Assembly: GCF_001956985.1 (NCBI RefSeq)
Contig: NZ_CP019082.1
Coordinates: 6,014,001-6,078,000 of the forward strand
From: Paludisphaera borealis
GTDB taxonomy: Bacteria > Planctomycetota > Planctomycetia > Isosphaerales > Isosphaeraceae
Direction of reading: 5' to 3'
DNA: 64,000 nucleotides
The notes beneath the pieces were generated by a model. It saw only the letters and a program-made list of their open reading frames with translations. It ran no database searches and was not told the origin of the DNA. Both the position numbers and the translations under genes were made by a program. Below, piece by piece: positions 1 through 64,000 of this stretch. Every line of letters starts with the position of its first letter. Within the stretch, counting starts at the first letter, position 1.

Positions 1-321
1 AGCCGAGGGCCGGTCGTCGACGAGGAAGCCGTGGCCGACGCCCTCGACGCGGGACTGCTCTGGGGATACGGCGGCGATGTCTTCGACGTGGAGCCGCCCC
101 CCCTCGATCACCCCTTGATCTGCCGTCCGGACGTCATGCTCACGCCCCATAGCGCGGCCCAGACCGAGGAAGGGCTCAAGAACATGGCGACGGGAGTCGC
201 CCGCGACGTGTTGGCCGTTCTATCCGGACACACCCCGGAATTCCCTGTCAACGATCCGCTCGAAGTCGAGCGGGTGCGCAAAGAACTGGGCCTTGAACCG
301 CTCTATCGATCGATGCTGTAG
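1..321 (+). CDS. 2-hydroxyacid dehydrogenase, C-terminal part (5' truncated)
   Basis: The reading frame is open from base 1, so the gene starts before the window. The visible 106 residues match the C-terminal end of the NAD-binding domain of D-isomer-specific 2-hydroxyacid dehydrogenases (phosphoglycerate dehydrogenase, glyoxylate/hydroxypyruvate reductase). A SRGPVVDEEAVADAL-type helix is followed by GGDVFDVEPPP and then LTPHSAAQT, whose His is the family's catalytic acid/base. The protein would oxidise or reduce a 2-hydroxy acid with NAD(P) in the cytosol; substrate cannot be told from this part. No ACT domain follows, because the frame stops soon after the dehydrogenase fold, so it is more likely a short-form reductase than a long SerA. 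Confidence 0.85.
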   Translation, partial: SRGPVVDEEAVADALDAGLLWGYGGDVFDVEPPPLDHPLICRPDVMLTPHSAAQTEEGLKNMATGVARDVLAVLSGHTPEFPVNDPLEVERVRKELGLEPLYRSML

Positions 322-342
322 AGCGCGGGGAGCGGTCGAACC

Positions 343-476
343 CCTTCTCCCCTTGCGGGAGAAGGTGCCGCGCAGCGGCGGATGAGGGGTATTCGATCGC
401 CGAGGCGTTGGGCGAACCCCTGTTACGTCCACCCCTCATTCGGCCTTCGGCCACCTTCTCCCGCAAGGGGAGAAGG
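343..476. repeat. Dispersed palindromic element between convergent genes
   Basis: A perfect 25-bp inverted repeat (343-367 against 452-476) has arms that each carry their own internal 8-bp palindrome (CCTTCTCC...GGAGAAGG). An inner pair, ATGAGGGGT and ACCCCTCAT, continues the symmetry inward at about 382-390 and 431-439. The transcript of either strand would fold into a long cruciform-like hairpin. It fills the gap between two convergent genes, so it could end transcription from both sides. CTTCTCCCC-TTGCGGGAGAAGG arms resemble a repeat I recall from many GC-rich bacterial genomes; that is recollection and was not searched. Confidence 0.75.
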
Positions 477-515
477 TATGCTCGCGACAGCCAATCTTGA
501 TGGCTGTCAGAGGCT

Positions 516-3383
516 TCAACGACTATTCGCCTGGGCGACGTTCGTTTCCCCATGCGCTTTACCCAGCGCCTTGGTGAGGAAGTCCTGGAACACGGCCGGC
601 TCGTTGTAGCCGCCCAGCGAGCCGAGGATTTTGCCGTCCGGGGCGATGATGACGTAGAACGGGTTCGTCTGCTCGGCCGCGAGGTCGAGCTGGCGATCCT
701 GGTTCTTGCGGGCCAGGTCCTCGCGCTGGTCGGCCGTCAGCGAGGCGATCGGCACGAAGTCGGTGTAGAGCTGGACCGTGACGAATTCCTTGAGCAGCTT
801 GACGACGTCCGGTCGCGGCAGCACCCGCCGTTCCATCAACCGGCAATTGGCGCAGTTGACGCCGGTGAAGTCGATCAGGATCGGCTGCTTCCGGGTCTTG
901 GCTTCCTCCTTGGCCAGATCGAGGCTCATTCCCCAGATCACGCCGTGGAGTTTCTTCTCTTCCCGTTCCGCCTGGACAGGGTCGGTCGACGTCGCCTTGA
1001 CCTCGCGAGCGGACTCGCCGCCGGCGGCGAGGAGCGGGACATCCGGCGCCGAAAACTCCGACGAGTCCGGCGGCAGGATGCCCACGATCAGGCGGTCCCA
1101 GATGAGGCCCTGCGGCGGCTTGTTGAAAAGGGCGGGGGCCATGTAGAGTCCCAGCCCCAGGAACATGCAGCCGAAGATGATCCGGCCGGGGCCGACTTTC
1201 ACCTCGTCGTAGTCATGATCGGTGCGGAACAGACCCAGCAGATAGATTCCGCAAACCACCGAGAGGATGATCCAGGCGGTGAGCACGAACTGGGCGTCGA
1301 ACCAGGCGTTCTCCGGCGTGACGTAGGCCAGTTCGGCGGTGTTGATGAACTTCAAGGCCGCGCCGATCTCGACGAGCCCGCCGACGACCTTGACCGAGTT
1401 CATCCAGTCGCCGCTCCGAGGCAGCTTCGAAAGCATGCCGGGCGCCAGCGCCAGCACGAAGAACGGCAACGCGACGACGGAGGCGAAGGTCGCCAGGCCA
1501 AGGATCGGATAGAGGAAATTGCCCCCCGCCGCCATGACCAGGAGCCCGCCGACGACCGGGAACGTGCAGGTGAATGACGTGATCGTCAGCGTGAGCGCCA
1601 TGAAGAAGACGCCGATCAGGCCGCCCCGGCTCTCGCCGCGCGACGAGGCGTTGAGCACGAAGCTGGGCAGGCTCAACTCGAACACCCCGAGCAGGCTCAT
1701 CCCGAAGGCCAGGAAGAGCCCGGCGACTGCCAGGTTCAGCCATGGGTTGTTGGCGAGGTTCTGAAGGAAGGCGGCCGAGAAGAAGAACGAGAAGAAGACC
1801 CCGACGGACGTGAAGATGCCGATGATCGCCAGGCAATAGGCGATCGCCAGCCCCGTCGTCTTTCCCGAGCCGTTCTGGCCCTGCTTGACGAAGAAGTTGA
1901 CCGTGATCGGGATCATCGGCCAGACGCAGGGCATCGCCAGGGCGAACAGGCCGCCGATGGCCGACGCGATCAGAAACGGAATCAACCCCTGCTGAGCCGT
2001 GCGCGCGATCTCACTGATCGGCGCGTCCGCCTTGGCGGCCAGGGCCGGCGTTTCGGCCGACGCAACGACAGGGCCTGAGGTTGCGGCGATGGCTGGAGCT
2101 TCGGCGACGGCCGGCGTCTTGGCCTCGGCACCCGCCGGGGTCTCGCTGATCGGCGCGGCCGGCTTGGCGGCCGGGGCCGGCGTTTTGAACTCGGTCGCTG
2201 TCAGTTGTGGGGCCGAGGGAGCGGCCGGCGCGGGGGGGGCCGTCACGTTCGCGGCCGGGCCGTCGCCGGCGACGACGTTGATCTCGACGTCGGCGAGCGT
2301 CTGATAGACCGGGGGAAAGCACGAATTCTCGTTGCAGATCTGGTATCCAGCCTGGGAACGGAGCGTGTGCTTGCCGGGCTTTGCGTCGGACGGCACTTCG
2401 AGGTCGAGAGACCATGTCACTTCGTTCTCGAAGTACTCGACGATCACATTGTCGCCGAACGCCGGCTCCGGCTTGGCGACCGGGTCCTTGGACGACTTCC
2501 ACTCCTTGGAAGGCCGAAGCGTGCCGGTGTCGAAGAAGTCGAACGAGGTCGGCGTCGGGCCGTTGCCAGGCACCCCCGGCTTGGCGAACTGGTAGACGTG
2601 AAGACCGGGATCGAGCTTGACCGTCACCTTGTATTTCACCGTCCGCCCGGGCTTCACATCCACGGGCTCGACGGTCGGGGTGAATGTCACGCCCTTGGGT
2701 CGGACGCGTGGATTACTGTCTTTCTTCGCGGGGCCCGCCGCCGAGTTTGGTGCGTCGAAATCGGCGCCGGCGGGAGCCTGGACCTCAGCCTTGGCCTTGC
2801 CGCCTCCGACGATGGTCACGACGGCGTCGGGCAACGTCCAGCGGCCCGCAATACTGCATTGCTTCGGGTTGCAAATCTGATAGTAGGCCTGGCACCGGAC
2901 GGTCTTCTTGCCGGCTTCGGCGGTCGCCGGTATCTGGAGCGGGATGCTCCAGACGACCTCGTCCTCGAAGAATTGGAACACCTTGTTCTCGAAGGCCGGC
3001 TCGGCTTTCTCCTCGGGCTTCTTCGACGCCGACCAGTCGCCGGCCGTTTCGAGCCCGCCAGCGTCGAACAGGTCGAAGATCGTATTGCGGGGGCCGTCGC
3101 CAACTTGCTTCTCGGCCTGGGTGTAGATGTGCCAGGTCGGATTCAGCTTGACGTGGACACGGAACTGCACCGTGTCGCCGGGCTTGGCCTCGGCCGGTTC
3201 GATCGACGTCGTCAGGACGGCGTCCTTGGGCCTGGCCCGGACGCTGCTGTCCTTTTTCGCCGGCTGCGGCGGGTCGGCTTGCACCCGATCGACGGCGAGG
3301 CTGGTCAAGACGAGCCCGATTGCGATGGCTCGGACCGTTCCGCTTCGGCGTCCGAGCAGGCCGGGAGATTGAAGCTGCGGCAT
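516..3383 (-). CDS. DsbD-like protein-disulfide reductase with duplicated N-terminal domain
   Basis: 955 residues, against about 565 for E. coli DsbD. After a signal-like N-terminus come two tandem DsbD-alpha-like immunoglobulin domains (about 50-190 and 230-375), each with the paired cysteines (ICNPKQC and ICNENSC). An Ala/Pro-rich linker follows (about 380-465). Next is the eight-helix CcdA/DsbD-type membrane domain (about 465-770), with its cysteines in MPCVWPM and SFTCTFP, and then a C-terminal thioredoxin domain with a CANC active site. The protein should move electrons from cytosolic thioredoxin across the inner membrane to periplasmic disulfide proteins. The two thioredoxin-fold proteins encoded at 20945-22297 are possible clients (inference). 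ATG start; the gene is convergent with the dehydrogenase. Confidence 0.9.
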   Translation of the reverse strand: MPQLQSPGLLGRRSGTVRAIAIGLVLTSLAVDRVQADPPQPAKKDSSVRARPKDAVLTTSIEPAEAKPGDTVQFRVHVKLNPTWHIYTQAEKQVGDGPRNTIFDLFDAGGLETAGDWSASKKPEEKAEPAFENKVFQFFEDEVVWSIPLQIPATAEAGKKTVRCQAYYQICNPKQCSIAGRWTLPDAVVTIVGGGKAKAEVQAPAGADFDAPNSAAGPAKKDSNPRVRPKGVTFTPTVEPVDVKPGRTVKYKVTVKLDPGLHVYQFAKPGVPGNGPTPTSFDFFDTGTLRPSKEWKSSKDPVAKPEPAFGDNVIVEYFENEVTWSLDLEVPSDAKPGKHTLRSQAGYQICNENSCFPPVYQTLADVEINVVAGDGPAANVTAPPAPAAPSAPQLTATEFKTPAPAAKPAAPISETPAGAEAKTPAVAEAPAIAATSGPVVASAETPALAAKADAPISEIARTAQQGLIPFLIASAIGGLFALAMPCVWPMIPITVNFFVKQGQNGSGKTTGLAIAYCLAIIGIFTSVGVFFSFFFSAAFLQNLANNPWLNLAVAGLFLAFGMSLLGVFELSLPSFVLNASSRGESRGGLIGVFFMALTLTITSFTCTFPVVGGLLVMAAGGNFLYPILGLATFASVVALPFFVLALAPGMLSKLPRSGDWMNSVKVVGGLVEIGAALKFINTAELAYVTPENAWFDAQFVLTAWIILSVVCGIYLLGLFRTDHDYDEVKVGPGRIIFGCMFLGLGLYMAPALFNKPPQGLIWDRLIVGILPPDSSEFSAPDVPLLAAGGESAREVKATSTDPVQAEREEKKLHGVIWGMSLDLAKEEAKTRKQPILIDFTGVNCANCRLMERRVLPRPDVVKLLKEFVTVQLYTDFVPIASLTADQREDLARKNQDRQLDLAAEQTNPFYVIIAPDGKILGSLGGYNEPAVFQDFLTKALGKAHGETNVAQANSR

Positions 3384-3519
3384 CGAGGGGGGCCCTGTGT
3401 GAATCGAATCGCGGCGCGCAGCCGCGAAGAACTCGTGTCGTTCGTCTCATCGTATGGCTTAAAAACCAGGGGGGCAAGTCGGACCACGAGCAGAGCGAGG
3501 CGGGTAGGTCCGCGATACT

Positions 3520-3675
3520 AACCATCATGACGCCGTGGAGACACCCGACCTCATGAGAATGGGGTGGCGCGTCGGCCGGGTCCGAGTACAAGCCCGAAGC
3601 GCCAGCGAGTGCATTGTTTTGCGTTCGCTGATTCGGCATGCCAGCGGGGAATTCACTCGCTGGCGCTTCGGGCTT
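3520..3675. repeat. Palindromic REP-like element, copy A
   Basis: A perfect 22-bp inverted repeat lies at 3590-3611 and 3654-3675, core AAGCCCGAAGCGCCAGCGAG, with a 42-bp loop. It is preceded at 3520-3564 by a boundary sequence beginning CCATCATGACGCCGT. The same arms and boundary recur at 53438-53773. A direct, weaker copy of part of the boundary (about 3739-3765, ending GATGAAAATGGGG) follows. This resembles a non-autonomous palindromic mobile element (REP/MITE-like); no transposase is present in the window. Confidence 0.75.
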
Positions 3676-3782
3676 CCATTTCGCTCCCCGATCGTCCCAC
3701 GGGTTGTTTACAGAGCAATCGGTCATGCCGCCGAGGCGGCACCCATCCTGATGAAAATGGGGGCCTGCGGTCGCCCGAGGCC

Positions 3783-3854
3783 GGTAGGGGCGCCCCTTGT
3801 GGGTGCCCGGTTCGTTTCACACCGACCGCTCACGCTCGGCGATCGGGCCCCTAC
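3783..3854. repeat. Short palindromic repeat bounded by GTAGGGGC/GCCCCTAC
   Basis: About 72 bp beginning GGTAGGGGCGCCCC and ending GGGCCCCTACG. The ends are inverted copies of each other and the interior (GTGGGTGCCC) also pairs partly. It looks like a separate dispersed repeat family inserted next to the REP-like element. It has no coding content. Only one copy is in this window, so its repeat status is inferred from its palindromic ends. Confidence 0.45.
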
Positions 3855-4089
3855 GGCAAACCACAGACCGGAATTCTCAGGGCAACTCGAAGCGCCAGCG
3901 ATCGGACGCCCCTCCACTCTCCAGGATCAATATGCCGAACCTCGGAGAGCGTCTTCGGCGGGTCGTCCCAGGTCGTATATTCATAATGGTGAATCAGCGG
4001 GTGATCGTCTCTTTGTCAATCTGGCGGTAGGTGCGCGTTTCACAGGCGGGAGCCTCCCTCCGCCGGCGCTGGGGGCATCGAAAAAGCGA

Positions 4090-4662
4090 CGAACGGACCC
4101 AATCGTGATCGGCCCTCGAGAGGAGGCGGACAGGACGCGGGCGGACCCAAAAAAAAACGCGCGAACGGACCCAATCGGCGCGTCGTTGAAACGGGAGAGC
4201 CGTGCGGCTCCGACCAAGCGCCAGCACGGGAAACGTGAGCAAACGAACCCAATCCCCGAATCCTCTGTGTCGATGCAAAGAGTGTTGTGCAAATGCCTTA
4301 CAGGGAGAACGGCCGGTCGCCGTTCCAAGGTTTTCGGCGCGAACGGACCCAAATTCGGCCGGGACGGCGGGAAGGACGTCGGGGCGAGGAATCGGCGGCT
4401 TTCGGCGCGAACGGACCCAATCCGCCCGAGCTGCGTCGAGCGGGGTTGAAGCGTATCCACGAGGCGTAGTTCGGCGCGAAGGAACCCAATTCGACGTCCG
4501 CGGCCTCCAAGCCGGTGGGTAGGCCGGCCACGGTGCTGGATCGTCTCGACCGGGCGTGTTTCAGCGCGAACGGACCCAATCGGCCAGATGGTTATAAACT
4601 GTTTGACTTCAGTGTATTACAGCGTGTTCGTGGGCGTCCTGGTGGGAGCGAACGAACCCAAT
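4090..4662 (+). repeat. Interspersed array of a 14-base motif (CGAACGGACCCAAT), array A
   Basis: Eight recognisable copies start at 4090, 4162, about 4240, 4340, 4408, 4477, 4567 and 4649, all in the same direction and spaced 68-96 bp. Most carry the longer form GCGCGAACGGACCCAAT preceded by a T-rich stretch and CGG. A second form, GAGCAAACGAACCCAAT, is at about 4238-4253. The DNA between copies is unrelated from one interval to the next. A partial copy (GCGGACCCAA) at 4141 and a degenerate one near 4717 flank or interrupt the series. The array has no open frame that is plausible as a gene. An opposite-strand array with the same motif is at 52895-53400. Confidence 0.8.
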
Positions 4663-4851
4663 TCCGCGAGCAGGTCGCCCGTCGGCGCGATCAGACGGGG
4701 CCTCGGTTCGGATTGACCGAACCCAGGGGGTTTCCTACCATGCCCGGCCGCCTCGGCATGGGCTTTCTCGCCCCTCTGGACTGTTTGCCGACCCGTTCCG
4801 AGCGGTGCGGAACCATGGACGGTTCATCCTTTCAGCACAGGATAACGGCGG

Positions 4852-5499
4852 ATGCGCAGAATCCTCCTCGGCGCGATCATTTTGACGACCGCGGGCGGGG
4901 CCGCATGGATGGCCTGGCTCGACCGTCACAACCGCTTGCAATGGGATCACTGGGACGTGGTCAAGCACGGGGTCCTGTATCGCAGCGGCCAGCTCACGAG
5001 CGACCAGCTCACCGAGGCCGTCAAGCGGTACGGAATCCGGACCGTGGTGAATTTCCAGCTCCCCGGTGAGGAAATGCAGAGGGAGCGGGAGCTCGCCAAG
5101 CAGCTTGGCGTCGGCTTCCTCAACCTTCCCATGCCTGGCGACGGCTTCGGCGAGGAAGCCCAGTTCCGCAAGGTCCTCGAAGCGGTCGACGATCCCGACC
5201 GCCGCCCGGTCCTGGTTCACTGCGCCCGGGGGACGTGCCGGACCGGCTCGGCGGTGGCGCTTTACCGGTATGAACGCGACGGGTGGACGGTGAAAGACGT
5301 GGCGGCCGAGATGCGCAGGCAGACGTACCGGGAGGGTTGGATTCCTGGCTACATCTTCGCGATGACCAAGATCAAGCCGGATACGGTCCTGCATAACCCG
5401 GTCACGATCGACGACCGTGTTCAGCCAGAACGCCCGGCGGTCGAGAAGGCGGAACTTGCGGAACTTCCGGTCGTCGAGGAGGCGGATCATGGCCATTGA
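4852..5499 (+). CDS. Membrane-anchored tyrosine/dual-specificity phosphatase-like protein
   Basis: 215 residues. A single N-terminal hydrophobic segment (about 4-22) anchors a domain with the protein tyrosine phosphatase signature HCARGTCRTG. The nucleophile is Cys124 and the phosphate-binding Arg is Arg130 (C-X5-R-T/S pattern). The fold is that of the DSP/SDRL-type phosphatases, with a YRSGQLTSDQL segment near residue 43 typical of this class. It would remove phosphate from a protein, inositol or sugar-phosphate substrate; the substrate is unknown. The stop overlaps the next gene's start by 11 bp, so the two are translated together. It starts at ATG 4852, with an AGGA about 10 bases upstream. 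Confidence 0.85.
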   Translation: MRRILLGAIILTTAGGAAWMAWLDRHNRLQWDHWDVVKHGVLYRSGQLTSDQLTEAVKRYGIRTVVNFQLPGEEMQRERELAKQLGVGFLNLPMPGDGFGEEAQFRKVLEAVDDPDRRPVLVHCARGTCRTGSAVALYRYERDGWTVKDVAAEMRRQTYREGWIPGYIFAMTKIKPDTVLHNPVTIDDRVQPERPAVEKAELAELPVVEEADHGH

Positions 5500-7141
5500 C
5501 GGGATTCAGACCACGCGCGTCGACGGCTCTCGAAAGCTCAGGGCCGACGAGGCCAGGGTCGTCTTGCGACTGCCCGACCCGGTCGCCTGGTGCGGTCCGG
5601 TCCTGGTGGCTCTCGGCCTCTGCTTCGTCCTGTTCGGCGGCGCCGATTCGGACCTGAGATCCGCCGACGCCCGGATCGGACTGGCCGCGAGCACCGCCTT
5701 CAGCCCCCTGGGACAGGTTTTCGGCCAGTGGCAGCCCGACGTCTGGCCGCTCCGCGTGGCCCTCAGCAGGCTGCTTTTCTTCACCCAGGAGCCGGGCCGT
5801 CCAGAGAGCGGCACCGTGCTCTGGCCTTCCGCCGTCGCGGGGATGGTCGCCGGCTGGATCGTCGCACGGCGATTGATCGAAGCCGGCAAAGTCCGCCTGA
5901 GCCTTCTATTCGGATTCGCCTGGTTCGGCTCGGTGGCCTTGCTCGACCACTCCAGCAGCGCGGGGCTCGACCTGGTCACGGGCCTGGCGACGATCGCCGC
6001 GATCGACCGGCTGCTCAACGGGGCCTCGGACTGGAAGACGGGAATCTGGGCGGCCCTCGCCTTCCTCTCCGGGGGGTGGCCGCCGCTCGTTCTGCTGGTC
6101 ATGGCGATCCTCGTCCTGGGCCGCCGGGAGGCGGATTTTTCCTACCGGCTGATCCTGCCTCCGATGATCGCGTCGTCGGCCTGGCTCGCCTGGACCATCA
6201 AAGTCGGGTCGATCGAGGCGGCTGCCGCGGCGCTGGCGTGGCCGTTGACCCAGAAACCGGACTGGACCCTGGGGGTCGAGGTCTTCCTGCTGGCTCTCCC
6301 GCTCGCTCCGTTCGCCTTGCTGATGCTCAGTCCCTCGTTGCGAAAGACCGTCAGGGAGAATGGATCGGGCCTGGTGCTGGATTGGCTCCAGCTCGGCGTC
6401 GCCGCGATGATCGGCGGCACGATCATCCCCGGGCTGGCGACGGTTTGCAGGACGGTCGCCTTGGTGGGAATCCTCGTTGCGGCCGCCGCCGCCCTCGAAG
6501 CCGCCTGGAGCGGGGTGCTTTACCCTCGGACGCGCCGTCTCTTCCTCGGGACGGTTCTGGCGCTGACGGCCGTCTGGATGGTCGTCGCCCTGTACGGGGG
6601 CTTCATCATGACCGTCGCCATGCCCTACTATCGCCCGTTGGGAGTCGTGGTGGTGGTCATGAGCATCGCCGTATTCGGCCTGGTCTGGCGGGCGGTCGAG
6701 ACCCGAAGCGCCCGGCGATCGGTCGCCGCCATGCTGCTGATGACCGTCTGCCTCAAGCTGGTCCACTGGGGATACTACACTCCCGAGTGGAATTACCGGC
6801 ATGGGCAGGGGCCCTGGGGCCGGGCGATCGGCCAATGGATCTTGCCGAACTGGACCCTTTACACGATCCACGATTGGCCCGAAGATCTGGCGTGGGCGAT
6901 CGGTCGGCCCATGCAGCAACTCCACAGCCCCCAGCACATCGAATACCCCGTCACGCCGGAGAGTCGGCACGCACTCTTGCTGGAATCCGAATTCGACAAC
7001 TGGCCCGCGAACGCCCCGAAATTGACGAAGGTCGCGACCTTCCACGACCAGGACGGCCGCAAACGAATTCTCGCGCGAACGGCGGGCGTGCTTTACACCC
7101 ACTCGGGACGCATCTTCTCGCGCGTTCCTCCAGTCGAGTGA
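5489..7141 (+). CDS. Multi-pass membrane protein, possibly GT-C glycosyltransferase-like
   Basis: I placed the start at ATG 5489, which overlaps the phosphatase stop; an in-frame ATG at 5417 would run 72 bp further into the phosphatase gene. This gives 550 residues: a short cytosolic N-terminus, a first membrane segment at about 33-51, a loop with acidic residues, a series of about ten hydrophobic helices up to about 440, and a soluble C-terminal tail. The architecture (acidic first loop, many helices, soluble tail) recalls GT39/ArnT-type lipid-linked glycosyltransferases, but I see no decisive motif. Function is therefore not assigned. Its overlap with the phosphatase suggests a shared pathway, for example on a lipid-phosphate substrate. 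Confidence 0.75.
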   Translation: MAIDGIQTTRVDGSRKLRADEARVVLRLPDPVAWCGPVLVALGLCFVLFGGADSDLRSADARIGLAASTAFSPLGQVFGQWQPDVWPLRVALSRLLFFTQEPGRPESGTVLWPSAVAGMVAGWIVARRLIEAGKVRLSLLFGFAWFGSVALLDHSSSAGLDLVTGLATIAAIDRLLNGASDWKTGIWAALAFLSGGWPPLVLLVMAILVLGRREADFSYRLILPPMIASSAWLAWTIKVGSIEAAAAALAWPLTQKPDWTLGVEVFLLALPLAPFALLMLSPSLRKTVRENGSGLVLDWLQLGVAAMIGGTIIPGLATVCRTVALVGILVAAAAALEAAWSGVLYPRTRRLFLGTVLALTAVWMVVALYGGFIMTVAMPYYRPLGVVVVVMSIAVFGLVWRAVETRSARRSVAAMLLMTVCLKLVHWGYYTPEWNYRHGQGPWGRAIGQWILPNWTLYTIHDWPEDLAWAIGRPMQQLHSPQHIEYPVTPESRHALLLESEFDNWPANAPKLTKVATFHDQDGRKRILARTAGVLYTHSGRIFSRVPPVE

Positions 7142-7418
7142 CTCGGTTTAACCTAAGTCGTTGGTTCTATGCTTGTTACGCTGAGCCTTATGTCGTATCG
7201 GCACGGGACTACGAAAGTTTTGGGTTCTCCAGATTCGTGTCATTCTCGCCGGTCACGCGAATTCTCCCCTCAGAAACGTCACGCGGGATCGAATCGATCG
7301 TAGTAATCCGGGGATTGTTTGGAGCGCGTGGAAGCACTTAAGCGGGAACCTCGTGATTTCCCGGTCTCGTCGGCTCCCGATAGTTATCTAAAGACGTGCA
7401 TGCGAGGAGGGTGGCGAT

Positions 7419-8318
7419 ATGATCGGCAGGCTGAAGGGGATGTTCGCCGCCAGCCCTTCGGAAGGTCAGCCCTGCCGGACCGGGGTGGTTCTTCAGAAGC
7501 GATTCATGATCCAGTCCGACATCTCCTCGCAGGGGAGCATGTCGCGCGTCTACAAGGCGATGGATACCGAGACCGGCAAGACGATCTGCTTGAAGGTCCA
7601 GAATCGCGAGCAGAACGAGGCCGCGGTGGCCCGGGCGTCGCGTCACGAGGCCCGTCCGCCGGAAGGGGCCATCGCGATCCAGGTCCGACATCCCAACGTC
7701 ATCCGCACCCTCGAATACGGCTCGACCAGCAACGGCGAGCATTATCTCGTGATGGAATACATCAACGGAGTCAGCTTCGACCGGGTTCAAGAAGCCAAGC
7801 TCGGGCGCACGGCCGAGCGGGTCGAGTGGCTGGCCCAGGCCGCCGAAGGGCTGGCGGCCGTCCACGAGGCGGGCTTCATTCATCACGACGTCAATCCGCG
7901 CAACTTCCTGATCAATCGCGACCAGAAGGTCAAGCTCATCGACTTCGGGCTCTCCGTGCCCAACACCGCCGCCTTCAGAAAACCCGGGAACCGGACGGGC
8001 TGCCTGCTCTTTATGGCTCCGGAACTGCTTCGCCGCGAACCCATCGACGAACGGATCGACATCTTCGGCTTCGGGGTCGTCGCGTACGCGCTTCTGACCG
8101 ATCGGCACCCTTACGATACGCCCGCCTCCGCCAATACCTTGCTCCAGAGGTTCAGCCTCCCCGCAAACGACCCCGCTAGGCTGAAACCCAAGCTTTCCGA
8201 CGAGCTTTGCGAGGTCCTTCGAAGTCTCACCGCCGTCAACAAGCGTGATCGCTGGCCCCTGATGGCGACCCTCTCCGAACGCCTTCGCTCCATCCCTCCC
8301 AAGCGGCCGCCGGCGTAA
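7419..8318 (+). CDS. Serine/threonine protein kinase (non-RD, soluble)
   Basis: 299 residues, essentially only a kinase domain. Visible elements are a glycine-loop remnant (SSQGSMSRVYKA, 37-47), the ATP-binding Lys59 (ICLKV), the catalytic loop HHDVNPRNFL (Asp157, Asn162), the DFG motif at 175-177 and a MAPE sequence closing the activation segment. The usual HRD is HHD, so it is a non-RD kinase and probably not switched on by activation-loop phosphorylation. No membrane segment or sensor domain is attached, unlike many planctomycete kinases. The ATG at 7419 has a strong GAGGAGGG ribosome site. The phosphatase gene at 4852 is nearby but separated by another gene. Confidence 0.92.
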   Translation: MIGRLKGMFAASPSEGQPCRTGVVLQKRFMIQSDISSQGSMSRVYKAMDTETGKTICLKVQNREQNEAAVARASRHEARPPEGAIAIQVRHPNVIRTLEYGSTSNGEHYLVMEYINGVSFDRVQEAKLGRTAERVEWLAQAAEGLAAVHEAGFIHHDVNPRNFLINRDQKVKLIDFGLSVPNTAAFRKPGNRTGCLLFMAPELLRREPIDERIDIFGFGVVAYALLTDRHPYDTPASANTLLQRFSLPANDPARLKPKLSDELCEVLRSLTAVNKRDRWPLMATLSERLRSIPPKRPPA

Positions 8319-8431
8319 TCGTCCGGTTCCACCGACGTCTCCTCCCTTCCGGCCCCGTCGCCGCCTTCCGCTTGCGCGCCGTGGCTCAGAGCCCCCCTCT
8401 CTTAAATGTCCCCAATCTTCGAGGCCGTTCA

Positions 8432-8460
8432 TTGACTTGCGCGGAAACGCCGCTTATAGT
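8432..8460 (+). promoter_or_regulatory. Sigma-70-like promoter for the DUF1559 gene
   Basis: TTGACT at 8432-8437 and TATAGT at 8455-8460 are separated by exactly 17 bases, close to the housekeeping consensus and unusual against the GC-rich background. Transcription would start near 8467, about 210 bases before the GTG start codon. Confidence 0.65.
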
Positions 8461-8470
8461 CTGGCGATGA

Positions 8471-8485
8471 GACTGAATCTCAGTC
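8471..8485. promoter_or_regulatory. Inverted repeat GACTGA-ATC-TCAGTC just after the predicted transcription start
   Basis: A perfect 6-bp inverted repeat with a 3-base centre lies about 5-19 bases past the predicted transcription start. That is a usual position for a repressor operator or a 5' RNA hairpin. Its TGAATCTCA core recurs at 8608-8616. Confidence 0.4.
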
Positions 8486-8618
8486 GCAATGTAATGGGCC
8501 AGCCTTCCGCCTCAACCCACGACGAAGAAACCCCGTCCGCCACGGCTTGGGGGCCCTTTAGGGGGCCATGGCCATGCCGAGCAGAGGGTTTGTTCGGACG
8601 CGACTCCTGAATCTCACC

Positions 8619-8643
8619 GTTGACACTTGAACTCAGTGTCAAC
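8619..8643. promoter_or_regulatory. Leader hairpin upstream of the DUF1559 start codon
   Basis: A perfect 9-bp stem, GTTGACACT pairing with AGTGTCAAC, encloses a 7-base loop. It ends 33 bases before the GTG start and about 18 bases before the GGAG ribosome site. There is no T-run after it, so it is not a classical terminator. It could be a protein-binding site or an RNA structure governing translation or stability. Confidence 0.5.
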
Positions 8644-8676
8644 TTCCTGCCGAGCCACTGACCGGAGATTCCTCCC

Positions 8677-9753
8677 GTGAAACGAAATCTACGCTCAACC
8701 GGCGGCTTCACCTTGATCGAGCTGTTGGTGGTCATCGCGATCATCGCGGTGTTGATCTCTTTGCTTCTACCCGCCGTTCAGTCGGCCCGCGAGGCCGCCC
8801 GACGCATCCAGTGCACCAATAACTTGAAGCAGCTCGGCCTGGCGCTTCACAACTACGTCGACTCGGTCAACTCTCTGCCCCCGGCCTCGCAGGGGGGCTA
8901 CGGCTATGTTTATATGAATTACACGGGGTACAGCTTCTTGCTGCCCTATATCGAGCAGACGAACGGCTACAACGTCTTCAATTTCAGTTTGAACACCGGC
9001 GGGTCGCTCCCGATACAGGGGTGGTCGCAGTGGGGCAACAGCACCGCCTTCACTCTCCAGTTCGGCATGTTCCTCTGCCCGTCGAATCGTGCGGTGGGTG
9101 AAGTCGGCACGACGACGAGCGACGGTTGGTCGGTCGAGAAGGCGGCCGTGACCGATTACCTTTTCAACGGCGGCGCCGGACGGTTCGTGGTTCGCGGGTA
9201 CGGCGAAACCAACCGCATGGGGCCGTTCGGTTTCGACTCGGCCACGCGACTGGCCGAATTCCAGGACGGCGCCAGCAACACATTTCTGATGGGCGAGGCG
9301 GCCGGCGGCAACGCTCGCAACAAATTCTACGCTTCCGGCACCACGACGCGGGTCTGCCTGCCTTTGGCGGCGGCCTATCCGACGGTTCCCGTCTACTACG
9401 ACAACTTGATGTTCATGGCCTACGGTCGCTCGCGGACGTGGACGCGAGGTGGGGTGACGGCTCGGATCATCGGCGGCCTCATCGCCCGGACCGTCGATTC
9501 GGTCGGCACCGCCTACGCGCTCAACGATTGCGGCGCCGCATCCACTACCGACCTGTTCGATCTACCCCCCGGCGCCGCGTATCCGCTTCCCGGTCAGGCC
9601 TTGCCGAATTTCCGGTCGGCCCACCCCGGTGCGACCAACTTCCTGTTCGGCGACGGCACCGTTCGCACCATCAAGGACTCGATCGCCCCGAGCGTGTACC
9701 AGGCGCTTTCCACCATGAACGCCGGCGAAGTCGTCTCTTCCGACGCGTTCTAA
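8677..9753 (+). CDS. DUF1559 prepilin-like protein with H-X9-DG tail
   Basis: 358 residues from a GTG start preceded by GGAG. The N-terminus is a type IV prepilin/pseudopilin signal: basic residues, then [19 protein letters not shown], with processing expected after the Gly and methylation of the Phe. It leads into the conserved [17 protein letters not shown]...[13 protein letters not shown] segment of DUF1559 proteins. The C-terminus has [18 protein letters not shown], the H-X9-DG signature. The family is greatly expanded in planctomycetes; its members are thought to be exported pseudopilin-like cell-surface proteins of unknown role. The small lipoprotein gene 37 bp downstream is a common companion. 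A pilus-type ATPase begins at 62861, far away. Confidence 0.93.
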
Positions 9754-9790
9754 TCGTGGCCATCGGGATCTATAGAGGAGTCCGAAGTTC

Positions 9791-10030
9791 ATGACACTGA
9801 AGACCTTGACGAGACTTCTTGCGATCCTCCTGGCGCTCTCCGCCGCCAGGGCGGCGTCCGGATGCGGCGGTGGCGGCGTGTCCCCCCCCTCGAGTCCGGT
9901 GGTCAGCGCCGACTCGGAGGAGGGCAAGCAGGCCCAGGCCGCGGACGAGGCCCTGCGGAAGCTTCGTCGCGAGCAAGAAGCCAAGGCGGCCTCCCGCAAA
10001 CGCGGCCTCAAACTGCCGGCCGAAGGCTGA
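9791..10030 (+). CDS. Small putative lipoprotein
   Basis: 79 residues. A hydrophobic signal (about 5-20) is followed by AASGC (Cys25), which fits a lipobox apart from Ala at the -3 position. A Gly/Ser/Pro linker and a charged helical segment rich in Glu, Lys, Arg and Ala follow (about 45-75). A GAGGAG ribosome site lies about 10 bases before the ATG. It follows the DUF1559 gene closely and on the same strand, an arrangement seen often in planctomycetes, so it may be an envelope partner of that protein. Function unknown. Confidence 0.75.
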   Translation: MTLKTLTRLLAILLALSAARAASGCGGGGVSPPSSPVVSADSEEGKQAQAADEALRKLRREQEAKAASRKRGLKLPAEG

Positions 10031-10105
10031 GCGCGACACCTCGAATCAACCCGACCCCTTCGACATCAACCTGATTTCCCTCCGTTCTCTAGCGAGCCAA
10101 CTTTC

Positions 10106-11767
10106 ATGACATCCGTTCGATCGAAAGCACTCCTCGGCGCCGCCCTGGCGACCGCGTTGATTCTGCCTCAAGCCGCCTGGGCCCACTTCATCTGGATCAA
10201 GGTCGAGTCCGCCGGAAAAGCCGGCGAGTCGAAGATCCAGGCCTTCTTCAATGAAGATCCGGAGCCCGATTCGAAGTTCGTCAAGTACGTCACCGACCTT
10301 CGAATCACGGTCGACGGCCAGACGACGCCCTCCGAGCTGACCGAAGCCACGCGTGACGCCTACTGGGCCGGCAACCCGCCGACCCTGGTCGACGCCGAGC
10401 GCGACCTGGGCGTGAAGACCAAGGGGGACAAGACCTACCACCTCTACTACACGGCCCGCGCTCAGACCGAGCCGGTCGGCGAGAAGGTCAAGGAGCACGG
10501 CGACAAGCTCCGCGTTCGCCTGGTCAAGACCGACGGCAAGCCCCAGATCGAGGTCCTGTTCAACGGCAAGCCGGTGGACAAGGCTCGAATCAAGGTCTAC
10601 CCCGCCGCCGGCGAGTCGACCGAGCTGCCCACCGACGAGAAGGGCCGCGCCGTCGTCGAGAATTTCGAGCAGGGCAAGACGGCTCTGTGGGCCAACTTCA
10701 TCGATCGGACGCCGGGCGAGAAGGACGGCAAGGCGTACGCCGAGACCCGCTACTACGCGACGCTCACGTTCACGCCCGCCGAGAAGGCGCTCGGCGGACA
10801 GTCGGCGGTCAAGGCGACGACGTTCGCCACGATCCCCGCTCCGGCCGTCAACAGCTTCGGCGGCGCCGTGCTCGGCAAGTGGCTCTACGTCTATGGCGGC
10901 CACGTCGGCAAGACTCACAGCTACAGCGAGGAGACGACGGCCAAGCACTTCCGCCGTCTGAACCTGGAAGATCGGAAGACCTGGGAAGAACTTCCGCTCC
11001 AGCAGGATCTCCAGGGGCTCGCCCTGGTCTCCGACGGCAAGTCGCTCTACCGGATCGGCGGCATGGTCGCCAAGAACAAGACGGGTGAGGAGCACGACCT
11101 TCACTCGGTCGCCGATTTCTCCCGGTTCGACCCCGAAACCAAGAGCTGGACCGCGCTCGCGCCGCTCCCCGAACCGCGCTCGACGCACGACGCCATCGTG
11201 GTCGGCCGCACGGTCTACGTCGCGGGCGGATGGCACATGAAAGGCGAGTCCGACGAGTCGGTTTTCCTCGATTCGGCGGTCGCTTTCAACCTCGATAAGC
11301 CGGAAGACGGCTGGAAGACGATCGCTCAGCCCTTCAAGCGCCGGGCGCTCTCCGTCGCCAGTCACGGCGGCCGTCTCTATGTTCTGGGCGGGCTCGTCGG
11401 CGGCGGCATGACGGTCGACCGTCGGGTCGACGTCTACGACCCGGCGTCCGGCGCCTGGTCGCGCGGGCCCGAACTCCCCGGCGGCGGACGGACCGAAGGT
11501 TTCGGAACCTCGGCTTTCGACATCGCCGGTCGGCTCTATTACAGCGGCTCGTCCGGACGGATCTACCGCCTCGACGACGCCGGCGACAAATGGGAAGCCG
11601 TCGGCGCCTGGGCCCTCCCGCGCCTGACTCACCGGCTGCTGCCCGGCCCCGACGATTCGATCCTCGCGGTCGGCGGCGCCTCCAAGGCGTCGAGCCAGAC
11701 GGCGGAAATCGAGATCGTCCACGTCCGAACGCCGGTCAAGCCGACCACCGCATCGGCCGGCGAGTAA
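10106..11767 (+). CDS. Secreted DUF4198-like/Kelch-repeat fusion protein
   Basis: 553 residues. A cleavable signal peptide ends near AWAHF. The first ~230 residues look like DUF4198 (AHFIWIKV at the mature N-terminus, a carboxypeptidase-regulatory-like fold with a PVDKARIKVY segment), a family associated with periplasmic metal uptake. The remainder carries about six Kelch-type repeats with GG doublets (VYGG, RIGG, VAGG, VLGG, AVGG) that would form a beta-propeller. The mature N-terminal His could bind metal, as in some members of this family (inference). It follows the lipoprotein by 75 bp on the same strand. Neither ligand nor partner can be seen. Confidence 0.8.
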   Translation: MTSVRSKALLGAALATALILPQAAWAHFIWIKVESAGKAGESKIQAFFNEDPEPDSKFVKYVTDLRITVDGQTTPSELTEATRDAYWAGNPPTLVDAERDLGVKTKGDKTYHLYYTARAQTEPVGEKVKEHGDKLRVRLVKTDGKPQIEVLFNGKPVDKARIKVYPAAGESTELPTDEKGRAVVENFEQGKTALWANFIDRTPGEKDGKAYAETRYYATLTFTPAEKALGGQSAVKATTFATIPAPAVNSFGGAVLGKWLYVYGGHVGKTHSYSEETTAKHFRRLNLEDRKTWEELPLQQDLQGLALVSDGKSLYRIGGMVAKNKTGEEHDLHSVADFSRFDPETKSWTALAPLPEPRSTHDAIVVGRTVYVAGGWHMKGESDESVFLDSAVAFNLDKPEDGWKTIAQPFKRRALSVASHGGRLYVLGGLVGGGMTVDRRVDVYDPASGAWSRGPELPGGGRTEGFGTSAFDIAGRLYYSGSSGRIYRLDDAGDKWEAVGAWALPRLTHRLLPGPDDSILAVGGASKASSQTAEIEIVHVRTPVKPTTASAGE

Positions 11768-11832
11768 AGACGTTCAGACCGAACGTCCTCGCTGTTCGCC
11801 TCCAATCCAACCACGATGCCGCGAGGCTCCAG

Positions 11833-11876
11833 CGGCGTCTCGGCGACTCTCTCCAAACAGAGGCGCCGAGACGCCG
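11833..11876 (+). terminator. Perfect 13-bp hairpin after the Kelch gene
   Basis: CGGCGTCTCGGCG (11833-11845) pairs perfectly with 11864-11876 across an 18-base loop, 66 bp after the Kelch stop codon. There is no T-tract, so it is either a factor-dependent terminator or a 3' stabilising structure. Confidence 0.45.
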
Positions 11877-11975
11877 CCGGGGCTTCGCGGCTTTCGACGT
11901 TTGGGCCGAAGCGCGGCGCAGACGCCATCGCGAAATGTCGATGTGTTGCATGGATCAATGAAGTCCGGAACCGCA

Positions 11976-12004
11976 TTGACAGCGATGACGTTTACGTTGA
12001 AGAT
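11976..12004 (+). promoter_or_regulatory. Possible promoter of the dab operon
   Basis: TTGACA at 11976-11981 is a perfect -35 box. The sequence 17 bases on is GAAGAT, a weak -10, within an AT-rich patch (GAAGATATTTAATG). The start codon is about 340 bases further, so an additional, closer promoter cannot be excluded. Confidence 0.3.
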
Positions 12005-12346
12005 ATTTAATGTAAAAATCGTCCGAGGCTCAGTTCCCTCCCATTGGACTCGGACCGTCGATTTCCCCCTGACTCGACGCGTCGAGCTGTTTTCGACTCG
12101 GGTGAAGCCCTTGGTCCGCGTGGGACCAGACGAATTTGAAGTTTCTCGTCTGGTCGGCGGTGCCGGTTTGGAGGCCGTCCAATCGCGGTTTCGTTTCGAC
12201 CGTCGACTCACGTGCTTTCGACTGTTTTCGTGGTCTTACGAACTTCTCGACATGCGGACGTGCGCCCGGGCGCGTATCGAGCATGAATCAGCGGAGGCGC
12301 TGCACGGTTGGACCTCCGTGGAATAATTCGATATAGCGATTCGCCA

Positions 12347-15300
12347 ATGGCTCAGGTCTCAGGGATTCGGGGCGCACCTTCCGTGAATGACACAAGCGTC
12401 AGCGAAGCACTCGTTCGTACCACTTCCGACGAATCCACGAATTTCCGCGATCTTGAACACCAGATCGAACACGCGTCCCACTATTTGCCGTCGCAAGGGC
12501 CCATCACCGTCTTCGTGCATCACAACACGCTGCACGCTTTCGAAGAAGACACGTTCGATGTGGCGGTTCGAAAAGGGGCGACGACCTACGGGTGTCATCC
12601 CTATCCGCCCGAGGAGTCGTTTCGACGCGAGCTGGCGCGCGGTCGGATCACACCCGACGACCTGGCCTCGGTGCTGATCGACGACCTCGGCGATCAGGCC
12701 GACCAGTTGATCGGTTTCATGGGGACGCGATACCACCTCCGCCTCGCCATGCTCGAGCATCCGCTCCGGCTCGGCACCGACGCGGAGCTGCACTGGTTGA
12801 TCGTCGAGTCCGACGCGCTCCGTCGGTTCCGAAGCGAAACGTCGCCCGACGTTCGGCTCCAGCTCGTCGACCACACCCGGCACTGGGTCATGAGAGAGTA
12901 TCTGACGCAGTCGCCCCAATCGGCTGATGAGAGTCGTCAGCTCGTCGACTCCTTGATCGCGAAGTTCGGCGCCTCGAAGTCGGAAAACTGGTCGACCGAG
13001 CGTTGGGAAGCCTTCACGCTCACGCTGCTCTGGCGAATCTGCCGCAACGGCGTCCAGTCCGCGAAGCAGCCGGTCTCGCCGCCGCCCCCTCTCCGCCACC
13101 GAGATCTTCTGCTCCAGGCTTCGGGGCAAGACACCGACCTGCTGGCCCACGAGGTGCTGATTCGCTTCTGCGGGGCCTTCCTCGATCAGGGGTTTGGCGC
13201 GTGGCCCCTACCGAATCGGGACGATGGCTTCTATCGGGCTTTCCTCGACCTGTACGGCGATTCCCGCCCCGTCCTCGAGTGGTTGGCTCCCTTGCCCGAG
13301 GAGCTGCGAAGAATCGAGCGAGCCGGACTCTCGCCGCTGGGGTCCATCGCCGAGTCGCTGGATCTCCTGGGTGTCCCGGAGTCGGATCGCGAGGAATACA
13401 TCACGCAGACGCTGATCGCCCTGCGCGGCTGGGCCGGCATGCTCAGGCAGATGGAGACGAACGCGGAATGGACTGTCCGCCCCGCGCCGGCGGGGACGCT
13501 TACGGAATTCCTGGCCGTGCGACTGATCCTCGAGCGGCTGGCCCTGCGATGGGCGGGTCGCGAAGTTCTTCAGAAGGACGTCGACCTGCGTGAAATGCGG
13601 GGAGAGCTGACCCCCCTTCTTCCTCCACCGCAACGGTCGAGCGCCGATCAGCGAGCTTATCTCGTGTTCCAGTTGGCGCAACTTCGAGGCTGGAGCCCCG
13701 CCGAGCTGACTCGTCTCTCGAAGACCGAGTGGGCGCGGCTCGTCGCCGAGATCGAGTCGTTCGGCAGCTTCGATCGCCGACGCATCTATCATCTGGCGTA
13801 CGAACGGCGCTACTACCACCAGGTCTTCAACGCGCTCATCACGCACCCGAACTCGACCGTTGGATCGGTGACCGGCGTCGAGGCCGCGGCCAGACCCGCC
13901 TTCCAGACCGTCCACTGCCTCGACGACCGGGAAGAGTCGCTTCGCCGCCACCTGGAAGAGGTCGACCCCGATTGCGAGACGTTCGGCGTGGCCGGCTTCT
14001 ACGGCGTCGCGATGTACTATCGCGGGGTCGCCGAGGCGCACTACCGTCCCCTTTGCCCGGTCAATATCAAGCCGACCCACTACGTCCGCGAAGTCCCCTT
14101 ACGCTCGTTGGGCGACGCCAGCCGGTTTCAGGAGTTGGTGCGACGCTGGATCGGCCGGACTTCGCATCGCCTGCATATCGGATCTCGGAGCTTCGTCGGC
14201 GGCTTCCTGACGGGATTGCTCGGTTCCCTGGCGACGGTCCCGTTGGTCATGCGCGTCCTGCTGCCAAGAAGGACCGCGCGACTGAGGCGGTTCTTGAGCC
14301 GGATCATGACGCCGCCGCTGACTCAGCTCACCCTGGAACAATGCAAACAGGTGGACGATCCCGGGAACGGGCGGCTTGGATACTCCCTCGGGGAAAGGAC
14401 CGCGATCGTCGACGGCTTGCTCCGAGGTTGCGGCATGACGGCTGGGTTCGCGCCTCTCGTCATCGTTGCAGGCCACGGTTCGTCGAGCCTCAACAACCCC
14501 CAGGCGGCGGCTTATGACTGCGGCGCCTGTGGCGGAGCTCGCGGCGGGCCGAATGCCCGCGCCTTCGCCGAGATGGCGAACGACCCGCGCGTGCGGCAGG
14601 GACTCGCCCAGACCGGCCTGGTGATTCCCGACGACGTGCACTTCGTCGGCGCCTACCACAATACGTGCAGCGACGGTTTCGATTGGTTCGATCTCGATCG
14701 CCTGCCATCGTCGCATGAGGAGAACCTCAAGAGGGCGACGAACGCCCTTGAGGAAGCTCGCCGACGGGATGCGCACGAACGATGCCGGAGGTTCCAGTCG
14801 GCCCCGCTGACTTTGACGGTCGACGAGGCTCTCCGCCATGTGGAGGGACGGGCCGAAGACCTCTCGCAGACCCGAGCGGAATGCGGCCATGCCACGAACG
14901 CCTTCACGTTCGTCGGGCGTCGCTCGCGGACACGCGGGCTGTTCATGGATCGCCGGGCCTTCCTCACCTCGTACGACGCATCGCAGGACGATGCTCAGGG
15001 CACGATCCTCAGGGGCTTGATGCGCGCCGTCGTTCCGGTCTGCGGAGGCATCAGCCTGGAGTACTACTTCTCCCGAGTGGATCCGACGGGTTACGGCTGT
15101 GGGACGAAGCTGCCGCACAACGTGACCGCCCTCCTGGGCGTGATGGATGGGGCGGCCAGCGACCTTCGCCCGGGGCTTCCCTGGCAGATGGTCGAGCTTC
15201 ACGAGCCGATGCGGATGCTGTTCATCGTGGAGACGACGCCCGAGATCCTCGCCGCGTTGATCGCCGCCGACCCGAACGTCGAACGCCTCGTCCGTAACGG

Positions 15301-15514
15301 CTGGGTCCACATGGCGACCCTCGATTACGATTCTCCGACCATACGCGTCTACCGAGACGGCCGGTTTCAATGTTACGACGGTCCGATCGAGAGCCTGCCG
15401 ACGTCGCCTTCGTCGTCCGCGTGGTATCGAGGCTGGCGCGATTACTTGGGGTTCGCCTCGATTCTTCCCAGCTCGGCGCCGAAAGCCCGGAACGACCAGG
15501 AGCCTCGATCATGA
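12347..15514 (+). CDS. dabA: DabA-type inorganic carbon transporter subunit (UPF0753/DUF2309)
   Basis: 1055 residues from ATG 12347; a TTG 39 bp upstream is in frame but less likely. The protein belongs to DUF2309, whose characterised members (DabA of Halothiobacillus, MpsB of Staphylococcus) work with a NuoL-like protein to take up and hydrate CO2. The four zinc-site residues of DabA are recognisable: Cys524 and Asp526 in HCLDDREES, then His710 in AGHGSSS and Cys725 in YDCGACGG. The His-Cys spacing of 15 equals that of the Halothiobacillus protein, and the site resembles a beta-carbonic anhydrase. It is soluble and would sit on the cytosolic face of its membrane partner. The stop overlaps the next start as ATGA. 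Confidence 0.9.
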
Positions 15515-16896
15515 ATCCGTGGATTTTCGACGTGCTCGGGCTCGCCGCGATCGGGGCGCCGGCGCTGCTGTTGAGCGTATTCGGCCTCGCGAGTCTGGCG
15601 TCGCGCCCTCTGAGCGAAGAGGCCATAGCGCGTTGGACCGCCTCTTGCGTTTGCTGCGGCCTGTTCGCGGTCGTCACGATGTTCTCAATCATGCTCTGGA
15701 CGGGACTTCGGTACGTCCCCGTCGAGATCGGCGACTGGGTCGCCCTTCCCGAGGAGAGCTTCCGGTTTCAGCTCAAGTTCGTCTTCGACCGTCTCTCCAT
15801 ACCCTTCGCCGCGTTGTCGTTCGTGATCGTCGGCGTCGTCGGGGCGTTCGCCAACCGCTACCTGCACCGTGAGCCGGGCTACCGTCGATTCTTCCTGTAT
15901 TTCGCGGTGTTCTTGCTAGGCATGATCGTCGCGGCCTTGGCCGGCACGATCGAGACGTTGTTCCTTGGTTGGGAACTGGTCGGGCTGTCGTCGGCCCTGC
16001 TCGTGGCGTTCTTCCACGAGCGGCCCGCCCCGGTCTTCAACGCGCAGCGGATCTGGTCGGTCTACCGGATTTCGGACGCGGCGTTCTTGATCGCGGCCTT
16101 GATGCTCCATCACGTCACGGGTTCGGGCGACTTCGCCGTTCTGACGGGATCAGGGCCCTGGCCGCACGGCGAGGCGGCGCTCACGTCGGCCCAGGCGCTG
16201 GGAGTGGGGCTCTTGCTCCTGATCGCTGCGGCGGGCAAGTCGGGCTTGATCCCGTTCTCGGGTTGGCTGCCTCGGGCGATGGAAGGACCGACGCCGTCGA
16301 GCGCCGCCTTCTACGGCGCGCTCTCGGTACACCTCGGGGTTTATTTGCTGCTCCGCGTCAGCCCGATCCTGGAGTTGTCGACGTTGTTGTGCATCGCGGT
16401 CGTGGCGATCGGCCTGGCGTCTGCCGCCTTCGGAGTGATCGCCGGCCGGGTGCAGACCGACGTGAAATGCGCGCTGGCTTATGCGTCGCTGACTCAGGTC
16501 GGGATCATCACGGCGGAGATCGGCCTGGGCTTTCGCTACCTGCCGTTGATCCACATCATTGGCCACGTGTGCCAGCGCACGCTTCAGTTGCTTCGCTCGC
16601 CCTCGCTACTTCACGACTACCACCAGCTCGAGAACGCGATCGGCGGCCATCTGCATTACGACGACAGCCTCTCAAGGCGCTGGCTTTCGGCCGCGACGCG
16701 GAAGAGGCTCTACCGGATCGGACTGGACCGGGGTCAGCTCGACGGTGGGCTCGACCGTTTCATCGTTCGCCCGTTCATGAGGGGATTCCGGTGGTGCGAC
16801 CGGATGGAGCGACGTTGGACCGATCTACTTACGGGGCGAATCTCGCGCGAGTCGGACCACGTCGCGTCCGTCGCGCCGACGGCTGAGGAGTTGTGA
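15511..16896 (+). CDS. dabB: NuoL-like membrane subunit of the DabA operon (DabB-like)
   Basis: 461 residues from ATG 15511, overlapping the dabA stop by 4 bp. It is a multi-pass proton-conducting antiporter-type protein like complex I subunit L. The conserved helix [16 protein letters not shown] carries the antiporter Glu, and [21 protein letters not shown] carries the central Lys and the family Pro-rich loop. A later [14 protein letters not shown] segment stands where NuoL has a His/Lys helix, with the Lys replaced. A C-terminal soluble tail (about 395-461) follows instead of NuoL's long lateral helix. By analogy with DabB/MpsA it should couple ion flow to CO2 or bicarbonate capture by DabA. 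Confidence 0.85.
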
Positions 16897-18356
16897 TGAA
16901 CGTGCTTCGCCTTCCCTGGCTCGAGCTGGGAGTTTTCATCCCGCTGATCGGCGCCTTGTGGGTCCGATTCCGAAGCGATCCCGACGACGCGCGCCGGCAC
17001 GGTTTGATCGTCGCGGGTCTGACTCTCGTGTGCATGATCGGCGGCTGGGTCGACTTCGAATCGCTCCAGACGAACGACGCTCGGGATTCGTGGAGCCCGC
17101 TGGCGTACTTGTTCGGCCGCAACGTTTTCGTGGTCGACGAGTTGAGCGCGCCGTTGCTGGCGCTGACCGCTCTGCTCTATTTCCTGACGATCCTCTCGAC
17201 GATGCGGGCCAAGGCTCGCGTGTTCTCCTTCGAGCGGTCGTTGACGTCGGAGGCGATCCTGCTGGCCACCTTCGCCTGCGCGATCCCCTGGGGCCTGGTG
17301 GCGCTGCTGGCTCTCGGCACGGTTCCTCCCTATTTGGAGCTTCGCCAAAACAAGAAGCCGACCCGCGTCTACCTCGCCCACATGGGCCTGTTCATTCTGC
17401 TGCTGGTCCTCGGCGAGATCGCCGTCGAGCGGACGGCCTCGTCGTCAGAGCAATCGCTCATCGCGATCCTCTTGTTGACGGCCGCCGTCCTGGTGCGGAG
17501 CGGCGTCGTTCCGGTCCATTGCTGGATGACCGACCTCTTCGAGCACGCGAGCCTGGGCACCGCGATCCTGTTCGTCACGCCGATGGTCGGGGTCTACGGC
17601 GTCGCCCGGATCATCCTGCCCGTGGCGCCGCAGTGGGCTCTCCAGGCGATCTCGATGATATCCCTCTTCACGGCCCTGTATGCGGCCGGGATGGCTCTGG
17701 TCCAACGCGAGGCGCGTCGCTTCTTCTGTTACCTGTTCCTGAGCCATTCTTCACTGGTGCTCGTCGGCATCGAGACCGCCGTGCCCGTGGGGCTCACCGG
17801 CTCGCTCAGCCTCTGGCTTTCCGTCGCGCTGTCCATGACCGGGTTCGGCCTGGCGTTGCGTTGCGTCGAGTCGCGCGTGGGCCGCATCCTGCTGACGGAG
17901 TTTCACGGCTTGTACGAGCAGATCCCGATGATGGCCGGGCTGTTCCTGCTGACGGGGCTGGCCAGTATCGGCTTTCCCGGCACCGTCGGGTTCGTCGGCG
18001 TGGAGCTGGTCGTCGAGGGTGCCGTTCAGGCCCTGCCGCTCGTCGCGCCCCTGGTCGTCGTCGTCACGGCGCTCAACGGTCTTGCGGTGATCCAGGCGTA
18101 TTTCCGGATCTTCACGGGTCGGCCTTATCCCTCGACGATCGATCTTCAGGTTCGCCCTTCCGAACGAGCCTCGGTGCTGATCATTTCCGCCCTCATCCTG
18201 GTCGGCGGTCTCTATCCTCAACTCGGCGTCAGCAATCGTTACCGGGCCGCGTTGAAGCTCGTCGGCATGCGGTCGCACGGGGAAGCGCCGACGCCGGCTC
18301 ACGACCATCGGCCTCCTCAGGTCGGTCTGAACCTGGCGCCCGACGCGCCGCGTTGA
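16896..18356 (+). CDS. Second complex I-like membrane subunit (NuoM/NuoN-like) of the dab operon
   Basis: 486 residues from ATG 16896, which shares one base with the preceding stop; GAGGAG sits 5 bases upstream. It has about 13-14 hydrophobic segments. VRSGVVPVHCWMTDLFEHA corresponds to the NuoM/N loop with Lys replaced by Arg, and IPMMAGLFLLTGLASIGFPGTVGFVG matches the NuoM helix around the conserved LxxxGLPG. The known two-gene DAC/MpsAB systems have only one Nuo-like subunit, so this protein is an extra component or the second half of the ion channel. The C-terminus is a short hydrophilic tail rich in Pro and His. No other complex I genes lie nearby, so it is not part of a nuo operon. Confidence 0.8.
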   Translation: MNVLRLPWLELGVFIPLIGALWVRFRSDPDDARRHGLIVAGLTLVCMIGGWVDFESLQTNDARDSWSPLAYLFGRNVFVVDELSAPLLALTALLYFLTILSTMRAKARVFSFERSLTSEAILLATFACAIPWGLVALLALGTVPPYLELRQNKKPTRVYLAHMGLFILLLVLGEIAVERTASSSEQSLIAILLLTAAVLVRSGVVPVHCWMTDLFEHASLGTAILFVTPMVGVYGVARIILPVAPQWALQAISMISLFTALYAAGMALVQREARRFFCYLFLSHSSLVLVGIETAVPVGLTGSLSLWLSVALSMTGFGLALRCVESRVGRILLTEFHGLYEQIPMMAGLFLLTGLASIGFPGTVGFVGVELVVEGAVQALPLVAPLVVVVTALNGLAVIQAYFRIFTGRPYPSTIDLQVRPSERASVLIISALILVGGLYPQLGVSNRYRAALKLVGMRSHGEAPTPAHDHRPPQVGLNLAPDAPR

Positions 18357-18390
18357 GGTTCGTTGCGCGACCCAAGGCGAAGATGTCGCT

Positions 18391-19320
18391 TCAGTTCCGC
18401 ACGGCCTGGATGACGCGCGGGTGACCGCGGAGGTCGCGGACCGTCGGCAGCAGGGTGTACTCCGGATGCGCCGCGATCCGGTCGCGGACGTCGGCCTCCT
18501 GGGGGGAGCCGATCTCCAGGATGAGATGCCCGCCGGACTTCAGCAGCGGCACGGCGTCGGCGATGAGGCGGGTCACGACGGCGAGTCCGTCGGGGCCGCC
18601 GTCGAGCGCGAGCAAGGGCTCGTGATCCCTGACCCCCGCTTCGAGCGCCTCGATCTCGCGGCTCGGAATATAAGGCGGGTTGGAGACGATCACGTCGAAC
18701 GCGGGCCTGCCGGCGACCGGGGCGAGGAGGTCGCCTTCGAGGAATTCGATCCGCCCGGTGAGATCGTGTCGAGCGGCGTTCTTGCGGGCCTGGTCGAGCG
18801 CGTCGCGGGACAGGTCGACGGCGACGAATTCCGCCGCGGGATGATGGTACGCGCAGGCCACGGCCAGGCATCCCGAACCCGTGCCGACGTCGACCGCGCG
18901 AACCGACTCGCGCGCCTTCGCGACTTCGAGGAATTCCACGACCACGAATTCGGTCTCGGGACGTGGAATCAGGACCCCGGGCGCGACGTCGAAGCGCAGC
19001 GAGTAGAATTCCTTCCGGCCCACGAGGTACGCCACCGGCGCGCCCTCGGCCCGGCGTTTCACCAGCTCTCGATAGCGGTCGCGGGCGCGTTCGCCGACGA
19101 CGTCCTCGAAGTGGGTGTAAAGCTGGACCCGCTCCCATTCCAGGACCGACGCCAGCATGACCTCGGCGTCGAGCCGCGGGCTCTCCGACCCTCGCCTGCG
19201 GAGGTAGTCGGTCGTCCAGGTCAGCAGTCGACCGACCGACCAGGAGTCTTCCGACTTCTCGGCCGCGCCCACGGCGGCCCCAGCGGGCGTCGAGGGGGTT
19301 CCGACGTGCGCGTCTCCCAT
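18391..19320 (-). CDS. prmC: Peptide chain release factor N5-glutamine methyltransferase
   Basis: 309 residues. The N-terminal helical domain contains LTWTTDYLRRRG and RRAEGAPVAYLVGRKEFYSLRF. The SAM-binding Rossmann fold has VDVGTGSGCLAVACA, and the catalytic NPPY motif appears as VSNPPYIPSREI. It methylates the Gln of the GGQ motif in release factors using S-adenosylmethionine. It lies directly downstream of prfA, its substrate's gene, with a 29-bp gap on the same strand, the classical arrangement. The ~20 N-terminal residues before the conserved domain are Gly/Ala-rich and may indicate a later true start. Confidence 0.95.
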   Translation of the reverse strand: MGDAHVGTPSTPAGAAVGAAEKSEDSWSVGRLLTWTTDYLRRRGSESPRLDAEVMLASVLEWERVQLYTHFEDVVGERARDRYRELVKRRAEGAPVAYLVGRKEFYSLRFDVAPGVLIPRPETEFVVVEFLEVAKARESVRAVDVGTGSGCLAVACAYHHPAAEFVAVDLSRDALDQARKNAARHDLTGRIEFLEGDLLAPVAGRPAFDVIVSNPPYIPSREIEALEAGVRDHEPLLALDGGPDGLAVVTRLIADAVPLLKSGGHLILEIGSPQEADVRDRIAAHPEYTLLPTVRDLRGHPRVIQAVRN

Positions 19321-19349
19321 GACTGACTCTCCCTTTCCGCGCGGACGCC

Positions 19350-20417
19350 TCAGATGTCGCCCAGTTGTTCGCGACGATCGTGGTCGATCAGGGCCTTGGT
19401 CAATCCGGCCAAATCCCCCTGGATCACCTGATCCAGGTTGTACAGCGTCAGGCCGATCCGATGGTCGGTCACGCGATTCTGCGGAAAGTTGTATGTGCGT
19501 ATCCGCTGGGAGCGGTCTCCCGACCCGATCAGGGTCCGGCGCGCCTGGTCGCGCTGGTTCTGGGCGCTTTCGTGGAGCTGGTCGTACAGTCGGGTACGGA
19601 GAACCCGGAACGCCTTGGCCTTGTTCTTGTGCTGGCTGCGTTCGTCGCGGCAGTTCACCACGATGCCCGACGGCAGGTGGGTGATCCGCACGCCGCTCTC
19701 GGTCTTGTTCTGGTGCTGGCCGCCGGGGCCGCCGGACCGCATCACGTCGATCTGGAGGTCCTCGTTGCGAATCTCGATCTCGACGTCCTCGGGCTCCGGC
19801 AAGACGGCCACGGTGGCGGCGGAGGTGTGGATGCGTCCTTGCGTCTCGGTTTGGGGGACCCGCTGAACGCGATGACCGCCGCTCTCGAACTGGAGGCAGC
19901 GGAACGCTCCCTCGCCGTTCAGGCTGAACGAGACCTCGCGAAAGCCGCCGAGCTCGGTGGCTTCCATGTCGAGGAGCTCGAACTTCCAGCCCATCGTCTC
20001 GGAGTATCGCCGGTACATCTCATACAGGTCGCGGGCGAACAGGGCCGCTTCGTCGCCCCCCGCGCCGGCCCGGATCTCGACGATCATCGCCGCGTGATCC
20101 GCGCCCGATTCGCGGTCGTAGAGCAGGTTCCGGAGATTCTCGGCGTCGGTTTCCTGGCGACCGCGGAGGATCGCCAGTTCTCCCTCGGCGTAGGAGCGCA
20201 TGTCGGCGTCGGACTCGGCGTCGAGCAGGGCTTCGGCTTCCTCGATCTGCTTGCCGAGGTCGAGGTAACGGCCGTAGAGAACCGCCATCTTGGCGATCCG
20301 ACCACGCTCTTTTGAAAGCGCGGTGACCCGGGAGACGTCGGCCGTGACGGCCGGATCGAGCAAGGCCTGCTCGATTTCGAGGAATCGTCGATAGTCCGCC
20401 TGAAGCTTCTCGAACAC
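19350..20417 (-). CDS. prfA: Peptide chain release factor 1
   Basis: 355 residues, the normal RF1 length. The codon-recognition tripeptide region reads [20 protein letters not shown] (P-x-T, RF1 type for UAA/UAG), and the peptidyl-tRNA hydrolysis motif GGQ is in [11 protein letters not shown]. The start is GTG 20417 with a weak ribosome site. It sits between rpmE and prmC on the same strand, a widely conserved translation cluster. A hairpin between rpmE and prfA suggests that prfA is at least partly transcribed separately. Confidence 0.97.
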
Positions 20418-20510
20418 GAAGGGGGAATCCAGGAGATGAGAGCGTCGAGAACTCGCGAACGCACGGAATCGCGACCCGGCGAAGACTTCGGGACGGCTTC
20501 GCCGTGGTCA

Positions 20511-20551
20511 AAGGAAACGGCCCAGCGGGACGTTTTGGGTCCCGCGGGCCG
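20511..20551 (-). terminator. Terminator-like hairpin after rpmE
   Basis: On the minus strand a 13-bp GC-rich stem with a one-base bulge (bases 20518-20531 with 20539-20551) and a 7-base loop is followed by TTTCCTTTG. It begins 25 bases after the rpmE stop codon. The short T-run makes it a moderate intrinsic terminator. Confidence 0.55.
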
Positions 20552-20575
20552 CTTCATGATCAACCGACGACCGGA

Positions 20576-20815
20576 CTAGACCTTCGCGGGTTCGGCGGTC
20601 TTCTTGGCCTTGCCGTAGGTGCCCTGGAACTTCTTGTTGAACTTGTCGACACGGCCCGCGGCGTCGACGAACTTCACCGAGCCGGTGAAGAACGGATGGC
20701 ACTGCGAGCAGACTTCCACCGAGATCTTCGGCTTGGTGCTGCGCGTGTTGAAGGTGGTGCCGCAACCGCAGGTGACCACGGAGTCAACGTATTTCGGATG
20801 AATGGCGTCTTTCAT
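20576..20815 (-). CDS. rpmE: 50S ribosomal protein L31 (zinc-binding type)
   Basis: 79 residues from the ATG at 20815, which begins MKDAIHPKY like other L31 proteins. A longer in-frame start would add 33 residues that do not belong to the family. The zinc ligands are present as Cys16, Cys18, Cys36 and Cys39 (CGC and CSQC), so this is the zinc-containing C+ form. [24 protein letters not shown] is the conserved family core. The C-terminus is extended by about ten residues ([11 protein letters not shown]). It is a component of the large subunit near the central protuberance. Confidence 0.96.
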
Positions 20816-20912
20816 TGCCGTCGTTTCTGTCTGATTGGGAGTGACGACCAGAGCGAATCCGGCGACGATCGACACGAACGAGTCTGCTCGATGATCGCTG
20901 GTCGAAGTTTTC

Positions 20913-20942
20913 ATCTTATCACAGGCGAGCGCGGCTTCCCAA
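20913..20942 (-). promoter_or_regulatory. Likely rpmE promoter
   Basis: On the minus strand TTGGGA (20937-20942) and TAAGAT (20913-20918) are 18 bases apart, with a TG one base before the -10 (extended -10 form). The predicted leader to the rpmE start is about 90 bases. The promoter abuts the stop codon of the upstream thioredoxin-like gene. Confidence 0.45.
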
Positions 20943-20944
20943 GA

Positions 20945-21511
20945 TCAATTCGAAGCCTTGCCGTCGGCCAGTCGCGACGCGACCTCGCGTTCGACCTCTT
21001 CATAGGTGAATTGGTTGTTGGGGTCGTCCATCGTGAACCGTTTGACTTCCTTGCCGTCGGGCCCATACAGGAATACGGCTGGGATGGCGCTGATGTTCAA
21101 CTTGTCGAATCCGTCGCCGGAATCGTCGCTGAGCAAGACGTTGGTGAAGGTCGCCTTCTTCTCTTTGAGAAACTTCTCGGCGTCGGCGACGGCCTTCTCG
21201 TCGGTGGGGTCGTCGAGCGAGAGGGAAACGACGGCCAGCCCCTTGGAGCCGTACTTCTTGTGCAACTCGACGAGGTGGGGGAAGTTCTCTTTGCAAGGGC
21301 CGCAGTTGGTGGCCCAGGCGTCGACGACCGTCCATTTCGCCTGCGTGTTCGAGGCGATGCGCTTCTGGAAGTCGGACCAGGAGAGACGTTCGAGCTTGAC
21401 GGAACCCGCGTTCGAATCGTCGGCGCGAGCGGGCGTGAGGTCGTGGCCCGCCGAGGCGAGCAGGCCGGCCAGGGAAACCGCCGCGACGGCTGCATATCGT
21501 GGGAGATTCAT
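20945..21511 (-). CDS. Exported TlpA/thioredoxin-like protein with CGPC site
   Basis: 188 residues. A signal peptide (about 1-30, ending ARA) precedes a thioredoxin fold with WATNCGPCKENF, active-site Cys70 and Cys73, and the cis-Pro loop ISAIPAVFLYG. The central VVSLSLDDP strand is typical of TlpA/ResA-type periplasmic proteins. It probably reduces disulfides in the periplasm, possibly receiving electrons from a DsbD-like protein such as the one at 516-3383 (inference). It lies downstream of a second thioredoxin-fold protein on the same strand. Confidence 0.88.
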   Translation of the reverse strand: MNLPRYAAVAAVSLAGLLASAGHDLTPARADDSNAGSVKLERLSWSDFQKRIASNTQAKWTVVDAWATNCGPCKENFPHLVELHKKYGSKGLAVVSLSLDDPTDEKAVADAEKFLKEKKATFTNVLLSDDSGDGFDKLNISAIPAVFLYGPDGKEVKRFTMDDPNNQFTYEEVEREVASRLADGKASN

Positions 21512-21685
21512 GCGTTTTCGATCCCTTGGGTCGATGTCCGGGCGGGGAAGTCGCGGCGTCCGACGCGCCCCTTGCGTCGCCGGGCTGCGTCGGCGCTTGC
21601 GACCGAATCAAATCGAGCCGCCGAACGAGGGTTCGGCGGCTCGATGCGGTTTACCGTCGTGTGCTCGCGCAAAGGCGAGGCCGGC

Positions 21686-22297
21686 TCAGCCCTTCTTGAA
21701 CTGGATGCCGCAACCCTTCGGGGCGGTTTCTTCGACCGCCGGGGTCTTGCCGGCGAGCAAGGCGTCGACGGCGTCGCGCAGGTAGTGCTTGGTGACCTTT
21801 TCTTCCTTCATGACGCTGTCGTCCATCGCGCCGATGTAGCGGATGTTGCGATCCTTGTCGAGAACGAAGAAGTGCGGGGTGGCCGAGGCGCCGTACGCCT
21901 TGCCGATCGCCTGGCTCTCGTCGTAGCCGTAGACGTAGTTGATCTTCTTCTCGGCGATGTGCTTCTTGATGCCCGGGAGCTTGTCTTCCTGGACGTCGTT
22001 GACGCTGACGGCGATCACGCGGACGTTCTTGTCCTTGTAGTCGGCGGTGAAGTCGATGATCCGGTCGTCGGCCGCCTGGACCGCGGGGCAGTGGTTGGCG
22101 AGGAACGCGAGGACGACCACATCCTCCTTGATGTCGGACAGCGAGAGGCTGGTTTCCTCGCCGTTGGGAGCCTGGGCCGGGATGCCGGAGAAGGCGGGGG
22201 CCTTCTGGCCGATCTTGACGGCCTTGTTGTAGTGCTCGCCCGCGAACGCCGGGATCGCCAACGCGACAACGACCATGCTGAAAAGGACTTTCCGCAT
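21686..22297 (-). CDS. Exported redoxin-family protein with NHCP active site
   Basis: 203 residues with a signal peptide ending near AFAGE. The fold is AhpC/TSA-redoxin-like: KIGQKAPAFSG at the start, then LAFLANHCPAVQAADDR, where Cys70 takes the place of the first thioredoxin Cys and Pro-Ala replaces the CxxC partner, and ATPHFFVLDKDRNIRYIGA at the cis-Pro position. This single-Cys NHCP variant is common in planctomycete exported redoxins. Two further Cys residues lie near the C-terminus (KGCGIQF has one). Its activity may be peroxidase-like or a disulfide exchange with the neighbouring CGPC protein. A GGAG site is 8 bases before the ATG. Confidence 0.85.
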   Translation of the reverse strand: MRKVLFSMVVVALAIPAFAGEHYNKAVKIGQKAPAFSGIPAQAPNGEETSLSLSDIKEDVVVLAFLANHCPAVQAADDRIIDFTADYKDKNVRVIAVSVNDVQEDKLPGIKKHIAEKKINYVYGYDESQAIGKAYGASATPHFFVLDKDRNIRYIGAMDDSVMKEEKVTKHYLRDAVDALLAGKTPAVEETAPKGCGIQFKKG

Positions 22298-22677
22298 CGA
22301 TGCTCACTCCGTCTGGGGTTTGGGTTCTGGACGGGAGACCTGGGTGGGGCGTCTCCGCGTCGTCAACTCGAACAACCGATCGGTTTCTCAACGAGGAGCT
22401 TTGCACCGGCTCGACGAGCCGGTCGATCAGCGCTCATCCGAACATTCAGCTTTCCGTAGAAAGCGTTGAAGCTGGTCACTGAGGCCGGGCGAATCGCTTC
22501 ATCCCGGTTTTTTTCTGGGCCGACGACTCAACGGCGAAGTTTGACTTCGCTTTTCCTACGAGGTTGGTCTGATTATAAGGGGCGCCCCGCGCCGGTCAAC
22601 CACTTGGTGGACTTCCGAGACGGCCGACGTCCGCCCGTCGTCGGAGCCAATACGAAGCCCGGCGGCGAATGGTTCGC
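22298..22677. other. Intergenic region upstream of the redoxin gene
   Basis: 380 bp with no gene. A 7-bp hairpin with TTTT after it on the plus strand (GCGAAGT-TTG-ACTTCGC at 22534-22550) looks like a terminator, but it points away from the flanking minus-strand genes. I found no clear promoter for the redoxin gene. Confidence 0.5.
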
Positions 22678-23448
22678 TCACGATCGATGGGCGCACCAGA
22701 AAACCGCGTTGGAGACGATCTGGCGGATCGAGGGGTGAAAGAGGATCGGATAGGATTCGGACCCAGTCCGTAGATACGCGATGCGGCCCTTGTCGACGGA
22801 CCACGTCAGTCCGCTGCGGACCGTCTCGCCGCGCTCCCAGTTCGAGACGAGCACGACCGACTCGGGCTCGGGGACCGCGAACGGTTCCGAGAACATGTCG
22901 CTCTGCGGAATCGTGAATGATCCGATCCCGCGCGCAATCGGATGCTCCGGGGAGCGGACGGTGACGAACTCAGGCTTGCCGTCCTCGCGCCAGCTTCCAG
23001 GCTCGCACGGCATGCTGTTCATCAGGCGACGGAACGGCTTGCTGCCGCAGGACGTATACAGGGCCAGCAGACCGAGTTTCCCCGCGCGCACGCGCTCGAC
23101 CACGGCCTCGACGCGATCGTCGGGAACCTCGTCGTGTCGGTAGCGACCCCACCAGATCAAGACGTCGGTGGCGTCCAGGGCCGAGTCCGAGAGGCCGGCT
23201 TCAGGCTGGTCGAGGCTCGCCCGGGCGACCTCCACGTCGGCGGTTCGGCCGAGAGGTCCGGCCAGCGCGCCGTCGATCCCATCGGGGTAGACCGAACGGG
23301 CCGCCAGACCTTCGCTCCAGATCCTCACCCGGATCGGCCGCGAAGCCCCTTTCGACGATTGATCGTCCGCCCGAAGCGCGCGGGCGACTGCAATCGTCGG
23401 AATCGAATGCATGAGGGTGCGCACGAACGATCGGCGATCGACGTGCAT
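22678..23448 (-). CDS. ThuA-like domain protein with Tat-type signal
   Basis: 256 residues. The N-terminus MHVDRRSFVRTL with a following hydrophobic stretch resembles a twin-arginine export signal. The body has the ThuA-like (class I glutamine amidotransferase-like) pattern: RVRIWSEG at the first strand, ATDVLIWWGRYRHDEVPDD, and GLLALYTSCGSKPFRRLM around the nucleophile-elbow position. VRSPEHPIARGI and RIAYLRTGSESYPIL follow, as in ThuA-like proteins of planctomycetes. Members are linked to trehalose or sugar utilisation by name only; the biochemical role is unknown. The gene stands alone between two non-coding regions. Confidence 0.85.
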   Translation of the reverse strand: MHVDRRSFVRTLMHSIPTIAVARALRADDQSSKGASRPIRVRIWSEGLAARSVYPDGIDGALAGPLGRTADVEVARASLDQPEAGLSDSALDATDVLIWWGRYRHDEVPDDRVEAVVERVRAGKLGLLALYTSCGSKPFRRLMNSMPCEPGSWREDGKPEFVTVRSPEHPIARGIGSFTIPQSDMFSEPFAVPEPESVVLVSNWERGETVRSGLTWSVDKGRIAYLRTGSESYPILFHPSIRQIVSNAVFWCAHRS

Positions 23449-23786
23449 GGGAATTCTCCTCGTGAGCAGTGCTTCGGTCGTCCCCGAGCGAGCGGAGACC
23501 GAGACACCAGGGGGAGGGAGGCGAAGGCGGGGCGGAAATTTTGCGGTGGGATGAAGCTCTCGCTGACTTCAAGATGAATCATACAACGCGGATCGGCCGA
23601 TCTCAACAGGCTTCCATTTGATCGGTGCGGAAATGATGAAGTCGCCCCGGCCGCTGGGGTCACCAGCCGCCGGCGCCGCCCGAGTCCTGGAACGAAGAGG
23701 AGGCCGGGGGTCGACGAATCGACCGCCCGGCCTTCCTGGTTCTCGTGGGTTCGTTGCGAGTCATGCGTTAAGGGGACGTCGACGCG
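23449..23786. other. Intergenic region between ThuA-like and lipoprotein genes
   Basis: 338 bp without a gene. It contains a terminator-like hairpin serving the upstream lipoprotein gene (23702-23732). I see nothing else distinctive. Confidence 0.5.
23702..23732 (-). terminator. Terminator-like hairpin after the 23787 lipoprotein gene
   Basis: The minus-strand stem GGCCGGGCGGTCGA pairs with TCGACCCCCGGCC (one-base bulge) around a short loop and is followed by TCCTCTTCG. It starts 55 bases beyond the stop codon of the lipoprotein gene. Confidence 0.5.
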
Positions 23787-24497
23787 TCAGCGCTGATTGA
23801 AGCGAACGTCCTGCACGACGTCTTCCTGGGCGTGCTCAATGAAGTGCCATGAGCATTCGTTGGAGACCACCTGGAGCAGCTTGTTCTTGAACGCCGCCTG
23901 GCCGATCCCCGAGTCCATCGGAACGGGGCCGCGGACCGGGAAGGTCGTCTCCTGGTAGTCGTCGTACTTCGACAACGACTCCTTGGGTTGATCCTTGAGT
24001 TCCTTGCCCTTGCTGTTCTTCGGGTGCGCCAGCTCGAAGGCCTGGATGTGAACCTTGGCGCTCCCCTGAAGGACGTTCAGGTCGCCCGGCTCCTGGATCT
24101 GGAACTGCTCGATTTCGAGGAAGATCACGAAGTCGGCCTCGAAGTCGCGAGCGGCGTCGGAGGGGTCGGTCCACTGGGGATGGCCTTCGATCCAGGTCGC
24201 CACCTTCTCGGGCTCGACGACGGTGACCTTCTTGGCCTTCCGCAGGTTGCTCGTGAACTGGCGGGCGAGGTCGCGCTCGAGACCTGGAAAGTGAGCCTGC
24301 GTGGTCGCGGTCACGTGGGTCAGCACCACGACCTTCTTACCCTTGAGCGAGGGCCCAGGGGCCGGAATCGTGGGCTCGAACGGCTGGAGGAAATAAAAGA
24401 AAGGGCGCGGATCGCAACCCGTCAGCGCAATGATCCCTACCAGGGCCGTCGTCAAGACGGCGGCACGTCGCATCCTTGTCATCGTTCGGGGGTTCAT
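23787..24497 (-). CDS. Putative lipoprotein of unknown function
   Basis: 236 residues from ATG 24497, one base after the stop of the preceding gene and preceded by AGGAGGGG, which argues against the longer frame. The signal ends in ALTGC (Cys28), a good lipobox. The mature part begins Pro-rich, then has an alpha/beta domain (KKVVVLTHVTATT, VTVVEPEKVATWIEGHP, DFVIFLEIEQFQIQ) resembling surface-assembly lipoproteins that read like DUF799/CsgG-type folds. The match is only structural guesswork. It is translationally coupled to the DUF2752 gene. Confidence 0.75.
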   Translation of the reverse strand: MNPRTMTRMRRAAVLTTALVGIIALTGCDPRPFFYFLQPFEPTIPAPGPSLKGKKVVVLTHVTATTQAHFPGLERDLARQFTSNLRKAKKVTVVEPEKVATWIEGHPQWTDPSDAARDFEADFVIFLEIEQFQIQEPGDLNVLQGSAKVHIQAFELAHPKNSKGKELKDQPKESLSKYDDYQETTFPVRGPVPMDSGIGQAAFKNKLLQVVSNECSWHFIEHAQEDVVQDVRFNQR

Positions 24498-24498
24498 C

Positions 24499-25020
24499 CT
24501 ACAGCCCCTCCTTCCTTGTTTCGGGGGCGAGCTGGACCGGGCCAGGAACCGGCGCCGCGCCGGTTGGGGCCAGGTAGACCGGACCACCGAGAATTCGCAT
24601 CAACCAGAACGCCGCACTTACCACGACGATCGACAGAAGCAGCCCCAGCAGGGGCCCTTCGACCGTCCGGAAGCCGATCGGCCTCCGCTTCCATGAGCAT
24701 AAAATCAACCAGCCGATCAGAGGGACGGAAGAGACCGCCAGCAACGCGCCGGCCGGATTGGAATTCCAGGCCCGATCCAGCCGGCCCCTCGTCGCGTGGG
24801 CGACCGCCGTGGTCATTCCACAGGAGGGACAGGGACGACCCGTCATCACCGCGAAGGCGCAAGGACCGAGTCCAAGCTGCCTGTGCGTGCCGAAGCCGCG
24901 AGGATCAGGTTCTAAACAACGCGCCACGCCCAGCATGCCTCCCAGGCCGGCCGCCAGTACCAGGAGGAAACACCGGATCGGCTGCTTGAGTGGGGGTTGT
25001 TTCAAGGGATGTCGTCGCAT
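24499..25020 (-). CDS. DUF2752 membrane protein
   Basis: 173 residues with three or four membrane helices. The first (about 16-34) is followed by GLGPCAFAVMTGRPCPSCGMTTAVAHA, containing the CPxCGMT signature of DUF2752. Later helices are at about 92-108 and 121-143. The C-terminal 25 residues are Pro/Ala-rich. The family's function is unknown; the conserved Cys pair suggests a metal or disulfide role. The gene precedes the lipoprotein gene with one base between them. Confidence 0.85.
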   Translation of the reverse strand: MRRHPLKQPPLKQPIRCFLLVLAAGLGGMLGVARCLEPDPRGFGTHRQLGLGPCAFAVMTGRPCPSCGMTTAVAHATRGRLDRAWNSNPAGALLAVSSVPLIGWLILCSWKRRPIGFRTVEGPLLGLLLSIVVVSAAFWLMRILGGPVYLAPTGAAPVPGPVQLAPETRKEGL

Positions 25021-25125
25021 CGCAGGCCGAAGACCGGAGTGACCAGCCGCCGAGATGGGATCGCCAGGAAATGCATCCGCAAAGTAGTGGCGACGAGGTT
25101 TTCTTGCAAGATCAAAGAGCCCTGG

Positions 25126-25791
25126 TCAGAGCTTTTCCACCCATTCCTCCGCCTCGACGGTGGCGGCCTGCATCCGCCGCTCGATCTCGATGCGGCATTC
25201 TTCCAGCGTCTCGCGATCGGCGTCGGGGGGCACGAAGAGGGGCGCGGGCGTCACGCAGGCGGCCTTGGAGAACGGGCGGGGGACGCAGAAGCGGTCCCAG
25301 CTCTTCGCGCGCCAGGGGTTCTGAAAGGCCATCCCCGCTCCCACCACCGGCAGACCGGTCCGGCTCGCCAGATAGGCGATCCCCTGATGAACGTGCCGCC
25401 GCGGTCCGCGCGGGCCGTCGGGGGTGACGCAGAGGTTGCCGTGATCGATCCGCACGCTCATCTCACGAAGCGCGCGAGTGCCGCCGCGCGTCGTCGAGCC
25501 TCGGACGACGCCGAAGCCCAGTCGTTTGACCACCTGCGTGATCATCTCGCCGTCGCGATGGTCGCTGATGAGGATGTGCATCTCCGGCCAGTTCCAGTAA
25601 TAGGCCGGAAACAGCATGACCTCGTGAAAGAACGCGTAGATGTACCGCTGGCCGAGCCGACGCGCAACCTCCGGGTCGACGACCGGATCGTCGTATCGGA
25701 AGTGAAAATCGAGCGTTCGGCCCAGGCGACGGATCAGGAACGAGCCTGCATGCCCGACGGCCTGGATCAAGAGCGGATGCCGGATCTTCAT
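25126..25791 (-). CDS. DUF374 lysophospholipid acyltransferase-family protein
   Basis: 221 residues from the ATG at 25791, chosen because GAGG lies 5 bases upstream; an ATG at 25824 is the alternative. FFHEVMLFPAYYW holds an H-x4 acyltransferase-like motif with Glu in place of the usual Asp region. ISDHRDGEMITQVVKRLGFGVVRGS and CVTPDGPRGPRRHVHQGIAYLA are the hallmark blocks of DUF374, a family related to LpxL-type lipid A acyltransferases. It probably adds an acyl chain to a lipid A precursor at the membrane, complementing LpxK encoded at 39276 (inference). Confidence 0.85.
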   Translation of the reverse strand: MKIRHPLLIQAVGHAGSFLIRRLGRTLDFHFRYDDPVVDPEVARRLGQRYIYAFFHEVMLFPAYYWNWPEMHILISDHRDGEMITQVVKRLGFGVVRGSTTRGGTRALREMSVRIDHGNLCVTPDGPRGPRRHVHQGIAYLASRTGLPVVGAGMAFQNPWRAKSWDRFCVPRPFSKAACVTPAPLFVPPDADRETLEECRIEIERRMQAATVEAEEWVEKL

Positions 25792-25895
25792 GCGAACCTC
25801 GCCTTCCTTCCGTGGGAAGCGCATCGGCCCGAACGGCCGACGAACGATCCGGAAAGCTAAGCGAAAGCCGGCTTTCCTGCCAGATCATCTGGGGA

Positions 25896-26855
25896 TCAAG
25901 CTCGCTCGCTCCGGCGGGCGAGGGCGTCGGCCGCGGCGAACGTGAGGATCACCAGGCCGGTGACGAGCGTCCGGTATTCCTCGGGGAACCCGCTCATCGT
26001 GATCTGGGTCCGGAGCGCCTGGAGCAACAGGCAGCCGGCCGCCGCTCCGACCACGCTCCCTCGGCCCCCCTGAAGCGAGACGCCGCCGACCACGCACGCC
26101 GCGATCGAATCGAACTCGAAGCCGGTCCCCGTGTCGGCCTTCGAGACCCGCACCCAGGAGAGGTAGAGGACCGTCGCGACGCCCGTCGCCAGGCCGCTGA
26201 GGGCGAACGTGGCGACGCGCAGCCGAACCGTGCGGACCCCCGCCAGCCGAGCGGCCTCGGCGTTGCCGCCAAGGGCGTAGATGTGCTGCCCGAACACGCT
26301 TCTCCGGAGTGTGATCCACGCCAGCAAGGTGACCACAAGGAAGATCAGACCGCGATAAGGCAAGTACGTGTCGCCCATCCTCATCTTGATCTTGAAACCG
26401 GCGTCGATCGCCTGGAAGACCCGGATGTTGGCGAACGGCTGGCCGCCGAGGGCGATGAACGCGGCCCCTCGATAAATCAGGAGGCTGCTGAGCGTCGTGA
26501 CGAACGGATTGGTCCGCACCACCGCCACGAAGAAGCCGTTGAGCGCGCCCAGCGCGAGGCCCACGGCCAGGGCCGCCGCCATGCAGGCCGGGCCGGAGCC
26601 GGTCCACTGGGCCAGGTGAGCCACCACGGCCGCCGTCAGCGCGAGCATCGCTCCTTGCGAGAGATCGAACCCGCCGCCGATCAAAACGAACGTCTGGCCG
26701 ATCGCCAGCACGCCGACGATGCTCGCCTGCGTCAGGATGCTCGCCAGCGTGCCCGGCGTGAAGAAGCGGTCGGTGCGCAGCATCAAGACGAGCGCGGCTG
26801 AGATCAGGAGGATCTGGGGAAGGCGAGTGAGTAACGGGCGGAGCTGGGAGGGCAT
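25896..26855 (-). CDS. Ribose-type sugar ABC transporter permease
   Basis: 319 residues from ATG 26855, chosen because a longer frame overlaps the ATPase gene. It has about eight to ten membrane helices and the BPD_transp_2 family pattern: VGVLAIGQTFVLIGGGFDLSQGAMLAL and GLALGALNGFFVAVVRTNPFVTTL in the first half. The EAARLAGVRT coupling loop and SIAACVVGGVSLQGGRGSVVGAAAG come in the second half. It forms the membrane channel of a RbsC/XylH-like importer with the ATPase upstream and the binding protein at 33179. Confidence 0.92.
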   Translation of the reverse strand: MPSQLRPLLTRLPQILLISAALVLMLRTDRFFTPGTLASILTQASIVGVLAIGQTFVLIGGGFDLSQGAMLALTAAVVAHLAQWTGSGPACMAAALAVGLALGALNGFFVAVVRTNPFVTTLSSLLIYRGAAFIALGGQPFANIRVFQAIDAGFKIKMRMGDTYLPYRGLIFLVVTLLAWITLRRSVFGQHIYALGGNAEAARLAGVRTVRLRVATFALSGLATGVATVLYLSWVRVSKADTGTGFEFDSIAACVVGGVSLQGGRGSVVGAAAGCLLLQALRTQITMSGFPEEYRTLVTGLVILTFAAADALARRSERA

Positions 26856-26889
26856 GTCGGGTTTCCTGGAGGGCGTGTGCTGAGGGGAA

Positions 26890-28386
26890 TCAGCTCTCGA
26901 CCATGGCCGCAACGATGGCGTGCTCGCTCAAGTCCGGCGGTTCGAGTCGTCGCGCGACGCGGCCCGCTCGCAGCACGACGCAGCGGTCGGCCAGGCGCGT
27001 CAGCTCTTGGGTGTCGGACGAGACCAGCAAGACGCAGCGCCCGGCGTCGGCTTGGTCGTCGACCCAGCGGTGGATCGCCTCTCGCGTCTTGACGTCGATC
27101 CCTCGGGTCGGCTCGTTGAGGATCAACAGCTCGGGATCGCGGGCCGCCCAGCGGGCGAGCAAAACCTTCTGCTGATTCCCTCCCGAGAGCGTGAGCACCT
27201 TTTGCGAGAGGCTTGCCGCGGCCACCTCGAACGTCTTGCACCAGCGCGCGGCCAGCGCGCGTCGACGTCTCCCGTTGATCCATCCCCAGCGGGACAGGGC
27301 AGGGTAGCTGGCGATCGCCACGTTCTCGGTGATCCCTTGCGTCGGGATGAGCCCCTGTCGACGGCGGTCGGACGGCACCATCGCGACGCCTTGTTCGCTC
27401 GCCTCGATCGGGTGCCGGGGGCGGAAGGGACGGCCTTTCCATACGATCTCGCCTGAGGCGAGCCGGGCCGAGCCGAAGAGGGCCGAAGCCAGTTCTTCTT
27501 GGCCCGCGCCGGAGAGCCCGGTCAGCCCGACGACCTCGCCGGGCGCGACCGTCAGATCGACGCCTCGGAGCGTCTTGCCGGTCGCCCCCGAGACCCGAAG
27601 CATGGGGTCGCCCGACGTTTTGCGAGCCGATCGTTGGCGGACGTCCACCGCCTCGCCGACCATCTCGGCGACGACCCGATCGAGGGAAAGCTCGGACCTC
27701 GGCCAGGTTCCAATCCGCCGGCCGTCGCGGAGCACGGTGATCCGATCCGAGATCTCGAAAACCTCTTCGAGATGGTGGGAAACGTAGAGGATCGCGACCC
27801 CTCGCTCGCGGAGGCTCCTCAAGACGTCGAAGAGTCGCTCGGTCTCGGCGCGGGAGAGCGCGGCCGTCGGCTCGTCGAGGACCAGGACCCGCACCTCGCC
27901 TCCCAGGGCCTTGGCGATCTCGACCTGCTGCCGCTGGCCGACCGACAGGGACGCGACGTTCGCGGCGGGGTCGAGTGGGAAGCCGAGCGTTTCGAGTCGC
28001 TCGCGAGCCAGCCGCAGGATGGCTCGGCGATCGATCCAGGGTCCGATCCGCGGCTCACTCCCGAGCGCCAGGTTTTCCGCGACCGAGAAGGCGTCGACCA
28101 GGCTGAGTTCCTGGTGAATGACGGCGATCCCCGCTTCGATCGCGACAGCGGGGTTGGGAAAGCGAACCTCACGGCCGTTGATCGAGATCGACCCGCCGTC
28201 GGGCCGGATGGCGCCGCCGAGGATCTGGATGAGCGTACTCTTTCCAGCCCCGTTCTCCCCGCAGAGGGCGTGGACTTCGCCCCCGATCAACTCGAGGTCG
28301 ACGCCTTTCAGAGCCTGGGCGCCGGCGAACGATCGCGTGAGGCCGTTCAGCGAAACACGGCAGCCGTCGGAAGAATTTGATCGCAT
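26890..28386 (-). CDS. Ribose-type sugar ABC transporter ATP-binding protein (two ABC domains)
   Basis: 498 residues, the usual RbsA/MglA length, with two ABC cassettes. The first has Walker A GENGAGKST, signature LSVGQRQQVEIAKAL and Walker B VLVLDEPTAALS. The second has a degenerate Walker A (GLTGLSGAGQEEL), signature LSGGNQQKVLLARW and LLILNEPTRGID. This asymmetry, with one weak site, is standard in the carbohydrate uptake transporter-2 class. It energises uptake with the permease encoded 34 bp downstream. The likely substrate is a pentose or similar sugar, which the sequence does not specify. Confidence 0.94.
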   Translation of the reverse strand: MRSNSSDGCRVSLNGLTRSFAGAQALKGVDLELIGGEVHALCGENGAGKSTLIQILGGAIRPDGGSISINGREVRFPNPAVAIEAGIAVIHQELSLVDAFSVAENLALGSEPRIGPWIDRRAILRLARERLETLGFPLDPAANVASLSVGQRQQVEIAKALGGEVRVLVLDEPTAALSRAETERLFDVLRSLRERGVAILYVSHHLEEVFEISDRITVLRDGRRIGTWPRSELSLDRVVAEMVGEAVDVRQRSARKTSGDPMLRVSGATGKTLRGVDLTVAPGEVVGLTGLSGAGQEELASALFGSARLASGEIVWKGRPFRPRHPIEASEQGVAMVPSDRRRQGLIPTQGITENVAIASYPALSRWGWINGRRRRALAARWCKTFEVAAASLSQKVLTLSGGNQQKVLLARWAARDPELLILNEPTRGIDVKTREAIHRWVDDQADAGRCVLLVSSDTQELTRLADRCVVLRAGRVARRLEPPDLSEHAIVAAMVES

Positions 28387-28487
28387 GAGAAAGCAGAGCC
28401 AGGATCAGTCGATCGGATCAGGCCGGGAAGCCAACCGCCTGATGGCGGCGCGACTTCCGGCCGGGGCGGGAGTCTTGTCCGAATTCG

Positions 28488-31082
28488 TTAGAGACTTCGT
28501 GAGCGGCGGTGCGGCTTCTGGGGCGGCAGGTCGCTTTTGGGGTCGCTCGGCGCGGCCACCTTCTTGCGCTTCACCGAATCGAGCGGATCAGTCGAAGGCT
28601 TGACCGGTTCCGGTTTCTGTCGCGGCTTGGCCGAGGGGGGCTCGAACAACCGCGGCACCACGTCGTCGAGGGTGTCGATCAGTCGGAAGGTCAGGTCGGC
28701 CTTGACCTCCGGCGGCAGCTCGACCAGGTCCTTTTCGTTGTGCCGGGGCAGCAAGACGGTCCGGATTCCGGCCCGCCGAGCCGCGAGGATCTTGTCTCGG
28801 ACGCCGCCGACGGGCAGCACGCGCCCCGTGAGCGTCACCTCACCGGTCATCGCCAGCTCATTGGTGATCGGCTGATCCCGGAAGAGGCTGATCAGGGCCG
28901 AGGCGATGGCGACCCCCGCCGAGGGGCCGTCCTTCGGCACGGCGCCGGCCGGAACATGGATGTGAACGTCGGTCTTGCTGATCCGCGAGGGGTCGAGCAA
29001 GAGCAGCTTGGCGTGACTGCGAAGGTAACTCATCGCAGCCTGGGCGCTCTCGCGCATCGAGTCGCCGAGCAGGCCGGTGAGCGTCAGCCCCCCTTTGCCC
29101 GCCATGCCGGTCGCCTCGATGAACAGGATCTCGCCGCCGGTCGGCGTCCAGGCCAGGCCGGTGGCGACGCCGGGAACACCCGTCCGATCGACCAGCTCAC
29201 GGAAGAAGCGCGACGGCCCCAGAAGCTCGGCGACCTGCGTGGGGCCGATGGTCACCGATCGGCGCTTGCCCTCGGCCCGGCGGCGGGCGACCTTGCGGCA
29301 GAGGGCCGCGATTTCCCGCTCCAGGTTCCGGAGACCGGCTTCACGCGTGTAATCGGCGATCACCTTCCTGACCGCCTGATCGGTCACCTCGAGATCGTCG
29401 GCGACTAGCCCATGGGCTTCGAGTTGCTTGGGGATGATGTATTTCTGCGCGATCAGCGTCTTCTCTTCCTCGCTGTACCCCGGCAGATGAAGCACCTCCA
29501 TCCGGTCCAGGAGCGGCGAGGGAATCGTTTCGAGCATGTTCGCCGTGGCGATGAACATGACCTTCGAAAGATCGAAGTCCACGTCCAGATAATGATCGCG
29601 GAAGCTGGAATTCTGCTCGGGATCGAGCACTTCGAGGAGCGCGGCCGACGGATCGCCCCGGAAGTCGGCGCCGAGCTTGTCGACCTCGTCGAGCATGAAC
29701 ACGGGGTTGTTCGTGCCGGCCTTGCGCAGCCCCTGGATGATCCGCCCGGGCATGGCCGCGACGTACGTCCGCCTGTGTCCGCGAATCTCGGCCTCGTCGT
29801 GGACGCCTCCCAGACTGATCCGGATGAATTCGCGCCCGAGCGCCTTGGCGATGCTCTTGCCGAGCGAGGTCTTGCCGGTGCCGGGAGGGCCGGAGAAGCA
29901 GAGGATCGGGCCCTTCATATCCTTTTTGAGTTTGCGAACGGCCAGGTACTCGAGGATGCGTTCCTTGATTTTCTCGAGATCGTAATGGTCGGTGTCGAGC
30001 ACCTTCCGCGCCCGCCGAAGGTCGAGCCGGTCGCGGCTCGCGACGGCCCAGGGCAGGATCGCCAGCCAGTCGAGGTAGGTTCGGACGATCGAATATTCGG
30101 CCGAACTCGGGTGCATTCCGACCAGACGCTCAAGCTCTCGCTCCGCCTCGCGCTGGACTTCTTCCGGCGGATTGGCGGCCTTGATCCGCTCCCACAGCTC
30201 GGCGACTTCGGGGTTCTCGCCTTCCCCTTCGCCGAGCTCTTCCTGAATCGCCTTGATCTGCTGGCGGAGGAAGTGGTCGCGCTGGGCCTTGGAAAGTTCG
30301 GAGCCCACTTGCTCCTGAATCCTCGTGGAAAGTTCGAGGACTGCAAGCTGGCGCGACAGATACTGGCCGAGCCGCTCCAGGCGAATGCGAACGTTCACCT
30401 CGCCGAGCAGGGTTTGCCGTTCCTCGATCGAGAACGGCAAGCTTGACGCCAGCAGGTCGGCGAGCCGGCCGGGCTCGCGGGTGTTCATCGCGGCGACCTG
30501 AAGCTCTTCGGGAATCTGCTGACTCTGGTCGACCATCCGCTGGAAGAGTCGATTGACGTGATGCACCAGGGCGTCGAGCTCGACACCTTCCTCTTCCACC
30601 TCTTCGAGGGGCTCGACTTCACCGATCAAATACGGCTCGGTCTGAACGACGCGGACGAGTTTGGCGCGCGTTTGCCCCTGACAGACGATGCGTGTGGAAC
30701 CGTCCGGGAACTTGAGCATCTTGAGCACGGTTCCCACACAGATCGTCGGGAACAGGTCGTTGACGCCGGGGTCGTCGATCTCCGGGTGAAGCTGACTGGC
30801 CAGACCGACGAGGCGCTCGCCGACCAGCACGTCGTCCACCAGCCGAATCCCGCTGGCACGGTTGATCACTAACGGAACGACCGTCTGAGGAAAGACGAGA
30901 TCGGAACGCAACGGCAAGAGAGGCAACCGGTTGGCGTGGAGGACGGGGGCCGCTTCGTGATCGCTCGCCGCGCGAACTCGTCGCGAGCCCGCCCCCTTCC
31001 GAGGGGCGTCGCCGACCTTCGCTTCCGCTTCGTCCGACTGCTTCCCTCGCGATGCCTGTGACTTCTTGATGCGTGGGCGCAT
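28488..31082 (-). CDS. lon: ATP-dependent protease La (Lon)
   Basis: 864 residues. A basic N-terminal extension of about 50 residues precedes the LON substrate-binding domain (LPLLPLRSDLVFPQTVVPL). The AAA+ module has Walker A GPPGTGKTSLGKS and Walker B FMLDEVDKLG, followed by the sensor regions. The C-terminal serine protease domain has the catalytic Ser in PKDGPSAGVAIA and the Lys in GVRDKILAARRAG. It degrades damaged and regulatory proteins in the cytosol. The C-terminal 60 residues are an extra Lys/Pro-rich tail. No heat-shock operator was recognised in the 220 bp upstream. Confidence 0.97.
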   Translation of the reverse strand: MRPRIKKSQASRGKQSDEAEAKVGDAPRKGAGSRRVRAASDHEAAPVLHANRLPLLPLRSDLVFPQTVVPLVINRASGIRLVDDVLVGERLVGLASQLHPEIDDPGVNDLFPTICVGTVLKMLKFPDGSTRIVCQGQTRAKLVRVVQTEPYLIGEVEPLEEVEEEGVELDALVHHVNRLFQRMVDQSQQIPEELQVAAMNTREPGRLADLLASSLPFSIEERQTLLGEVNVRIRLERLGQYLSRQLAVLELSTRIQEQVGSELSKAQRDHFLRQQIKAIQEELGEGEGENPEVAELWERIKAANPPEEVQREAERELERLVGMHPSSAEYSIVRTYLDWLAILPWAVASRDRLDLRRARKVLDTDHYDLEKIKERILEYLAVRKLKKDMKGPILCFSGPPGTGKTSLGKSIAKALGREFIRISLGGVHDEAEIRGHRRTYVAAMPGRIIQGLRKAGTNNPVFMLDEVDKLGADFRGDPSAALLEVLDPEQNSSFRDHYLDVDFDLSKVMFIATANMLETIPSPLLDRMEVLHLPGYSEEEKTLIAQKYIIPKQLEAHGLVADDLEVTDQAVRKVIADYTREAGLRNLEREIAALCRKVARRRAEGKRRSVTIGPTQVAELLGPSRFFRELVDRTGVPGVATGLAWTPTGGEILFIEATGMAGKGGLTLTGLLGDSMRESAQAAMSYLRSHAKLLLLDPSRISKTDVHIHVPAGAVPKDGPSAGVAIASALISLFRDQPITNELAMTGEVTLTGRVLPVGGVRDKILAARRAGIRTVLLPRHNEKDLVELPPEVKADLTFRLIDTLDDVVPRLFEPPSAKPRQKPEPVKPSTDPLDSVKRKKVAAPSDPKSDLPPQKPHRRSRSL

Positions 31083-31302
31083 GTATGTTCGTTCTGCTCT
31101 CGCGCTCTATTGGCCGAAGGGCCTCATCCCTTGTTGGGAATCCACTCGTGGAAAGGCCCAAGTGATTTTCAGGCATGAGGCCGGCAAAAGAAAGAGGGGA
31201 CCCCCCGACCTGCCGTCTTGACGCCTGGTCTGATTCCGTGGAACACCATACGAAATAGATGGCGGATTGAGACACCTCGTCGACTAAGTACCTCGGTCTC
31301 GG

Positions 31303-32103
31303 TCAACGCCGCCACCAGTCGTCGTCGCCGACGCCCAGCGACCGGGCGTCGTGCATCGACTGGAGGACCTGGAAATTCAGGTAGGCGAACATCCCAAAGA
31401 AGAAGGTCAGGAACAGGTCCGAGGTCCGAACCCCCGCGATCACGGCCAGGATTCCGGCGGTCACCAACGAGAGGATGTGATTGCGCCGGACGCCGTTTCT
31501 CGGGTCGACGACGGAGGAGATGATCTGGCTCGCCTGGCCGCCGTCGAGCGGCCAGATCGGCAACAAGTTGACGAACGTCCACAGCAAGTTGATGCGGATG
31601 AGGAAGTAATAGGCCCAGAACATCATGCCGGTCTCGCCCAGACCGAACTTCCCAAAGGCGTTCAAGAGGGCCACGGGATCGGGTTTGACGCCGACGATGA
31701 GGAAGAGGATGAGGGCTAAATGTTCGCGCGGCGAAATCCCGAGCAAAATCGTCCAGACGACCAGGGTGACCAGGAAGAGGAGGAAACCCGCGCCCGGGCC
31801 CGCCAGGATCACGGCGAGTCGTTGCCCCTTGGTTCCCTGTCGCTCGGAGTAGCAGAGCCCCCCCATGCTGTAGAGGAGAATCCAGGGGGCGTCGCGAAAG
31901 TGCTTGGACGTCAGGCCGTGGCCGAACTCGTGCACCAGAATGGAGAGGAACACGCAGCCTACCCAGAGCACGACCCGCTCGAAATGCTGGTCTTGCCAGC
32001 CGAGGATCGCCGAGACGAGCCAGAACATGGGATGAACGCGGACGGGAATGCCCAGCAGGCGGAATCTCAGGTCGTAGGGAGTCGTCGACGTACCGAGCAT
32101 CAA
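31303..32103 (-). CDS. M50-family (site-2 protease-like) membrane metallopeptidase
   Basis: 266 residues with about six hydrophobic segments. The zinc motif HEFGH (His58, Glu59, His62) lies in a membrane helix. The third ligand region is NLLPIWPLDGGQ, the NPxP..DG motif of the family. Substrates are membrane-embedded helices, often of anti-sigma factors, cut within the bilayer. There is no PDZ domain or CBS pair, so it is a minimal form. It precedes lon on the same strand with 220 bp between them. ATG 32103 or the adjacent ATG 32100 may be the start. Confidence 0.9.
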   Translation of the reverse strand: MMLGTSTTPYDLRFRLLGIPVRVHPMFWLVSAILGWQDQHFERVVLWVGCVFLSILVHEFGHGLTSKHFRDAPWILLYSMGGLCYSERQGTKGQRLAVILAGPGAGFLLFLVTLVVWTILLGISPREHLALILFLIVGVKPDPVALLNAFGKFGLGETGMMFWAYYFLIRINLLWTFVNLLPIWPLDGGQASQIISSVVDPRNGVRRNHILSLVTAGILAVIAGVRTSDLFLTFFFGMFAYLNFQVLQSMHDARSLGVGDDDWWRR

Positions 32104-32331
32104 ATCCTCGCGTTCCCAATCATGGGGCTTGCCGCCCGCACTCGAATTCGAGCCGCCGGGAAAGTCGGCGGTCGCGCTGCTTCGCCGGACGTTTACACCA
32201 GGGCTTGGTTTGGACTACCATGTTAACGTGTCGACCGCCCAGTCGGCCAACGGATCTCGACATTCCTTGAGTCCGGCGCGTTCTCACTCCGCTACGGCCT
32301 TCTTCTCTACTCGCGCGGCGACCGACGAGCC

Positions 32332-33171
32332 ATGAAATTCACCAAGATGCACGGTCTCGGCAACGATTACGTCTACATCGAGACGTTTCATCAGCCGGAA
32401 CCTTCCGACCCTTCGTTGCTGGCCCGGACGATCAGCGACCGGCATTTTGGAGTCGGCTCCGACGGCCTGATCCTGATCATGCCCAGCCGACAGGCCGACG
32501 CCCGGATGCGGATGTTCAACGCGGACGGCTCGGAAGGGGAGATGTGCGGCAACGGCGTCCGTTGCGTCGCCAAGTATCTCCATGATCATGGGATCGCTCG
32601 TAAGGAGCGCGTGACCGTCGAGACCGGGCGCGGCGTCCTCTCGCTCGATCTGAAGATCGATCAGGGCGAGGCGAAACTCGTCCGGGTCGACATGGGCACC
32701 CCGATTCTGCGAGCCGCCGAGATCCCGACGCTCTTGCCCGGCGATCCGCCGATCGACGCTCCGCTCCAGGTCGACGGCCAGACCTTCGCCGTCACCGCCG
32801 TCTCCATGGGCAATCCGCACGCGATCATTTTCGTGGAAGACAGCGCGGCGTTCCCCCTTGAGCGTCTCGGACCGCTTATCGAGAACCACCCGATGTTTCC
32901 GCGTCGAGTGAACCTCCACGTCGTCGACGTCTTCGGCCCTGAAGAGGTCCGGATGCGCACCTGGGAACGGGGCTCGGGGATCACGCTCGCCTGCGGCACG
33001 GGAGCCTGCGCCGTGTGCGTCGCCGGCGTACTGACCGGGCGGACCTCGCGGCGGATTCTCGCCCACCTGCCCGGTGGCGACCTCCAGCTCGAATGGCCGG
33101 AGCCGTCTGAGTCGGTGTTCATGACCGGCCCGGCTACCGAGGTCTTCTCGGGCGAATGGCCCGCCGGTTGA
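32332..33171 (+). CDS. dapF: Diaminopimelate epimerase
   Basis: 279 residues, normal family length. The two catalytic cysteines are Cys72 in MCGNGVRC and Cys221 in ACGTGACA. The N-terminal [12 protein letters not shown] and the GNPHAIIFV block are also characteristic. It converts LL- to meso-diaminopimelate for lysine and peptidoglycan synthesis, consistent with a peptidoglycan-containing planctomycete wall. It is the only plus-strand gene between 18.4 and 38.8 kb. It is divergent from the M50 gene and convergent, with a 7-bp gap, with the sugar-binding protein gene. Confidence 0.96.
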
Positions 33172-33178
33172 CGAACAT

Positions 33179-34150
33179 TCAGTACGCGGGCTGGTGCTTG
33201 TCGACGTCGCTCTTGGTGATCAACCGCAGCGGCGTGATGTTCTCCGCGGGAACCTTCTGGCCCTTGAGGAAGTTCGCCAGGGTCTCGACGGCCTTGGCGC
33301 CTTGTTCCGCCGGGTCTTGTAGCACCGTCGATTGGAGTCTGCCGTTCCGGACGGCGTCGAAGGCCGACTTGCAGCCGTCGAAGCCGAGGACGACGACGTC
33401 CTTCCAGCCCTCGGCCTGGGCGACTTCCGCGGCCGGCAAGGCCATCTCGTCGGACTGGGCCACGACGGCCTGGACGTCCCCCGGGCGGAACCGGCGCACC
33501 AGGTCGGTCATGACGCTCTTGGCCTTGTCTTCCTGAAATCCCGCGAACCGGCGGTCGGCGATCGTGATCTCGGGATGTTTTTGAAGGACCGCGAGCAGCC
33601 CTTCACTCCGCTTGCGCTGGGGGCTCGATCCTTCGGTGCCTTCAAGATAGAGGATCTTGCCTCCCTTGGGGCCGAGCAGCTTGACCAGCTCCTCGCCCTG
33701 AAGGACGCCCCCTTCGGCGTCGTCGGCCCCGACGTAGCTGAGGACCTCGCCGCCGTTGATCCGCCGGTTGAGGGCGATGATCGGGATCTTCGCGCGGTTG
33801 GCCGCCTCGACCGCCGGCACGAGGGCGTCTTCGTCGCGAGGGCAAAGGATAAGGGCGCGGCAGCCGAGGTTGATCAGGGTTTCAACCTGACCGATCTGCT
33901 TGGCGTCGTCGTCCTGGCCGTCGCGGACGTCGATCTCCAGGCCCAACTCCTTGGCTTTGTCTTCCATCCCTTTCTTCTGAGCCAGAAAAAAGGGATGGCT
34001 GAACGTCGGCAGCACCGCGCCGATCTTGCCGCCGCCCCGCGCCGAGGCCGGAGAATCAGGGATGTTCTCGGAATCGCCCCCACAGCCCAAGGCCCCGAGG
34101 GCGACGACGATCGACACGCAGGAAATGGCAAAGAACCTGATCACGGGCAT
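33179..34150 (-). CDS. Sugar-binding lipoprotein of an ABC transporter (RbsB-like)
   Basis: 323 residues. The signal ends LGALGCGG (lipobox Cys23), so the protein is tethered to the membrane. The periplasmic binding protein fold of the ribose/LacI type is clear: IGAVLPTFSHPFFLAQKKGMEDKAKELG at the N-terminus, then LINLGCRALILCPRD, IPIIALNRRI and VVVLGFDGCKSAFDAV. The C-terminal NFLKGQKVP ends the family pattern. It is the natural partner of the permease/ATPase pair at 25896-28386, but lon, the M50 gene and dapF lie between, so transcription is separate. Confidence 0.92.
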   Translation of the reverse strand: MPVIRFFAISCVSIVVALGALGCGGDSENIPDSPASARGGGKIGAVLPTFSHPFFLAQKKGMEDKAKELGLEIDVRDGQDDDAKQIGQVETLINLGCRALILCPRDEDALVPAVEAANRAKIPIIALNRRINGGEVLSYVGADDAEGGVLQGEELVKLLGPKGGKILYLEGTEGSSPQRKRSEGLLAVLQKHPEITIADRRFAGFQEDKAKSVMTDLVRRFRPGDVQAVVAQSDEMALPAAEVAQAEGWKDVVVLGFDGCKSAFDAVRNGRLQSTVLQDPAEQGAKAVETLANFLKGQKVPAENITPLRLITKSDVDKHQPAY

Positions 34151-34267
34151 GACGACCGTTCCGATGCTGTTCGTCGCGCCTCGGGCTCATGCGGAGGAAC
34201 CGGCAACCGGGGGAGGCGGCCCGTCCGATTCCTGTGGCGTTCGAGAGGTCGATCCGGACGGACCGGA

Positions 34268-35515
34268 TCAGACCCTGAGGCGGCGGTCGGCGCGCTGGAT
34301 CAGGTCGGCGACCGGCAACCCGTGGGGGCAGGCCAGGGCGGCGGCCGTGAGGTCCGCGGCGGCGAGATTGCGGGCGACGGGAGGAAGCGCCTGGTAGAGC
34401 GCCCGGGCTTCCTGCCGCTTGCCGTAGACCTCGTAATAGCGAAGATAACGCAGCACGGTGGCCACCGGCACGCCCTTGGCGGCCGTCTCGCAGAGGTGGC
34501 CGCAGCCGTGGCAGTAGAGGTGGGCCGTCGTCTGGCGGTACTCTTCGAGCAGTTGGACGTCACGCGCGGAGAGCTTCTGGTCGCGGGTCGCGGCGACGTT
34601 TTCGCGGAGATCGCTCCGGTTCGTCATCTCGCTGACGGCGACCTGGATCCGGTCGTCCATCCAGACCGTCTTGATTGCGGCGACTTCCTTCTTGAAGCCT
34701 TTCTCCTGGAGCTTGGCCATCTTGTCGGGGAAGTTGACCGAGCCCCCCTGGGTCTTCATGGCGACCAGCCCGAGGTTGGCCTTCGCCGCCTTGTCGATCG
34801 CGCGCTGGAGGTCGTCGTGGCGATCCTTGCCGCCGACGTCGCGGAAGTTGTACTTGAACATCACCTGATCCATCCAGCCGGCCTCGGCCGCCGCGTCGAG
34901 GATCTCGGGCAGGCGGGCGTCGTGGCAGCTCAGGCCGCAGAAGAGGATCTTCCCCTTCCGCTTCAGCTCCTCGAACGCCTTCTTGACGTCCGGATCGCGC
35001 AAGATCGCGATCTGATCGCCGGCGACCCCGTGCAGGTAGTAGCTGTCGACGTAATCGGTCTTCAGCCGCTCCAGGCTGGCGTCGAGCCGGCTTTCGAGGG
35101 TCTGCAGGGCGCTTGCCCCCATCCCCTTGCGGTAGGCGGCGTTCTTGGTGACGAGGTAGACGTCCTTGCGCATCTTGGTCCGGTCGAGGACGTCGCCGAG
35201 GACCTTCTCCGACACGGTGTTCTCGTAGCTCTCGGACGTGTCGATGTAGCGGACGCCCGAGAACAGGGCGGCCTGGACGAAGCTCGGCGAGAGCTTCCAG
35301 CTTGTGCCCATCCCGAGGATGCTGACCTTGCGTCCCGTCTTGCCGAGCGTCGCCGTGGGAACGGTGGATTGCTCCGCCTGGGCCGCCTGGGCGAAGGCGG
35401 GCGTGACCGACTCGGCCGCGGCGAGCGCGCCGGCCGAACCGGCGGCCACGGCCGTCTTCAGGAACGTCCGTCGATCGCCGGAGTTTCCACGATGAGCCTG
35501 CGATGGACAAGTCAT
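34268..35515 (-). CDS. Tat-exported aldo/keto reductase with C-terminal Cys cluster
   Basis: 415 residues. The N-terminal RRTFLKTAVAAGSAG segment is a twin-arginine signal. The body is an AKR barrel: FSGVRYIDTSESYENT with the catalytic Asp/Tyr region, KDVYLVTKNAA with the Lys, and YVDSYYLHGV with the His. The last 100 residues add a cysteine cluster (YCHGCGHLCE and a later CPHG) like that of ferredoxin-like AKR-associated domains, suggesting an iron-sulfur site. It would reduce or oxidise an unknown carbonyl compound, outside the cytosol if exported. Such proteins are frequent in planctomycetes. It is followed at 35641-35655 (upstream of it on the minus strand) by a small inverted repeat TTGAC-N5-GTCAA. 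Confidence 0.85.
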   Translation of the reverse strand: MTCPSQAHRGNSGDRRTFLKTAVAAGSAGALAAAESVTPAFAQAAQAEQSTVPTATLGKTGRKVSILGMGTSWKLSPSFVQAALFSGVRYIDTSESYENTVSEKVLGDVLDRTKMRKDVYLVTKNAAYRKGMGASALQTLESRLDASLERLKTDYVDSYYLHGVAGDQIAILRDPDVKKAFEELKRKGKILFCGLSCHDARLPEILDAAAEAGWMDQVMFKYNFRDVGGKDRHDDLQRAIDKAAKANLGLVAMKTQGGSVNFPDKMAKLQEKGFKKEVAAIKTVWMDDRIQVAVSEMTNRSDLRENVAATRDQKLSARDVQLLEEYRQTTAHLYCHGCGHLCETAAKGVPVATVLRYLRYYEVYGKRQEARALYQALPPVARNLAAADLTAAALACPHGLPVADLIQRADRRLRV

Positions 35516-35675
35516 GACGGATTCCTCGATTTGTGAATCCAGCGGATCGGGATCGCCCGGAAGACGAAGTCGCGTGGCGATTTCCCGGCGAGTCGCGATG
35601 GAATTCGGACCAGGAGCGCCGGATCATTTTGCCGATATGTTTGACAACTGGTCAACACTGTTCTTGCAGCCTTCG

Positions 35676-35713
35676 AAAAAAGAAGGCCGATGCGTCGTTT
35701 GGACGCATCGGCC
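35676..35713 (-). terminator. Rho-independent terminator of the TolC-like gene
   Basis: On the minus strand a perfect 12-bp stem (35702-35713 with 35685-35696), loop of 5 bases, is followed after TTC by six T residues (35676-35681). It lies 30 bases past the stop codon of the TolC-like gene. This is the clearest intrinsic terminator in the window. Confidence 0.88.
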
Positions 35714-35743
35714 GGTAGTGAGAGTCGTGATCGCCTCGGCGGG

Positions 35744-38197
35744 TCAGCCGGGCGGCAGTGGAGGCAGATCGATGGCCTCGGGCAGGGTCGGCAGCTCGTC
35801 GACCGCGTGGGCCGGTTCGGCCGCCGTCGAAGGCGGTTGAGCGAACGAGGTCGGGACGGCCGCTGGGGCCGGAGCCGGAGAGGGTGACACGGCTTCCGGC
35901 GCCGCCGAGGGGGGCGACGTCGGGAGCGCTCCGCCCACGGGCGGCTGGTTGTTGACCGGCGCGGCGGCTCCACTCGTCGGCATCGTCGCGGCGTCGATCC
36001 GGGGCTTGTCGGCGACGGTCGGGGCCGCCTGGCCCGGCGTCTGCGAGAGGATCGGGGGCTCGCCGGCCGGACGGAAGGGAGGCAGCGGCGTCGGCGGCGG
36101 TCCCAGCGGTCCGATCGGAGCGGGCATCGGGGGCACCGTGTTGCCCGGGTCGGTGCCCGGCGGCGTCACCGGATTGACCGGGTTGGGGGTTAGCGGTCCC
36201 GTCTCGCGTTCGGGATACATCGGGCCGTCGGGCTTGATCGGGAGCTGCTTGTGACCGTTCTGAATGTCGCGAGCCTGAACGTAGGCCTTCCGCGGGTGCG
36301 GGCCTTCGGCGACGGCGATGTTGTTGTAGGCGAGCAACGTCCCCTTGGCTTCTTCAAGAGCCACGATCGAGATGTTGTAGGTCGTCTTGAACTGAGCCTC
36401 CTGCGCGACCGCCTGGGCGTACTGGCTGACGGCGTCCAGGAAGCGGTCGATCGTGATTCGACCTTCCTCGTAGTAGGCTCGCTGAGCGGCGAGGCGTTCG
36501 GCCGCCGCGGCCCGGAGTCGCGAGGCGGTCTTGAACTGCTTGTAGTTCGCGTCGACTTCCAGGAAGAACCGGGCCAGCGAGTGCATGGTCTGGTGGACGA
36601 CCTGCTGAAGATAGGCCCGCTGCCGCAGGAGGATGTACTGAGCCTGGCGGCTGTTGGCCAGCGGTCCCCGCATGCCGAGCGGCATCTGGAACGAGAAGCC
36701 GACCTGCCAGGTCCGGAAGTTGTTGTAATCGCCGGCTTGGGCCTGCACGCCGGCCGCACGTTGCTTGGCGGCGACCACCGGTTCGAGCGCCTTGAGGGTC
36801 GCCCCGGTCATGATGGCCTCGGCCGAGTCGAGCTGCTGTCCCAGACCGTTGAGCTGGTAGAGCACGCTCAGGTTCAACTGGGGGAGCAGTTGGTTTCGTG
36901 CGATCAGGAGCTGAAGCTCGGCGACGCGGACCAGCAACTGCTGCTGGACGATGTCGGGCTGAAAGGTGACCATCTGGGCGAGGCTCGACTCCCAGTCGGG
37001 CTCGAGACGCGCCTCGGTCGGCGGCGTGACCGGGATGATCCGGCGGTTGTCCGAGGGGGGAAGCCCCAGGATGTTCCGCAACTGACGCTCGGTGGTGATC
37101 ACGTCCGACGTGCGGGTCACGAGGTCGAGGTTGAACTGCTCCAGCCGCTGCTGGGCTTCGGCGACGTCGGCCACCGTCCCCTTGCCGACGACCAGCTCGG
37201 CTTGCTCGCGATTGACGATCTCGCGGGCCAGCTCGACGGCCCGCTCCGCACTCCAGAGCTGGACGTGCTGCTGAGCGAGACTCCAGTACTGTTGTTCGAT
37301 CGACCGCACCTGAGACATGATCTCAGCCTTGAACCGCCAGACCGCGGCGTCGGCGTTGAGCCGCGCGATGACGATCGGAGCCCGGTTGGCTTCGAGGCCG
37401 ACCGGAGGACCGGCCGCCTGGCCCGGCATGGGCGCACTACCCATCAAGGGCTGATTGAGCGTCATCTGGAGGTTGGTCGTGTAGACCGACGGCGTCACCA
37501 GGAACGTGCTGTTCTGATAGAGCCAGTTCACGTTGTGGACGATGCCGATCTGGGCGCCGGTGGCCGTCCGCTTCGACAGACCGGTCTGGAACTGGGCCGT
37601 GTCCTGAATCGAGACGATCGGCGTCTTCGGTCCGGCGAAGCTGAGCGAACCGCCCTGGATGGCGTTGTTGAACGGCTGCGTGTTCTTGCCCCACGCGAGA
37701 TTGGTCGTGAACGCCGTGTCGAACACGCTGAGCGCCTGGGCGATCTGGGTTTCCTGGATCGCCGGGTCGTAGACCGATTGCAGCGTCCCGGCGCCGAGCG
37801 CTCCGGCGATGCCGCCGCCGGCCCCGTTGTTCAACGGCGACGGCTCGAAGCCGCCGATCGGAATACCCTGGGCGCCGAACGGGATCACCCGGACGACTTC
37901 CGAGTTGTCGAGGCCGATCCGGATCGCCTCCTGCAACGTCATCGGCCAGATCTCTTCCGCTTCCGGATCGTTGGTCGTGCGAGGCTTCGCGACCTTCGGG
38001 AGTTGGAGAGGCAAGCTGTTCGTCAAGAAGTCGGCCTGTTTGACTTCCTTGTCCTCCAGGGCCATCTTCCCCATATTGTCGTGAGGAACCGACTTGGATT
38101 GATCAATGTAGGGAAGCCTCTGGCAACCGGACGAGCTCACCCAGGCCGCCAATACAGCCACATGAGTCCATCGGTTCGTGCGTAAAGTCAATCGCAT
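35744..38197 (-). CDS. TolC-family outer-membrane efflux lipoprotein with long Pro-rich tail
   Basis: 817 residues from ATG 38197; a longer frame exists but lacks a signal. The signal ends VSSSGC (Cys25), a lipobox. Residues about 80-640 form the TolC/OEP duplicated helical hairpins (AVELAREIVNREQAELVVGKG, ADVAEAQQRLEQFNLDLV, RQLRNILGLPPSDNRR in the first half, and coiled-coil repeats in the second). Residues about 660-817 are a Pro/Ala-rich low-complexity tail, unusual for the family. It is expected to form a trimeric outer-membrane exit duct for efflux or type I secretion; no pump gene is adjacent. AAGGA precedes the start. Confidence 0.88.
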   Translation of the reverse strand: MRLTLRTNRWTHVAVLAAWVSSSGCQRLPYIDQSKSVPHDNMGKMALEDKEVKQADFLTNSLPLQLPKVAKPRTTNDPEAEEIWPMTLQEAIRIGLDNSEVVRVIPFGAQGIPIGGFEPSPLNNGAGGGIAGALGAGTLQSVYDPAIQETQIAQALSVFDTAFTTNLAWGKNTQPFNNAIQGGSLSFAGPKTPIVSIQDTAQFQTGLSKRTATGAQIGIVHNVNWLYQNSTFLVTPSVYTTNLQMTLNQPLMGSAPMPGQAAGPPVGLEANRAPIVIARLNADAAVWRFKAEIMSQVRSIEQQYWSLAQQHVQLWSAERAVELAREIVNREQAELVVGKGTVADVAEAQQRLEQFNLDLVTRTSDVITTERQLRNILGLPPSDNRRIIPVTPPTEARLEPDWESSLAQMVTFQPDIVQQQLLVRVAELQLLIARNQLLPQLNLSVLYQLNGLGQQLDSAEAIMTGATLKALEPVVAAKQRAAGVQAQAGDYNNFRTWQVGFSFQMPLGMRGPLANSRQAQYILLRQRAYLQQVVHQTMHSLARFFLEVDANYKQFKTASRLRAAAAERLAAQRAYYEEGRITIDRFLDAVSQYAQAVAQEAQFKTTYNISIVALEEAKGTLLAYNNIAVAEGPHPRKAYVQARDIQNGHKQLPIKPDGPMYPERETGPLTPNPVNPVTPPGTDPGNTVPPMPAPIGPLGPPPTPLPPFRPAGEPPILSQTPGQAAPTVADKPRIDAATMPTSGAAAPVNNQPPVGGALPTSPPSAAPEAVSPSPAPAPAAVPTSFAQPPSTAAEPAHAVDELPTLPEAIDLPPLPPG

Positions 38198-38776
38198 GGC
38201 CAGCCGTCCTTGACTAAGATCGCCATGTGACGCGTAACTCAAGGCGTGGGAACACGCCGCGCCATCCTTGGCTTGGCTCACGGAGTCTACCGCCCACGAC
38301 TCGACTGCCGCGGTCGCATTCGGGCCGCTCCGGTCGCGACCCTCTCGACGCCCACGAGGACGTCCAGAAGAGATGCGTCGACCGACCCTTCGTGCCGAAA
38401 ACAAGTTGTGAACAAACAAACATCGAAAGGAGCCGAGCGACCTTACTCATGATGAGTAATGGATCGGCCTATCGGACTGTATCGGATGTTCGTGATCTGC
38501 GACTTGAAACGATGAGGCGGATCTTACGGATTATTCTGAATCGGTCCTAGTGCAAAAGCGAAGGCATGCTCGAAGCCCTCCGCGAATCGCAGGTCGGTCC
38601 GCTCATCAGTCGACCGGAATCCCCGCCTCGCCCCGACCGACTGGACGCGCCGAGCCGTCGAAGCGAAGCCGTATTCCCGGCCGCCACGTACTAAAGGGAC
38701 GCCGAGGGGCGAGCCTTTCCCGCATTGTCGAGCGATGAAGCCGATGAACTCTCCGGGTTCGATCGAAGCCGACGCT
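38198..38776. other. Regulatory region upstream of the TolC-like gene
   Basis: 579 bp without a convincing gene, between the minus-strand TolC-like and DUF962 genes. It contains a perfect 17-bp palindrome (38443-38459) in an AT-richer patch, which is the likely control region of the TolC-like gene. Short frames in it are Arg-rich and resemble chance frames. Confidence 0.55.
38443..38459. promoter_or_regulatory. Palindromic operator candidate TTACTCAT-G-ATGAGTAA
   Basis: A perfect 8-bp inverted repeat with a one-base centre lies 246 bp upstream of the TolC-like start. The size and symmetry fit a dimeric repressor of the TetR or MarR class, which often control efflux genes. No regulator gene lies adjacent, so the protein that binds is unknown. 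A canonical -10/-35 pair next to it was not found. Confidence 0.5.
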
Positions 38777-39151
38777 TCACAGGTCCTCGCCAGGGGAGCT
38801 TGTTCCCGCGGGAAACTCGACGTAGGGGACGCCGAACAGGCGTTTGAAGTAGATGACCTCGCCCGGGTCGGTCCCTTCGAGATAGTGGCCGGCGAACTGG
38901 AGCGCGTAGCCGCCCAGAAACAGCGAGAGGGCCAGGACGAACACGGGAAACGACAGGAGAAACGCGTAGACCGCGAACAGCAAGACGCCCAGGATGGTGG
39001 GGGGGATGCCGAACATGTGTAGGACGAAGCTGACCGCGCTGGGGTGTCGCCTCATCCAGTGGTCGACGAGGGGGTGCGGCGGCTCGGGGGGGTAGATCAT
39101 CAATGCGGACCTTGCGACGACGAAACGGCGGGGCGTCTTGACGCTTTCCAT
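38777..39151 (-). CDS. DUF962/Mpo1-like membrane protein
   Basis: 124 residues with two or three hydrophobic segments (about 41-57, 60-80). The family His-rich pattern is present: HPLVDHWMRRHPSAVSFVLH, then FGIPPTILG, and ALQFAGHYLEGTDPGEVIYF. Relatives include yeast Mpo1, an iron-dependent dioxygenase acting on 2-hydroxy fatty acids in the membrane; whether bacterial members do the same is not established. It is transcribed away from the LPS cluster that begins with lpxK. A shorter start at the Met of MIYPPEP is possible. Confidence 0.8.
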   Translation of the reverse strand: MESVKTPRRFVVARSALMIYPPEPPHPLVDHWMRRHPSAVSFVLHMFGIPPTILGVLLFAVYAFLLSFPVFVLALSLFLGGYALQFAGHYLEGTDPGEVIYFKRLFGVPYVEFPAGTSSPGEDL

Positions 39152-39275
39152 CAGGCGCGGTTAGCCTTCTCCCAGCATACCCGCCGGCGACCGTCGCTGG
39201 AAAGCACTCCCCCGCGCGACGGTTCCGGGACAAGCCCGCGGCGCTGCGGGGCGTTCTCAAGAGAAAGTCGACCGC

Positions 39276-40352
39276 GTGATCAGGATCGATCCCGATGCGT
39301 TTCTCAGGCTGGTGCGAGGCGAGACGAAAGGCCCTGTCGCGTGTCTCGGCCGATTCGGGCTCGGGCTCGGCTCGGTCGGCTATCGGGCGGCCGTGGCCGT
39401 TCGCAACGCGGCCTTCGACCGCGGCCTGAAGACGATCTATCGCGCGAGCGTCCCGGTGATCTCCGTGGGCAACGTCACGCTCGGCGGCACGGGCAAGACG
39501 CCGATGGTCGAGTGGCTGGCCCGCTGGTATCGCGAGCGCGGGGTCCGCGTCTGCATCATCAGTCGCGGCTACGGCCAGGACGGCGCGATCAACGACGAAG
39601 GGCTCGTCCTCGAGGAGAATCTGCCCGACGTTCCGCATCTGCAAGACCCCGATCGCGTCAAGCTTGCACACGTCGCCGTCGAGGAACTCGAAACCGAGCT
39701 GATCATCCTCGACGACGGGTTTCAGCACCGCCGGCTGGCTCGCGACCTCGACCTCGTCTTGCTCGACGCCCTCGATCCCTTCGGTCTGGGCCGGCTCTTT
39801 CCGCGCGGCCTGCTGCGCGAGCCGGTCAGCTCGATCCGTCGCGGCCACGCCGTGATCCTCTCCCGCGCCGATCTGGTCTCCGACGACCGCCGGCGGGAGA
39901 TTCGCGCCGAGGTTCGTCGCCGGGCGGGCGCGGTTCCGCTGCTCGAAGCGCGACACCGTCCGCGCGACCTGGTCGACGGCGACGGCGAGCCCTCGGCCCT
40001 CGACGGCCTCTCCGGCGCGCGCGTCGCCGCCTTTTGCGGCATCGGCAATCCCGAGGGGTTCCGTCGGACGCTTGAGGGTCTTTGCGGTGAAGTCGTCGGG
40101 TTTCGCGGTTTTCCGGACCACCATCCGTACACGGCCGACGACGTCGACAGCCTCGGCCGGTGGGCCGACGGTCTCGGGGTGAATCTCGTCTTGACCACCC
40201 AAAAGGATTTGGTGAAGCTTCGGACCTCGACGCTCGGCGATGCGCGCCTGCGTGCGCTTCGGATCGAGCTGGAGATACTAGAAAGCGCCGAGCCGCTGGA
40301 GACGCTGCTCGCGACGTTGCTCCCGGGATCTCACGGCGGCTCGAAGGACTGA
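39276..40352 (+). CDS. lpxK: Tetraacyldisaccharide 4'-kinase
   Basis: 358 residues from a GTG start. The P-loop VGNVTLGGTGKTPMVEWLA and the ISRGYGQD and LDDGFQHRRLARDLDLVLLDA blocks are diagnostic of LpxK. It phosphorylates the 4' position of the tetraacyl disaccharide to make lipid IVA, at the inner membrane. An N-terminal hydrophobic/amphipathic segment typical of the family is present. It is the first gene of the plus-strand envelope cluster and, together with the DUF374 protein at 25126, indicates that this organism makes a lipid A. Confidence 0.95.
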   Translation: MIRIDPDAFLRLVRGETKGPVACLGRFGLGLGSVGYRAAVAVRNAAFDRGLKTIYRASVPVISVGNVTLGGTGKTPMVEWLARWYRERGVRVCIISRGYGQDGAINDEGLVLEENLPDVPHLQDPDRVKLAHVAVEELETELIILDDGFQHRRLARDLDLVLLDALDPFGLGRLFPRGLLREPVSSIRRGHAVILSRADLVSDDRRREIRAEVRRRAGAVPLLEARHRPRDLVDGDGEPSALDGLSGARVAAFCGIGNPEGFRRTLEGLCGEVVGFRGFPDHHPYTADDVDSLGRWADGLGVNLVLTTQKDLVKLRTSTLGDARLRALRIELEILESAEPLETLLATLLPGSHGGSKD

Positions 40353-40478
40353 AAGCCGCGACTCGTCGGATTCGAGAGCCTCGGCAAGGATCGCCGAACC
40401 GCATCTGTCAGGGAAAGGATTTCCCGTGTACTCGATCACGACAGGGAGCATCCGCCGCCACGACGGCCCGGTCACTCC

Positions 40479-41573
40479 ATGAACATCGTCGTCTTCTGCC
40501 CCAGCTTGATCGGCGACACCGTGATGGCGACGCCCGTCTTCCGCGCGCTGCGACGCGGGTATCCACAGGCCAAGCTGACGGCCGTGCTTCGGCCGAACGT
40601 CGCCCCCGTGCTCGACGGCGCCGAGTGGTTCGACGAGACCGTCTTCTTTCATCCTCATGGAAAACTGCGAGAGCATCGAGCGACCGCGGTCGTGAAGCGG
40701 TTGCGCTCCGAACGTCGCGACATGGCCGTCTTGCTGCCCAACTCGTTCCGCTCGGCCTGGGTCGCCTGGCTGTCGGGCGTCAAGCGTCGAGTCGGTTACG
40801 ACCGGTATGCGCGGGGCCTCTTGCTCACCGATCGCTTGCCGCCGCCGCGCGACGCCGCCGGCAAGCTGCTCCCGTGCCCCATCGTCGAATACTACCTCGC
40901 GTTGCTCCGCCTGATCGGCTGCCCGAGCGACGGCGTCCGGCTTGAGCTGGCGACGACGGCCGCCGACGAGGCCGCCGCCGACGAGGCGTGTCGGGCGCTC
41001 GGCGTCTCGGCCGAACAGGGAATCGTCTGCCTCAACAACGGAGGCGCGTTCGGGCCGGCCAAGAGCTGGCCGAACGCGTCGTACGGGATTCTCGCTCGCC
41101 GCCTGGCGGAAGAGCTGGGCGTTTCCGTCGTGGTCCTGTGCGGTCCGTCGGAACGCGAGGCGTCCCGGAAGATCGCCGAGCTGGCCGGCCACCCGAGAGT
41201 CGTCAGCCTGGCCGATCAACCGTTGAGCCTTGGGCTGTCAAAAGCGTTCGTGCGCCGGGCGTCGCTGTTGGTCACGACCGACTCGGGCCCCAGGCATTTC
41301 GCGGCGGCCCTCGGAACGCCGGTCGTGTCGCTTTTCGGACCGACCCGGATCGAATGGACCCGGACCAACCATCCGCACGCCGTTCACATTTATCACCCAG
41401 TCCCTTGCGGTCCCTGCCAGCGTCCGGTCTGTCCTCTGGGACATCACGACTGCATGACGCGGCTGGCGCCGGATCGCGTGTTCGAGGCCGCCCGGCGGAT
41501 GCTTGCGGGGCGTCGCGGCATTGTTCCGTCATTGCAACCAGGAGCGAGGGAGAATTCATGGCGACCTGGCTGA
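40479..41573 (+). CDS. Glycosyltransferase family 9 (heptosyltransferase II-like)
   Basis: 364 residues beginning MNIVVFCPSLIGDTVMATPVF, the GT9 N-terminal signature. The C-terminal sugar-nucleotide block is TTDSGPRHFAAALGTPVVSLFGPTRIEW, as in ADP-heptose:LPS heptosyltransferases. GGAFGPAKSWPNASYGILA and VVLCGPSERE also match. A CGPCQRPVC cysteine motif near the C-terminus is shared with WaaF/WaaC relatives. It probably adds a heptose or related sugar to LPS inner core. It overlaps the following epimerase gene by 16 bp. Confidence 0.9.
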   Translation: MNIVVFCPSLIGDTVMATPVFRALRRGYPQAKLTAVLRPNVAPVLDGAEWFDETVFFHPHGKLREHRATAVVKRLRSERRDMAVLLPNSFRSAWVAWLSGVKRRVGYDRYARGLLLTDRLPPPRDAAGKLLPCPIVEYYLALLRLIGCPSDGVRLELATTAADEAAADEACRALGVSAEQGIVCLNNGGAFGPAKSWPNASYGILARRLAEELGVSVVVLCGPSEREASRKIAELAGHPRVVSLADQPLSLGLSKAFVRRASLLVTTDSGPRHFAAALGTPVVSLFGPTRIEWTRTNHPHAVHIYHPVPCGPCQRPVCPLGHHDCMTRLAPDRVFEAARRMLAGRRGIVPSLQPGARENSWRPG

Positions 41574-42538
41574 TCACGGGGGCTTCGGGTTTCTTGGGGC
41601 GGCATGCGCTCGAGGTCCTGCGCCTCGAACTGGAGCGAGCGGGAAGCTCGTCCGACCGGATCGTAGTTCTGGGACGCAACCGACCCGCCGGTGTTTCCGC
41701 GTCGTCGTTCGTCTCGGCCGATCTCGGCGACGCGAGCGGTCTCGACGCGGCGGTCCGTGAGATCGCGCCCGATTTCGTGATTCATACGGCGGGCAAGACC
41801 CCGCCGGCGACCGACGACGAGCTTTTCCACGCGAATTTCTGGGCGACGATCCGACTTCTGAAGGCGCTTCGGATTTCGGGGAAGCCCGCGCGCGTGGTAC
41901 TCGCCGGTTCGGCCGCCGAGTTGGGCCCGGTGAAGACCGTCGACTTGCCGGTCGGCGAGGATTACCCTTGCCAACCGATGACCGCCTACGGCCGCAGCAA
42001 GTGGATGGCGACGGTCTCGGCGCTGGCCGAGGTCGGGCCGCTCGAAGTGATGGTGGCGCGCGTCTTCAACCCGATCGGTCCGGGACTGCCGGAGAGCCAG
42101 GCGTTCGGGCAATTCGCCAGCCAGCTTCTCGCCCCAGGGACCGACCCGCTGCCGCTGATCGTCGGTTGGCTCGACGCGCGTCGCGACTTCATCGACGTCC
42201 GCGACGCCGCTCGCGCCATGGTCGCGCTGGCGATTCAAGGGCAGGGGGGGCGGGCCTATCATGTGGGGACGGGGCATTCGCGAACGGTCCATGAAGGGCT
42301 CGACGCCTTGGTCCGTCTGAGCGGCCGCTCGGTTCGGGTCTGCATCGACCCGCGCCTGTCGAACCCCCGAGAGCCGGAGGATTCGCGTGCCCGCATCGAC
42401 CGCATTGTTTCGGAGACGAGCTGGCAGCCGACGATCCCGTTCGAGCAGACGATGAGCGACCTCTGGACGGCCGCCCGATCCCGGGCCGAGGCGCTGCATG
42501 CGTCGGACCGCTTGCTCCCATTGCCATTGACGGCCTGA
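41558..42538 (+). CDS. NAD-dependent epimerase/dehydratase (sugar-nucleotide type)
   Basis: 326 residues from ATG 41558, with GGGAGA upstream; longer in-frame starts would run through the GT9 gene. The dinucleotide motif is TGASGFLGRHA, and the SDR catalytic pair is Tyr and Lys in YGRSK. FNPIGPGLPESQAFGQFASQ and RDFIDVRDAARAMVAL are typical of extended SDRs acting on nucleotide sugars (GDP-mannose 4,6-dehydratase or RmlD-like reductases). The exact sugar cannot be named. It probably supplies a precursor for the neighbouring glycosyltransferases. Confidence 0.88.
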   Translation: MATWLITGASGFLGRHALEVLRLELERAGSSSDRIVVLGRNRPAGVSASSFVSADLGDASGLDAAVREIAPDFVIHTAGKTPPATDDELFHANFWATIRLLKALRISGKPARVVLAGSAAELGPVKTVDLPVGEDYPCQPMTAYGRSKWMATVSALAEVGPLEVMVARVFNPIGPGLPESQAFGQFASQLLAPGTDPLPLIVGWLDARRDFIDVRDAARAMVALAIQGQGGRAYHVGTGHSRTVHEGLDALVRLSGRSVRVCIDPRLSNPREPEDSRARIDRIVSETSWQPTIPFEQTMSDLWTAARSRAEALHASDRLLPLPLTA

Positions 42539-42632
42539 CCCTTCCACCTATACTCCCGATTGCGGTTCGAGGATCGAGCTGCGCTGGGACCGCCCGCGCC
42601 TGGGGCGGAGCCCGACATCAAGGAGGGTCGGA

Positions 42633-44234
42633 ATGGCGTCGCGCCGTTGGTTCATCGTCATCGTCGGGTTCTCCGCGATCCTGCACGCCGTCGCCATTTA
42701 CCGCACCCTCGTTCCGGCCCAGGACGGCCTCAAATTCCTCCGCGTGGCCCGAGACTTCCAGTCGAAGCCCTGGGGCGACGTGATTCGCGGATCGGATCAG
42801 CACCCGCTTTATCCCGCGCTGATCGCGGCGGTCGAACCGCCGTTGTCGGTCGTGCTGGGATCGGGTCCGGAGACCTGGCGGATCGCCGCGCAAGGCGTCT
42901 CGGCTCTCGCTTCGCTGATCTTGCTGTTTCCGCTCTACAGCCTCGCTCGCTCGTTGTTCGACGAGCGCATTGGGCTGATCGCGGTCCTGATTTACGTCCT
43001 CTTGCCGATCCCCGCCGAGGTCGGCCGCGACACGCTGGGCAACGCGTTGGGTCTTTGCTGCATGACGCTTTCGCTCTGGCTGGGCGCCCGCGCGATCCGC
43101 GAAGCCGCCTGGCTCCCCGCGCTGGGCTCGGGCCTGGTCGGAGGCGTCGGCTTTCTGGCGCGGCCCGAGGTGATCCTCGCGCCCGCGGCGATCGGTCTGG
43201 CGTGGGCGATCCACGCCGCGCGCGGTCGGTCGATCCGAAGCCTGATCACGACGCCGGCCTTGCCGGCCCTGGGGGTCGGAGCGCTGGTCTGCGTCGGGTC
43301 GTACGCGCTGGTGAAGGGCGAGGTTTCCGAGAAGCTCGCCCTACGGCATGGGGCCTCGATCGGTTCTCAGAAGATCATGCATCGAACGACTCCCCAGTTG
43401 CTTCCCGAGGGGCTCGACGGCGCGAAGCTCGACTTCTCGCCCAAGGAAGAATCCGACCGCTCCACGATGCGCGGGCCGGTCAAGACGCTCGTCTGGATCG
43501 GCCGCCAGTGGTGGGACGAGCTGTGCTGGGGCTTCGCCGTCATGGCGATCTGGGGCCTGACGCGGCAACGGTTCATCCTGAGCCTCTTCAAGGATCGGGA
43601 CGAGCGAGACTCGGGCACGGTCGAGCGGCTGGTGATCGGAGTCTTCGTCGCGGTTTACCTCGCCGTGCTGGTTCGTCACGGCACGGCCCTGGGGTATCTC
43701 TCCAGCCGGCACCTGTTGCCATTGGTCGTCGTGTCGGTTGTCTGGGCGGCGGCGGGAACGTTCGTCTGCCTGCACAGATTGGGAGGCAAGCTTTCGATCC
43801 GTCCGGGGACGAAGCGGCTGGCCTTGATCACGGCCTCGACCTTCGTCGTCGGGGCGATGGTCGTCTATCAGCTTCGCACGAGCCATCAGAGTCGCTGGGG
43901 GCACTGGGCGGCGGGGCGCTGGCTGGCGGAGAACGCTCAGGCTGGACAGGAAGTTCTCGACACCCGAGGCTGGGCTCGGTTCGTATCCGACAACGCCGGA
44001 GGTTACGACTACTGGCACGTCCGGCAGGCTCTGAGTGATCAGCGACTTTCGTACGTGGTCGTGGGGCATGACGAGCTGGAGGTCGAGAGCCCGCGATCGC
44101 GCACGCTGGGCGCCTTGCTGGCCTTCGCGGCGACGCCGATCCAGGACTTCCCCGTGCGGATCGGCGGACGCAACGTCGGGGCTCGGATCTATCGCTTCCA
44201 ACAACCGGTTTCCTGGGAAGGTTTCAGTCCATGA
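42633..44234 (+). CDS. GT39/ArnT-like membrane glycosyltransferase
   Basis: 533 residues with about ten to twelve membrane helices. The first periplasmic loop has VPAQDGLKFLRVARDF followed by HPLYPALIAAVEPP, the acidic-residue/HPLY pattern of GT-C glycosyltransferases of the ArnT/PMT type. GVGFLARPEVILAP is the RPE segment near the middle. The C-terminal ~90 residues are soluble. It should transfer a sugar from a polyprenyl-phosphate donor to lipid A, LPS or another acceptor on the periplasmic face. AGGAGGG lies 5 bases before the ATG, and the stop overlaps the next gene as ATGA. Confidence 0.82.
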   Translation: MASRRWFIVIVGFSAILHAVAIYRTLVPAQDGLKFLRVARDFQSKPWGDVIRGSDQHPLYPALIAAVEPPLSVVLGSGPETWRIAAQGVSALASLILLFPLYSLARSLFDERIGLIAVLIYVLLPIPAEVGRDTLGNALGLCCMTLSLWLGARAIREAAWLPALGSGLVGGVGFLARPEVILAPAAIGLAWAIHAARGRSIRSLITTPALPALGVGALVCVGSYALVKGEVSEKLALRHGASIGSQKIMHRTTPQLLPEGLDGAKLDFSPKEESDRSTMRGPVKTLVWIGRQWWDELCWGFAVMAIWGLTRQRFILSLFKDRDERDSGTVERLVIGVFVAVYLAVLVRHGTALGYLSSRHLLPLVVVSVVWAAAGTFVCLHRLGGKLSIRPGTKRLALITASTFVVGAMVVYQLRTSHQSRWGHWAAGRWLAENAQAGQEVLDTRGWARFVSDNAGGYDYWHVRQALSDQRLSYVVVGHDELEVESPRSRTLGALLAFAATPIQDFPVRIGGRNVGARIYRFQQPVSWEGFSP

Positions 44235-45151
44235 ACCACGGCTCGCTCTGGGAACGCCTGGTTCGAGGCGTGCGCTGGTCGTGGATCGACGAGCGGTATC
44301 GGTCCGCGCTGCCGGCCGATTTCGACGCGATGGTCATGACTCTCGAAAGCCGTGATCGCCTGCACGCGAAGCAGGGCCGATCGACGGCCCGGGTGGTCTT
44401 CCATCCGCCCGATCAGAATCAGAGTGGAGGCCGGCCGTTGTCGGTCTATCTCAAGCGACATTTTCAGATGCCGTGGCTCGCGCGGTTCTCGGCCCTCGTT
44501 CATCCGAACGGGCGATACTCTCCCGGGGCGGCCGAGTGGGCTCACCTCGAACGCGCCCGGTCGCTCGGCGTGCCAGTCCCCGACGTGGTGGCCATTGGCG
44601 AGCGGATCGGCCCCTGGGCCGGCTTGCAGAGCTATCTGGTCGTCGCCGAGCTGACCGGTTGCAAGGAGCTGAACGAGGCGCTCCCGGTGATCGAGCAATC
44701 GATGGACCGAGAGGCCTTCGAGAGCCTCAAGCGGCGGATCGTCAAGGAGATGGCCCGCATCAGCGCCACGATCCACAAGGCCCGGATGTTCCACAAAGAT
44801 CTCTATCTCTGCCACTTCTTCCTCGACCTGGAGCGGCTGGCGCGCGATCCGCGCGACGTCGCTTTGACGCTGATCGACCTCCACCGGCTGCAAGAGCACC
44901 GGTACTGGCCCGATCGCTGGCGGTGGAAGGATCTGGGACAGCTCTTGTTTTCGACCGAGGGCGTCGCCGGCGTCTCGCCTCGCGACGCCCTGCGATTCTG
45001 GGTGCATTACAAGCGGGAAGCCGGGGTCCGGAATCCAGAATGGCAGGCTCGGATGATCCGGCTCAAGGCGGCCCGCTATTCGGACCACAACGCCGCTTCG
45101 GAGCCGGGAGCGGCCGAACGGCTTTCCGAACCTGTAGGATCGGCCGACTGA
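44231..45151 (+). CDS. LPS core kinase (WaaP/Kdo kinase-like)
   Basis: 306 residues. It has the LPS-kinase version of the protein-kinase fold: PLSVYLKRH with the ATP Lys, LERARSLGVPVPDVVAIGER, the catalytic loop MFHKDLYLCHFFLD (H-x-D then the metal-binding position replaced by His-Phe-Phe) and LTLIDLHRLQEH, where DLHR replaces DFG. These are the marks of WaaP/InaA family kinases that phosphorylate heptose or Kdo of the LPS core. The start overlaps the preceding stop by 4 bp, so it is translationally coupled to the GT39-like gene. Confidence 0.9.
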   Translation: MNHGSLWERLVRGVRWSWIDERYRSALPADFDAMVMTLESRDRLHAKQGRSTARVVFHPPDQNQSGGRPLSVYLKRHFQMPWLARFSALVHPNGRYSPGAAEWAHLERARSLGVPVPDVVAIGERIGPWAGLQSYLVVAELTGCKELNEALPVIEQSMDREAFESLKRRIVKEMARISATIHKARMFHKDLYLCHFFLDLERLARDPRDVALTLIDLHRLQEHRYWPDRWRWKDLGQLLFSTEGVAGVSPRDALRFWVHYKREAGVRNPEWQARMIRLKAARYSDHNAASEPGAAERLSEPVGSAD

Positions 45152-45256
45152 ATTCCTCCGGAGCCGAAAAGGCTCCAGTTACCGACGACCGGGATGCGAA
45201 GACTTGAGGATGACGGCGCTTCAGGACGCACGCATCCTAATCGGGAGATCAGATCC

Positions 45257-46507
45257 ATGCGGTTGGCCTTGAATTTCCCGCGCATCGATCCCACGCGAGG
45301 CGGGGCCGAGACGTACATCGTCGACCTCTGCCGGAGCCTAGTTCAGGCCGGTCATCATGTCGATCTGTACGCCTCGAGCTGGGCGGAAGGTGCCTTGCCC
45401 GCCGAAGTGCGCTGCATCAAGGTCGAAACCCAGGGCGCGAGCCGTCGCGGGCAGATCAAGAGCTTCGCCGACGCCTCGGCCCGGGCCCTTGAAAACGCCC
45501 AGTACGACTGCACCGTGGGCTTCATCAACACCTACGAGCACGACGTCATCATCCCGCAAGGAGGCGTCCATCGCGGCAGCCTCCAGGCGAATTCGATGCG
45601 GTTCTCCAGCCCGCTGGTTCGTCGACTTTACGTTCTGGGCAAGGTGCTCAATCCGAAATACTGGACCTACCGCGCCATCGAGCGTCGGCAGTATGCGCCT
45701 CGTCGTCAGGCCCGGGTGATCGCCGTCAGCAACATGGTCAAGGGGCACGTTCAGGAATTCGAGAACGTCCTGCCCCCCTTGATTCACGTCGTCCCCAACG
45801 CGATCGACCCGGCGCGGGTGCAGGTCGCCCAGCCGTCGGCCGTCCGCTGCGGGTTCCGCAATCGTCTCGGCCTCGAACCCAACGACCTCGTCGGCCTGTT
45901 CGTCGGCCACAATTACGCCCTCAAGGGCCTCAAGCCGCTGATCCGCGCTCTGGCCGCTCGCCGGCGCGAAGGCGCCCGGCCGATCCACGCGCTCGTCTGC
46001 GGCGGCGGCCGGACCGGTCCGTACCGTCGGCTGGCCGACAAGCTGGGAGTCGGCGACGTCGTCCACTTCCTCGGCTTCCATAACGACGTCCGCGAGTGCT
46101 ACTGGTCGAGCGACTTCTTCGTCTTGCCGACCTACTACGACCCGTGTTCGCTGGTGGTCCTGGAAGCCCTCGCGTGCGGCTTGCCCGTGATCACCACCAC
46201 CTGCAACGGCGCCAGCGAGTTGATGACCGACGGCCGCCAAGGCTACGTCTTGACCTCGCCCGACGCCCAGGGCGAACTCGTCGCCGCGCTTGATCACATG
46301 ACCGACGACGACCAGCGGCGCGCCATGGCGGCCGAGGCCGTGAAGCTCGGCCAGGCGCAGACGTTCGACCGCCACGTCGCGGCGCTTTTGAAGGTTTTCC
46401 AGGAAGTCGCCGCAAGCAAGGCGAGGCACGGATCGCACGGCCGTCACACGGGCTCCGGGCCGCACGCCGCGGTCAGCCCGAGCCGCAAGAAAGCCGGGCG
46501 CGGCTAG
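45257..46507 (+). CDS. Glycosyltransferase family 4 (GT-B)
   Basis: 416 residues from ATG 45257 with GGGAG upstream. MRLALNFPRIDPTRGGAETYIVDLCRSL is the usual GT4 opening. The donor-binding region has GLFVGHNYALKGLKPLIRAL and the E-x7-E motif in VLEALACGLPVITTTCNGASELM. By its place in the cluster it is likely an LPS core transferase, similar in layout to WaaG. The C-terminus has an extra 25-residue His/Arg/Ser-rich tail. Confidence 0.9.
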   Translation: MRLALNFPRIDPTRGGAETYIVDLCRSLVQAGHHVDLYASSWAEGALPAEVRCIKVETQGASRRGQIKSFADASARALENAQYDCTVGFINTYEHDVIIPQGGVHRGSLQANSMRFSSPLVRRLYVLGKVLNPKYWTYRAIERRQYAPRRQARVIAVSNMVKGHVQEFENVLPPLIHVVPNAIDPARVQVAQPSAVRCGFRNRLGLEPNDLVGLFVGHNYALKGLKPLIRALAARRREGARPIHALVCGGGRTGPYRRLADKLGVGDVVHFLGFHNDVRECYWSSDFFVLPTYYDPCSLVVLEALACGLPVITTTCNGASELMTDGRQGYVLTSPDAQGELVAALDHMTDDDQRRAMAAEAVKLGQAQTFDRHVAALLKVFQEVAASKARHGSHGRHTGSGPHAAVSPSRKKAGRG

Positions 46508-46561
46508 CCCGCCGTCGGGATCGAAGAACAGGTTCAAGACCCAGGGAAGGGGAGCGGAACG

Positions 46562-47317
46562 ATGAAGGCCGTGATTCTGGCGGGTGGCAAGGGGACGAGG
46601 CTGCGGCCCTATACGCACGTTCTGCCCAAGCCGTTGATGCCGCTCGGCGAGGACGACCCGATGCCGATCATCGAGGTCGTGCTCCGCCAGCTCGTCCGGT
46701 TCGGCTTTCTCGACGTCACGATCATCACCGGCTACCTCAGCGAACTGATGGAGAGCTTCTGCGGCGACGGCCGGAAGTTCGGCGCTCGGATCTCGTATCG
46801 CCGCGAGGTCACGCCGCTGGGGACCGCCGGCGGTCTCACGCTGCTGAACCGGCCGACCGAGCCCGTGCTCGTCATCAACGGCGACATCCTCACGACGCTC
46901 GATTATGGCGCGATGCACGCGTTCCATCGCGACCGAGGGGCCGCCGCCACGATCGCGTCGTATCCGCGCGAGGTCAAAATCGACTTCGGCGTCCTCCAGT
47001 TCGGCGACGATCCGCACGTCTTGACGGGATACCAGGAAAAGCCCGAGTATTCGTTCCAGGTGAGCATGGGCGTTTACATCCTCGACCCCCAGGCCTGGGA
47101 CTTCCTCAAGGCCGGGGAAGCCGTCACCATGCCCGAGCTGCTCGAAGCCATGCGAACGACCGGCAAGGCGGTCCACTGCTACCGGCAGAAGTGCTACTGG
47201 CTCGACATCGGCCGGCACGACGACTACGCCACGGCCAACGAGATCTTCGACAACCGCCGAGCCGCGTTCCTCGGGCAGACCGACAAGTCGATCCTCAAAA
47301 TCGGGCGCGACCAGTGA
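46562..47317 (+). CDS. Sugar-1-phosphate nucleotidyltransferase
   Basis: 251 residues. AVILAGGKGTRLRPYTHVLPKPLMPLG is the nucleotidyltransferase signature (GxGTR, then PKP). VLVINGDILTTLDY holds the metal-binding Asp after the Gly, and GVYILDPQAWDFL and CYWLDIGRHDDYA complete the fold. The size and lack of a C-terminal beta-helix fit HddC- or RmlA-like enzymes making NDP-sugars. The nucleotide and sugar cannot be specified. It is probably a precursor supplier for the adjacent transferases. Confidence 0.88.
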   Translation: MKAVILAGGKGTRLRPYTHVLPKPLMPLGEDDPMPIIEVVLRQLVRFGFLDVTIITGYLSELMESFCGDGRKFGARISYRREVTPLGTAGGLTLLNRPTEPVLVINGDILTTLDYGAMHAFHRDRGAAATIASYPREVKIDFGVLQFGDDPHVLTGYQEKPEYSFQVSMGVYILDPQAWDFLKAGEAVTMPELLEAMRTTGKAVHCYRQKCYWLDIGRHDDYATANEIFDNRRAAFLGQTDKSILKIGRDQ

Positions 47318-47334
47318 CCTTGGACCCCTCCTTG

Positions 47335-49104
47335 ATGACGTCTTTCTCGCTGACCGCTCTCGCGTCGTACGCGCTCGGGTCAGTTCCGTTCGGCTATATC
47401 GTCTATTACCTGGCGACCCGGACCGACGTCCGAACGGTCGGATCGGGCAACATCGGCGCGACGAACGTGGGCCGGTTGCTCGGCTTCCGCTACTTTGTGC
47501 TCGTCTTCGTCCTCGACCTGCTCAAGGGGCTGCTGCCGACGGCGGGCTTGCCCTGGCTGGCGGGTTGGCTCGGCTTGCCGACGCCCGCCGAGCTGCCTGT
47601 CGTGGCGGCCCTGGCGGCGATCGTGGGGCACAACTTCCCCGTCTACCTCGGATTTCGAGGGGGCAAGGGGGTCGCCACCAGCCTGGGGGCGCTGCTGGCG
47701 CTCGATCCGATCGCCTGCGCCGCGGCAACGATCGGGTTCTTCGCGGTCTTCCTCGTCACGCGATACGTCTCGCTGTCGTCGATGACCGGGGGCGTTGCGT
47801 TCGTGGCCGCGTACTTCGCGCGAACCGCCGAGCCCTGGAGCCGGGAGCACCGCGCCATGAGCCTGCTCGCGCTGGCGGTCGTCGGACTGTTGATCCTCCG
47901 GCACCGCAAGAACATCGGCCGCCTGATCGCCGGGACCGAAACCAAGGTTCCGCTTCGAGGTCGAAAATCGGGGGGGCCTCCGTCCGCTCTGCCGGCCGGC
48001 AAGATTCAGCCGATGATCCTTCTGAGCCTCGCGTTCGCGGCTGTCTCGATCGTCGCGGGGGCGTCGTGGCTGATCCATCGCGCTCGGACTCCGATCGAGG
48101 TCCAGGCGGGACCGTGGAACCTGCGGGAGACCGACCGCGAGTCGACGGGCCAGCAGCGATCGACCCGCGTCGTCTTCAACGACCGAGGGGACAAGCTCGC
48201 GGTGATGTGCCCGCGCTACAACCGCGTGCTGGTGTACCGCATCGCCGACGATTTCACTCTCGAACTCCTGTCGAAGATCGAAGTCGCCGGCCGACCGGTG
48301 GCGATCGCGGCGGCGGGCGATAAGCTTGTCGTTCTCCTGCGTCCCGCGAATGACCGGAAGCATCTGGAACCCGGCTGGTCCGAGGTCTTCACCTTTGCCG
48401 GCTCGCAGGTCGGGCCGCGAATCCTCGCCGGCTATTACCCTGACGACCTGAGCGTGACGCCCGACGGCCGCCATCTTCTGGTTCTGTGTTCCGGACGCGC
48501 CGAGGGGGACGCGGACAAGCCGTCGCCCGAACTGACCGTCCTGCCGGCCGACTTCGGCTCGAACGCCCCCGAGCCGCTAGGCCGCGTGACTTTCGAGTCC
48601 GGCGACGATCCCGACCGCCTGACAGTCTCATCGGGGGGGACGCGCGTCCTGGTGTCGCTCGCGCATTCGAAGCAGTCGATCGCCGTGGACCTCGCCGACC
48701 TCGCCGCTCCGGTCGCATCGGGTCGCACTGATCTCGCGGCCGACGAATTCCCCTACGTTTCGCAGGCGCCCGACGGCGACTGGATCGTCATGCCGACGGG
48801 CCGCGAGTCCGAGGCGGTCGTCGTGTCGGCTCCGCACTCGTCAGCCTCCCCCGACTACCTCGTCCTGACCCGGCCCGAGGACTCGGCGCTCGAGATCGTT
48901 CAGGTGTCGCCCCGGCGCACGCTGGGCCAGTTCCCCGTGAAGGGGCCGTTCAACCTCGGCGGGACCGAGACGTCGGGCCTGGCCTATTGCCGACCACGGA
49001 GTCTCCTGGCCGTCACCACAAAGCCGGGGACCATCCATCTGATCCACCTTGAGTCTCGACTCGACGCCGCCGATCAGGTCGCCGCGACGGTCCCGGTTCG
49101 ATGA
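47335..49104 (+). CDS. plsY: PlsY glycerol-3-phosphate acyltransferase fused to a beta-propeller-like domain
   Basis: 589 residues from ATG 47335; a GTG at 47314 overlapping the previous stop is possible. Residues 1 to about 215 are a complete PlsY, with GSGNIGATNVGR, GHNFPVYLGFRGGKGVATS and RHRKNIGRLIAGTE covering all three family motifs. Single-domain PlsY proteins are about 200 residues. A membrane helix follows (about 228-246) and then about 330 residues of repeating beta strands resembling an YVTN/WD-type propeller (RVLVYRIADD, LSVTPDGRHLLVL, VSQAPDGDWIVMP). PlsY acylates glycerol-3-phosphate from acyl-phosphate to begin phospholipid synthesis. The role of the extra, probably periplasmic domain is unknown. 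Confidence 0.85.
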   Translation: MTSFSLTALASYALGSVPFGYIVYYLATRTDVRTVGSGNIGATNVGRLLGFRYFVLVFVLDLLKGLLPTAGLPWLAGWLGLPTPAELPVVAALAAIVGHNFPVYLGFRGGKGVATSLGALLALDPIACAAATIGFFAVFLVTRYVSLSSMTGGVAFVAAYFARTAEPWSREHRAMSLLALAVVGLLILRHRKNIGRLIAGTETKVPLRGRKSGGPPSALPAGKIQPMILLSLAFAAVSIVAGASWLIHRARTPIEVQAGPWNLRETDRESTGQQRSTRVVFNDRGDKLAVMCPRYNRVLVYRIADDFTLELLSKIEVAGRPVAIAAAGDKLVVLLRPANDRKHLEPGWSEVFTFAGSQVGPRILAGYYPDDLSVTPDGRHLLVLCSGRAEGDADKPSPELTVLPADFGSNAPEPLGRVTFESGDDPDRLTVSSGGTRVLVSLAHSKQSIAVDLADLAAPVASGRTDLAADEFPYVSQAPDGDWIVMPTGRESEAVVVSAPHSSASPDYLVLTRPEDSALEIVQVSPRRTLGQFPVKGPFNLGGTETSGLAYCRPRSLLAVTTKPGTIHLIHLESRLDAADQVAATVPVR

Positions 49105-49204
49105 CCGATCGGCTAGCTGAGGGGGCCTCGCATCTGTTAAAATAGAGAAGTACGGAACACTTTCCCGACCGCGACGGACGGCCCGCCCCGGGAGCCTTGC
49201 CGCT

Positions 49205-49846
49205 TTGGAACACGCACAGAGTTCAGGACCTTGGTTTTGCCCGGGATGCCGCAGGCCGGCCACGCCGACAGCCTATTCAAAGGCGTGCGCGCACTGCGGC
49301 GACCGCCTGATCTCGAAGGGTTATTGCCCGGTCTGCGAGGACTTTCTGTCGCTCCCCGCCGGTGATTCCTGCCCGAAGCACCAGATCACGCTCGAAAGCC
49401 ACGCCCCGCCAGGGCTGACCGGTCGTCTCGCCGACGAGTCGTCCGCCTGGGTCGAGGTGGGCCATTACGCCGACTCGCTGGCATGCCAGCCTCCTCGCAT
49501 TCGTCTGGAAGCCGAGGGCATCCCGACGATGATCGACGGTGAGCGCATGGGGGATCGGTCGATGTACTCGGTCGCCACGGGCGGCGTCCTCCTTCGCGTT
49601 CCCGAGAACCTCGCGGACGAAGCCCGGATTATCCTCTCGCAAACCTGGTCCGCCACCGCCGCTGCGCTCGATATCGAGGAAGACTGGCCGGACGACGAAG
49701 AAGGCGAAGTGCCGGCCCGTGAGCCAGATACCCACCACTTCGCCCCGGAAAACGTCTCGCCCCTCGCTTCCCTGGCGGTTCTCGCCCTCGGACTCGCGCT
49801 GATCCTCGCAGCGCTGACGTTCCTGAACTGGTTCAAAACGAACTGA
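49205..49846 (+). CDS. Zinc-ribbon membrane protein of unknown function
   Basis: 213 residues from a TTG start with GGGAG 10 bases upstream; no ATG or GTG lies nearby in frame. Two or three zinc-ribbon knuckles fill the first 65 residues (FCPGCRRP, CAHCGDRL, YCPVCEDF, SCPKH). A middle segment (about 80-150) resembles a DUF2007-like small domain (VEVGHYADSLACQPPRIRLEAEGIPTMIDGE). An acidic stretch and a C-terminal membrane helix (about 190-208) end it. The protein is probably an inner-membrane protein with a cytosolic zinc ribbon. Function unknown. Confidence 0.75.
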   Translation: MEHAQSSGPWFCPGCRRPATPTAYSKACAHCGDRLISKGYCPVCEDFLSLPAGDSCPKHQITLESHAPPGLTGRLADESSAWVEVGHYADSLACQPPRIRLEAEGIPTMIDGERMGDRSMYSVATGGVLLRVPENLADEARIILSQTWSATAAALDIEEDWPDDEEGEVPAREPDTHHFAPENVSPLASLAVLALGLALILAALTFLNWFKTN

Positions 49847-49989
49847 CCGCTCGGACTCTCGGGAACCGGCTCCAAAACCACGGCCTTCTCGCCGATCCTC
49901 TCGGGATCGAACCGTGTCCCCCTTGGCGAGGTTGCTAGAATGCCACATCGATGAAGCCTGGACACTTGTTGGCACGTGGAGTTGGTTAA

Positions 49990-51594
49990 ATGGCGGAAGC
50001 GGGAAAAAATGGGAATTCCGGGGATGAAGTCGAACAAAGGGATGTAAGCTCAGAAGGGACGCCGATGCCGCATCGGCGGATGGTGACGGCGGCGTTGCTG
50101 GTGGCGATGACGGTCACGGCGCTTGAGCAGCTTGTGGTTTCGCCGGCGATGCCGACGATCATCTCGCAGCTCAAGGGGTTCGAGATTTATCCGTGGGTCG
50201 TGTCGGCGTATCTGCTGGCCGCCACGGTCAGTACGCCGATCTACGGCAAGCTGGCCGACCTGTTCGGTCGCAAGCGAGTGCTGCTGTTCGGGCTGGCGCT
50301 CTTCAGCGCGGGGTCGATGCTTTCGGGCGCGGCGCAGAGCATGGGGCAGTTGATCGCGATGCGGTCGATCCAGGGGCTGGGCGCGGGGGCCGTGGGGCCG
50401 ATCGTTCTGACCCTGCTCGGCGACCTCTTCACGCTGAAAGAGCGGGCGCGGATTCAGGGGCTTTTCGCCGCCGTCTGGGGGCTGTCGAGCGTCGCCGGGC
50501 CGATGATCGGCGGCTGGCTCACGGTCGAGCTGGGATGGCGCTGGGTCTTCTTCGTCAGCGTCCCATTCGCGGCGATCGCGATCGTGATGCTCGTGGTGGC
50601 GGTTCACGAGCGGGTCGAGCCGCGCCGGGTGGCGCCGATCGACTGGGCCGGCGCAGGGTTGCTGACGGCGGGGCTGTCGGGGCTGTTGCTGATCGTGCTG
50701 GACGGCGCCTCGCTCGGGCTGACGAACTGCCTGATCCTGGGCGCGGCGACCCTCGCCTTGATGACGGGCTTCGTGGCCTGGGAGCGCCGCGCGGCCGATC
50801 CGATCCTGCCGATCGACTTGATGACCCGGCGGGTGATCGCGACCTCCGTGGCGGGCAGCTTCTTGATCGGCGGCATCCTCTTCGGGATCGAGACATACGT
50901 GCCTCTGTACGTGCAAGGGGTGCTCGGCGGGACCGCCAAGGAGGCGGGCAGAGCGCTCATGCCGTTGTTCTTGGCCTGGGCGGTTAGCGTCACCGTGGCG
51001 GCCCGGGCGGTGGTGCGGTGGGGGTTCCGGGGCGCCGGCGTGTTCGGATCGTGCTTCATCGCGGCGGGCATGCTGACGCTCGCGGTCGGGGCGGCTTACC
51101 CGTCGACCGCCAGACTGACGTTCGCGGTGGGGTTGGTCGTGATGGGGATCGGGATGGGGCCGACTTCATTAAGCTTCATCCTCGCGGTGCAGCACGCGGT
51201 GAACTGGGGCCAACGGGGTGTGGCGACGGGCGCCGTGCAGTTCTTCCGGACCATCGGCGGGGCGATCGGCGTCGGCGCTCTTGGCGGCGCCCTGGCCTGG
51301 GAGCTCTCGCGGTTGCTGAAGATCGCCGGCGCGGCGGGCGTCGACGTAGGCTCGGCCTTGCGGACCGAGACGCACCACCTGCTCCCGACCGGCGCCCTGG
51401 CCCTCGTCCAGACGAGCCTCGCTCATTCGCTGCGGGACGTCTACTTGATGATGGTGTTCCTGTCCGTCGGCTGCCTGGTCTGCGCCGTCTGGCTGCCGGG
51501 CCAGGGCGAACCGGCGTCGTCCGAGACCGACCAGGCCGCCGAGGCCCAGCCGGTCGACATCGAGAACCTTGCGATCGCCGGCGGCGAGGCGTGA
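49990..51594 (+). CDS. MFS drug exporter, DHA2 (14-helix) type
   Basis: 534 residues. The first 30 are hydrophilic, then 14 predicted helices follow. ALEQLVVSPAMPTIISQL is the DHA2 opening. GKLADLFGRKRVLLFGLALF is MFS motif A. RSIQGLGAGAVGPIVLTLLGDLF and GLFAAVWGLSSVAGPMIGGWL are motifs B and C. It would export drugs or metabolites in exchange for protons. No regulator or membrane-fusion partner is adjacent, and the TolC-like gene is 12 kb away. GGAG precedes the ATG. Confidence 0.9.
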   Translation: MAEAGKNGNSGDEVEQRDVSSEGTPMPHRRMVTAALLVAMTVTALEQLVVSPAMPTIISQLKGFEIYPWVVSAYLLAATVSTPIYGKLADLFGRKRVLLFGLALFSAGSMLSGAAQSMGQLIAMRSIQGLGAGAVGPIVLTLLGDLFTLKERARIQGLFAAVWGLSSVAGPMIGGWLTVELGWRWVFFVSVPFAAIAIVMLVVAVHERVEPRRVAPIDWAGAGLLTAGLSGLLLIVLDGASLGLTNCLILGAATLALMTGFVAWERRAADPILPIDLMTRRVIATSVAGSFLIGGILFGIETYVPLYVQGVLGGTAKEAGRALMPLFLAWAVSVTVAARAVVRWGFRGAGVFGSCFIAAGMLTLAVGAAYPSTARLTFAVGLVVMGIGMGPTSLSFILAVQHAVNWGQRGVATGAVQFFRTIGGAIGVGALGGALAWELSRLLKIAGAAGVDVGSALRTETHHLLPTGALALVQTSLAHSLRDVYLMMVFLSVGCLVCAVWLPGQGEPASSETDQAAEAQPVDIENLAIAGGEA

Positions 51595-51625
51595 CCGGCG
51601 GTCGGCTCGCCGGGGCGAGCAAGGC

Positions 51626-52681
51626 TCACCATGGTCTTCGGCGCTTGCCGCGGCGGGGCTCGTACCAGTACCAGGGCATGGCCATGCGCTGAAAGACCCT
51701 CAGTCCCGACGCGATGACCACGAATCCCATGAACATCAGGATCAGCGGCATCAAAGCGGGCAGGATCGCCAGGAACAGGCCCAGCACCCAGAGCAGGACC
51801 CAGCCCTTGATGAGCATGGCGACGACGTCGGTTACACGGAGATTGGACGCCAGCGTTTGGAGCCGGCTCGCCGCAACGGCCAGGTCGTCCAGGACCGATC
51901 GCGAAGGGAACCCGAAGCCGTCTCGGGGCTGGTAGGTTCGCGGCGAGGGCTGGTGTTGGACGTCGGCCAGCGACCGTCGGACGTCGCCGATCCGCTCCTC
52001 CGCGCCGATAGGATCGGCGGTGAGGATCTTCTCGGCGTCGTCCAGCTCGCGCTGGGCCAGCCGAGCCTCGCGGCGGTACAGGTCGCTGGCGCCGCTCGAC
52101 AGCTCGCCCCCCTCGAGCGCGTGTTCGACCAGGCTTAGTTGCCGCCGCGCTTCTCTCACCGATTTCCGGGCGACCTCGTGGGCCAGGTTGAGCCGGTCGA
52201 GACTCGCCTCGCAGAGACTCGACTGCTTGATCAGGTCTTCGAGACCGCCACCGGCCAGCAGTTCGCGAGCCTCCTCGGTCGGCTTGACTCCGAACGTCGA
52301 CGCGGACCGCATCCGTTGCTCGGCCTGGTTCCAGACCTCCATCACCGCCAGCCACCGCTCCCACATCCGTTCCAGGTCCGCGCTCACCTGGTCGTACAAC
52401 GCCAATGTCGCCCCCGTCATCGGCTCGACGAAGTCCGGGTCGGTGCTCGGCAGCGTCTTGTGGCGCTGTCGCAGCGAGTCTAGCTGATCCATCAGGCCGA
52501 CGGCCCGCTCGCGGAACTGCTTGAACTGCTCTTCGACGGTGATTTGGAGCTGTCGCCTGCGCTGATACAGAACGATGAGCGCGACGAGGCCCAGGAGCCC
52601 GAACAGGAGGATCAAGCCCAGCGGCAGCTTGATCTCGGGCCAGCCGATCAACGACCAGGTCACGATGGAGGTCCGAAGCAT
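51626..52681 (-). CDS. Membrane protein with a coiled-coil domain, function unknown
   Basis: 351 residues from the second candidate start (ATG 52681); starting at ATG 52732 adds 17 mostly basic residues. A membrane helix at about 17-40 is followed by about 220 residues of predicted helix and coiled coil (EEQFKQFRERAVGLMDQLDSL, EARRQLSLVEHALEGG, RREARLAQRELDDAEKIL). The C-terminus has two more hydrophobic segments and a basic end. I do not recognise the family. It may be a membrane-associated scaffold. It converges with the MFS gene. Confidence 0.7.
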   Translation of the reverse strand: MLRTSIVTWSLIGWPEIKLPLGLILLFGLLGLVALIVLYQRRRQLQITVEEQFKQFRERAVGLMDQLDSLRQRHKTLPSTDPDFVEPMTGATLALYDQVSADLERMWERWLAVMEVWNQAEQRMRSASTFGVKPTEEARELLAGGGLEDLIKQSSLCEASLDRLNLAHEVARKSVREARRQLSLVEHALEGGELSSGASDLYRREARLAQRELDDAEKILTADPIGAEERIGDVRRSLADVQHQPSPRTYQPRDGFGFPSRSVLDDLAVAASRLQTLASNLRVTDVVAMLIKGWVLLWVLGLFLAILPALMPLILMFMGFVVIASGLRVFQRMAMPWYWYEPRRGKRRRPW

Positions 52682-52894
52682 CGAGTTCCAGGTTCCTTTC
52701 TTTCGAGGTCGAGAACGGCGTCGCCGTCCCATCTCAAACTATCCGTCGCCGCCCCACGAACACCCGCCGTCCGTCTCGCGACGTTGCATGCGCGGGATGC
52801 GCCATCATGCGAAAACCGTTCCGCATTCGCTCCAAAACGTCGGCCCCTTGAGGCCGGCCTCGCCCAACCGCCTCGGACACCGACCGACTCGCGG

Positions 52895-53400
52895 ATTTTG
52901 GGTTCGTTTGCTGTTTCCATGATCGCCCATGAAGAGTCGCAACCTGTTGTCCTCAAGTGTTTTGTATCGGCCTCTGAATTTGGCTTCGATCGCGCGGAAA
53001 ACCCCTCGGCGCCTCGCATCTGCTTCTCGCTTCCTCACCCCTTCGGATTGGGTCCGTTCGCGCGGAAAACACTCGATTTTCTTCCACAGGCGACCTTCCA
53101 GCGCCCTCGCCATTGGATGAGGACGCCCCCGACGAATTGGGTCCGTTCGCTCCGAATTCCCCGGGCCAGCTCCTGGGGAAATCGCTGTAAATTGAGATCA
53201 AAAAACGTATTGCGTCTCTTCAGTCGACTCCGGAAATTGGCTTCGTTTGCTCACGAATCCGGTGCCAACGGGTTGAATGACCGCCCTGTTTCACCCGGTC
53301 GTCCTCGATTCGCGTCGATGCGCGGATTGAGTCCGCTCGCGCGTTTTTGCCCCCCACGGCGACTCGTTCCCCTCGCATCGCCGGCTGATCGGATTGGGTT
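52895..53400 (-). repeat. Interspersed array of the CGAACGGACCCAAT motif, array B (minus strand)
   Basis: Seven copies read on the minus strand, with plus-strand starts (ATTGGG...) at about 52896, 52977, 53047, 53136, 53236, 53326 and 53393, spaced 67-100 bp. 53047 and 53136 match the consensus exactly; 53326 has two changes; 53393 is truncated. Two subtypes appear, GCGCGAACGGACCCAAT and a GTGAGCAAACGAAGCCAAT type (53236), the latter nearly identical to the variant at 4236-4253 in array A. Intervals share no other similarity. Confidence 0.78.
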
Positions 53401-53437
53401 GCCATGGAAAGAGTCCCGCGAGGGCATGCCCCGATAC

Positions 53438-53773
53438 AAACCATCATGACGCCGTCGGCACACCGGACCCCATGAAAATGAGCTGACGAGAAGTCACGCG
53501 GGCGGCCTCTGAATGGAAGCCCGAAGCGCCAGCGAGTGAATCTCCGGTCGGCCAGCGGGGAATTCACTCGCTGGCGCTTCGAGCTGATCTGAAAAATCGC
53601 CTTGGGACGAACCAGTGCATGCCCGAGTACAAGCCCGAAGCGCCAGCGAGTGCATTTCCGGTCGGCCGTTCGGGTCCATGCACTCGCTGGCGCTTCGGGC
53701 TTGTACTCGGACCCGGCCGGCGCGATGCCCCATTTTCATGAGGCCGGGTGTCCCCACGGCGTCATGGTGGTTT
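53438..53773. repeat. Nested palindromic element, copies B1 and B2 with inverted ends
   Basis: The outer ends, about 53438-53480 and 53729-53773, are imperfect inverted copies beginning CAAACCATCATGACGCCGT (also at 3520). Inside are two REP-like hairpins. B1 has arms 53517-53538 and 53565-53585 with a mismatch. B2 has perfect 33-bp arms 53623-53655 and 53678-53710 around a 22-base loop. The core AAGCCCGAAGCGCCAGCGAG is shared with copy A. The structure resembles a non-autonomous mobile element with a secondary insertion or a duplicated palindrome. Confidence 0.78.
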
Positions 53774-53819
53774 GTATTCGAACCGAGTCGACCACCTGGG
53801 CCGCGCATCCTTCGCTCGA

Positions 53820-53848
53820 TTGCCAAAGACCCTGTCGGTCGCTAATTC
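53820..53848 (+). promoter_or_regulatory. Possible promoter of the cupin gene
   Basis: TTGCCA (53820-53825) and TAATTC (53843-53848) are 17 bases apart in an AT-richer stretch, about 155 bases before the cupin start. Both boxes deviate from consensus. Confidence 0.3.
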
Positions 53849-54004
53849 TCCAATCTAAATATACGACATGGGAGGCTCGATCGAGGAAGCCTCGTCGGGG
53901 GGGCTGTTTGGTCGGACGGTCGACATCCCGGTTCCAACACTCGTTCCTCCGGTTTACGATGACGCCTTGTCCTGGAACCGCCAATGACGACCGGAGTTCG
54001 CCCC

Positions 54005-54487
54005 ATGTCGCGACGTATCCCCCCCTTCCGCCGCTCCACGACTCTGACGACGCTGCTCGCCCTGGCCCTGGGATCGGGCTGGGCCTGGCGCGAGGTGGTC
54101 CATGCGAAGGAACGCGCCGCGCTCGTCCCCTCGCAGACCATCGGCCTCGATCAGGTGCCGATGTCGGTCGCCAACGATCAGGGCAAGCCGGTCGGGAAGA
54201 TCGGCCTGTACCTGCAAGGCGAGACCGAAGGCTGCTCCAGCCTGGTGACGGGGAGGTTCGTCATCGACCCCGGCAAGTCGCCCCACGCCCCGCACGTCCA
54301 TCCCGACGAGGAGATCATGGTCATCGAGTCGGGCCACGGCGAGATCTTCTGCGACGGCAAGACGACCAAGGTCGGCCCCGGCTCGGTGATGTTCTCGGCG
54401 CCGAACGTCTCGCACAACATCAACAACACGGGCGACGAACCGCTCGCGTTCTACTTCGTGAAGTGGGTCCCCAAGACGGCCCGCTGA
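54005..54487 (+). CDS. Exported cupin-domain protein
   Basis: 160 residues from ATG 54005, chosen for its GGAG 8 bases upstream; ATG 53984 is in frame. A basic N-terminus and a hydrophobic helix (about 15-31) anchor or export it. The double-stranded beta-helix has the cupin metal motif PHVHPDEEIMVIESGHGE (two His and a Glu) and the second His in PGSVMFSAPNVSHNINN. The small size indicates a single cupin, either an enzyme or a small-molecule-binding protein. It converges with the Uma2 gene, 26 bp away. Confidence 0.82.
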   Translation: MSRRIPPFRRSTTLTTLLALALGSGWAWREVVHAKERAALVPSQTIGLDQVPMSVANDQGKPVGKIGLYLQGETEGCSSLVTGRFVIDPGKSPHAPHVHPDEEIMVIESGHGEIFCDGKTTKVGPGSVMFSAPNVSHNINNTGDEPLAFYFVKWVPKTAR

Positions 54488-54513
54488 GAACTTCGAAGGC
54501 CACGGGGCGGATC

Positions 54514-55125
54514 TCAGGGCAGGATATCCGCCACCGCCACTGCGCCCAGCTCGCGGCCGTCGACGACGACCGTGACCGCTTCGGTTGGATCGAGAGTCCG
54601 GACGACCTGATATGTCCCCGCCTCGGGCTGCGAATAGACTTCCAGTCGACCATCGACGATGTTGACGATCCAGTAGACGGGGATTTCACCCGACGCGTAA
54701 ATTCGGAGCTTCTCCGTGCGGTCGAGGCTGAGACTCGAATCGGCCACCTCGACGATCAGGGCGACCTGGGCCGAGTCGGGATGCCGCCTCGCATAATCGC
54801 GCGACCGCCCGCGAACGACCGCCGCGCCGGGCTCGGGCTCGCTGACGCCGCCGATGCGGATCGGGTCTTCCCGCGTTACGAAATACCCGTCTGGCGCCAG
54901 CCTGACGAGTGCTTCGGCCACGGCGCGGGCCGCGACGGAATGCGCGGGTTTCTTCGTCATCTTGGTCACCAGAAACCCGTTGATAAGCTCGACCTGATCC
55001 TGTTCGGTCAAGATCTCGGCGTCCGCCATCGCCTCGTACTGGTCGACGCTCAGCCTGTAGAGCGTCGAAACGACGGCGGCCGGAACCGAGCCCGGGGTCC
55101 CCGGCGTCGATGTCGTCGTGCTCAT
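54514..55125 (-). CDS. Uma2-family (DUF820) PD-(D/E)XK-fold protein, active-site Asp replaced
   Basis: 203 residues with the Uma2 layout: YRLSVDQYEAMADAEILTEQDQVELINGFLV, then VSEPEPGAAVVRG, then ALIVEVADSSLSLDRTEKLRIYA. Family members have Asp at the Gly100 position in SEPEPGAAV (normally PDxAVV), which would be a metal ligand, while Glu126, Asp135 and Lys139 are kept. Uma2 proteins are predicted restriction-endonuclease-like nucleases, strongly expanded in planctomycetes and cyanobacteria. Their biological role is unproven. The upstream neighbour is the aminotransferase gene, 14 bp away on the same strand. Confidence 0.88.
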   Translation of the reverse strand: MSTTTSTPGTPGSVPAAVVSTLYRLSVDQYEAMADAEILTEQDQVELINGFLVTKMTKKPAHSVAARAVAEALVRLAPDGYFVTREDPIRIGGVSEPEPGAAVVRGRSRDYARRHPDSAQVALIVEVADSSLSLDRTEKLRIYASGEIPVYWIVNIVDGRLEVYSQPEAGTYQVVRTLDPTEAVTVVVDGRELGAVAVADILP

Positions 55126-55139
55126 GGATTCCTCCGAAT

Positions 55140-56540
55140 TCAGCGGCCGGCTTCGATGCCTTCCTCGGCCAGGATTTCGCCGAGGCTGCGATCGAGGACG
55201 GCGATCATGGCGTCGATCTGTTCGGCGGTCACGATCAAGGGGGGGCCGAAGGCGATCCAGTGGGGGTCGAACCGGCAGAGCATGCCGTGTTCGAGGGCTC
55301 GCCGGCCGACCTTCACGCCGAGGGCCGTCGCGTCGGGGAAGCGTTCCTTGGTATCGACGTCGCGGACGAATTCGATGCCGAGGAACAGCCCTTTGCCACG
55401 AATGTCGCCGATCACACGGTGCTTGCTCGCCAGCTCCTCGAACCGACGACGGAGCTGCGAGCCGCGCTCGCGTGCGTTGGCGAGCAGGTCGCGTTCAATG
55501 ATCTCGCTAAGCACGGCGATTCCGGCCGCGCACGAGATCGGGTTGCCCTCGAACGTGTGGCCTTCGACAAACCCCGGATTGGTCGCGATCGGCCCCCAGA
55601 AGGCGTCGGCGATCGGGCGGCGGCAGATCATCGCCGAGATCGGCGCGTAGCCGCCGCTCATCCCCTTGGCGATGCACAGGATGTCGGGCGTCACGCCGAA
55701 CGTCTCGGCCGCGAACATCTGCCCCGTGCGACCGATCCCCGTGATGATCTCGTCGAAGATCAAGAGGATGTTGTGGCGGTCGCAGATCTCCCGGAGGATC
55801 GGCAGATACTCCTCGGGAGGGTCGATGATTCCGCCCGTGTGGCCGATCGGCTCGACCATGATCGCCGCGACCGTGGCCGGGTCTTCCATATCGATGACCG
55901 ACTCGATGAGCGTCGCGCACGTGATGTCGCAATCGGGGTATTCCTTGCCGAACGGGCAGCGGTAGCAGGTCGGCGGAAAGACGTGCAGGAAGCCCGGGGC
56001 CATCGGCTCGTTCACGGTCTTGCGCGACTTCAGGCCCGAGGCCGAGAGCGCGCCCAGGGTCGAGCCGTGCCACGACTGGTAGCGGCTGATGATCTTGTAC
56101 TTGCCGGGCGAGCCGGTCAGCTTGTGGTACTGCCTGGCCAGCTTGATCGCCGCTTCGGTGACTTCAGCCCCGCCGGTCTCGAACTTGACCGTCGAGAGGT
56201 CGCCGGGCGCGAGTTCGGCCAGCATGTTGGCCAGTTGCACGGCGAGCGGGTTCGTGCCGTGCATGGGGGGCGAGAAGGTCAGGACGTCGAGCTGGGCGCG
56301 GATGGCGTCGATCACGCGGCGGTTGTTGTGGCCGACCGAGGCGACGTAAATGCCCGAAAGCGCGTCGAGGTACCGCTTGCCGGCGACGTCCCAGTAATAG
56401 ACGCCGTCGGCCCTGGCCATGATGAGCGGCTGCTTCGACCACTCGGCCATCTGGTCGCGGACGAAAATCTGGCGGAGGAACGCCTCCTCCGAGGTCTGGG
56501 CGGCGGTGATCAGATCGGGTACGGCGCCGGCTGCGGCCAT
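55140..56540 (-). CDS. Class III PLP-dependent aminotransferase
   Basis: 466 residues. It has the class III fold: ETGGAEVTEAAIKLARQYHKLTG, SRYQSWHGSTLGALSASG, LIFDEIITGIGRTG (Asp263 to the pyridine nitrogen) and CIAKGMSGGYAP (Lys292, the PLP Schiff-base residue), then EGHTFEGNPISCAAG. The family transfers an amino group from an omega- or alpha-amino acid to pyruvate, oxaloacetate or 2-oxoglutarate. A Cys-rich segment, CYRCPFGKEYPDCDITC (residues ~192-208), is typical of one planctomycete subgroup. The start overlaps the M20 peptidase gene's end by 31 bp. Confidence 0.92.
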   Translation of the reverse strand: MAAAGAVPDLITAAQTSEEAFLRQIFVRDQMAEWSKQPLIMARADGVYYWDVAGKRYLDALSGIYVASVGHNNRRVIDAIRAQLDVLTFSPPMHGTNPLAVQLANMLAELAPGDLSTVKFETGGAEVTEAAIKLARQYHKLTGSPGKYKIISRYQSWHGSTLGALSASGLKSRKTVNEPMAPGFLHVFPPTCYRCPFGKEYPDCDITCATLIESVIDMEDPATVAAIMVEPIGHTGGIIDPPEEYLPILREICDRHNILLIFDEIITGIGRTGQMFAAETFGVTPDILCIAKGMSGGYAPISAMICRRPIADAFWGPIATNPGFVEGHTFEGNPISCAAGIAVLSEIIERDLLANARERGSQLRRRFEELASKHRVIGDIRGKGLFLGIEFVRDVDTKERFPDATALGVKVGRRALEHGMLCRFDPHWIAFGPPLIVTAEQIDAMIAVLDRSLGEILAEEGIEAGR

Positions 56541-57742
56541 TCCTCATCCTCCGTTTGCGCTCTTCCCGAAGCACAGTAGGCCACGGCCGTGAGCGCGTAG
56601 AGCAGGGCGACGCGTTCCATATCGGCGATGTCGGCCCATTCGGCGACCGTGTGCTGGCCGCCCGCGCGCGGGCCGTGGGTGATGGCCGGGACGCCGGCCA
56701 ACGCCCAGAAACTGTTGCCGTCATCCACGAACGGCTTGCCGCCCAGGGGGATGCGGCGGTTCGAGATCTGCTGGTAACTCGCTTGAAAGATCGAGACGAA
56801 CGGGTCGGCCTGATCGAGATGGAACGCATCGCGAATGAACAGCCAGTCGCATTCGATGCGCGTCCCCGACTCGCGCGCCAGGTCGGCCAGCAGGGTGCGG
56901 AATTCCGTCTCGGTCGCGCGGCCGTCGGTTCCCGGCAGCCATCGCCGGGTGCCTTCGAGCCGGCATTCCTGAGGGTACTGGTTGTAGATCTCGCCCGAGT
57001 GGATCTGGCCGATGAAGACGCTCGCGGAACCGCAGATCGAGTGGACGATCTCAGCCAGCTTCGCGTCCCATCGCTTCAGCCGCGCGACGAGTTCGGCCCC
57101 CGCCGCGATCACGCTGGGCTCGTCCATCGGGCGCATCACTTCATGGACGGGCGGACCGGTGCGGCTGATGCGGACCTTCCACGTCGCGCAGCCGCGGCCG
57201 TCGGTCGGCAACACGTCGGACAGCGGTTCCGGGAGCAACACCGCGTCGCCGACGATCCCCTCGCGAATCAAGCGGTCGAGCTGGCGGCCGTCGCCCCAGG
57301 GGGCTTCGTGCAGGTCGTGGGCCGTCAGCAGGATTGAGCCGGCCGTAAGGGCCTTGGAGTCGCGGAGCATCCGGAGCGCCTCGACCGCGGCGGCCACGCC
57401 CCCCTTCATGTCGGACGCGCCGCTGCCGCGCAGCAAGTCGTCCTCGACGCGGGCGGGGACGAACGGCAGGTGGACGGTGTCGAGGTGGCCGTTGAACTGG
57501 AGCGTCCGCCCCGGCTTTCCCGTCTCGAACCGGACGACGACCGCCGGCGCGGCGGGATGCCCGCCGTCGGGCCGCTCGACCTCGAAGCCGTCGGCCTCAA
57601 GGATCTCGGCCAGTCGATCGCAGGCCTTCCCGGCCTGGCCGGTGGGGCTCGGAGCGTCGATCAGCAGAAAGGCCGTGTCGACCAGCCGGTCGCGGTCCCG
57701 ATGCTTGACGAGATGATCGATAATGCTCTGTGGATGATCCAT
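56510..57742 (-). CDS. M20-family metallopeptidase/amidohydrolase
   Basis: 410 residues from ATG 57742; longer frames lack the family N-terminus. The zinc-binding pattern of M20/M25/M40 is visible: NGHLDTV (His), GASDMKGG (bridging Asp), AHDLHEAPWGD in the place of the usual Glu-Glu, and AITHGPRAGGQHTVAEW (His). The central dimerisation domain is present (CRLEGTRRWLPG). It could deacylate an amino acid or cut a small peptide (ArgE/DapE type). Its overlap with the aminotransferase suggests they process one amino-acid substrate in sequence. Confidence 0.9.
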   Translation of the reverse strand: MDHPQSIIDHLVKHRDRDRLVDTAFLLIDAPSPTGQAGKACDRLAEILEADGFEVERPDGGHPAAPAVVVRFETGKPGRTLQFNGHLDTVHLPFVPARVEDDLLRGSGASDMKGGVAAAVEALRMLRDSKALTAGSILLTAHDLHEAPWGDGRQLDRLIREGIVGDAVLLPEPLSDVLPTDGRGCATWKVRISRTGPPVHEVMRPMDEPSVIAAGAELVARLKRWDAKLAEIVHSICGSASVFIGQIHSGEIYNQYPQECRLEGTRRWLPGTDGRATETEFRTLLADLARESGTRIECDWLFIRDAFHLDQADPFVSIFQASYQQISNRRIPLGGKPFVDDGNSFWALAGVPAITHGPRAGGQHTVAEWADIADMERVALLYALTAVAYCASGRAQTEDEEWPQPAPYPI

Positions 57743-57906
57743 CCGTCCGATGATACAACGGCGTATCGCCTTGCACCATTGGCTCTCGACCGGGAATCGA
57801 GGTCCCGTTACAGTTTGTTTTACAGTGATGAGATCCCGATCGAGAGGCGATCGCACTCCGGCCGCGTCCGGCCGCTCCCCCCGCCCGAAATCATCGGAGG
57901 TTGATC

Positions 57907-59130
57907 TTGCCCCCTCTGCGCGTCTCGACCGCACGGCCGCTCTTCGCGGGCCTGCTCCTCGTCCTCGCCGCGACGTCGGCCAAGGATGTCCGAGCTGACG
58001 GCCCGCCCAAACCCTGGGTTTTCAAGGACCACGACCGCATCGTGTTCGTCGGCGATACGCTGATCGAGCGCGACCAGCGCTACGGCTATCTCGAAACGGT
58101 GCTGACGATCGAGAATCCGAGCCTCGACCTGACGTTTCGGAACCTCGGCTGGAGCGGCGACACGGTCCGCGGGCTCTCGCGAGCGGGCTTCGATCCCCCC
58201 GAAGCCGGGTTCAAGGCGCTCAAGGAACAGGTGCTGGCCGCCAAGCCCACCGTGCTGATCGTCGGCTACGGCATGGCCGACTCGTTCGACGGCCCGGCGG
58301 GGCTTTCCCGGTTCGTCGAAGGCTACAACGCCTTTCTCGATGCCGTCGCCCCGGCCAAGGCGCGGTTGGTGCTGCTCTCCCCCTTGCCGCACGAAGCCTT
58401 GCCGGCCCCGCTGCCCGACCCGACCGCCCACAACCGCGACCTGGCACTCTACGCCGAGGCCGTCGGCAAGATCGCGCAAGAACGCAATGCTGCGTTCATC
58501 GACCTGTTCAACGGCGTCCAGCGCCAGCGCGGGGGCCCCAGGGCCGGGGTCGCCCCCGATACCGACGACGGCATCCACCTGACGGCCCTGGGCTCGTGGC
58601 GGCTGGCGGACTCGTCCTTCTTGGTAGGCTCCAGGAAGCGGACCTTCACGACACTGCCGTTCGACGTGAAGGACGTCGAAGAGACGGATCAGGTCAGGAA
58701 GTTCGTCAGCTTCGATTCCCGACTGCACCGTCCGCTCGCCCCCGGCGATGCGAACGACCGGACGTACGTGCTCCAGTTCCAGGGCCTCAAGCCCGGTCGC
58801 TACGTACTGAAGATCGACGGCCGGCCCGTCGCCGCTAGGACCGCCGAGGAGTGGGCCGCTGGGGTCGGACTCCCGCCCTGGCCGGCGATCGAGCAGGTCG
58901 AGCAGCTTCGCAAGACGATCAACGAGAAGAACCTGCTGTTCTTCTATCGCTGGCGGCCGCAGAACATCACCTACCTCTTCGGATTCCGCAAGCACGAGCA
59001 GGGGCGGAACGCGATCGAGATCCCTCAGTTCGACCCGCTCGTCGACGCCAAGGAGAAGGAGATCGCCCGACTCCGCAAGCCCGTCGCCCACACTTACGAG
59101 CTGATCCGAGAGAACGAGGTGTCCCAATGA
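57907..59130 (+). CDS. Exported SGNH/GDSL hydrolase-like protein with Thr for the catalytic Ser
   Basis: 407 residues from TTG 57907, chosen because GGAGG lies 6 bases upstream; TTG 57901 would leave no spacing. After a signal peptide the first block reads RIVFVGDTLIER, so Thr51 stands where GDSL hydrolases have Ser. Block II is FRNLGWSGDTV, and the Asp-x-x-His block is DTDDGIHLTALG. A C-terminal ~150-residue region is shared with planctomycete homologues. Such proteins are usually next to heme-domain proteins, and here the stop overlaps the next start by 4 bp (ATGA). Enzymatic activity is uncertain because of the substitution. Confidence 0.85.
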   Translation: MPPLRVSTARPLFAGLLLVLAATSAKDVRADGPPKPWVFKDHDRIVFVGDTLIERDQRYGYLETVLTIENPSLDLTFRNLGWSGDTVRGLSRAGFDPPEAGFKALKEQVLAAKPTVLIVGYGMADSFDGPAGLSRFVEGYNAFLDAVAPAKARLVLLSPLPHEALPAPLPDPTAHNRDLALYAEAVGKIAQERNAAFIDLFNGVQRQRGGPRAGVAPDTDDGIHLTALGSWRLADSSFLVGSRKRTFTTLPFDVKDVEETDQVRKFVSFDSRLHRPLAPGDANDRTYVLQFQGLKPGRYVLKIDGRPVAARTAEEWAAGVGLPPWPAIEQVEQLRKTINEKNLLFFYRWRPQNITYLFGFRKHEQGRNAIEIPQFDPLVDAKEKEIARLRKPVAHTYELIRENEVSQ

Positions 59131-62100
59131 GCAACCGAACCCGGCGCTCCGCGTCCATCCTTCTTTGCAACCTCGCCGCGTTGTTGCTGACCCTGAACGC
59201 CTCGACGTCCGCGCTCGCCCAGAACGCGACCGGGCCGCTGCCCGACCCCGATCCCGAGGTCGAGCGCAAGTCGTTCATCATGGCCGACGGCTTCGAGGTC
59301 AACCTCTACGCCGCCGACCCCCTGATCGCCAAGCCGATCCAGATGAACTTCGACTCGGAAGGCCGCCTCTGGATCGCCAGCTCCGAGGTCTATCCCCAGA
59401 TCAAGCCTGGCCAGGAAGCCAACGACAAGGTCTTAATCGTCGAGGACGCCGACGGCGACGGCCGGGCCGAGAAGACGACCGTCTTCGCCGACGGTCTCTT
59501 GATCCCGACCGGAGTCGAGCCCGGCGACGGCGGCGTCTACGTGGCCAACAGCACCGAGCTGCTCCACTTCAAGGACACCGATGGCGACGGCAAGGGCGAC
59601 GCGAAGCGCGTCGTGCTCTCGGGCTTCGGCACCGAAGACACTCACCACCTGCTCCATACGCTGCGGTGGGCTCACGACGGCATGCTGTACATGAATCAGT
59701 CGATTTATATTCACAGCCATATCGAGACGCCGCACGGCGTGCGCCGGCTCAACGGCGGCGGAATCTGGCGGTTCCGGCCCGAGACGATGGAGCTCGGCGT
59801 CTTCGTTCGAGGGTTCGTGAACGCCTGGGGCCACCAGGTCGACCGCTGGGGCCAGTCGTTCGCCACCGACGGCGCGGGGGGCGAGGGGATCAACTATTGC
59901 CTGCCGGGCGCGTACTACGTGACGGCCGTCGACGCGACGCGGATTCTCAAGGGGTTGAATCCGGGCAGTCCCAAGTACTCCGGATTGGAGGTCGCCAGCG
60001 GCCGGCATCTGCCCGAGTCGTGGCAGGGGAGCATGCTGACCAACGACTTCCGGGGCAACCGCGTCTGCCGGTTCGTGGTCAGCGACGACGGCTCGGGCTT
60101 CGCCTCGCGCGAGCAGTCCGAACTCATCAAGACGCGCCACGCTTCGTTCCGGCCGATCGACGTGAAGATGGGGCCCGACGGCGCGATCTACATCGCCGAC
60201 TGGTACAACCCGATCATCCAGCACGGCGAGGTCGACTTCCGCGACCCCCGGCGCGACCACTCGCGCGGCCGGATCTGGCGGGTCACGGCCAAGGGCCGTC
60301 CGCTCGTCGAGCGCCCGAAGCTGGTTTCGGCCGACGTCCCCCGCCTGCTCGAAGCGCTCGCGGCCCCCGAAGACTACACCCGGCACCACGCCAAGCGCGT
60401 GCTCAAGGATCGGGGGGCCGCGAAGGTCGTCCCCGCGCTGGCGGCCTGGGTCAAGGCTCTCAAGCCGGCCGACGCCCGCTATGAGCATCTTCGGCTCGAA
60501 GCCCTCTGGGTTTACCAGGGGCTCAACGTCGTCGAGCCCGCGCTGCTCGGCGGCTTGCTCGAATCGCCCGACGGCCGCGTTCGCGCCGCGGCGGTCCGCG
60601 TCGTCGAGTTCTGGAAGGACCGACTGCCGGACGCCCTGGCCCTGCTGGCGCCTCGCGTCGAGGATGAGAACCCTCGGGTGCGGCTCGAAGCGGTCCGCGT
60701 CCTGGCCCAGATTCCTAGCCAGCAGGCCGCAAGCCTGGCCATGCGGGCGCTCGACAAGCCGGTCGACACGTTTCTCGACTACGCCTTGTGGCTGACCGCC
60801 CGCCAGCTTGCGCCGGCGTGGCTCCCTGGCGTTCAGGCCGGGACGTTCGATTTCGACGGCCACCCGCGCCGGCTGGTCTTCGCCCTTCAGGCCGAAGGGT
60901 CCGCCCAGGTTCTCAAGCCGCTGCTGAGCCTTTACCGATCGGGCCGCGTGCCCAACGAGCAGGACGAGGCCGCGCTGAACCTGATCACGGCGGTCGGCGG
61001 TCCCAACGAGCTGGCCCTTGTGCTCGATCTGGTGGAACGTGAGAAGTCGCTCCCCAGCAGCCGCCGGGCGACGTTGCTGAACGCCCTGGTTCGCGCCAGT
61101 CGCGATCGCAAGGCGGTGCCGTCCGGCGACCTGTCGGCCCTCGGCGCCCTCTTCGCCGAGCCCGACGACGCGCTCCGCGCGGCCGCGGCGTCGGCCGCCG
61201 GCGCGTGGAAGATCGTGGGGCTCGCTCCCAAGCTGACCGAGCTGGCGAAGGACGAGAAGGTCGCGCCGGCGGTCCGTCAGCAGGCCGTCGGGGCCTTGCT
61301 GGGGCTCGGCGACGCCGAATCGGCCCGCGTGGTCGAGACGCTCGCCGACTCGGGCGGTTCCAACGGGGTTCAGGCCCTGGCCCTCGCCGCCCTGGCTTCT
61401 CACAATCCCCAGGCGGCCGCCCCCCGCGTCGCGCGCTGGCTGGCCAGCCTCAAGGCGGATCAAGCGGACGAGGCGAAACGGGTCGTCGCGCGGTTCCTCG
61501 AACGTCGCGACGGCCCGGCCGCGCTGGCCAAGGCGATCGCCGACGCGAAGGTCGAATCCGACCTCGCCAAGCTCTGCATCCGCGACGTCCAGGCGTCTGG
61601 ACGCTCGGCTCCCGAGCTGATCGACGCCCTCGGCAAGGCCGCCGGCCTGGGCGCGACGAACCGCGTCTACTCGGCCGAGGAGAAGACGGCGATCCTCGCC
61701 GAGATCAGCCACGGCGACCCCGCGCGCGGCGAGGCGATCTTCCGACGCGCCCAGTTGACCTGCCTGAAATGCCACGCGGTCGCCGGCTCGGGCGGCCAGG
61801 TCGGCCCGGGACTGGAGAGCATCGGCGCGAGTGCTCCGATCGACTACCTGCTCGATTCGATCATCGAACCGAACAAGGCGGTCAAGGAGAACTTCCACTC
61901 GCTCATCGTCGGAACCGACGACGGCCGCGTGATCAACGGCATCAAAGTCCGGCAGTCGGACGCCGAGCTGGTCGTGCGCGACGCCGACGACCGCGAGGTC
62001 GCCATCCCGGTCAGCTCGATCGAGGACCAGAAGCCGGGCCCCTCGCTCATGCCCAACGGGTTGACCGATCCGCTCACCCGCGCCGAACTGGTCGACCTGG

Positions 62101-62612
62101 TCCGGTTCCTCTCCGAGCTGGGCAAGATCGGCCCTTACTCAGTGGGCAAGGATCGGGTCCTTCGCCGCTGGCAGGCGCTTGAGAGCACGCCCGAAGCCGC
62201 CACGGCGATGATCCGCACGAGCATCGAGGCGGTGATCCAGAACCAGCAATCGTGGGCGTGGCGGCCGATCTACACGACGGTCGGCGGCGTCTTGCCGTCG
62301 GGCGAGCTGCCGGTCAATCCCCGCGTCAACCAGGCGCCGCCGATCGCCGTCGCGCAGTCGGCCGTCCAGTTGACGACTCCAGGAAAGATCAAGCTCCGGT
62401 TCGATTCGGCGAAGGACCTGTCGTTCTGGATCGACGGCCGCCGCGTCGAACCGACCTCGGCTGAACCCGATGCGCTCGTGCTCGACCTCGACCGCGGCGC
62501 TCACATGTTGTCGGTCGCCTTCGAGCCGGCCCGCCGCCCCGAAGGCGTGCGGTGCATTCTCGAAGACGTCGCCGGTTCCTCGGCCCAGGCCCTTCCGGTT
62601 CTGGGGAAGTAA
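59127..62612 (+). CDS. Giant propeller/HEAT/CxxCH heme-binding exported protein (Pirellula/Verrucomicrobium type)
   Basis: 1161 residues. A signal peptide (about 1-31) is followed by a sorbosone/glucose-dehydrogenase-like propeller (about 45-400; repeats of VNLYAADPLIAKP, DADGDGRAEKTTVFADG, GPDGAIYIADWYNP). Next come HEAT-like helical repeats (about 400-840) and a cytochrome-c-type domain with Cys879-Leu-Lys-Cys882-His883 and a distal GTDDGRVINGI block. A small beta domain completes it. This matches the planctomycete/verrucomicrobial membrane-bound dehydrogenase and heme families (the TIGR02604/TIGR02603 type). It probably oxidises sugars or polysaccharide fragments in the periplasm, with the adjacent SGNH-like protein acting on the same substrate. 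Confidence 0.92.
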   Translation: MSNRTRRSASILLCNLAALLLTLNASTSALAQNATGPLPDPDPEVERKSFIMADGFEVNLYAADPLIAKPIQMNFDSEGRLWIASSEVYPQIKPGQEANDKVLIVEDADGDGRAEKTTVFADGLLIPTGVEPGDGGVYVANSTELLHFKDTDGDGKGDAKRVVLSGFGTEDTHHLLHTLRWAHDGMLYMNQSIYIHSHIETPHGVRRLNGGGIWRFRPETMELGVFVRGFVNAWGHQVDRWGQSFATDGAGGEGINYCLPGAYYVTAVDATRILKGLNPGSPKYSGLEVASGRHLPESWQGSMLTNDFRGNRVCRFVVSDDGSGFASREQSELIKTRHASFRPIDVKMGPDGAIYIADWYNPIIQHGEVDFRDPRRDHSRGRIWRVTAKGRPLVERPKLVSADVPRLLEALAAPEDYTRHHAKRVLKDRGAAKVVPALAAWVKALKPADARYEHLRLEALWVYQGLNVVEPALLGGLLESPDGRVRAAAVRVVEFWKDRLPDALALLAPRVEDENPRVRLEAVRVLAQIPSQQAASLAMRALDKPVDTFLDYALWLTARQLAPAWLPGVQAGTFDFDGHPRRLVFALQAEGSAQVLKPLLSLYRSGRVPNEQDEAALNLITAVGGPNELALVLDLVEREKSLPSSRRATLLNALVRASRDRKAVPSGDLSALGALFAEPDDALRAAAASAAGAWKIVGLAPKLTELAKDEKVAPAVRQQAVGALLGLGDAESARVVETLADSGGSNGVQALALAALASHNPQAAAPRVARWLASLKADQADEAKRVVARFLERRDGPAALAKAIADAKVESDLAKLCIRDVQASGRSAPELIDALGKAAGLGATNRVYSAEEKTAILAEISHGDPARGEAIFRRAQLTCLKCHAVAGSGGQVGPGLESIGASAPIDYLLDSIIEPNKAVKENFHSLIVGTDDGRVINGIKVRQSDAELVVRDADDREVAIPVSSIEDQKPGPSLMPNGLTDPLTRAELVDLVRFLSELGKIGPYSVGKDRVLRRWQALESTPEAATAMIRTSIEAVIQNQQSWAWRPIYTTVGGVLPSGELPVNPRVNQAPPIAVAQSAVQLTTPGKIKLRFDSAKDLSFWIDGRRVEPTSAEPDALVLDLDRGAHMLSVAFEPARRPEGVRCILEDVAGSSAQALPVLGK

Positions 62613-62643
62613 CGCCAGTCGTCTCTCATGTGTGAGTCGTTTC

Positions 62644-62844
62644 ATGGCGGACGAAGCCTCGATACAGCCGCTGCCACCGTCTCCGCCGCCGTCGCCCGCG
62701 TCCGCGTCCGCCGACGATTCTCCGCAAGACCGCTGTCCGGCGTGCCCGGTCTGCGGCGGGCGGCTGGTCGAGCGGCGCGGGAAGCTGATCTGTTCGCGAT
62801 GTCGGACAATCTGCGAGACGTGCTGCGAGGGCGGACGCGGCTGA
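62644..62844 (+). CDS. Small zinc-ribbon protein
   Basis: 66 residues from ATG 62644. The first half is Pro/Ser/Ala-rich, the second is a zinc ribbon with CPACPVCGG and CSRCRTICETCCEG, giving eight cysteines in 35 residues. Proteins of this kind are common in planctomycetes and have no defined role. It sits 31 bp after the giant heme protein and 16 bp before the ATPase gene on the same strand. Confidence 0.75.
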   Translation: MADEASIQPLPPSPPPSPASASADDSPQDRCPACPVCGGRLVERRGKLICSRCRTICETCCEGGRG

Positions 62845-62860
62845 GGAAGAATGGGATTCC

Positions 62861-64000
62861 ATGCCTGAGACGTCGCTGCACGAGGCGTTGAAAAAGCTTG
62901 ACCCGAGCCGTCCCCAGTACGCGACCGAAGTCGTCGATCGCGTACTGGCGGCGGCCGTTCAATCGGGCGCGAGCGACGTCCATTTTCAGCCTGTCGAGAA
63001 CGGGCTCGACCTCCGCTGGCGGATCGACGGCGTGCTGCGATCGGTCGCGACGCTGGGCCGGCAGGGGGCTCCCAACGTCGTCGCCCGGCTCAAGGTGCTG
63101 GCCGACCTGCTGACCTACCGGACCGACGTCCCCCAGGAGGGCCGAATTCGCGGCGTGGCCGGCCAGGTCGAGATGCGGCTCTCCAGCTTTCCGACGCTCC
63201 ACGGCGAGAAAGCCGTCGTCCGACTCTTCGCCGGGCCGGGCCGCTATCTGACGCTCAATGACCTGGGACTCCCCGACGAGGTCGGCCGGGTCCTCTCGGG
63301 TCTACTCGACGAGACTTCCGGCGCGATCGTCCTGTCGGGACCGGCCGGAAGCGGCAAGACGACGACGATCTACGCGTGCCTTCGCGAGTTGGCCAAGCGG
63401 TCGGCGGGGGCCCGCAGCCTGACCACGCTCGAAGACCCGATCGAGGCGGCGATCGACGGCGTCTCGCAGTCGCAGGTCAACACCGCCGCCGGCCTGACCC
63501 TGGAGGCCGGCCTCCGCGCGCTCCTGCGGCAAGACCCCGAGGTGATCGCCATCGGCGAGGTCCGCGACCGCACGACCGCCGAGATCGCGCTTCAGGCCGC
63601 TCTCACCGGACACCTGACGCTCACGACCTTCCACGCCGGCAGCGCCTGCGAGGTCGTCGGCCGTCTGCTCGACATGGGCATCGAGCCCTACGCCATCCGC
63701 AGCGGGCTCCGGGCCGTGGTCGCCCAGCGCCTCGTCCGCAAGCTCTGCCCCGCCTGCTCGACCCCTTCCGAGGCCGTCGAAGACCGCCTCGGCCTCGCTG
63801 TCCGCCAGGTTCGCCTCCCCAGGGGCTGCGAGGCGTGCAACGCGGGTTACTCCGGCCGGATCGTGCTCGCCGAACTGCTCTTGCCCGAGAGCGAGGAAGT
63901 CGGCCAGGCCGTCCTCGCCCGCGCCGACGTCCGCCGGCTTGAGGCCGTCGCCGTCGCCGCCGGCATGACCACGCGCTGGGACCGCGCCCTCCAGGCCGTC
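62861..64000 (+). CDS. GspE/PilB-type secretion or pilus ATPase (3' truncated)
   Basis: At least 380 residues, running off the end. It starts at ATG 62861 with GGAAGA about 10 bases upstream. It opens at the N2 domain, SGASDVHFQPVENGLDLRWRIDGV, with no GspE N1 domain. Walker A is GPAGSGKTTT (about residue 160-169), the Asp box is TTLEDPIE, the Walker B region is VIAIGEVRD and the His box is LTLTTFHAGS. A CPAC...CEAC tetracysteine zinc motif follows. The absence of an N1 domain makes it resemble short PilT/GspE-like ATPases. It could drive a pseudopilus exporting DUF1559 proteins such as the one at 8677 (inference). Confidence 0.9.
   Translation, partial: MPETSLHEALKKLDPSRPQYATEVVDRVLAAAVQSGASDVHFQPVENGLDLRWRIDGVLRSVATLGRQGAPNVVARLKVLADLLTYRTDVPQEGRIRGVAGQVEMRLSSFPTLHGEKAVVRLFAGPGRYLTLNDLGLPDEVGRVLSGLLDETSGAIVLSGPAGSGKTTTIYACLRELAKRSAGARSLTTLEDPIEAAIDGVSQSQVNTAAGLTLEAGLRALLRQDPEVIAIGEVRDRTTAEIALQAALTGHLTLTTFHAGSACEVVGRLLDMGIEPYAIRSGLRAVVAQRLVRKLCPACSTPSEAVEDRLGLAVRQVRLPRGCEACNAGYSGRIVLAELLLPESEEVGQAVLARADVRRLEAVAVAAGMTTRWDRALQAV

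Follow-up and report, generated by a model that had tools for sequence, protein, structure and literature searches.

The window analyzed here, a 64,000-nucleotide stretch of the Paludisphaera borealis chromosome, carries two arrays of one short motif, array A and array B, each with dyad cores between some of its sites and a leader ahead of its first site (Table 1). A PWM scan of the window places eight strong 15-bp copies of the motif, all in one orientation, within array A on the + strand (4089-4662), where a codon-based caller puts no gene. This bears out the preliminary description of eight motif copies in a single orientation in non-coding DNA. The repeated unit that it described also stands, with corrected dimensions: the motif is 15 bp rather than 14 bases long, and the start-to-start distances in array A (72, 78, 100, 68, 69, 90 and 82) range over 68-100 rather than 68-96. 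The variation that it described as two subtypes is real, and comes down to alternative bases at two places of GCGAACGRASCCAAT, namely R (G/A) and S (C/G). It missed the quantization of the intervals in steps of 11.2 bp and the conserved dyad site within two intervals of array A.

At a PWM score above 11 the window contains 14 sites and the window read backwards contains none, using a matrix whose training set included arrays A and B themselves. A looser scan permitting up to three mismatches, which is a weak test, returned 18 matches against a shuffled mean of 8.53, and one of 100 shuffles reached 18. Comparison with paralogous arrays suggests that the element probably ends soon after array A site 8. 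Dispersed repeats containing GAAGCGCCAGCGA were also observed in the window (3594-3675, 3889-3905 and ~53520-53720), either upstream or in the stretch that separates the leader from the array; those of array B are found between the promoter/boxA and the first site, which stand ~490 nt apart.

Table 1. Positions of motif sites, dyad cores and leader elements of arrays A and B within the window.
Feature	Position	Strand	Basis
Array A -10-like element of the leader, GTCGTATATT	3972..3981	+	fits 47-leader logo
Array A boxA-like element of the leader, TCTTTGTCAAT, rrn-type antitermination box	4010..4020	+	rrn-leader likeness
Array A site 1	4089..4103	+	PWM
Weak degenerate copy between array A sites 1 and 2	4137..4151	+	PWM score 10.2
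Array A site 2	4161..4175	+	PWM
Array A site 3	4239..4253	+	PWM
Array A dyad core 1, inside 100-bp interval	4269..4307	+	dyad model
Array A site 4	4339..4353	+	PWM
Array A site 5	4407..4421	+	PWM
Array A site 6	4476..4490	+	PWM
Array A site 7	4566..4580	+	PWM
Array A dyad core 2, inside 82-bp interval	4588..4626	+	dyad model
Array A site 8	4648..4662	+	PWM
Array B -10-like element	53858..53867	-	window scan
Array B boxA-like element, ~490 nt upstream of array B site 1	53819..53829	-	window scan
Array B site 1	53326..53340	-	PWM
Array B site 2	53236..53250	-	PWM
Array B dyad core 1	53181..53219	-	dyad model
Array B site 3	53136..53150	-	PWM
Array B site 4	53047..53061	-	PWM
Array B site 5	52979..52993	-	PWM
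Array B dyad core 2	52933..52971	-	dyad model
Array B site 6	52897..52911	-	PWM

The leaders share a -10-like element, whose logo over 47 leaders reads GTCG-TAyAyT-nAAAaTGGa, and about half of those in P. borealis also have a box that matches the boxA (CTCTTTGACAATCCG) found in the leaders of all three rRNA operons of this species. The strict pattern TCTTTnnCAA was detected in the 350 nt preceding 32 of the 60 loci examined in this genome (28 lack it) and downstream of one of 60, a likeness to rrn-type antitermination leaders. By these signals the arrays look like transcription units in P. borealis. In another genus, TATAAT and CTCTTTGACAA are found upstream of one array (L106). The strict pattern was upstream of none of 47 loci in the congener G003, so boxA is not essential to the element. 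A second boxA-like sequence was observed behind a 16S gene of P. borealis (L129, ~1133-1148, - strand; GCTTTTTGACAATTCG on the 16S strand). In genus g17 (L106, G060, G062) CTTCAT-N5-CTTCAT direct repeats with an 11-bp spacing often come after the motif; we take them to resemble a PhoB-type operator.

Dispersed arrays, dyad core and helical spacing

The P. borealis genome comprises a 7,497,544-base chromosome and a 111,833-base plasmid. It contains 92 matches to GCGAACGGACCCAAT with at most one mismatch and none to the reversed pattern, and at least 116 exact matches to GCGAACGRASCCAAT. The 60 loci examined, 58 of them fetched and two being the window arrays, comprise 55 arrays (one plasmid-borne), three gene copies and two single sites. 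P. borealis carries ~55 dispersed non-coding arrays, and the genome-wide search thereby excludes the case, raised in the preliminary description, that the two arrays of the window are the only ones. Array counts are to be read as "at least": detection required an exact or one-mismatch 15-mer and matches to one motif subtype were listed up to 4.17 Mb, so some arrays, degenerate ones included, were missed.

When each of the first 50 loci is turned to its majority strand, 268 PWM sites fall on that strand and six on the other. A lone motif in the opposite orientation was observed ~0.5 kb from an array (G000:C1:4787426, in L034). The codon-based caller reports no overlapping ORF for 44 of 55 arrays, low-scoring overlaps for eight and high-scoring overlaps for three (L006, L024, L042), in two of which the start codon has probably been set too early. 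According to a simple caller, which called no next gene at L006, the next gene is co-directional for 31 of 54 arrays and convergent for 23, and the genes next to arrays appear unrelated by eye. These mixed directions and apparently unrelated neighbors rule out the arrays as leaders of particular downstream genes. No published description of such arrays was found in the open-access literature.

The dyad core has the 29-bp consensus CGYAAANYCYT-N7-AAGRNNTTRCG and scores above 10, at a fixed offset, in 51 of 59 intervals of 80-83 bp, the class on which the model was trained and where this count is circular; the 100-bp intervals and the arrays of congeners lie outside its training. In both 82-bp and 100-bp intervals the dyad center falls midway between the motif starts. 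Across 70 loci, 77 cores were detected in 29 kb of array compared to 22 in 264 kb of flanking sequence; one or two cores are present at 59 of these loci, and the other 11 have none. An RNA hairpin was ruled out for the dyad, because its halves do not covary: true halves form 5.88 of 11 pairs, compared to 6.22 after swapping. In a tyrosine-recombinase attachment site, two 11-bp core sites in inverted orientation flank an overlap of 6-8 bp. The dyad consensus fits this layout as 11-7-11, but its central 7 bp differ between copies. A dedicated tyrosine recombinase was also considered and rejected for lack of contrast, as PF00589 is present in all six congeners and arrays likewise occur in all six.

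Start-to-start distances between sites cluster near 45, 56, 67-68, 79, 90, 101, 112, 123 and 134. The best period over 253 spacings from 60 loci, four of these spacings coming from gene copies, is 11.20 bp (bootstrap 11.08-11.30; lattice phase 0.9 bp), and the 194 spacings outside the 80-83 class give 11.28 bp (11.14-11.36; phase -0.4 bp). The corresponding period powers are 64.6 and 87.2, compared to a maximum of 14.2 in 500 jittered sets. Helical repeats measured in vivo are given as 11 bp in one report (PMC8501960), and as 11.60 and 11.08, or 10.95 without HU, in another (PMC1762422). The 11.2-bp period thus corresponds to the helical repeat of supercoiled bacterial DNA, which would place the sites on one face of the helix. 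The lattice is demonstrated for the P. borealis genome; the 35 spacings of G060, from a second genus, do not follow it, with a peak at 9.88 and a stronger signal at 10.5 than at 11.2.

Further signals bear on how the sites are read. The 4-9 bases before the motif contain an A-run at 106 of 313 sites, a T-run at 100 and neither at 107, while elsewhere inside arrays each type of run occurs at ~4%. AAAA equals TTTT only as double-stranded DNA, and the interchangeability of the two points to a DNA-level feature. Folding of the spacers as RNA gave a mean z of -0.10 (171 spacers) and -0.09 (59 of the 80-83 class), compared to -0.27 for 230 control stretches taken 700 nt upstream. Because A- and T-runs are used about equally often, the dyad sits at fixed offsets without RNA covariation and the spacers are unfolded, recognition of the sites looks to occur at the DNA level.

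Arrays turn over in position. None of the five congeners has array A in the dsbD-phosphatase interval that it occupies in P. borealis, and none of the five has the argC array at the orthologous position. A close flanking orthologue in common with any of 47 G003 loci was found for only four of 60 own loci (L021, L033, L043, L085). At one intergenic region there is an array in P. borealis (G000, L043) as well as in G003 (L134), but the two point in opposite directions with respect to the genes on either side. Paralogous arrays within P. borealis are 66-86% identical over aligned stretches; many of these alignments extend from ~115-140 bases ahead of the first site to 1-9 bases past the last, and some reach further, to -330 or +117. 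The insertion of one copy at a time, one of the options that had been proposed, is not supported by these alignments: stretches of whole units match between paralogues, starting at the leader and continuing to the last sites, and individual arrays contain recurring units. In G003, compact modules have a third site that is either inverted (+67-23+) or 10 bp behind (e.g. +82+10+). The inverted motif was considered as an RNA partner of the first motif and rejected, since about half of ten pairs, inspected by eye, mismatch at the C/G position.

The NALKHG gene family and the distribution of its site

Three of the loci examined are copies of one gene with sites inside its 3' coding end. We refer to its family as NALKHG, after a motif that every aligned member retains and that the genome scan also required. 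No convincing Pfam match was found for the NALKHG protein or 35 members, and these Pfam searches detected no Y1 (HUH) or other transposase and no recombinase domain; one NALKHG protein had no NCBIfam match, and there was no PDB match. An AlphaFold2 model of L240 (pLDDT 84.6) is composed of helices only. Foldseek with this model found nothing below 0.001, and VIA-align returned mostly helical proteins, with Z up to 7.5. None of these family and fold searches yielded a match that indicates DNA binding by the NALKHG protein.

The succession of motif, core and motif is found inside the NALKHG gene in one of the own copies (L204), in G001 (with weak scores), in G003 and in another genus (G011). A contig scan detected 69 NALKHG loci, in Planctomycetota, Acidobacteria, Verrucomicrobia, Chloroflexi, Proteobacteria, Firmicutes and others. 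Some of these loci feature a relative of the motif after the stop codon or near the ORF end, direct or inverted and often with a T-run, and one verrucomicrobial gene has two motif copies 79 bp apart. Among 79 distinct ORFs, own and foreign, 35 have a site in their 3' window and 44 are without a match; this count includes paralogues and leaves out loci L279-L298 and repeated 60-base signatures. The site pattern, set after examples had been seen, matches 43 times in 44.6 kb of 3' windows compared to 10 times in 248 kb elsewhere, and its reverse does not match at all. Matches upstream of the ORF were found at three of 69 loci (L227, L276, L277). Identity among the own gene copies is 81-97%, and most pairs stop being similar at the end of a site. 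Of 17 genomes reached via 18 loci, two contain tandem pairs, namely a planctomycete with 24 and a verrucomicrobium with two gene-end modules; a longer T-run-plus-motif pattern, at one mismatch, has 1-9 matches in 10 of these 17 genomes and a single control match. Within this 17-genome sample, amplified arrays are a planctomycete feature.

Gene and arrays co-occur. A profile search detects the NALKHG gene in 35 of 45 family genomes; arrays were found in 23 genomes, all with the gene, while 12 have the gene without arrays and the ten without the gene have no arrays (23/0/12/10; Fisher p 2e-4, kinship ignored). For this comparison the array matches of G008 and G024, judged by eye to be protein-coding repeats, were set to none, and G009 was added by hand as array-bearing. 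Nine of the 23 array calls are based on one to three matches (G001 2, G004 3, G059 1, G009 1, G034 2, G018 3, G020 3, G030 1, G065 2), and G018 has one control match beside its three. Under a narrower, single-sequence search, six array-bearing genomes had appeared to be without the gene.

Arrays also keep their distance from each other. The smallest gap among the 55 chromosomal arrays listed is 31.3 kb, a minimum seen in none of 50,000 simulations; random placement of 55 arrays yields a mean of 10.2 gaps of 2-31 kb, with gaps under 2 kb dropped. These spacing counts exclude L008, L079 and L086 (gene copies), L011 and L015 (single sites) and L048 (plasmid), and add L113, detected as a pair match. 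The fully listed part of the chromosome, with 34 arrays, has the same minimum gap (P 4e-5). For the 55 arrays, gap lengths have an only mildly low coefficient of variation (0.76, P 0.03). In G003, where array positions mostly differ from those of P. borealis, all 29 gaps are 18.8 kb or longer (P 0.0025); they come from 53 clusters located on 24 contigs whose length is known, clusters on C120, C134, C152 and C187 being left out. Moreover, ten near-full-length gene copies, placed from 22 profile matches in the P. borealis genome, lie at least 34.6 kb from any array listed (P 0.002), and the 65 elements taken together (55 arrays and ten gene copies) retain the 31.3-kb minimum, which was reached in none of 200,000 simulations. 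This joint minimum spacing suggests that gene and arrays act as one class of element. Array distance from coordinate 0 is not uneven. Orientation relative to origin and terminus, which the preliminary description had put forward for counting, was checked against coordinate 0: 29 of 54 arrays point away from it, giving no replichore link and ruling out replichore-oriented sites such as KOPS.

Candidate functions of the arrays

We propose, with a probability of about one in two, that the arrays are one-face platforms on which the NALKHG protein or a partner binds, and that they have spread as a dispersed element. The NALKHG protein, or a partner encoded alongside it, would bind the sites and align on one helix face around the dyad. 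The gene and its site would together constitute an autonomous unit, of which the arrays may be amplified, gene-free derivatives, and the spacing could reflect either immunity to insertion close to a site already occupied or selection that favors a single complex in each stretch of chromosome. Platforms on DNA fit the helical register, the interchangeable A- and T-runs, the dyad and the mutual exclusion of the elements. The protein-binding platform that the preliminary description had listed as one option gains support from these same features, together with the lack of RNA structure and the separation of at least 31 kb. The NALKHG product is the leading candidate binder because the gene carries its own copy of the site across phyla.

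If the NALKHG protein is the binder, a multi-phylum family without known function would acquire a DNA target and, with it, a role that can be tested. In addition, the arrays would record the in-vivo helical repeat of planctomycete DNA in sequence, and their mutual exclusion would provide a natural system for insertion immunity over tens of kilobases or for the way chromosomal domains are laid out, in a phylum whose nucleoids are known to be unusual. A bolder version of the proposal, which we consider doubtful, envisages an undescribed bacterial system: a gene that spreads itself would bring its DNA address along, and gene-free, helix-phased arrays of this address would split the chromosome into one-platform stretches of at least 20-30 kb; a mobile element would here have turned chromosome organizer.

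A rival explanation is a purely selfish dispersed element, comprising non-autonomous copies mobilized by an unseen enzyme, with no host role and a spacing that reflects target immunity. The likeness of paralogous arrays and the many alignments ending near the last site point in this direction, as do the empty places in all five congeners at two loci, the scarcity of flanking orthologues common to own and G003 loci, and the high identity of gene copies whose similarity mostly also stops at a site. We nevertheless rate this explanation as possible but unlikely: NALKHG contains no recombinase or transposase domain, terminal inverted repeats and target duplication are not established, and motif, core and phasing are kept while the spacers drift, which suggests that binding is still in use. 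An alternative with host benefit, in which the arrays form an evenly spread set of chromosome-organizing anchors for which matS-type site sets offer a working analogy, would account for over-dispersion in two genomes whose array positions mostly differ. The missing replichore link, a gap variation that is by itself only mildly low, the turnover of array positions between congeners and the ten of 45 family genomes that lack both gene and arrays render this alternative unlikely.

The near-strict single orientation of the sites (268 vs 6) would also suit an RNA, and with the -10-like element and rrn-type boxA of P. borealis it raises the question of whether the arrays are long non-coding RNA genes, i.e. 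boxA-protected transcripts in which the motif acts as RNA (a sponge, scaffold or CRISPR-like guide array). The folding and covariation tests rule out an RNA gene as the main reading, since, in contrast to structured non-coding RNAs, neither spacers nor dyad have conserved or covarying structure. With A- and T-runs interchangeable, the motif inverted in G003 and other phyla, boxA absent in G003 and no Rfam family at or above cut-off in the seven array loci scanned, we regard RNA genes as very unlikely. Two Rfam matches below cut-off in these seven loci, mir-341 (L028) and a CRISPR repeat (L030), both lie off the arrays. CRISPR arrays themselves have near-identical repeats of ~23-47 nt and near-constant spacer length. 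The leader, the one-orientation repeats and the variable intervals are reminiscent of these; the arrays described here differ in their 15-bp repeats, start-to-start distances mostly of 44-135 on a helical lattice, DNA-level signals and ~55 loci, and the earlier judgment that they are not a CRISPR is upheld.

Several other known systems resemble the arrays in part. Iteron- and attP-type nucleoprotein sites likewise pair a dyad with direct repeats that keep helical register, whereas the central 7 bp of the array dyad vary and no constant replication or integrase neighbor was noticed among the flanking genes, inspected by eye. Cos-like sites combine a dyad with repeated sites beside it, resembling the mixture of repeats and dyad in the arrays. 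BIMEs are described as bound by host proteins, and the RAYT gene of the REP/BIME system as carrying the same element beside it (PMC2817692). The arrays are similarly numerous, dispersed and intergenic, and are tied to a gene carrying the same element; array copies also depend on the presence of this gene (arrays in 23 genomes, all 23 with the gene, and in 0 of 10 without it, kinship ignored and three genomes hand-adjusted). Unlike the REP/BIME elements, the array site is asymmetric and non-palindromic, occurs head-to-tail in helical phase, and is accompanied by a dyad core and a leader. The NALKHG site, moreover, lies mainly on the 3' side of its gene rather than on both flanks (35 of 79 ORFs; upstream at three of 69 loci), and NALKHG has no match to the HUH (Y1) transposase that typifies RAYT.

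A relationship to DNA packaging would fit the position of the site in or beside the gene of its putative reader (35 of 79 ORFs), an arrangement shared with phage pac/cos sites and with P22, whose pac lies inside its TerS gene (PMC9611059). NALKHG would then descend from a small terminase, its site would be a pac/cos-like target in its own gene, and the arrays would serve as extra packaging or tethering sites. A NALKHG gene lies directly upstream of a large terminase in L257 (PF03237, 3.5e-10) and in L264 (by sequence motif), and PHROG 9231, a terminase small subunit, matches four of 35 members (best 0.0049). These data make a small-terminase ancestry of NALKHG possible. The packaging reading as a whole is highly improbable: a terminase-like neighbor was found in only two of 89 loci by two regular expressions, both from one acidobacterium and Pfam-confirmed for L257 only, and the E-values are weak, while the Foldseek and VIA-align searches did not decide the matter either way. 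The ~55 arrays of the P. borealis genome are a further difference from phage pac/cos. The terminase-adjacent NALKHG genes are located at 3235-4080 in L257 and at ~3253 in L264, in the genome NC_groundwater_579.

A transposase-like ORF (MDIVHDRCAGLDVHKK...), which we presume to be IS110-like, was observed inside the first motif of two NALKHG copies (L206, ~1670-3140, and L208). An ORF resembling this transposase also adjoins array L014 on its downstream side, and the ORF possibly inserts with a preference for the site.
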